DNA of 24,639 nucleotides from a virus. The notes below the pieces were generated by a model. The model did not search any database and had not been told where the DNA came from. It was given only the letters and a program-made list of their open reading frames with translations. The stretch lies in IMG/VR virus record IMGVR_UViG_3300025086_000228, positions 1-24,639 of that record; one strand, given 5' to 3'. Shown in pieces: positions 1 to 24,639 of this stretch. The position numbers and the translations under genes were made by a program. Position 1 is the first letter of the stretch. Each line of letters begins with the position of its first letter.

Positions 1-2470
1 CGTAACCAATATAAGTTCCACCTTCTGTTTGAGCGTGTTGGGCAGTTGTACCAGCATTATAACCAACCGCAACCATATTATTTGTAGTAGTTATAGAATC
101 TAAAGCATTTGCACCTATTGCGACATTTTTGCTACCAGTTGTAATCGCTTTTAATGCATCTTTACCGATTCCAGTATTGTTTGCATTAGCATTATTAGAT
201 ACACCCTTACCAGCCTCATAACCAATATAAGTATTATTGCCACCAGTATTATTTCCATAACCAGCGTTATAGCCGAAGCCAACATTTGCAGAACCACTTG
301 AATTTAATCTTAATGCATTGTAACCAACCGCGGTCATAAAAGCTTGTGTGTTTGTCAATAAACAACTTTGCCCTACCGCAGTATTATAATTACCACTAAT
401 ATTTGAAGCTAATGCTCCACCGCCTATTGCTACATTAGATGTAACTGTTGTGCCAACATTTAAGGCTTGATAACCAACCGCTACATTTGAAGAACCAGCT
501 GTAATAGATTTTCCTGAATGGTAACCTACTGCTACATTATTTGCACCTGAAGTAAGAGCTTTAAGAGATTCTCTACCTATTGCTACACTATTACTAGTTT
601 GCGTAGTTTGTAATGCTTGGTAACCGATAGCAACATTATGGTCAGCACTATCACTATTAACTAAATTCATAGTTTGATAGCCAATGGCAACATTCATATC
701 CTCTCCACCATCAGCAGATGACATTGTGCTTTGTCCTATTGCTACATTACTATTGCCAGTTGTTATAGATAATAAAGCACTTTTACCTATCGCAATATTT
801 TCTGTTCCGCTTGTAAGAGATGCTAAAGCACTAACTCCCAATCCTACATTTCTGGCTCCAGTTGTGATTGCAGTTAATGATTGATAACCAACTGCAGTAT
901 TATCAGTATGCGATTGACCACTAGCACCTTTCATTGCCTCATTTCCAATTGCAGTATTTTTAGTACCAGTTACATTATTATAACTTGCACTATAACCCAT
1001 AGCAACATTATTAGCTATTTGTCCTTCTACAGTTAGATTTCCAGCATTTTGAGAATAAAGACCTATTGCAATATTTCTTTTTCCAGCAGTATTAGTATAT
1101 AATGATTGAGTACCAATCGCAATATTTTCACTAGCAACAGTTCCACTATATGATGCACCTCTGCCTATTCCAACATTTTCAGTTCCAGTAGTTAATGAAT
1201 ATAAAGCTTCATGACCTATTACAGTATTATTTCCACCAGTTGTAACTGCAGTAAGTGCTTTATATCCTACTGCTACTGAACTACTTGCAGTAAAAGCTGA
1301 ACCATCACTTGATTTTGTTGCTCCTCCTAGTGAGGCATAACCTACTGCTACATTATTTTTAGCAGTATTGTTTGCAACTGTATCATCTCCCCCTGACATC
1401 GCTAAAGCTCCAATAGCAGTATTATTTTCTCCAGCTCCACCGCCACCAGTTGTTCCTAATTTTTGTAATGTGTATGCACCTACTCCAGTATTATAATTTA
1501 ATAAAACATTTAAGCCTGCTTGATACCCTAAAAATGTTCCATCAGTTCCAGTTGCACTGTTTTTAGCAGATTGATACCCAATAGATGTATTTCTAGCACC
1601 TGAAGTAAGAGCTTTAAGAGATTCATATCCAATAGCTACTGTACCATCTGCACCTGATGTGGTTGCTCCGTAAACGGCGTTTGAACCTATTATTACTGCT
1701 TTATCAATATCATCTGAACCAAATCCAGCTAAAGCACCTACGACAGTATTATGAGAACCAGTAAATCCACTTGTTCCATTTAATGCTAAAGTTCCAACTA
1801 AGGTATTACTAGAACCATCAGTATGTTGACCACCAGCCGAAGCACCTACAAATGTTTGATTTACAAAAGCGTTTCCTGAATCGTATTTACCACCAGCAAA
1901 ATATCCTACAAATGTTGCTCTTTGACCATTAGTCATTAATTCACCAGCACCACTACCAATAGCAACATTTCTACTAGCATTTCCATCTGTAGCAATTTTG
2001 TTAAAGGCATTTTGTCCTATTGCAACTATATGACTAGCGTTAGTTCCTTGCGACATTGCTTGATAACCAATAAAAACACAAGCATAAGGTGTAGTTAATG
2101 CTGAACCCGCTTGATATCCCAATCCTACATTATTACCACCAGTTGTAAGAGCTTTTAATGACTGAGTTCCTACGGCAGTATTGCTTGAACCCGAAGATGC
2201 ATTCCACAAAGATTGAGCTCCAACGGCTACATTATTACTGCTAGTAGCACTTCCATTTGCTCCTTTTAAAGCATAATAGCCAACCGCTACATTATTGCCA
2301 CCAGTAGTATTTTCAGATAAAGACCTCCATCCGATAGCAACATTGCCAGTTCCAGTAGTAGTGTCTAACCCCGAATCTTCACCATAAAAAGCGTTTTGCT
2401 GAGAACCATTTATTAAAGAATTACCAGCAGATTTTCCAAATATTGTATTTGATGAACCACTATCATTATT
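1..2470 (-). repeat. Degenerate tandem array coding for about 46 NVAIG-type units
   Basis: Within the fibre gene, units of roughly 48-60 bases recur. On the plus strand they appear as variants of CCxATxGCxACATT followed by ACCAGTxGT. Units differ in sequence but keep the xVAIGxxAL core; some are stretched to 22-25 residues by insertions (for example near 1310-1450). The divergence argues for an old array rather than a recent expansion. Confidence 0.85.
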
Positions 2471-4510
2471 ACTAAGACTAATGCGAGAGTTGGCATCAAG
2501 TATAAATGAGAAATTTGAAGTACTAGATTCTCGCATAAACTTAATTACACCATTATCAAATAGAATACCATTCTCAAAATTACCAGCACTTGTATTATAC
2601 ATTATTCGAGCTTGACCACCAGTTAAAGTCATATCGGGGTAAGTATTTGCACCTTCAAAGGCTACATCAGCTCCACTTGAACCTCCAAACTTGACACCTC
2701 CAGCGTTTGTAACCATTAATCTCATAGATGAATCAGTAAGATTATAAATGTAATATCCTAATGTACCTGAACCTATTTGCCAATCTTCACTAGTGCTATT
2801 CGCTCCAGTAAATTTTATAAATGTTCCATCTCCATTATTTGTGTTATGTAATTGCAGTAATTGTCCATTAGCTACATTTGAGCTAATGTGCAATGGATGA
2901 CTAGGCGAGGTTGTGCCTATGCCAACTCGCTGACTACTATCAATTCTAATTGCATCAGTAGAGCCAGTTTGAATTTGGATATAACTTGACTGTCCTAATA
3001 TTCTTGTACCTCCACTCCATACAAGATAATTATTATCAGATAATCTTATATTTCCATTTACATGAAGAGCTTCACTAGGCGAAACTGTTTTAATACCAAC
3101 TCTACTTGTGTATCCACCACCACCACCTATTTTTAATACAGGATTATTTGTGGTTTGGTCATTGAAAAAAGTGATATCTCTATCACTACTACTAGCATGA
3201 TGTGCTAAATTTGGGCCAAATTGAATCCATTTTCTTTGATATACCCTACCATTAGTATCGTGAAATCCATGTATAGCATCTGATACTCTTAAAGTACCAT
3301 GAACATCTAAATTATGGTCAATGTCTAGTGTACCGATGCCAACTTTACCATCATCAGTAATTCTTAATTTTTCAGAACCAGCAGTCCAAAAAATAAAATC
3401 ATCTGAAGAATGGTCGTATCTTATCATTCCTCTACGTTCTGCACTTGATGCACTTGTACCATCTCCAAAATGAATATTACCAGTATTACTTGTTCCAGTA
3501 ATAATACTTAAACCCGCACTACCAGCTTCTTTAATAACTAAATTAGTTGCACTTGTTCCATAATCAAGAGGTGAGGTTGTGCCTATGCCAACTGACCCAG
3601 TAAATGCTGAAACTGGAGCGACACCATCTCCCTTTAAAACTAAAATATCGCTATAAGCACCACTACCACTACTAGTATTGTATGTTTTAAATGCGTGTTT
3701 AAGAAATACAGAATAAGTAAGAGTATTTTGTGTATTTCCATGAATAACATTTTTATTAAGGTCTGCTGTTTCTCCAAATTGAAACACATCATTTACAAAA
3801 GACTTTCCACCAGCATCAAGTCTTATTTTTTCTGCACCCGAACCATTAAATAATTTTAAAGCAACATTATCACCACTATCGGTATCAATCCTAAAAGCAG
3901 TATTGCTACCATTATCTTGAACACCTTGTATGTAATCTTTATTTGAGCCAGTTGGTTGTTGAATAGTTAAAGCATAATTGCTGTTAGGCGAAATTGTGCC
4001 TATACCAATACCGCTATTAGTAATTGCCATTCTATTAGCATTATCAGTTCTAAATCTTATAAAGTCACTTGCTTCATCGCCTTGAATAGCCACTCTTCCT
4101 TTATTAGCATCTGTAGTTGCAAATGTTAAAATTTGTTGATTATCAAGTCTTATATTACCAGCAGAAATATCTAGCTTTTCTACTGGTGAGGATGTGCCAA
4201 TACCAACATTAGTATCTTGCACAACCATAGCAAGATTGTTATCTGCTGTAAATTCTAATTGAGTTTGTTTAAATTGTAAAAAAGTGTCATTGGTTATATC
4301 ACCAATTTTTCTGTTTGTAGCATTACCAGTATCAATATTACCAGTACTAAAAACAGCATTTCCATTTACAACTTGAAATGCACCTCCAGCATCGTCTGCC
4401 CATTCTACACTAGTACCATTAGCCGAAACTTTAAGCACCTTCCCCGAACTTGGGGAAGATGCTATCTTGTTGGCTTGTTGCAGGGTTTCTGCTAATTCAC
4501 GCCACGCCAT
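1..4510 (-). CDS. Giant fibre/adhesin with YadA-head-like repeats (partial, C-terminus beyond the window)
   Basis: The frame stays open from an ATG at 4510 to the left edge, at least 1503 codons. The N-terminus (MAWRELAETLQQANKIA) resembles short virion-anchoring starts of phage fibres. Residues of about 100-540 contain six VGIGTxSP-type motifs, common in phage tail fibres. From about residue 680 the protein is a long run of units of mostly 16-20 residues with the pattern NVAIGYxAL...TTGxN, about 46 of them, which is the repeat style of YadA/Hep_Hag trimeric adhesin heads. I infer a trimeric beta-roll fibre that binds the host surface. The end is missing, so a C-terminal chaperone such as peptidase S74 cannot be checked. 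It starts 3 bases after the stop of the gene at 4514-4708, with only a weak GTGAG-like ribosome site, so translation is probably coupled. Function is inferred from repeat chemistry; receptor unknown. Confidence 0.85.
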   Translation of the reverse strand, partial: MAWRELAETLQQANKIASSPSSGKVLKVSANGTSVEWADDAGGAFQVVNGNAVFSTGNIDTGNATNRKIGDITNDTFLQFKQTQLEFTADNNLAMVVQDTNVGIGTSSPVEKLDISAGNIRLDNQQILTFATTDANKGRVAIQGDEASDFIRFRTDNANRMAITNSGIGIGTISPNSNYALTIQQPTGSNKDYIQGVQDNGSNTAFRIDTDSGDNVALKLFNGSGAEKIRLDAGGKSFVNDVFQFGETADLNKNVIHGNTQNTLTYSVFLKHAFKTYNTSSGSGAYSDILVLKGDGVAPVSAFTGSVGIGTTSPLDYGTSATNLVIKEAGSAGLSIITGTSNTGNIHFGDGTSASSAERRGMIRYDHSSDDFIFWTAGSEKLRITDDGKVGIGTLDIDHNLDVHGTLRVSDAIHGFHDTNGRVYQRKWIQFGPNLAHHASSSDRDITFFNDQTTNNPVLKIGGGGGYTSRVGIKTVSPSEALHVNGNIRLSDNNYLVWSGGTRILGQSSYIQIQTGSTDAIRIDSSQRVGIGTTSPSHPLHISSNVANGQLLQLHNTNNGDGTFIKFTGANSTSEDWQIGSGTLGYYIYNLTDSSMRLMVTNAGGVKFGGSSGADVAFEGANTYPDMTLTGGQARIMYNTSAGNFENGILFDNGVIKFMRESSTSNFSFILDANSRISLSNNDSGSSNTIFGKSAGNSLINGSQQNAFYGEDSGLDTTTGTGNVAIGWRSLSENTTGGNNVAVGYYALKGANGSATSSNNVAVGAQSLWNASSGSSNTAVGTQSLKALTTGGNNVGLGYQAGSALTTPYACVFIGYQAMSQGTNASHIVAIGQNAFNKIATDGNASRNVAIGSGAGELMTNGQRATFVGYFAGGKYDSGNAFVNQTFVGASAGGQHTDGSSNTLVGTLALNGTSGFTGSHNTVVGALAGFGSDDIDKAVIIGSNAVYGATTSGADGTVAIGYESLKALTSGARNTSIGYQSAKNSATGTDGTFLGYQAGLNVLLNYNTGVGAYTLQKLGTTGGGGAGENNTAIGALAMSGGDDTVANNTAKNNVAVGYASLGGATKSSDGSAFTASSSVAVGYKALTAVTTGGNNTVIGHEALYSLTTGTENVGIGRGASYSGTVASENIAIGTQSLYTNTAGKRNIAIGLYSQNAGNLTVEGQIANNVAMGYSASYNNVTGTKNTAIGNEAMKGASGQSHTDNTAVGYQSLTAITTGARNVGLGVSALASLTSGTENIAIGKSALLSITTGNSNVAIGQSTMSSADGGEDMNVAIGYQTMNLVNSDSADHNVAIGYQALQTTQTSNSVAIGRESLKALTSGANNVAVGYHSGKSITAGSSNVAVGYQALNVGTTVTSNVAIGGGALASNISGNYNTAVGQSCLLTNTQAFMTAVGYNALRLNSSGSANVGFGYNAGYGNNTGGNNTYIGYEAGKGVSNNANANNTGIGKDALKAITTGSKNVAIGANALDSITTTNNMVAVGYNAGTTAQHAQTEGGTYIGY

Positions 4511-4513
4511 TTG

Positions 4514-4708
4514 TTAAGCACTCACTTGTGCTGAACTCGCTTTATCAGCCTTTTTATTGCTCTTGTCAGAAGACTTTATCATTGACTGATAACTTTCTCC
4601 TAGTTTTTCAAGAACACCTTGAGCAAACGCAGAATCCTTTGCTTGGATACTTGTATTTGCTATAGCCTGAATTACGAATTCCATCTCTTGTTGAGTTAAC
4701 TTACTCAT
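4514..4708 (-). CDS. Small helical protein of the structural operon, unknown function
   Basis: This gene encodes 64 residues, starting MSKLTQQEMEFVIQAIAN. It is predicted mostly helical with a Lys/Ser/Ala-rich tail (about residues 45-64). A good ribosome site (AGGAGA, 7 bases before the ATG) supports the start. It lies between an appendage-like gene and the giant fibre gene, whose ATG begins 3 bases after this stop. Its place suggests a minor virion or fibre-assembly component. No family is recognised and no catalytic motif is visible. Confidence 0.7.
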   Translation of the reverse strand: MSKLTQQEMEFVIQAIANTSIQAKDSAFAQGVLEKLGESYQSMIKSSDKSNKKADKASSAQVSA

Positions 4709-4729
4709 GTTGCATTCTCCTATTTGTGG

Positions 4730-5032
4730 TTAAGGCCTCCAAACTTTGAAGACCCCTATTGCACTATCAAATACTATATCACCAGCACCGCCAGTGAGTG
4801 TATTTAATTCTGTTGTTGTTTTAGTTGGCAGTCTAAATGAACCTTGCCTTACGTCTAATGCCTTACCTGCTGGTATTTTTAAAGTTGAAGTAGAAAGTTG
4901 TATTGCAGAAGCAACTCCTTCGCCATCAGCAACTGTTTTTAATGAAGATTCTAAACCTTGATTATCTGTTCCAGAATTAACTGTTAATATATCTTTGTAA
5001 GTATTTTTTATTTGCTTGCCCGATAAAGACAT
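4730..5032 (-). CDS. Putative virion appendage or fibre-associated protein, 100 aa
   Basis: The protein begins MSLSGKQIKNTYKDILTV and continues with a stretch rich in Ser, Thr and Gly (about residues 18-85), ending FDSAIGVFKVWRP. This style, an N-terminal 'G..IK.TYKDIL.V' followed by short beta-rich segments, is common in small phage neck or fibre-base proteins, but I cannot assign a family firmly. The ATG overlaps the stop of the upstream 49-aa gene as TAATG, and AGGGGG lies just upstream, so the start is secure. The position next to the fibre suggests an adaptor or decoration role. Confidence 0.75.
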   Translation of the reverse strand: MSLSGKQIKNTYKDILTVNSGTDNQGLESSLKTVADGEGVASAIQLSTSTLKIPAGKALDVRQGSFRLPTKTTTELNTLTGGAGDIVFDSAIGVFKVWRP

Positions 5033-5181
5033 TATATCCCCCTAAGTATTGAGTCTTGAGCAGTTATTGTTCTAATTTCACTGTTAGATAAACCTTGATA
5101 AGATTCTGCATTTTCCCAATTAGCAGAAACATCCCAGGTGTTTTCACCAAATATGTGAATATTTAACGCCCTTAATTCCAT
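5032..5181 (-). CDS. Small structural-operon protein, 49 aa, unknown
   Basis: This small frame starts at an ATG that overlaps the stop of the upstream gene (TAATG at 5183-5179) and ends in a TAATG overlap with the next gene (5034-5030). It fills the only gap between these genes exactly. The product starts MELRALNIHIFGENTWDV and is acidic to neutral with two Trp residues. The double overlap is strong evidence that it is translated. Function is unknown; the neighbours suggest a neck or virion component. Confidence 0.7.
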   Translation of the reverse strand: MELRALNIHIFGENTWDVSANWENAESYQGLSNSEIRTITAQDSILRGI

Positions 5182-5564
5182 TATAATTCTGTTCCCATAA
5201 TAACAACTGAAGTTTCTTCTGATTTATGAGAGTTAGCTTCTTTCTTACCTTCAGCGCATGCCATTTCAAATTTTCCAAGAAAATATTGCGCTTGTTTAAT
5301 ATCACCAGCTTTTTCATAACCATGCGCTATAGCCTTATAACATAACGCTTCGTGAAACTCTACAGGAATTACAGGGGATTCATTCATTCCTGTTTCTACT
5401 CTAACTGATGCACTATTCAATGCCCCATTAGCCACCCCAACAAAAGGAGAGTCATGTCTTGAGGCATGAATAGTTAAAGTTCCAGCTGTAGGCCCAGTCA
5501 AGTTCCCATTAGATTCATCTGCAATTGCAATAGCGTCTTTGTCTATCCAATATACTTTTGCCAT
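5181..5564 (-). CDS. Putative neck / head-tail connector protein, 127 aa
   Basis: The N-terminal part (MAKVYWIDKDAIAIAD and on) is beta-rich. The C-terminal part (about residues 65-110: EFHEALCYKAIAHGYEKAGD, then a helix with FLGKFEMACAEGKKEA) is helical and resembles the end of small phage head-completion or neck proteins. A ribosome site (AAAGGA) lies about 10 bases before the ATG, and the ATG overlaps the upstream stop (TAATG). It lies among adaptor-like genes downstream of the capsid gene. The role is inferred mainly from position. Confidence 0.65.
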   Translation of the reverse strand: MAKVYWIDKDAIAIADESNGNLTGPTAGTLTIHASRHDSPFVGVANGALNSASVRVETGMNESPVIPVEFHEALCYKAIAHGYEKAGDIKQAQYFLGKFEMACAEGKKEANSHKSEETSVVIMGTEL

Positions 5565-5896
5565 TATATTGCATCCTTTTCTGGAGTACTTTGCAGTCTG
5601 CTAATTCTTTCATCATTAAAATAAACAATGTTAATTGAAACAATTTCATCGTCTATTTGATACCATCTTGTATTGGCAGTAATTGCTTTTGTAAATACTC
5701 CTCTTAAAATTTTTGTTTTCTTTGTAAATTCTCTTAATGCTTGATTTAAGTAAACTCTAGCTTCATTTTCTAACATTGCTGGATGATGCGTTCTTACAAG
5801 TTCAATCATCTGTTCTTGAGTTAAACCGTATCCATAACTTGTAGATGTTCCTGAAATTGTAGGGGAATTTGTTGTTGTTGGATTTGTTTGAGCCAT
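5564..5896 (-). CDS. Putative head-tail adaptor, 110 aa
   Basis: After a Thr/Ser/Asn-rich N-terminus (residues 1-22), a helical segment follows (QEQMIELVRTHHPAMLENEA, then ARVYLNQALREFTKKTKIL) and then a short beta-rich segment with WYQIDDEIVSINIVYFND. A helix with 'EARVYLNQALREF' followed by 'RWYQIDDEIV..I..VY' is typical of phage adaptor proteins that coat the portal ring (the gp6/gp10 type). Its place after the capsid gene agrees. It shares TAATG overlaps with both neighbours. Confidence 0.6.
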   Translation of the reverse strand: MAQTNPTTTNSPTISGTSTSYGYGLTQEQMIELVRTHHPAMLENEARVYLNQALREFTKKTKILRGVFTKAITANTRWYQIDDEIVSINIVYFNDERISRLQSTPEKDAI

Positions 5897-6564
5897 TATT
5901 CAACCTCTTGAGATTGTTGTATAGGCATATCGGTTAATTGACTTAATTCAACCATATACATTTGATTTAAAACTTGCAATTCTCCTTGAACAACTTGAGC
6001 GAGTTCTACATCTTCATCTTCATGTAATAAAGTGTTCATTTTATGTTGAACTAATCTGACAGCTGAACCTAAAATAACTGCATATTCAGCTTGGTCTGGA
6101 AAATTTGCTATTGTTGTAGCTGTATTTAATATTGATGTTGGAATTCCTATAAAATACAATTGAGCTTTTATTGTATTTGTAGGGTCAGGTTTTACAAATA
6201 ATTTTGCACCTGTAGCTGTTTGTCCTTCAATATAATAAACTGGGCTTGATTCAGTTGGTGCATATATACTATTTGAACTTGCACTCACTTTTGCTTTCAT
6301 TTCTAAAGGAACCTCAACGCAACCTATTCCATTTCTTAATACTTTAGATATTTTTACGTTTGTAACAGAAGCTCCAGCATGGTCAGAAATCTCTAATACT
6401 ATTGTATTTTGTTTTATTTGCTCATCAGATAAAACATCCAATACATTACGTGCTGATTGCAACAAGAAATTGTTCAGCATATCGGTGTATTCTGTTTCTT
6501 CAGCTGTAGTACTAAACGTACTTTTACCTGCTAAGTTTTCTATTTGTGTTCTAAAATTTGCCAT
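5896..6564 (-). CDS. Putative head-tail connector / adaptor, 222 aa
   Basis: I choose the ATG at 6564 (MANFRTQIENLAGKSTF). The longer frame would begin with TTG at 6576 inside a hairpin, while GCGAGGAAC serves as ribosome site for the ATG. The protein has an N-terminal helical region (TDMLNNFLLQSARNVLDVLS), a central beta-rich region of about residues 55-150, and a C-terminal helix (FPDQAEYAVILGSAVRLVQH, then KMNTLLHEDEDVELA). This layout is typical of large adaptor proteins encoded after the capsid gene in phages. It is the first gene after the capsid gene and overlaps the next one by TAATG. Confidence 0.6.
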   Translation of the reverse strand: MANFRTQIENLAGKSTFSTTAEETEYTDMLNNFLLQSARNVLDVLSDEQIKQNTIVLEISDHAGASVTNVKISKVLRNGIGCVEVPLEMKAKVSASSNSIYAPTESSPVYYIEGQTATGAKLFVKPDPTNTIKAQLYFIGIPTSILNTATTIANFPDQAEYAVILGSAVRLVQHKMNTLLHEDEDVELAQVVQGELQVLNQMYMVELSQLTDMPIQQSQEVE

Positions 6565-6575
6565 TGTTCCTCGCA

Positions 6576-6602
6576 AGTGGGGAGCAGAAAGCGCCCCCCA
6601 CT
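6576..6602 (-). other. GC-rich hairpin between the capsid and adaptor genes
   Basis: AGTGGGG pairs perfectly with CCCCACT around a 13-base interior that can add a two-base GC stem. No T-run follows in the direction of transcription, so this is not a clear terminator. It may attenuate transcription, or protect or process the mRNA end after the capsid gene. Confidence 0.55.
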
Positions 6603-6620
6603 ATTGTTATGTTTCCGTTG

Positions 6621-7943
6621 TTACGGAGTAACCATTAGGGCATGGCTTTCGAGTAACGAAATACCAATACCTTCATCAGACATATACTGGTCTTTAACAC
6701 CATCATAGTCATTAGCCTGAATTGAGGCTTGAAACTGAGGCGCTCTGTATTGTGCGTGGAAAAGATTATCCGCATCCACAATAAGCATATGTTTGTTATA
6801 AGGGCCACGTAATGCAGGAGTTGGAATTAACTGGAGCATACCGTGAGGTGTTTCTAGCATTCTGTAATTGAATCCTAGTGTATCTCTTTTCATGTCTCCA
6901 AGATTAACTGTCCAACCTGAGTCTTTAGCCCAAGAACTAGTAGTTCCACTACCTTGCTTAGACCAATATCCCAATGCACCAGCACCTACAAACGCTTTTT
7001 TAACGCCTACAGTTGGTACATATTGGAATACTTTTTCCATTGCATCAACAAATTCACCATAAGTATCAATATCAGCTGAAGCAAATACGTTTTGAGCATC
7101 ACCAGATGCTGTTCCGTATTCTTTTAAAGCAGTTATGATACCAGTAGTTGTTCTAACAGCTTTACCATTTTTATCAGATACAGCTTCTAAGTCAGAAAAA
7201 CCGCCACTAATTCCTTTTGGATTAGAACCAAATAAGAAAGAGCGTTCTTTTTGTATTTTATGCTCTTGAGATTTCATTGTACGAAGTCTAGCTAACTCTT
7301 TTGACTCACCACGAAGCGATGCTTCAAGAAGAGTACCTGTGATTTCCAAAGGTGTTTTGAAAATCTGAGTAGAGTTATAGACAACGCTCAAGTCATCAGA
7401 CCATGCTTCAGGAGAGTTTGTTCCCTCGCCTAATGCACTACCAACGATTAAAAAATGGTCATCATCATTACCATCATATGCATCGTCACTAATGTTCTTG
7501 AATTTAATCTCAACTGGGCTTGCAGAAGTATCAACAACTGTTATTAATACCTTACCTACTGAATCACCAGTTGGAGAACCACCACTATTTGCAAAAACAT
7601 CACAAATAAGTCCTTCTAAATTATTTCCAAGTTCAATTCCTACTGGGCCATCAATATCAACTGCTGTTGCAAGTTCTGCACCACTAGCTACACTAGCAGG
7701 ATTTCCTGCAAGTTGAAATTGTTGTTTTTGCCAAGGATTTCTGTGTTCAAACATTTTGAACGTAGGGTCGCTCATACCAGAAATTGTATTTTGATTTGCA
7801 ATTACAGTGGTAAAAGGCGTTACATCAGTCCAAAGTTCCTTAACAACATTCGGCTTGATATAGAAATCCCTTCGGTCTGTGTAAAGTACTCCACTTCCAC
7901 CAAGATTCTTGGCGCCTTGGGAGCTTGTTACTACGTTAGCCAT
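6621..7943 (-). CDS. Major capsid protein
   Basis: The product is 440 residues, starting MANVVTSSQGAKNLGG, the usual size of an HK97-fold capsid subunit. The segment ELWTDVTPFTTVIANQNT (about residues 36-53) and the helix ESKELARLRTMKSQEHKIQK (about 213-232), followed by 'ERSFLFGSNPKG', are typical of large phage capsid proteins of the SU10/DUF5309-like kind; that subfamily assignment is tentative. It follows the scaffold gene directly with a strong ribosome site (AAAGGAAA). The order terminase-portal-scaffold-capsid gives most of the confidence. It should form the icosahedral head shell. Confidence 0.85.
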   Translation of the reverse strand: MANVVTSSQGAKNLGGSGVLYTDRRDFYIKPNVVKELWTDVTPFTTVIANQNTISGMSDPTFKMFEHRNPWQKQQFQLAGNPASVASGAELATAVDIDGPVGIELGNNLEGLICDVFANSGGSPTGDSVGKVLITVVDTSASPVEIKFKNISDDAYDGNDDDHFLIVGSALGEGTNSPEAWSDDLSVVYNSTQIFKTPLEITGTLLEASLRGESKELARLRTMKSQEHKIQKERSFLFGSNPKGISGGFSDLEAVSDKNGKAVRTTTGIITALKEYGTASGDAQNVFASADIDTYGEFVDAMEKVFQYVPTVGVKKAFVGAGALGYWSKQGSGTTSSWAKDSGWTVNLGDMKRDTLGFNYRMLETPHGMLQLIPTPALRGPYNKHMLIVDADNLFHAQYRAPQFQASIQANDYDGVKDQYMSDEGIGISLLESHALMVTP

Positions 7944-7955
7944 AGCTAATTTCCT

Positions 7956-8864
7956 TTATCGTTTGTTCGCCATCAAACTCATATTGAACAAATCTTCATC
8001 TGTGTACTGGGGTTCTGCTTGACCAGAGGCAATACCTGCTGGAGTTGGAACCTTTGCCATTTCAGAACGACTTGCCATTGTTTGAGCTTTCTGTCGAGTA
8101 GCTACCTCTTGCTGTGAGGGGGCAGAACGCAACTTGTCTAGATTAACTAAATTATCTAGAGTAATAGAGTCAGGAGATGAATAGTATTCTACAAAAGCCT
8201 GTGCTTTTTCTGGCGTATAACCATACTCAGCAGTTAATTGACCTAGCATTGCATTTCTGCTTTGCTCTGCCTGATACTCAGACTGCCTTTTGGCAATCTC
8301 AGCTTCTTTTGCTTGTAACTGATTCATAGCAACAGCTTCACGCTGTTCTTGGTAGTCAATCATGCCATCACGAAAGTCTTCCATTGCTACTCTATATTTG
8401 TACGAGTCACTATCTGCATCCATTACAGATTCAGTAGCATCATAGTTAGTTGGTTTGGTTGGACGGGTTGGTTTCTGTGGTAATTCCACTGATTTCTCTT
8501 GCGAGGGAACCTGTGGGGTGTCACCAGAAAGTGAAGATGCAACATTTTTCAAAACATCAGGATTAGATTGGATATACTCCGCAATTGGAGCAATCTTTTC
8601 ATATTCATTTAGTTTTTGACTCATAGTATCAAATTCACTTGCCTTTTGGTCGTACCGTGATTGCCAATATTGATAGCGCTGTTCTTCAGTGCCTTGTTCA
8701 ATATTCTCTGGCGTTTCCTCAATAACATTGTTATCAAGGGGAGCTTCTGTTTCAAGCTCGATGGGGTCACTTACATCATTTGTCTCAGTTCCTTCGTCCC
8801 ACATTAAATCATCTGATGGGATTGCTGGGTCTTCAACAGCAATGACTTCTTGTTCTTCAATCAT
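7956..8864 (-). CDS. Capsid scaffolding protein
   Basis: The product has 302 residues. The N-terminal 65 residues are very acidic (MIEEQEVIAVEDPAIPSDD and on). Long charged helices with coiled-coil character follow (about residues 65-95 and 160-205, rich in Gln, Glu, Lys and Ala), then a polar C-terminus ending YTDEDLFNMSLMANKR. Low complexity, acidity, predicted helices and a position between portal and capsid genes are the hallmarks of phage scaffold proteins, which guide procapsid assembly and then leave the head. A strong ribosome site (AGAAGGA, 7 bases before the ATG) supports the start. No protease motif is seen. Confidence 0.8.
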   Translation of the reverse strand: MIEEQEVIAVEDPAIPSDDLMWDEGTETNDVSDPIELETEAPLDNNVIEETPENIEQGTEEQRYQYWQSRYDQKASEFDTMSQKLNEYEKIAPIAEYIQSNPDVLKNVASSLSGDTPQVPSQEKSVELPQKPTRPTKPTNYDATESVMDADSDSYKYRVAMEDFRDGMIDYQEQREAVAMNQLQAKEAEIAKRQSEYQAEQSRNAMLGQLTAEYGYTPEKAQAFVEYYSSPDSITLDNLVNLDKLRSAPSQQEVATRQKAQTMASRSEMAKVPTPAGIASGQAEPQYTDEDLFNMSLMANKR

Positions 8865-8886
8865 CTTATATCCTTCTCCCTATTCG

Positions 8887-11094
8887 TTATGTAACGGCAA
8901 CAGGGTTTTGTTGGTTTACTTCGATTTCCCTAGTTTCTTCTTTGACCTTGTTTAATTCATCTCCTAATCTCATTTCAAACATATTTGATGCCTGTTCTGT
9001 ACGATTAGCTGATTTATTTAACTTGGTCTTGAATTTTTCGACTTCTACTCGCTTTCTATCGCTTGTAGATTCTCTTTGCGCTGTTTGGAGGTCTCCTTCC
9101 AGCGTTTTAATCTGTTCTTCTTGTTGTTGTACTTGCTGTTGTAACTGTTGCAACATGCTTGTTCTTTTTAGAACGCTTTCTGTATCTGCAACTTCTGTTT
9201 GCTCAAGTACTTCCTGCTGGTCTATAATTCCTTTTTCATATAGACTCATGTAATAATCAAATCTTGCCCATCTATTAGAAGGCAGTGTTCCACCACTAAC
9301 AACTATTAAATCATATTGGCCAATAGTTACATCATTGACTCTGCCTATAATTTCATTTGTTATATCATCGTATATAGGGCTATTTAAAGTTGTTTCTCTT
9401 TCTGTACCATCAGGTTTCATTACTCGTATAATTTTTTCATCGGTATATGTTTGCTGTATTAGACTAACAATCACTCTACCCATTTGATTTAATGAGGCTT
9501 CAATGTCATCTAGTTTTGACTTAATTCTTCTTTGAGAATATTCATCTATCGCAACAGTTCCCTTGTAAGTACTAGGAGCTGAAGCTGGGTCACCATGTTG
9601 AAGTGGGTGAATGCCAAGAATATGATAAATGCTTTGTTTTGCATCTTCTCTGTTTTTGTAAAGTTCATTAGGTAGTGGAACTGGCCCAGCGACAACAGGT
9701 TGTCCTAACTCAGGGTCAAATTCAATTACGCCAGTACCAGCCCGTGACCATTCTTCCTCAAGTTGCTTTCTATTCATAGAACCTCTAGGAATAAGTAGCT
9801 TTGTATTTGTTGAAGAAGATGCGTGAGCTATTATAAGAGAAGTAATTTTATTAATGTACTCTTGAATAGGTTTGATAAATCTCACATCACTCATTGGATA
9901 TGGATTACGATTATGTCTATTCATAACAGTTACAATTGGATATTCTCCAATGTCCATTATGTGCATAGCAACTAATACTCTGCCAATTGACAATACTCGT
10001 TTAATTCTATCGACTAAAACATTATTGCAAATAATAATGCCTTGTTCCATAAGCTCTTCATAGGAAACTGGAGCTAACTTTGTCTCTGAGCCAGGAATTG
10101 ATTCTTCATGCTCTGGGCCAGCCATCATTTGAGGTTGCCCAGTTTGCATATCCATCATCATATGAAATACACCGCCAGTCTGTTCGTATATTTGCATTAA
10201 TTGCTGAACTTCATATATGTCTGTTACAAAATTTGTTTGACCTTGAGTCTCCACGACCATAGCTGGTTGCTTTATAAAAGCTTGATAGTCTTCATCGTCA
10301 TGTACATATTCTTGACCATTTGTTGTATCAAGACAATGCCAGAATGGAAGTTTTACTTTTTCGTATCTATCAATGATTTCATACGTTCTTACATTTGTTA
10401 CATCATCTGTAATTGGCCCAACTTGCTGGTCTTCATTTCCTTCTCTGCTAGAGCCAGGATAACGCTCATTACTTGTTTGTGTCATTTGAGAAAGCAATGT
10501 ACCCTTGTCTTTGCCTACTGGTTTATTAACAGAGGGGTACATTGTCTTTATTTGGTCTTCTGTAAAAAGTCTAGCAACCATAATATTGCTGGCATCTTTA
10601 CAGAAGGGGTCTCTAGAGGAGGGGTCAATATATAAATCGAGAGGGTCAATGCTTTTTAAGCATACTTCTCCTCTACCAAAATCTTTCATAGGGTCTACAT
10701 ACGCTTGTAGTACACCCATGCCTTTTACATAATAATCATCAATGCATTGTTTTAATTCTGTATTCCCATTAGAGGTGTCCCAGATATAAGACATAACATC
10801 AGAAAAAATCCTACCAATCTTTGTATCACTATCATCACGACCTGTGGATTGAAACTTTGGTTTATTTGCAGTAAGTAAAGCTTTAGCTTGTTCAACTGCT
10901 GGGTGAATGACATTATCAACAATTGGAGATTGCGCCCTGTTTTTTAATATGTTTTGCTGTTTAGTTGTCCATTGAGAATTATTACGAAACTCATCATCTT
11001 CAACAGCTTGTTTAGCCCACGATTGACGATGTTCTTGATAATCGTCTAATAACTCTTCTGACTTTTGTACTTCTGGGTGAATTGGATGGGGCAT
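8887..11094 (-). CDS. Portal protein
   Basis: The product has 735 residues, in the size range of large P22-like portals. The N-terminus contains 'SPIVDNVIHPAVEQAKALLT', typical of the portal clip/wing start, followed by 'IDPLDLYIDPSSRDPF'. A central part contains 'VMNRHNRNPYPMSDVRFIKP' and 'HPLQHGDPASAPSTYKGTVA', both typical of P22/SU10-type portals. The last 100 residues form a Gln/Glu-rich coiled coil (about residues 640-715) resembling a barrel helix. It would form the dodecameric DNA channel at one head vertex and bind the terminase. It lies between terminase and scaffold genes. The upstream ribosome site is weak. Confidence 0.85.
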   Translation of the reverse strand: MPHPIHPEVQKSEELLDDYQEHRQSWAKQAVEDDEFRNNSQWTTKQQNILKNRAQSPIVDNVIHPAVEQAKALLTANKPKFQSTGRDDSDTKIGRIFSDVMSYIWDTSNGNTELKQCIDDYYVKGMGVLQAYVDPMKDFGRGEVCLKSIDPLDLYIDPSSRDPFCKDASNIMVARLFTEDQIKTMYPSVNKPVGKDKGTLLSQMTQTSNERYPGSSREGNEDQQVGPITDDVTNVRTYEIIDRYEKVKLPFWHCLDTTNGQEYVHDDEDYQAFIKQPAMVVETQGQTNFVTDIYEVQQLMQIYEQTGGVFHMMMDMQTGQPQMMAGPEHEESIPGSETKLAPVSYEELMEQGIIICNNVLVDRIKRVLSIGRVLVAMHIMDIGEYPIVTVMNRHNRNPYPMSDVRFIKPIQEYINKITSLIIAHASSSTNTKLLIPRGSMNRKQLEEEWSRAGTGVIEFDPELGQPVVAGPVPLPNELYKNREDAKQSIYHILGIHPLQHGDPASAPSTYKGTVAIDEYSQRRIKSKLDDIEASLNQMGRVIVSLIQQTYTDEKIIRVMKPDGTERETTLNSPIYDDITNEIIGRVNDVTIGQYDLIVVSGGTLPSNRWARFDYYMSLYEKGIIDQQEVLEQTEVADTESVLKRTSMLQQLQQQVQQQEEQIKTLEGDLQTAQRESTSDRKRVEVEKFKTKLNKSANRTEQASNMFEMRLGDELNKVKEETREIEVNQQNPVAVT

Positions 11095-11139
11095 TCTGGA
11101 GGCGAAATTCCAAAATGGCTATAGGGAACCTCTACGCTT

Positions 11140-12621
11140 TTATGCGATTAACCAGTCTTTTGCTCTATTAATAACTGATTTCTTTAACGCATGAGCCTCG
11201 ACCACTTCGTGGTGAGGCGAATACGAATTTTTATTTGCGTAATATAAGCCGTCTAATAAATCATCGTGTTTTCCACGAGGGAACAAAGACAGCTCGTCTT
11301 TTAAATCTTGCATCGTATCTAATATGTGTACTTTTCCTCTGGAAAATATCGGTTGTAAGCTTTCCAGTCGTCTAGACTTACTGTTTCTTGGATTCTCTCG
11401 AATATTAAGCCCAGGAATAAATATGTTTTCTTCCTCACTGCGTTTAATAACATACTCTCGTAACATTTCTTGATAGCCAACACTTTCTATGCGAGTACGC
11501 TCTGAGCGATATTTTTTATAATTTTTAACAATTGCCTCTGCTAAGTTTAAAGGAGTAGCCCTTTCTCTGTAATAAGGCAAAGCATAACGATTGCCGTCTT
11601 TATCAACTGCTATGTTAAAGATTACAGAGTAATCAGCAGTTTGTTTCGTACTAGACGCAGGGTCTACTCCTGTAAAGATATTAACAGGCACTTCTCGTTT
11701 TTGTGGGGAAACAATATCTAAAACAGCGTTTCCCTCTGCATCATGCCTTATTTCTCCTTGGTAGTAATTTAAATCCTCTAATTTAAACAACTGGTCTTCG
11801 TCACCTACTATCTCACACATATACTCTCTATAAAAGACAGATAACCTGTTAATAGAGTCTAATTCATCTTTTTTTTCTTTTAATTTTTTTATAGACCACC
11901 AATCTTCCCATAAAGCATACCCTTTATCAAAATCAGGCTTATAAGTCAAGTTAAGCCATCCTTTCATATCTTTTAGCGTTTCTACTAAACACCGCTGGTG
12001 TTGCGGAGTGCCAACTATGATAATACGCCCTTTGCGAGGGTCAAGTGAGGGTACTGCTGATTGTAGCAACCAACGTAAGTTGGATTCCATTGCTTCTGCT
12101 GTTTTAGTGTTATTTTCATCTTCAGGGTCATCAACGATAATAAGACTAGGGCGCTGGTTCCCGATTTTTATTCCACGTAACTGTTGGCCTGTTCCCTTAC
12201 ATATTATCATTGAACCATCTTTTAACTCTATCTCAGCTTTAGCCCAGCTTTTAGCAGAATGTTGGCCCCAATAGCCAAACATTTCACGACACTGGTCGCT
12301 ATAATCAAGCGTATCTTTTATCAAGCCAAGCAATTTAACTGCATGGTCTTGCGTCCTAGATACAAGAACTATTAATTTTTTACCTTCTCCAAAAAATAAA
12401 TGATGCATAGGAAGAATACCGCCAACAATAGAGCTTTTAGCGTGTCCACGAGGAGCAACGATATTTATCTGCTTATTATCAAGATTCATTACATGTCCAG
12501 CTAAGTCATAATGAAAATCAGGCGACTTTGCAGAAAACATATTGGGAATACAAACTTTCCCAAACATCATCATGTCGTTTTTAAGCCGAAGCAGTATTTC
12601 TTTCTTTTTGCTTTCTTCCAT
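11140..12621 (-). CDS. terL: Terminase large subunit (packaging ATPase and nuclease)
   Basis: The ATG at 12621 overlaps the upstream stop as TGATG; the TTG one codon earlier is less likely. The 493-residue product has a Walker A loop APRGHAKS (residues 56-63), a Walker B strand LIIVDDPEDEN (160-170), and a motif III segment IVGTPQHQ (202-209). The C-terminal RNase H-like nuclease shows D320 (FTGVDPAS), E379 (IESVGYQ) and the acidic cluster HDDLLDG (452-458). All catalytic positions appear intact. It cuts concatemeric DNA and pumps it into the head through the portal. The overlapping 64-aa gene is upstream and the portal gene is downstream. Confidence 0.93.
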   Translation of the reverse strand: MEESKKKEILLRLKNDMMMFGKVCIPNMFSAKSPDFHYDLAGHVMNLDNKQINIVAPRGHAKSSIVGGILPMHHLFFGEGKKLIVLVSRTQDHAVKLLGLIKDTLDYSDQCREMFGYWGQHSAKSWAKAEIELKDGSMIICKGTGQQLRGIKIGNQRPSLIIVDDPEDENNTKTAEAMESNLRWLLQSAVPSLDPRKGRIIIVGTPQHQRCLVETLKDMKGWLNLTYKPDFDKGYALWEDWWSIKKLKEKKDELDSINRLSVFYREYMCEIVGDEDQLFKLEDLNYYQGEIRHDAEGNAVLDIVSPQKREVPVNIFTGVDPASSTKQTADYSVIFNIAVDKDGNRYALPYYRERATPLNLAEAIVKNYKKYRSERTRIESVGYQEMLREYVIKRSEEENIFIPGLNIRENPRNSKSRRLESLQPIFSRGKVHILDTMQDLKDELSLFPRGKHDDLLDGLYYANKNSYSPHHEVVEAHALKKSVINRAKDWLIA

Positions 12622-12815
12622 CAATAATCAGCACCTATAAGACGTTGCATATCATCTTCGTAAGCTTTTAAGCCCATATCAGAGGCAACCGATATTAATA
12701 CTTTACTAAATGACTCTAATTTCTTAGCATCCTTTTCATTTGTCTCTACAACAAAGTGTTTAGCTATATATTTCGGTTTATCTAACTTTTCGTCTTTTTC
12801 AAGAATTATCTTCAC
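12621..12815 (-). CDS. Small protein next to terminase, 64 aa, unknown
   Basis: The start codon is GTG at 12815, preceded 5 bases upstream by a perfect AAGGAGGT ribosome site, the strongest in the window, lying inside the end of the upstream gene. The stop overlaps the terminase ATG (TGATG). The product begins MKIILEKDEKLDKPKYIAK, is Lys- and Asp/Glu-rich and looks alpha/beta. The 17-base overlap upstream and the coupling downstream suggest a packaging-related role or a translation booster for the terminase. No family is recognised. Confidence 0.7.
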   Translation of the reverse strand: MKIILEKDEKLDKPKYIAKHFVVETNEKDAKKLESFSKVLISVASDMGLKAYEDDMQRLIGADY

Positions 12816-13572
12816 TTGGAACCTCCTTAGTGGTCTCTAACTTTAATTGACGAGTCTCTTCTGTTGCAATCTCGTCTAATATTTTCTTTGATACATCAAT
12901 TTGAATAGTATCTGTTTGTTGTGTCTTAGAGGGCAACATATCCATTATTTTAATATATTGCTCTGCCCCACGTAACATATTGCTGGGGTCAGCATTATTT
13001 CGAGCAATTGTAATGGCTTCTGCTATTACATCAAGGACATCTCCCTGATTTAATTCTCTTTCATCTAAGTATTCTTGTATTTGTTGGTCTACCATACCTG
13101 ATATCCTTTTTTGTTTAAATAATCGTTTTGCAGTTACTGCTGGCTTTGCCTGGTCTGGGCGATATGCGTTACCTACCTTGTCCCAATCTATTTTTCCAGT
13201 GCCAAGCATCATGTTAACATATAGTTTTACGGCGTTTTTTGTACGCTCTAGGCTCGCTTCTCGCTCAACCCATGTCCTAGTTCCAGTTTGAGAATATTGG
13301 CCCGTATCGCGATGAGGTTCGTACAATAACTTTGCATTATCGTTTATCCACATCCTACCATATGGTACTACAACTTGGTTGGCTTTCTTATATTTGGCTC
13401 TTTTAAGGCATTCTGCAACATATCCATCATCTGAAAGGGCTAAATCCCCTGTTTTTGCCTTTTTCCAGTAAACATACTTGAGTTCACGTTCTTTTGCCTC
13501 CTGTTCCGTCATAATTGGGTAGGTAATTTCTTCCCAGTTATTAATTTTCAATTTTCTTGATAGGAAGTCCAT
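12799..13572 (-). CDS. Putative terminase small subunit, about 257 aa
   Basis: The start is uncertain. The frame is open to an ATG at 13641, but that part overlaps the upstream gene by 100 bases, so I use the ATG at 13572 (MDFLSRKLKINNWEE). An ATG at 13512 would remove all overlap but lacks a close ribosome site. The central part contains 'KAKTGDLALSDDGYVAECLK', and the C-terminal part is helical with 'DPSNMLRGAEQYIKIMDMLP' and a charged tail. A helical protein of this size two genes before the large terminase fits a DNA-recognition small terminase. No clear helix-turn-helix is visible, so the call rests mainly on position. Confidence 0.5.
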   Translation of the reverse strand: MDFLSRKLKINNWEEITYPIMTEQEAKERELKYVYWKKAKTGDLALSDDGYVAECLKRAKYKKANQVVVPYGRMWINDNAKLLYEPHRDTGQYSQTGTRTWVEREASLERTKNAVKLYVNMMLGTGKIDWDKVGNAYRPDQAKPAVTAKRLFKQKRISGMVDQQIQEYLDERELNQGDVLDVIAEAITIARNNADPSNMLRGAEQYIKIMDMLPSKTQQTDTIQIDVSKKILDEIATEETRQLKLETTKEVPSEDNS

Positions 13573-13816
13573 GTATTTTCTTTGGTAGTTTGTATTTATC
13601 CATGATTTCTTGGGATACATCCAAGTTATCCATGCATTCATTGAGGAATCGTTTAAAATAGTTTGCCCCCTGATAACGAGGCTTGGGGTAAATAACTTCT
13701 TCGTTATGACAAAACGTGACTAAAACCCACGCCAGCTCCTCAAATGTGATTTGATGCCCATTTACAAAGATGATTTTATCTTTAGGGTGTTTTTTGCCTG
13801 GAGCGATTTCTATCAT
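13541..13816 (-). CDS. Unknown protein, 91 aa, first gene after the operator-like region
   Basis: The product begins MIEIAPGKKHPKDKIIFVNG and contains 'QITFEELAWVLVTFCHNEEV' and 'PKPRYQGANYFKRFLNECMD', giving a mixed alpha/beta look. The ATG is directly downstream of the TATATA-rich dyad region and has no obvious ribosome site, so translation may be leaderless or poor. Its last 32 bases overlap the chosen start of the next gene. It could be part of the packaging recognition system, but no family is recognised. Confidence 0.6.
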   Translation of the reverse strand: MIEIAPGKKHPKDKIIFVNGHQITFEELAWVLVTFCHNEEVIYPKPRYQGANYFKRFLNECMDNLDVSQEIMDKYKLPKKIHGLPIKKIEN

Positions 13817-13886
13817 ACTACAGTATATAGATATATACAGCTGTTTTACCTACTGTATATATACCTACTGTAGTATATATACTGTA
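13817..13886 (-). promoter_or_regulatory. Operator-like array of TACTGTATATA dyads upstream of the structural operon
   Basis: TACTGTATATATAC (13851-13864) and GTATATATACTGTA (13873-13886) form a 14-bp inverted repeat with one mismatch around an 8-base centre that itself contains TACTGTA. A second imperfect dyad, CAGTATATAGATATATACAG (13821-13840), lies next to the start of the gene at 13816. Repeated half-sites of the same sequence suggest several sites for a dimeric regulator, perhaps at the promoter of the leftward operon. A TTTACA element beside a TATATA box can be read on the minus strand, but with poor (19-base) spacing. Confidence 0.55.
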
Positions 13887-13924
13887 AAAAAACAACTTTA
13901 CTAGGGTGAATGTCAAGGGAAATT

Positions 13925-14119
13925 TCAATTTTTTTTATTTTTCTCTATTAACTCGGCTATAAACTCCATTTTATTCTCCATGATAGTCTGTTTTGTTTCT
14001 TCAATACTTGCTTCTGCGTTAGAATACTCAAAAACGTAGAATAAGTCATCTATATCAGATTCAGTAGCCTCTGCTTTTTCAAAACGTAGTTTTTCCTGAT
14101 TCCATTTTTCTATTTCCAT
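13925..14119 (-). CDS. Small acidic protein, 64 aa, unknown
   Basis: The product begins MEIEKWNQEKLRFEKAEATE and is strongly acidic in the middle and helical overall, with a Lys-rich end (ELIEKNKKN). It is the first leftward gene after the divergent region. A weak TTAGGT site lies about 10 bases before the ATG. Small acidic helical proteins at the edge of phage regulatory regions are sometimes DNA mimics or inhibitors, but nothing here shows that. The operator-like array lies between this gene and the next. Confidence 0.6.
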   Translation of the reverse strand: MEIEKWNQEKLRFEKAEATESDIDDLFYVFEYSNAEASIEETKQTIMENKMEFIAELIEKNKKN

Positions 14120-14381
14120 ACTGGAAAATACCTAATGGCACTATGGAAACACTACGTAGGAAAATTTTGAAAAAATTATGTTAGAGTGGGTGAGTGTAAT
14201 ATATACCATTACTACCCCCCAGCCTGAAGGTGCATGGGGTGTACTTTTTCGTTGAGAATTATTGCCATTCATGTTGTGTCTCAACAGAAGTTGTACACCA
14301 GCCTGCACTTCAGCTGGCCCCTGTCTCTTTTTAGCTAGCAGTTATTGTTAGTGTTTTAATTAACTAATTATGAGGTGTATT
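14120..14381. promoter_or_regulatory. Divergent intergenic region between the leftward and rightward arms
   Basis: These 262 bases separate diverging genes, so promoters in both directions are expected. A TTGAAA near 14167 and TAATAT near 14196 are promoter-like but spaced too far apart (24 bases), so no clear consensus pair is seen. A run of C (14215-14220) and a large imperfect inverted repeat fill the middle. I see no supportable gene in it. Confidence 0.5.
14219..14317. repeat. Large imperfect inverted repeat with a nested hairpin
   Basis: The left arm (14219-14244, beginning CCAGCCTGAA and ending GGTGTAC) pairs with the right arm (14293-14317, beginning GTACACC and ending TTCAGCTGG). 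The stem has blocks of 7, 5, 5 and 4 bp separated by small bulges. Inside it, GTTGAGA (14251-14257) pairs with TCTCAAC (14279-14285). The total span is 99 bases. It could be a structured leader RNA of the gene at 14382, an origin-type cruciform or a protein binding site. Confidence 0.6.
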
Positions 14382-14708
14382 ATGACAATTACTTTTGTAA
14401 ATGATAAAGGTACTGAGCTTGGACGTGTTAATTCTTTATCCGATATGGATATTGTTAGAGCGAATGGTAAGATATGGGCTGATAAGTGTTCAGCTATCTT
14501 CGTGTCTTGTTCTGATAAGCCTGATGTGATTCAAAGAGCTAAGGCCAAGTTAATGGCTTATGCCAAGTCTCAGAAGTTTGAGCAAACTGAGCCTAATGAT
14601 GCTAACTCTCAATTCGTTGGGACAAAGTCATTCGTTATGAATCGTGTTGAGCTTAAGGCTAAAGATGATAATACTGATGAGCTTGATGATATCATATTGG
14701 GTGCTTAG
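14382..14708 (+). CDS. Unknown early protein, 108 aa
   Basis: I choose the ATG at 14382 (MTITFVNDKGTELGRVNSLS) because GAGGTG lies just before it; the ATG at 14370 would overlap that ribosome site. The product is alpha/beta with 'DMDIVRANGKIWADKCSAIF' in the middle and an acidic C-terminal tail (KAKDDNTDELDDIILGA). It is followed at once by a good terminator, so it probably forms its own transcription unit, abundantly expressed judging by the strong ribosome site. GC content is higher than in the genes after 15737. No family is recognised. Confidence 0.75.
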   Translation: MTITFVNDKGTELGRVNSLSDMDIVRANGKIWADKCSAIFVSCSDKPDVIQRAKAKLMAYAKSQKFEQTEPNDANSQFVGTKSFVMNRVELKAKDDNTDELDDIILGA

Positions 14709-14715
14709 TTGATGA

Positions 14716-14740
14716 GGGTTTGCGTGTGCAGACCCTTTTC
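14716..14740 (+). terminator. Rho-independent terminator
   Basis: GGGTTTGC and GCAGACCC form an 8-bp stem (one G-T pair) around the tetraloop GTGT, followed by TTTTC. It ends the transcription unit of the gene at 14382. Confidence 0.85.
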
Positions 14741-14791
14741 AAATCCGTGCATAAAAACCAATGCTTATTATAAAAAACGAAAGGATTACCT

Positions 14792-14929
14792 ATGTCATTG
14801 CTAATGAATACAGCAAGATATTGGTTGTTTGAGTCTGCTTTTGGTTCAATTGTAGAAGTTAGTAGAGATGAATATCCTACGTACATATCTGCAATTGCTG
14901 AAGCTAGGCAACAACTGATTAACGGTTGA
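14792..14929 (+). CDS. Small unknown protein, 45 aa
   Basis: A good ribosome site (AAGGATTACC just before the ATG) precedes MSLLMNTARYWLFESAFGS; the product ends in an Ala/Gln-rich helix. It lies between a terminator and the long non-coding stretch, so it may be read from a promoter at about 14741-14780, where TATTATAAA is a possible -10 region. No family is recognised. Confidence 0.55.
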   Translation: MSLLMNTARYWLFESAFGSIVEVSRDEYPTYISAIAEARQQLING

Positions 14930-15736
14930 TTTAATTGAATAAGATTCGGGGTGTAACGAGCCTGGCAACAGAAATGCGTATGATTTATTTATTTATGAAG
15001 ATGATAAAAACGAAGACATTATTGTATCTTGTCGATTGTATCAAAAAGTGGAGTACGAAATTAATATATACCACATTTAAAATTAATCGTATGTAGTAAT
15101 GAACAATCGACAAAGTATTTATTACTGAATTGCACTTGATATGTGTAACCATTTTAATATAGTAGAGTTACTAAGACTATTCTTTAGTATCTTCCTAGTT
15201 ATGCTATTACCACTAATATATTGGTATGCATAAAAACGATAACAGTTGTAGTAACTGTAGTATGTGTAACAGGGTCTCCTAAAGAGATGTGGTTCATACA
15301 AGCAATGTTAAGCTGTCGTTAGGTCGTATAATATATATTCTCTATTACCGAAGAAGCTGAAGAGCGATGAATCGGGCAGTATTAAAGCCTACGGGACTGA
15401 TTAGCTATCAGGTGTGTTAGGTGCTGTAAGCAATGTAAACGCTGTACTAAAGAGCGCATTGTTATATTAAAACCGTAACGGGTATATCTAACCAACGGGG
15501 ACAGGTGCAATTCAAATATTTAAGTTTAGCTAAAAAATAAAGGCTGAATATAAAACATGATGCCGAAACGTGGTCTGCCAGTCAAATATTCCTAGGATAT
15601 CTGAACTCGCCACTACAAAGTAAGGTCGTTGTTTTGTATTACCTCTGCTTTTGACTTTCAAGTACTCGAGTGACTGGGTAAAAGTTATCGTTAAAACAGC
15701 CTTTATTTAATAATAGAAAAATAAAAGGAGAATAAA
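14930..15736 (+). ncRNA. Candidate large structured RNA in a gene-free stretch of about 800 bases
   Basis: No convincing gene with start and ribosome site exists here on either strand, although the phage is otherwise packed. GC content is not lower than in the neighbouring genes. Perfect complementary pairs include TTGTCGATTGT (15029-15039) with ACAATCGACAA (15103-15113), and AAATAAAGGCTG (15535-15546) with CAGCCTTTATTT (15697-15708). Local hairpins include TACTAA/TTAGTA (15169-15189), ATGC..TACCA/TGGTA.GCAT (15201-15231), ACAGTT/AACTGT (15242-15258), CTGAT/ATCAG (15397-15411) and CAATG..CGCT/AGCG CATTG (15431-15461). The strand is inferred from the flanking genes. Phages do carry ornate RNAs of this size (GOLLD, ROOL), but I recognise no specific motif of those classes. 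Ends are approximate. Confidence 0.5.
15535..15708 (+). repeat. Perfect 12-bp inverted repeat closing a 150-base structured segment
   Basis: AAATAAAGGCTG and CAGCCTTTATTT are exact complements. Inside, CCAGTCAAA (15579-15587) can pair either with TTTGACT (15650-15656) or, in part, with GACTGG (15672-15677), which are mutually exclusive pairings. A palindrome around CCTAGG (15591-15596) also lies inside. The right arm ends 28 bases before the ATG of the next gene, so the element is either the 3' domain of a long RNA or a structured leader. Confidence 0.6.
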
Positions 15737-16126
15737 ATGGGAAGATATTATTCAGGAGATATTGAGGGTAAATTCTGGTTTGCTGTGCAAAGTAGTACTA
15801 GTCCAGAAAGATTTGGTGCAGTAGAAAACCAAAGCCATATTAATTATGAAATACCAAAAGATGATTTTATTTATGACCAATTAATAAAAATAGAAGATGA
15901 TATGGGTGATTATTTAGAAGTTTATGAAGACTTTTTTAATCAAGATAGGGGTTATAATGATGAAGAACTATCTGATTATGCAAAAGTCAGAGGTTTAAGT
16001 GGAAATTTAGATGTAATAAAAGAAATGCTTACTGATTATGCTGATTGGTTACTAGGTATGCAGATACTTGATTTCTTTGATGACAATCCATCTGAAAGTT
16101 ATTTACATATGGAAGCTGAAATATAA
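15737..16126 (+). CDS. Conserved-looking phage protein, 129 aa, unknown function
   Basis: The product starts MGRYYSGDIEGKFWFAVQSS, an N-terminus I recognise from uncharacterised phage proteins but cannot name. It is very acidic and rich in Asp, Glu and Tyr, with 'YDQLIKIEDDMGDYLEVYED' in the middle and a helical C-terminus (LDVIKEMLTDYADWLLGMQI). AAAAGGAGAATAAA before the ATG is a strong ribosome site. Acidity and the early position would suit a host-takeover or DNA-mimic role, which is speculation. It follows the structured region directly. Confidence 0.75.
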   Translation: MGRYYSGDIEGKFWFAVQSSTSPERFGAVENQSHINYEIPKDDFIYDQLIKIEDDMGDYLEVYEDFFNQDRGYNDEELSDYAKVRGLSGNLDVIKEMLTDYADWLLGMQILDFFDDNPSESYLHMEAEI

Positions 16127-16141
16127 TTTAAACAAAAAGGT

Positions 16142-16176
16142 CATTGCTGACACACACCCACAAAAACACAGCAATG
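16142..16176 (+). other. Hairpin after the 15737 gene
   Basis: CATTGCTG and CAGCAATG are perfect 8-bp complements around a 19-base A/C-rich loop. No T-run follows, so it is not a standard terminator. It may be an mRNA end-protecting or processing hairpin. Confidence 0.5.
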
Positions 16177-16213
16177 TCCAACTTTACATTAAACTACATG
16201 TTATGCGGTAGTA

Positions 16214-16306
16214 TTGCCTAATAAAGCATAAGTAGGGGTTTCTTTTAAACTAATGACTCATAATTAGTTCCTTTCATATATCCTCTTTTGACTATTTATT
16301 AGGCAA
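16214..16306 (+). repeat. Perfect 12-bp inverted repeat with inner hairpin, upstream of the 16338 gene
   Basis: TTGCCTAATAAA (16214-16225) is the exact complement of TTTATTAGGCAA (16295-16306). Inside, AACTAAT (16248-16254) pairs with ATTAGTT (16263-16269) around an 8-base loop. The layout (long-range closing helix, inner hairpin, ribosome site shortly after) mirrors 15535-15708 and 16815-16913. The rest of the 16127-16332 gap holds no gene that I can support. Confidence 0.6.
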
Positions 16307-16332
16307 ATCTTTAATTAACACAGGAGAATAAA

Positions 16333-16341
16333 ATGCCATGA
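16333..16341 (+). other. Two-codon minigene (Met-Pro-stop) overlapping the next start
   Basis: AGGAGAATAAA precedes ATG CCA TGA, exactly the leader used by the gene at 15737. The TGA overlaps the ATG of the 55-aa gene at 16338. Ribosomes should use the well-placed first ATG, stop after two codons and restart on the overlapping ATG, or stall there. Confidence 0.5.
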
Positions 16342-16505
16342 ACATAACTATAAATAAAAGTGAATTCAATCAGTTCAAAGATGTCCAAGAGTCTGGAGCA
16401 TATAATATGTTAGACCCAAGAGCTAGACAAATGACATCTTTAAGTAAACAAGAATGGATTTACATACTTAAAAATTATTCTGATTTAAATAATAAATATT
16501 CATAA
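16338..16505 (+). CDS. Small unknown protein, 55 aa
   Basis: The product begins MNITINKSEFNQFKDVQESG and contains 'LDPRARQMTSLSKQEWIYIL' followed by a polar tail. The 'DPRARxMTxLSKxEW' segment looks conserved-type and helical. The ATG overlaps the stop of a two-codon minigene and the stop overlaps the next start (TAATG), so it sits in a tightly coupled set of small early genes. No family is recognised. Confidence 0.65.
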   Translation: MNITINKSEFNQFKDVQESGAYNMLDPRARQMTSLSKQEWIYILKNYSDLNNKYS

Positions 16506-16606
16506 TGCAATACATAGAAGAGCCAATTGTATTTGGCACCCTGCTGTTTATTGCCTACGGAATAATGATGTATTATTTTTATAAAGAATGGAAAGAATAT
16601 AGATGA
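16505..16606 (+). CDS. Tiny membrane protein, 33 aa
   Basis: The ATG overlaps the upstream stop (TAATG) and the TGA overlaps the next ATG (ATGA). The product MQYIEEPIVFGTLLFIAYGI continues MMYYFYKEWKEYR. It has one hydrophobic segment (about residues 8-26) followed by a positively charged end, as expected of a single-span inner-membrane peptide with its C-terminus inside. No lysis cassette surrounds it, so a superinfection-exclusion or membrane-signalling role is only a guess. Confidence 0.6.
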   Translation: MQYIEEPIVFGTLLFIAYGIMMYYFYKEWKEYR

Positions 16607-16812
16607 TAACAGAACAAGATGTAGTGTTAGACAACTTATTAATTTCTATGCATTTAGGTGATTGGCTTGGTGATATTGAAGAGCATGAAGTAAAGAAAAA
16701 CGATGTTCTTCATTACATGATGGAAGACTTTCATGTCGACAAACCACTTGCTGAAAAATTATTAGAAATGCATTATCTAGCTAATCAAGATTTAGAACCT
16801 AGCTGGAAATAA
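16603..16812 (+). CDS. Small acidic protein, 69 aa, unknown
   Basis: The product begins MITEQDVVLDNLLISMHLGD and is helical and acidic with several His residues (HYMMEDFHVDKPLAEKLLEM). The segment 'DVLHYMMEDFHVDKPLAEKL' resembles a small helical bundle. The ATGA overlap with the 33-aa membrane protein suggests translational coupling and perhaps interaction. No family is recognised. A structured intergenic segment follows immediately. Confidence 0.65.
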   Translation: MITEQDVVLDNLLISMHLGDWLGDIEEHEVKKNDVLHYMMEDFHVDKPLAEKLLEMHYLANQDLEPSWK

Positions 16813-16814
16813 TC

Positions 16815-16913
16815 TTAAACCCCCTGAAACAAATCCTTACCTCTCACATTCCTATTTTATGGACTCTAGCTTAACGCATATAGCTTGGTAAGTTGATAAG
16901 TAAGGGGGTTTAA
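16815..16913 (+). repeat. Perfect 11-bp inverted repeat with inner pairing, upstream of the 16933 gene
   Basis: TTAAACCCCCT (16815-16825) is the exact complement of AGGGGGTTTAA (16903-16913). Inside, CTTACC (16836-16841) pairs with GGTAAG (16887-16892), and CCTTAC can alternatively pair with GTAAGG (16900-16905). The right arm ends GGGGGTTT, terminator-like, though the loop is far longer than usual. It begins 3 bases after the stop of the preceding gene. Confidence 0.6.
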
Positions 16914-16932
16914 TAATTTAAGGAACATTAAA

Positions 16933-17100
16933 ATGGATGAAAAAAAGCGTGGCTTACATTATGGCTACAAACCAAATAGAATAAGTTTGTATTTATTAAT
17001 GATAGATACAGGCAGAATAGATGAATTACGAAATACTCTTTATGATGATATGGAAAAATTTAGATTAACTGAAAAAGAAATGAAAGAATTAGATGAATAA
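16933..17100 (+). CDS. Small unknown protein, 55 aa
   Basis: AAGGAACATTAAA before the ATG gives an acceptable ribosome site. The product begins MDEKKRGLHYGYKPNRISLY and ends in acidic, Lys/Glu-rich helices (RLTEKEMKELDE). It overlaps the next gene by 8 bases, supporting real translation. It is the first gene after the inverted-repeat segment. No family is recognised. Confidence 0.6.
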   Translation: MDEKKRGLHYGYKPNRISLYLLMIDTGRIDELRNTLYDDMEKFRLTEKEMKELDE

Positions 17101-17338
17101 TTCGGAGAAGAACCCGAATAGGGCGATAGGCAATTATGATGATACTCAAATCCCTTGGTACTTAGAAGGACGAATATTAAGAAAAAGTCCTAAAGAAAGG
17201 GATGTGTTTAAAGTTAAACATTGCACAAATTGCGGAAAGTGCTGGGAATACGAGAGATACGATACTAGTAAAATACTGAAATATGATGATTTCCCAGCTT
17301 ATAATTGTGCAAAAGAAACTTGCATAGATTGCTTATAA
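17093..17338 (+). CDS. Small zinc-ribbon-like protein, 81 aa
   Basis: Six cysteines are arranged in two groups: C44, C47 and C50 (HCTNCGKCWEY) and C72, C77 and C80 (YNCAKETCIDCL). This is typical of a treble-clef or ribbon metal site. The N-terminus is polar. Such small zinc proteins in phage early regions often bind nucleic acid or host factors; that is inference. It overlaps the preceding gene by 8 bases and is followed by a hairpin that also faces the opposing regulator gene. Confidence 0.65.
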   Translation: MNNSEKNPNRAIGNYDDTQIPWYLEGRILRKSPKERDVFKVKHCTNCGKCWEYERYDTSKILKYDDFPAYNCAKETCIDCL

Positions 17339-17340
17339 TT

Positions 17341-17369
17341 ACTGGGCGTAGATGTCACCTGCGCCTAGT
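17341..17369. terminator. Likely bidirectional terminator between converging genes
   Basis: ACTGGGCG (17341-17348) pairs with CGCCTAGT (17362-17369) with one G-T pair. AT-rich sequence with a TTTT run follows on the plus side and AATTATAA on the minus side. It lies between the stops of the zinc protein and the opposing regulator. Confidence 0.6.
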
Positions 17370-17380
17370 TAAATATTTTA

Positions 17381-18091
17381 TTAGTCTATGATAAATTGAG
17401 TTTTGCATTCAGCTCTGTGAGGGCTAGTTAGCCAATGTATTCTAATATTACAAAGTGAATGCACAACTTTATCTTTATGTTTATAAGTTATTAATTGCTG
17501 AAAATAATGTTCACCTACTAATAATTTTAAAGATTCAAATAAACTAGGCATCTGAACAGATAACCCTTGTAACTCTTTTAAAGTTTTAGGCTCAATAATA
17601 TCATTAACTGGGTGAGCATTAAATTCATGCCATTTCCCTATAGAAAAATAATCTTTAAGCAAAACATCTTCGTTTAACTCCAATCTTTCAGCGAGTTCAG
17701 TTACCCCATGCCCATTCATTTCTTTAACAACACGTTTAAATGGTACAAATGATACAAGCACATCTGAATAAAAATCACATGGAAGGTCATCCCATTTTTT
17801 AGATTGTACAGAATATGCGTTTTGTTTTAATTGATTATTAACTTCCTCTAGCCTTTCAATTTTTTCTTTTTGTAAATCAATAATATATTGAGCTTCCATT
17901 TCATGTTCTCCACTAATATTTATTTTAGAATTTATATAATTAATAAAAGTTTTTTCATTTTTTAACCTTATAGGGCCACCTTTTATCCAATTATATAAGG
18001 TATTCCTAGAGACTCCTACATTTTTACTAATTACACTTAGTGGGACATCTGTATTATTTAGAAAATCTAATATTCTTTTTTTGTTATTCAT
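17381..18091 (-). CDS. Helix-turn-helix transcription regulator, 236 aa
   Basis: I choose the ATG at 18091 (MNNKKRILDFLNNTDVPLSV) because GAGGCG lies 4-5 bases before it; a longer frame to 18127 lacks a good site. Residues of about 15-38 (PLSVISKNVGVSRNTLYNWI) form a clear helix-turn-helix. A coiled coil follows (about 60-90: DLQKEKIERLEEVNNQLKQN), probably for dimerisation. The C-terminal 130 residues are unrecognised and show no LexA-type protease signature. It is the only minus-strand gene in the early arm and diverges from the gene at 18224, so it probably represses that unit and itself, or another phage operator. No integrase is visible, so lysogeny cannot be claimed. Confidence 0.75.
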   Translation of the reverse strand: MNNKKRILDFLNNTDVPLSVISKNVGVSRNTLYNWIKGGPIRLKNEKTFINYINSKINISGEHEMEAQYIIDLQKEKIERLEEVNNQLKQNAYSVQSKKWDDLPCDFYSDVLVSFVPFKRVVKEMNGHGVTELAERLELNEDVLLKDYFSIGKWHEFNAHPVNDIIEPKTLKELQGLSVQMPSLFESLKLLVGEHYFQQLITYKHKDKVVHSLCNIRIHWLTSPHRAECKTQFIID

Positions 18092-18223
18092 TGTACGCCT
18101 CAACGATTTATGAATAAAACCTATCAAACATTACACTTTTATACAATAAATAAATTTATTTTTTTAATATGTTAAATAAAAATTGACATATATGTAATCT
18201 TTAACTAAGTTAGGAAACCACAT
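18092..18223. promoter_or_regulatory. Divergent promoter/operator region of the regulator and the 18224 unit
   Basis: A perfect TTGACA (18183-18188) faces right; the best -10 at 17-base spacing, TAAGTT (18206-18211), is weak. The palindrome ACATATATGT (18186-18195) overlaps that -35 and the palindrome AATAAATTTATT lies near 18150, both plausible operators. On the minus strand TATAAA near 18139 could serve the regulator gene. AGGA before the ATG at 18224 is its ribosome site. Confidence 0.6.
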
Positions 18224-18535
18224 ATGCATATAAAACAACAAGTATTAAATAAGATGTATTCAATTTCATATAAGAATATATCCTCACAAACTGACAAGAT
18301 AAGAGCTTTAATTAAGGGCGATGCATACGCCCAAGAAATAATTAAAGTTCGTAATATGAATAAATATGAACTTGTTAAGTTTATTGCCAAGTTAAAACAA
18401 AAAGATTCAGTTAAACTTGGATATAAAATTGCCCACTCGAGTTCTTCTAAAATGTATAGAATGTTAGATAAAAGTATCAAGCAAGACATAGAACTTATTA
18501 ATTACGCCCGTAATAGGTTGTATGCTACTAATTAG
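18224..18535 (+). CDS. First early protein of the right unit, 103 aa, unknown
   Basis: The product begins MHIKQQVLNKMYSISYKNIS, is basic and mostly helical, with 'NKYELVKFIAKLKQKDSVKL' and 'SSSSKMYRMLDKSIKQDIEL'. TTAGGA lies 8 bases upstream of the ATG. As the first gene after the operator it should be under direct control of the adjacent regulator. Basic charge could mean nucleic acid binding, unproven. A terminator hairpin follows within 20 bases of the stop. Confidence 0.65.
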   Translation: MHIKQQVLNKMYSISYKNISSQTDKIRALIKGDAYAQEIIKVRNMNKYELVKFIAKLKQKDSVKLGYKIAHSSSSKMYRMLDKSIKQDIELINYARNRLYATN

Positions 18536-18550
18536 AAGAACATTCATAAG

Positions 18551-18582
18551 CTCCCTCAATTTACTAGTCTTGGGGGAGTTTT
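18551..18582 (+). terminator. Terminator/attenuator hairpin overlapping a ribosome site
   Basis: CTCCCTCAA (18551-18559) pairs with TTGGGGGAG (18570-18578), 9 bp with one G-T pair, followed by TTTT. The 3' arm GGGGGAG is also the only ribosome site for the TTG-started gene at 18581, so the fold would both end transcription and hide that start. Confidence 0.75.
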
Positions 18583-18796
18583 GAATAAAACAATAATTAA
18601 ACTAATAGCCGATAGATTAGAAATTGGTAAAAAACAATATGCTAATGAGGTTGATATAAATGATGGCAGAGAATGGGTACAAGAAGCTTTAGAGGAAACT
18701 TTAGACGCTTGTGTGTACATATCTGCTAAGTTATTACAAATTAAACAAAAGGTTGATAATGAAAATAAATCAAACAATAATAAGAAAAGCATTTAG
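18581..18796 (+). CDS. MazG-like small helical protein, 71 aa (TTG start)
   Basis: No ATG lies upstream of the conserved-looking part; the frame begins with TTG at 18581, next to GGGGGAG. The segment RLEIGKKQYANEVDINDGRE, followed by a helix with EALEETLDACVYISAKLLQI, is a pattern seen in many short phage proteins and resembles the acidic helix of all-alpha NTP pyrophosphatases (MazG type). The metal-binding set of a full MazG (two acidic helices) is not complete, so activity is doubtful. It overlaps the next gene by 38 bases. Confidence 0.65.
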   Translation: MNKTIIKLIADRLEIGKKQYANEVDINDGREWVQEALEETLDACVYISAKLLQIKQKVDNENKSNNNKKSI

Positions 18797-18959
18797 CAAA
18801 GAAGGAATTCAGCTAGGTGTTGGTTCTATGGACATGATTAATCGTGAATTATTAGAACAAACTAGAAAAATGGCTAAAAGATGCAATGAAGGCAATCTAA
18901 AAAGATTAACTCCTGAATTGTTTTATGTAGCTGTAGGTAACTATTCAAATGCCAGTTAA
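18759..18959 (+). CDS. Possible single-histone-fold protein, 66 aa
   Basis: I choose the ATG at 18759 (MKINQTIIRKAFSKEGIQLG), with AAGG 7 bases upstream; a longer frame to 18711 only shadows the upstream gene. The layout matches a minimal histone fold: short helix (about 3-14, TIIRKAF), long amphipathic helix (about 22-43, MINRELLEQTRKMAKRC), loop with KRLT (48-51) and last helix (52-60, PELFYVAVG). The KRLTPE segment is like the loop-2/alpha-3 start of histone-fold proteins. If right, it could dimerise and bind phage DNA. It may instead be an unrelated helical protein. Position: among small early genes just before the recombination module. Confidence 0.5.
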   Translation: MKINQTIIRKAFSKEGIQLGVGSMDMINRELLEQTRKMAKRCNEGNLKRLTPELFYVAVGNYSNAS

Positions 18960-19167
18960 AGAAGAACACCACGATTTTAACTATCCTAGAAAACATTGGC
19001 AAGAAGTTGATATGCTAAACATTCTAAATGATGACTTCCCATCTTTCTTACATTGGTTAGTAGATGAGTTCTTTATTGAAGAAATTAAAGAGCTTATTTA
19101 TGTTGTAGAAAAACCTTGGAAATATGAACATGAATATAAATTATTTCTTAATAAGGAGAACGCATGA
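18949..19167 (+). CDS. Small acidic protein, 72 aa, unknown
   Basis: The product begins MPVKEEHHDFNYPRKHWQEV and is rich in aromatic and acidic residues (WLVDEFFIEEIKELIYVVEK). It overlaps the preceding gene by 11 bases and the next gene by 4. No strong ribosome site is visible, so translation is probably coupled. No family is recognised. Confidence 0.6.
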   Translation: MPVKEEHHDFNYPRKHWQEVDMLNILNDDFPSFLHWLVDEFFIEEIKELIYVVEKPWKYEHEYKLFLNKENA

Positions 19168-19427
19168 GTAAGATATTTGCAAATATTGCTACAGATAGAT
19201 TTAAAGACTTAATAAGTAATCTATCTCAACTGGAAATAGTAGATAGACAAAGAATGTCTAGTGATGGAAAAAAGTATATGGATAGAATTTGGAAATTATT
19301 AGGACAACCTACTTATGATGAAGTACAGGCTAAAGTTGAAACTGACTTAAATGGTTCTGTAGAGTCTAAAGTAGAAGATAAATTAAAATCAATGGGTTAT
19401 CACGGTTTTAAAGAGGAGGAAGAATAA
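19164..19427 (+). CDS. Small unknown protein, 87 aa, upstream of the recombination genes
   Basis: AAGGAGAACGC before the ATG is a strong ribosome site. The product begins MSKIFANIATDRFKDLISNL, is helical, and ends in a charged tail with EEEE at the stop. It overlaps the DUF932 gene by one base. It may work with the recombination/replication proteins downstream, but no family is recognised. Confidence 0.65.
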   Translation: MSKIFANIATDRFKDLISNLSQLEIVDRQRMSSDGKKYMDRIWKLLGQPTYDEVQAKVETDLNGSVESKVEDKLKSMGYHGFKEEEE

Positions 19428-20416
19428 TGTCACATATGATTGAAAGTATGTTTTATGTTGGAGAAACACCTTGGCATGGCCTTGGTACTCCGTTAGAGAA
19501 AGCACCTGATATTGAAGATGCTTTAGAATTGGCTGGATTAGATTGGAAAGTAGAAAAGAAACCTACATTCTATGAAGATGATTTTCAATTTACAAAAAAA
19601 GAAACAGGCCATTTCGTAACTGTAAGAGATAACGGCACAGTTTTAGGTAATGTTGGCACTAAGTATGAAATATTACAAAATGTAGATGCTTTTGCACCAT
19701 TTAACGTAATACAAGATTATGGTTATACGTTAGAAACTGCTGGTTCTATTGATGATGGTAAGCGTGTATGGATTCTTGCTAAGACCCCTGACCATTACTT
19801 AGTTGGTGATGATAAGGTGTTAGATTACGTATTATTATATACTAGTCACGATGGTAGCTCTGGTAGCTGTTTTCGTGATGTGTTTATACGTGTAGTCTGT
19901 CAGAATACATTATCTGCTTCTCTTTCAGGTAAGAAAACATTTGAATATAAGTTAAGACATACTAGTAGCATTAAAGATAGAGTCACTGAATTAACAGATA
20001 AGCTTAAAGACCGTCAAGGTAATATTGCTATGGCAGTTGATTCAATGAACTCTTTTGTAGATGTACCTATGAATGAGAAAGACTTAGATATTTATTTAGA
20101 TGCTGTAATGCCATTTTTAAATAACAGGCATAAAGAGTCAAATAAAGACTTAGGAATACTTACAAGAAACAAAGCTCTTCCAGTATATAATAGTATTAAA
20201 CAAGCGTTTTATACTGGTAAAGGAAATAAAGGCGAGACATTATGGGATGCGTATAATGCCATAACAGAATACCATGACCATATTAAGTCTCATAAACAAG
20301 ATTGGGTAAAAGCTACTCAATTTGGAGCATCTAGTAGATATAAGAAACAAGCTTTCTTTGTAGCTAATCAGATTGCTCAAAAACACAGAAAAACAATGAT
20401 TGGAGGAACTGCTTAA
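19427..20416 (+). CDS. DUF932 family phage/plasmid protein, 329 aa
   Basis: The N-terminus (MFYVGETPWHGLGTPLEKAP, then DALELAGLDWKVEKKPTF) is the hallmark of the DUF932 / TIGR03299 phage/plasmid family; the 'PWHGLG' motif and the later 'SHDGSSGSCFRDVFIRVVCQ' and 'NTLSASL' fit as well. Length is typical. The biochemical role is not settled; genes of this family often sit beside recombination and ssDNA-binding genes, as here. GAGGAGGAAGA before the ATG is a strong ribosome site, and it overlaps the next ATG (TAATG). Confidence 0.85.
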   Translation: MSHMIESMFYVGETPWHGLGTPLEKAPDIEDALELAGLDWKVEKKPTFYEDDFQFTKKETGHFVTVRDNGTVLGNVGTKYEILQNVDAFAPFNVIQDYGYTLETAGSIDDGKRVWILAKTPDHYLVGDDKVLDYVLLYTSHDGSSGSCFRDVFIRVVCQNTLSASLSGKKTFEYKLRHTSSIKDRVTELTDKLKDRQGNIAMAVDSMNSFVDVPMNEKDLDIYLDAVMPFLNNRHKESNKDLGILTRNKALPVYNSIKQAFYTGKGNKGETLWDAYNAITEYHDHIKSHKQDWVKATQFGASSRYKKQAFFVANQIAQKHRKTMIGGTA

Positions 20417-21246
20417 TGGAATTAATTCATGCACCTCATCCTTATCAGTTAAGTAATGAAAATTACGATTCTGTTAAGGAAACATTAAATACAGGGTATT
20501 CTGCTGATTATTTATCTTGGTCTGTTTGCTGGGATAAATTAAAGCAACTCTACCCTACTGCCACTCATGAGAATGTAATCTATGAATACGATGGCAAACC
20601 TTTATTTGGCGTTATGATGCCAGATGGGTCTGTACAAGTACATTGCAAGATACATTACGAAACTGAAGATGGCAACTCTTATACTCATAATGAGTATTTA
20701 GCTGTTAGGGATAAACGCAATCAAGCGTTAAGCAATCCTAATTCAGCTCAAATAGAGAACACATATCGTAGAGCATTAGCTAAAGGTGTTTCAACATTAA
20801 CTGGTTATGGTATCAGTTTATGGATGAATGAAGACCTTCGTGAGATAATGGCTACTGAAACTAGGTTAGATGGAAATGCTCCTAAAGAGGGAGAAATAAC
20901 CGTTGACCAAAACGTAAAGCTAGACAAGTTAATGCGTGACCCTAAAACTACTGATACTGATAAAGCTAGAATCAAAAAGCTAAAAGATGCTGATTGGAAA
21001 GTTGGTGGTGTTGTAATAGGTGATGTAATAGCTCAATCTTTAATAGAAGATGTTGAAGCTGGACGTCAAAACAATATGAAAGCAACAAAGAAAGCAATAA
21101 CTGAATTAGGCAAGATTATTCTCGATGAAAAGACCGATTTAAAAGATGATGTTCGTGAGAAAAGCTTAGAATGGTTAAATGTTGAAGGCCGTACTAAAGG
21201 CGATTTGATTGCTTTAAAAACAAAACTCAAGCTAAAGGAGGCGTAA
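20416..21246 (+). CDS. Single-strand annealing protein, Sak3/DUF1071-like
   Basis: The product has 276 residues. Its first 150 follow the DUF1071 pattern: 'YSADYLSWSVCWDKLKQLYP', then a beta-rich part (PLFGVMMPDGSVQVHCKIHY), then 'YLAVRDKRNQALSNPNSAQI' and 'NTYRRALAKGVSTLTGYGIS' with 'LWMNEDL'. Sak3-type proteins anneal complementary single strands and promote phage recombination. The rest (about 165-276) is charged and helical, probably a partner-binding region. It lies between DUF932 and a putative ssDNA-binding protein, which supports the role. The family match is by eye. Confidence 0.75.
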   Translation: MELIHAPHPYQLSNENYDSVKETLNTGYSADYLSWSVCWDKLKQLYPTATHENVIYEYDGKPLFGVMMPDGSVQVHCKIHYETEDGNSYTHNEYLAVRDKRNQALSNPNSAQIENTYRRALAKGVSTLTGYGISLWMNEDLREIMATETRLDGNAPKEGEITVDQNVKLDKLMRDPKTTDTDKARIKKLKDADWKVGGVVIGDVIAQSLIEDVEAGRQNNMKATKKAITELGKIILDEKTDLKDDVREKSLEWLNVEGRTKGDLIALKTKLKLKEA

Positions 21247-21873
21247 ATGGGATTTGCATTAGAGAAAAGCACTGGTGGTAATGGTCAAACACAAAAAGAC
21301 TGGCCTAAAGGTGTTTACATTGACCGTATTAAAATAACAGTTGCTGAAAATAACCCTGTTGATTGGAATGATTGCAATCTTCGCATTGAAGGTGATGATG
21401 TGTCTGGTAGGGGTAAATTTCCTAAGAAATTTTTTCTTGGTGGTAAACACAAAAAAGACGGAGATAAATTCGTTGATTGGGGTACTACTAAGGGAGGAGT
21501 TCAAGGCGGTAGTTGGAAAGTAAGAGACTTTCTAATAGCGACTGGTATTGAAAATAAGAACAGTCTTATTAATGAAGATGGTTCAATCAGCGATGATGTA
21601 TTAGCTGACTTACTTGATAGAGAAGTATATATGCTTCAGTATGATTCTAATGGTAAATATAGTCGTGAGACTTGGTTTTACTTTGAATCAGCTAACAACG
21701 AAAATGCCATAAAGGATTTAATAACTTTGTGGAATAAGTTTGATAGCAAACCAAGTAAGTATCTACATACTAACAGAACAGAAGTTCAGAATAAGAAGTT
21801 AAATACTATGTGGGATAATCTCCCAGGTGGTAAAACTAGCGCTGAATCTGAATTGGATGCAGTATTAGGCTAA
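21247..21873 (+). CDS. Putative ssDNA-binding protein, 208 aa
   Basis: The ribosome site AAAGGAGG lies at the end of the annealing-protein gene. The product begins MGFALEKSTGGNGQTQKDWP; residues of about 22-130 look beta-rich with basic patches (FPKKFFLGGKHKKDGDKF), and the C-terminus is acidic (ESELDAVLG), as in many SSB proteins. Phages often place an SSB of DUF669 or similar type next to the annealase. I see no definite OB-fold signature, so this is inferred from context and composition. Confidence 0.45.
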   Translation: MGFALEKSTGGNGQTQKDWPKGVYIDRIKITVAENNPVDWNDCNLRIEGDDVSGRGKFPKKFFLGGKHKKDGDKFVDWGTTKGGVQGGSWKVRDFLIATGIENKNSLINEDGSISDDVLADLLDREVYMLQYDSNGKYSRETWFYFESANNENAIKDLITLWNKFDSKPSKYLHTNRTEVQNKKLNTMWDNLPGGKTSAESELDAVLG

Positions 21874-22202
21874 TGTCGTTTGATTTTAGTAAAGTACTAA
21901 ATAGAACTACTGGTATCAAGAAGCGTGGCAACTCTGTCATGCTTCTTGAGTTCCTTAAAAATAAACGAGGAACTACCATAGGTAATCATGTTATTCAATT
22001 AGACGCTGTTTTGTATTTAAATACTATGTATAACAAAACAGTTTCTCCTGATACTTTAAGCAGATTGTGGAGAAGTTTACGTGAAGAATATAATGTTGAT
22101 AAAAATAATTCTACATTGCACAAATATGGTATTAGTGTTGTAGAAAAGAAAGTAAATAACTCAGCTCAGAAACATTATCAAATAGGATTTGCAAATGGAT
22201 GA
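21873..22202 (+). CDS. Small possibly winged-helix protein, 109 aa
   Basis: The product begins MSFDFSKVLNRTTGIKKRGN. The helical middle (VMLLEFLKNKRGTTIGNHVI, then 'SPDTLSRLWRSLREEYNVD') resembles a winged-helix layout with 'SPDTLSRLWRSLRE' as recognition helix, then a basic C-terminus. It overlaps the preceding gene by one base and the next by 8. It may help initiate replication or control the operon; this is inference. Confidence 0.6.
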   Translation: MSFDFSKVLNRTTGIKKRGNSVMLLEFLKNKRGTTIGNHVIQLDAVLYLNTMYNKTVSPDTLSRLWRSLREEYNVDKNNSTLHKYGISVVEKKVNNSAQKHYQIGFANG

Positions 22203-22344
22203 TAATACTACTTTTACAAAAGAAGAGTTAAATGAACTTCATCTCGAAATAGATAACGCAATAAACTATTTAGAAAATGCAAGGTATGCTATTTTAAATA
22301 TTAAAGAAGATGTTATACATCAAAGTGCTATAGATGAGCTTTGA
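22195..22344 (+). CDS. Tiny acidic protein, 49 aa
   Basis: The ATG lies 8 bases inside the preceding gene. The product MDDNTTFTKEELNELHLEID continues as one long helix and ends DEL. Its end carries the first copy of a duplicated 24-base junction (22329-22352) that also serves the next start. No family is recognised. Confidence 0.6.
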   Translation: MDDNTTFTKEELNELHLEIDNAINYLENARYAILNIKEDVIHQSAIDEL

Positions 22345-22529
22345 TAAATGAAGAAATTTAGAATATACGCAGAAATGGGTAGTGAACTTTATTGCGATGT
22401 AGAAGCTAAATCTATCGAAGATATTAAATTACAAATAGCAAATGGTGAAATAGACGGAGGCATGTTTATAGAAAATCAAGAGTCAGGTTGGTGGGAATAT
22501 GGTGATATAGATGAGCTTTAATAAATGAA
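22329..22529 (+). repeat. Duplicated 24-base stop/start junction
   Basis: The 24 bases at 22329-22352 and at 22506-22529 are identical except for one base (core GATGAGCTTTRATAAATG). Each copy holds the end of a gene (codons for Ile-Asp-Glu-Leu and the stop) and the ATG of the next gene. Confidence 0.8.
22348..22521 (+). CDS. Tiny acidic protein, 57 aa
   Basis: The product begins MKKFRIYAEMGSELYCDVEA, a beta-strand then helix start, and ends WWEYGDIDEL. It has an alpha/beta pattern seen in many short phage proteins (a strand, 'A.S.EDIK' helix, strand). The ATG follows the preceding TGA by three bases and the stop carries the second copy of the duplicated junction before the primase-helicase gene. 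No family is recognised. Confidence 0.6.
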   Translation: MKKFRIYAEMGSELYCDVEAKSIEDIKLQIANGEIDGGMFIENQESGWWEYGDIDEL

Positions 22530-24369
22530 TAGTGATATTCGTATGGTGGAAGTTGCCACAGGACATGTGTCTAATCGTAGTCAAGCAATACATATTGAAA
22601 AAATGCCTGATTATATATTTGATAGAGAATCCAGAACAGAAACATATCGTAGTTGGTATGTATTTGATGAGCAACTTGAACAACATATTAAAGCCACTGG
22701 GTCTATACAAGGGTATAATGGCGTTTATTATATAGATAATATTATACTGGATTATGACAAAAAAGACCTAGACGATACTCAACTATATGATGCTGTTAAA
22801 TTTCTTGTTAATACTGAAATGATAAATGATTTAAGTATTGATAAAGAACATATACTAATATGGTATAGTGGTACAGGTTTTCATATTGAAATGCCTAACA
22901 TATTTGGTTTTTCACCATCTACTACCTTACCTAGCACAGTTAAAGAAACATTAACTTCTTTATTCCCTGATTGTGATTCTATTTACGATGGAGCTAGGTT
23001 AATAAGAGCTGGATTTTCTTACAATAGAAAGAAAGGAAATTTCAAAGTTCCTTTTACTGTTTCTCAGTTTAATGAAACAACTATAGATAAAATCAAAACT
23101 GCTTCTGTTGCATGCGATATTAAATATGGCCCTATTGATGAAGTTAATTCTAATTGGGATGTAAAGCCTTATTTATCTGAGTATATAATATATCCTAGCT
23201 TTAATACTAAGAATCCAACTACTGTTAGAACTGAGTTTAAGATTGACCCTAATAGTGTTGTAACCTGTATGCAAAGTGTACTTGGTTCTACTCCTCCTGC
23301 TGGTGAGCGTAACGAAACAATGATGCGTATTGCTTCTTGGATGAGACGAAATGGAATGCCAAAGAAAGTTGTTGAACATACTTTAGCGCAATGGTCAGGT
23401 TTACCTGATGAAGCAAAAAGATGTTCTAATCGTGTGTTTGATGAAAAATACGAATACAGCTGTAGTGACTTTATTATGTCAAAGCACTGCAAACCTAATT
23501 GTATTCATTTTAAACATAAGGATTACAATTTAAACATTATGAATCCATCTGATATGGAAGAAAAGTTTGAAGAGTTTATGTCAAAAGATTTTACAGACAT
23601 GGCTTTTAACTTTGCTGATTTATATGAGATGGATAGTGATTTCTGGGTATATCCTGGTGAACTGGTTATTGTTACTGGCAATACTGGGCTGGGTAAGTCT
23701 ACTTGGGTTATGAATCTTGTTGCAATGTTAACCAACATGAGCTGTTTGTTTCTATCATTAGAAAACAGTTTCCATTTAACATTTAGGCGTTTTGTACAGA
23801 TGACTGCATCTTTAAGTAAAGAAGATGTTATCTCTGCATACAGAAAGCCACAACAAGCTGAATTAAATCTTGAAGGTACACCAAAGCCTGAATATTATAA
23901 AGCTTTTAAGCATATAAATATTCTGTGTGAATCGCCAGAATTAGGGAAGTTGCAAGAAACGATTGCTCGAATTCAACCAAAGATTGTTGTAGTAGATACA
24001 ACTGATATGGTTTGGGTAAAAGGTGCTGGTTCTGATGAATTAAGTAAGATGAATGATATAATAAATGGATTGAAAGCGACAGCTCAAAGTCAAGAATGTA
24101 TAATTATTGCTGTACATCATATTAATAAACAAGCGATGCATGATGGTATCACAACAATTACCAGTTTAAAAGGTAGTACAAATGTGGTTCAGAAAGCAGA
24201 TAAAGTCTTAGCTATTAATGGTGAAAACAATGATGATTTACGTTCATTGCATTCTGAGAAAGCTAGAGATGATGGTAGTATTAAGCTGATGTTTAAGTTC
24301 GATAAAAAAGATATGCGCTTTGTTCATCAGCCTGATACAAAAGGGTTTGTGATGGAGAAAGCGATATGA
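22525..24369 (+). CDS. Fused AEP-type primase and RecA/DnaB-like helicase, 614 aa
   Basis: The N-terminal half is an archaeo-eukaryotic-type primase: motif I DYD (76-78, in IILDYD), motif II SGTGFH (115-120) and motif III around ARLIRAGFSYNR (157-168). A linker holds four cysteines (C300, C313, C322, C326) in a spacing that suggests a metal site. The C-terminal half is a RecA/DnaB-type helicase with Walker A GNTGLGKST (385-393), Walker B IVVVDTTD (487-494) and a conserved-type HHI after AV (531-533). It would make primers and unwind the fork in one chain, in place of the usual DnaG/DnaB-like pair. The catalytic residues look intact. It starts 3 bases after the upstream stop and overlaps the next ATG (ATGA). 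Confidence 0.9.
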   Translation: MNSDIRMVEVATGHVSNRSQAIHIEKMPDYIFDRESRTETYRSWYVFDEQLEQHIKATGSIQGYNGVYYIDNIILDYDKKDLDDTQLYDAVKFLVNTEMINDLSIDKEHILIWYSGTGFHIEMPNIFGFSPSTTLPSTVKETLTSLFPDCDSIYDGARLIRAGFSYNRKKGNFKVPFTVSQFNETTIDKIKTASVACDIKYGPIDEVNSNWDVKPYLSEYIIYPSFNTKNPTTVRTEFKIDPNSVVTCMQSVLGSTPPAGERNETMMRIASWMRRNGMPKKVVEHTLAQWSGLPDEAKRCSNRVFDEKYEYSCSDFIMSKHCKPNCIHFKHKDYNLNIMNPSDMEEKFEEFMSKDFTDMAFNFADLYEMDSDFWVYPGELVIVTGNTGLGKSTWVMNLVAMLTNMSCLFLSLENSFHLTFRRFVQMTASLSKEDVISAYRKPQQAELNLEGTPKPEYYKAFKHINILCESPELGKLQETIARIQPKIVVVDTTDMVWVKGAGSDELSKMNDIINGLKATAQSQECIIIAVHHINKQAMHDGITTITSLKGSTNVVQKADKVLAINGENNDDLRSLHSEKARDDGSIKLMFKFDKKDMRFVHQPDTKGFVMEKAI

Positions 24370-24548
24370 GTTTAATTAAAATAAATAGAGCTAAAACAGA
24401 TAAGAGTCGTTCCTTTAGAATGACTTTGTTATGGCTGTTTCATTTGGAAGGTGGTTTGCACTATCTGAATGGATACCATTTTAATGCTGGTGTTGGGCTG
24501 GGGCCGTGTGAGGTGTCTATGTCCCTTCATACGTGGGATAAATGGTAA
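24366..24548 (+). CDS. Small unknown protein, 60 aa
   Basis: The ATG overlaps the stop of the primase-helicase gene (ATGA). The product begins MSLIKINRAKTDKSRSFRMT, basic at first, then mixed with Gly and aromatic residues (GGLHYLNGYHFNAGVGLGPC), and ends LHTWDKW. No family is recognised. It is the last gene of the operon, directly before a terminator. Confidence 0.6.
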   Translation: MSLIKINRAKTDKSRSFRMTLLWLFHLEGGLHYLNGYHFNAGVGLGPCEVSMSLHTWDKW

Positions 24549-24556
24549 AACTAACT

Positions 24557-24583
24557 GGGGGTGCTTTTAAGTACCCCCTTTTT
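24557..24583 (+). terminator. Strong rho-independent terminator
   Basis: GGGGGT pairs with ACCCCC, with an inner CTT/AAG extension after one mismatch, followed by TTTTT. It ends the replication operon. Confidence 0.88.
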
Positions 24584-24596
24584 AAAGGAGAAATTA

Positions 24597-24639
24597 ATGA
24601 AAATTAATGGAAAACACGCATTAGTTAAGAATGACGAAA
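24597..24639 (+). CDS. Start of another gene (cut by the right edge)
   Basis: AAAGGAG lies 8 bases before an ATG; the frame reads MKINGKHALVKNDE and is open to the edge. Only 14 codons are visible, so nothing can be said of its function. It follows the terminator, so its message may come from readthrough or a promoter overlapping the terminator region. Confidence 0.6.
   Translation, partial: MKINGKHALVKNDE

Follow-up and report, generated by a model that had tools for sequence, protein, structure and literature searches.

The locus and its non-coding gap

The window, meaning the whole stretch of DNA that was analyzed, is a virus record of 24.6 kb (24,639 nucleotides, IMGVR_UViG_3300025086_000228). 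The genes that run leftward include those for a large terminase and a P22-type portal, and among those that run rightward are genes for a Sak-type annealing protein and a primase-helicase; the kind of relatives found points to a marine phage. Close to where the rightward block begins lies a stretch at 14930–15736 which the sequence-only reading had described as gene-free and without a drop in GC content. Both descriptions held: with a plausible gene set, no other non-coding gap in the window is as long as these 807 bases (those of 250, 211 and 120 come next), the longest ORF within them has at most 59 codons, and G+C is 0.30–0.38 vs 0.29–0.39 in the neighbors. Rfam likewise recognized no family in the stretch at gathering and permissive thresholds, where chance matches only were returned.

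Near relatives were found via the terminase, which is identical to that of the window at 98% in L084, 96% in L160, 95% in L086 and 94% in L087. Record labels correspond as G001 = L166, G003 = L086, G004 = L087 and G005 = L160. The gap is preceded by a gene for a 45-aa protein (14792–14929, + strand; 59–68% identity in G003, G004 and G005) and followed in this phage by a gene for a 129-aa protein (15737–16126, + strand; PHROG 33624, unknown function). The latter protein has 80 relatives (37–48% identity), none with the RNA described below upstream, while the protein encoded at 14370–14708 gave a single distant match and zero among named phages. Promoter and terminator scans yielded sites at or below shuffle level, fewer than in shuffles for the promoter scan, and the sole promoter-like match near the largest RNA module (15136–15163) falls inside it.

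Three other places in the window were recorded on the side. The non-coding bases 14709–14791, 5' of the 45-aa gene, contain a GGGTTTGC/GCAGACCC hairpin plus AATCCGTGCATAAAAA...AATGC, and similar sequence is seen by eye in L087, L160, L102 and L103, which makes them a further candidate RNA element. The non-coding gap ranked third by size (16127–16337) contains GGTCATTGCTG/CAGCAATGTCC. On the minus strand, 2–4510 encodes a very long tail-fibre-like protein with dozens of GNNNxAxGYxSL-type repeats, and over a piece of 220 bases this gene is 88.6% identical to DNA of G001, which shares the largest module too but is otherwise unrelated.

Structured modules of the gap

Comparison of the stretch with the near relatives showed that it falls into separately conserved pieces. 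The largest, module B (15127–15513, + strand), is 387 nt long and almost certainly a new structured RNA, judged by its pattern of substitutions. Six members (window, L086, L087, L160, L166 and L172) were aligned by MAFFT, and pairing was counted on this alignment for a structure curated by hand, which comprises 98 pairs in 17 helices and has two pseudoknots among them. Proposed pairs were formed in 99.1% of the cells vs 89.3% in shuffles, and 32 pairs were changed on both sides in at least one member vs 16.7 in shuffles (reached by 0 of 500), counts which come from six interrelated sequences with few independent events and from a structure drawn on the same alignment. When partners were slid by 1–3 columns, pairing fell to 33–46%. 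Cells with G.U and A.C stood at 38:0, which assigns the RNA of module B to the + strand. The sequence-only reading had proposed to judge its RNA by covariation and by intact genes in homologues: the homologues of module B covary, and no open frame is conserved in any of them (5–17 stops per frame in all six members).

Module B is closed by the 11-bp stem P1 (15127–15137 / 15503–15513). Helices P1, P2, P3, P7a, P9b and the pseudoknot PKA each have at least three pairs changed on both sides, and the pseudoknot PKB has two. PKA joins 15182–15189 to 15445–15452 on the + strand, the latter in the P9 loop, within hairpin P9b (15440–15443 / 15453–15456), with 4 of its 8 pairs changed on both sides. 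PKB joins 15215–15221, in the loop of hairpin P4, to 15333–15339 on the same strand, with 2 of 7 pairs changed on both sides and 100% of the cells paired. Both pseudoknots are supported by pairing-preserving changes, which span about 120 and 260 nt. The 5' strand of PKA can also pair locally with 15172–15178 (5–7 bp in 6/6 members, not unusual vs shuffles in every member), and the two pairings are mutually exclusive. Since a local partner and the P9 loop are both available to 15182–15189 in each of the six members, a conformational switch is suggested, or one of the pairings may be a folding intermediate.

Module C (15535–15708, + strand) is a second new structured RNA with homologues in G003, G004, G005 and, partially because of a contig end, L084. 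Its outer stem is the 12-bp complement AAATAAAGGCTG/CAGCCTTTATTT, and an inner helix is formed by 15570–15574 / 15612–15616 (+ strand). Read by hand, a helix of C is GTGGT/ACTAC in the window, GTTGT/ACGAC in G004, AGCGT/ACGCT in G005 and GAGGT/ACTTC in G003. It is one of two helices that covary in the sequences compared, their pairing being kept as the sequence changes. The other is the stem of a hairpin (15586–15600, + strand), which varies yet stays paired under a 7-nt loop, U-CCUAGG, that is identical in 5/5 sequences. Kissing-loop dimers are usually marked by a loop hexamer that is palindromic and invariant, and by analogy this hairpin is a possible kissing-dimer site through which module C probably dimerizes. 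Module G (15029–15113, + strand) is a hairpin closed by the 11-bp complement TTGTCGATTGT/ACAATCGACAA; it was found in the window only and no relative was found.

These two complements, 11 bp at 15029/15103 and 12 bp at 15535/15697, are the exact long-range pairs that the sequence-only reading had reported and had called unexpected by chance. Both exist, but they are less improbable than stated: of 2000 dinucleotide shuffles, 118 had one or more 11-mer inverted repeats within 200 bases, 27 had a 12-mer, and 15 had 11-mer inverted repeats as numerous as observed. One belongs to module G and the other to module C, and neither lies in module B. The direct repeats reported with them are also present (TATGTGTAAC at 15140/15261; AAGCAATGT at 15300/15428) and were judged incidental; for TATGTGTAAC this is because the copy at 15261 lies in helix P7a, which changes sequence between relatives. 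For the whole stretch, folding of the single sequence gave z scores of −2.7 (+ strand, 20 shuffles) and −0.7 (− strand); for module B and module C the scores of the + strand were −1.95 and −3.2. The single-sequence fold is only moderately better than shuffled, and the real support for structure is comparative.

Module A (14935–14983, + strand) lies 3' of the 45-aa gene and consists of the lead TTGAATAAGAT and an H-type pseudoknot, TCGGGG...CCTGGCAACAGAA...GCGT, whose stem 2 is weak in the window (about 3 bp). It is conserved in L084, L086, L087 and L160, and the motif TCGGAG-N-TTGGCAACAGAA occurs in at least 120 viral stretches. The matches listed include 98 distinct instances, 38 with an alanine-rich tag-like end upstream and 44 after other genes with the lead YTGANTAAGAY. 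Among these listed matches, stem 1 has 4–5 bp in 85 of 98 and the second stem 5–9 bp in 77 of 98, mostly right after GGCAACAGAA, which gives an H-type pseudoknot. When five loci of the tag class were submitted to Rfam, permuted tmRNAs were called above the cut-off; the window belongs to the free-standing class, and Rfam gave nothing above the cut-off at its motif. Module A is probably a 3' mRNA-end element with a pseudoknot common to permuted tmRNA, which suggests a second role of the tmRNA pseudoknot at mRNA 3' ends in many phages.

Several arrangements of module A were observed elsewhere. In L177, L216, L283, L260, L197, L236 and about 38 other loci (among the matches listed), it stands without a tag frame directly behind ordinary phage genes, after YTGANTAAGAY, in some cases 3 nt past the stop codon of a capsid-like gene of 461–487 aa, and tag-less A is possibly a general phage 3' mRNA-end element. 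On the minus strand of L180 (3033, reverse-strand coordinates) it is followed by a small tRNA-like acceptor stem and T arm without an anticodon arm, an arrangement that recalls the tRNA-like 3' ends in some plant virus RNAs. L224 carries three copies about 350 bases apart (at 11428, 11776 and 12129), each after a small gene and then followed by a terminator-like hairpin.

Exchange of modules between phages

Module B has crossed between otherwise unrelated phages as a sharply bounded unit. The window's B is most similar to that of G001 (87.5% identity over about 400 bases), a phage whose terminase and portal are 31% and 27% identical to those of the window and which otherwise has only pieces of the tail-fibre region in common at the DNA level, and B is absent from L084 despite the 98%-identical terminase. 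DNA matches to five other phages start at 15122–15129 and end at 15511–15524, on or just outside stem P1. The aligned ends are 15122–15524 (G001), 15128–15523 (G002), 15127–15513 (G004) and 15129–15511 (G005), and in G003 an insertion interrupts the match and its start is merged with flanking DNA. Because the alignments end at the closing stem and L084 lacks the module, B is read as a discrete unit moving between phages. Taken computationally from the sequences, module B is non-coding, conserved in structure on the + strand and horizontally mobile as a unit, with differing genes downstream.

The other modules vary in company and order. L084 has module A, then about 90 bases, then module C, without B; in G005, C lies upstream of B; in G003 and G004, reading frames lie between B and C, including, in G003, a protein gene; in G001 and G002, B stands without the others; and four phages have all three of A, B and C. 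The stretch is therefore a mosaic, as A and C occur without B in L084, C precedes B in G005 and frames intervene in G003 and G004. As a side observation, a nearly identical sequence of about 100 bases that is probably structured (module D; L087:7156–7255 and L160:6989–7094, minus strand) stands directly before a tRNA-like sequence and B.

The search for further members covered several collections. The loci that three independent B sequence patterns picked out across the viral collection overlapped, and no divergent members were among them; L164, L165 and L169 from the first pattern were chance coding-like matches and the seven extra loci of the third were all chance. The scan of the genome collection gave one match, a chance one in a coding-like stretch, and when the stretch and the B of L172 were compared by BLASTN with 50,697 phage records, there were chance matches of 26–44 bases or none; profile HMMs were also used in searching. 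In the literature searched, the coverage of which is incomplete, neither B nor C nor the free-standing motif of A was found described. As far as the tools used show, B and C are new structured RNAs and apparently undescribed.

The large phage RNA that the sequence-only reading had proposed was upheld in being non-coding, structured, absent from Rfam and covarying in homologues, but it is not one RNA of 800 nt: relatives show at least three conserved modules, the largest of 387 nt, which are separately gained, lost and reordered. A single RNA of about 800 nt would suit the placement of the modules on one strand within about 780 bases and their joint presence in four phages, yet their varying arrangement makes it very improbable: C precedes B in G005, a protein gene separates the two in G003 and reading frames do so in G004, and there are phages with A and C without B or with B only. 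Decay of a protein gene, or chance sequence, can draw on single-sequence folding and inverted repeats that alone are only moderately unusual; the strong comparative structure, the zero conserved frames and the boundaries at the closing stem leave it hardly any probability.

Among the six phages at least five different genes lie 3' of B, which argues against control in cis, so B probably acts in trans. B as a large riboswitch-like leader of the downstream gene, with the alternative pairings of 15182–15189 as its switch, would agree with a gene with a ribosome-binding site 3' of B in several relatives (close in G004 and G005) and with the alternative pairing in 6/6 members. It is unlikely, however, as B has no stable link to one gene or pathway, module C lies between B and the gene in the window, and the alignment halts at B's own closing stem with no shared expression platform beyond. 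Sharp boundaries, presence or absence in close relatives and transfer between unrelated phages could mark a selfish RNA-level element, intron-like or a decayed intron, of no benefit to the phage. This is less probable still: there is no Rfam intron or ribozyme match and no encoded protein, B is intergenic in every genome seen with no exon to interrupt, the flanks inspected have no common target sequence, and the compensated changes in B indicate selection on structure.

We therefore prefer to read the stretch as an RNA island, a row of separate folded modules exchanged between phages, with B as a mobile, trans-acting RNA gene whose function is left open, a reading to which we give a probability of about three in four. 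Phages would swap RNA modules in the way that protein genes are swapped, here at the start of a marine phage's rightward gene block. B, an RNA gene complete in itself (about 387 nt) whose limits are set by its 11-bp stem and which is held by two long-range pseudoknots, would be co-transcribed with the rightward genes. Under the island reading it would most likely serve as an accessory structural RNA of infection, working like GOLLD or ROOL, possibly as a scaffold or oligomer and possibly acting on translation. An action on translation is considered because a CAU tRNA-like sequence stands directly 5' of B in two relatives (28.3 bits in G004 and 24.7 bits in G005, Rfam cut-off 29; not called by ARAGORN), and such a link is a tentative suggestion; no such sequence was found in the window, G003 or G001, and that of G002 is not near B. 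It is conceivable, though we hold it doubtful, that B founds a family of phage RNAs that are mobile, act in trans and combine two pseudoknots with a built-in switch. In that case the exchangeable islands in which it travels would also carry a dimerizing C, tRNA-like sequences and, recruited as a signal for mRNA 3' ends, a pseudoknot of the tmRNA type. With its clear ends and covariation-backed secondary structure, B is an RNA class small enough for SHAPE and cryo-EM, and the window and L084 are a natural presence/absence pair for asking what it does.

Comparison with known structured RNAs

Module A has the motif and topology of the 3'-terminal H-type pseudoknot of tmRNA, with the weak stem 2 in the window. 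In the permuted (two-piece) tmRNAs (RF01849 and RF04321) the motif UCGGAG ... YUUGGCAACAGAA and a pseudoknot end the coding part, as in A. Two-piece tmRNAs are known from marine phages (PMC9004378). Module A of the window differs in having neither a tag frame nor a tRNA-like domain: a conserved 45-aa gene lies upstream, ARAGORN finds none, and the scores, 7.9 to 16.4 bits, stay far below the cut-off of 50. A tmRNA reading of 14764–14982 was rejected for its weak score and the conserved protein gene in its way.

Retroviral dimerization-initiation hairpins are kissing loops, and module C resembles them in its palindromic loop, CCUAGG on a variable paired stem, while sequence and context are unrelated.

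To our knowledge, phages have yielded few large structured RNAs, and no function is established for the ornate GOLLD and ROOL. The GOLLD model (RF02032, gathering score 150 bits) was run on the window's record and on five records that bear B; at E<=10 it matched in 0 places, with 3–9 candidates scored per record, and B is not a GOLLD member. The ROOL model (RF03087) gave no match in a search in which no positive control matched either, and cmscan with all of Rfam gave no ROOL match. Both GOLLD and ROOL occur in phages near tRNAs, as large RNAs with pseudoknots; ROOL is known from phages and prophages, near tRNA islands, and in a marine sample GOLLD env-38 follows a Met-tRNA (PMC12286853). B is similar to both as a large pseudoknotted phage RNA. 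Compared with ROOL, B is shorter and has no match to the model, in the search without a positive control; GOLLD is often >800 nt against about 390 nt for B. A homo-oligomeric RNA cage is a hallmark of GOLLD. The position of env-38 after Met-tRNA is like that of B after the CAU tRNA-like sequence in G004 and G005. By this analogy B may work like GOLLD or ROOL, and a scaffold or oligomer of their kind is one possible, if not the probable, form of its action.
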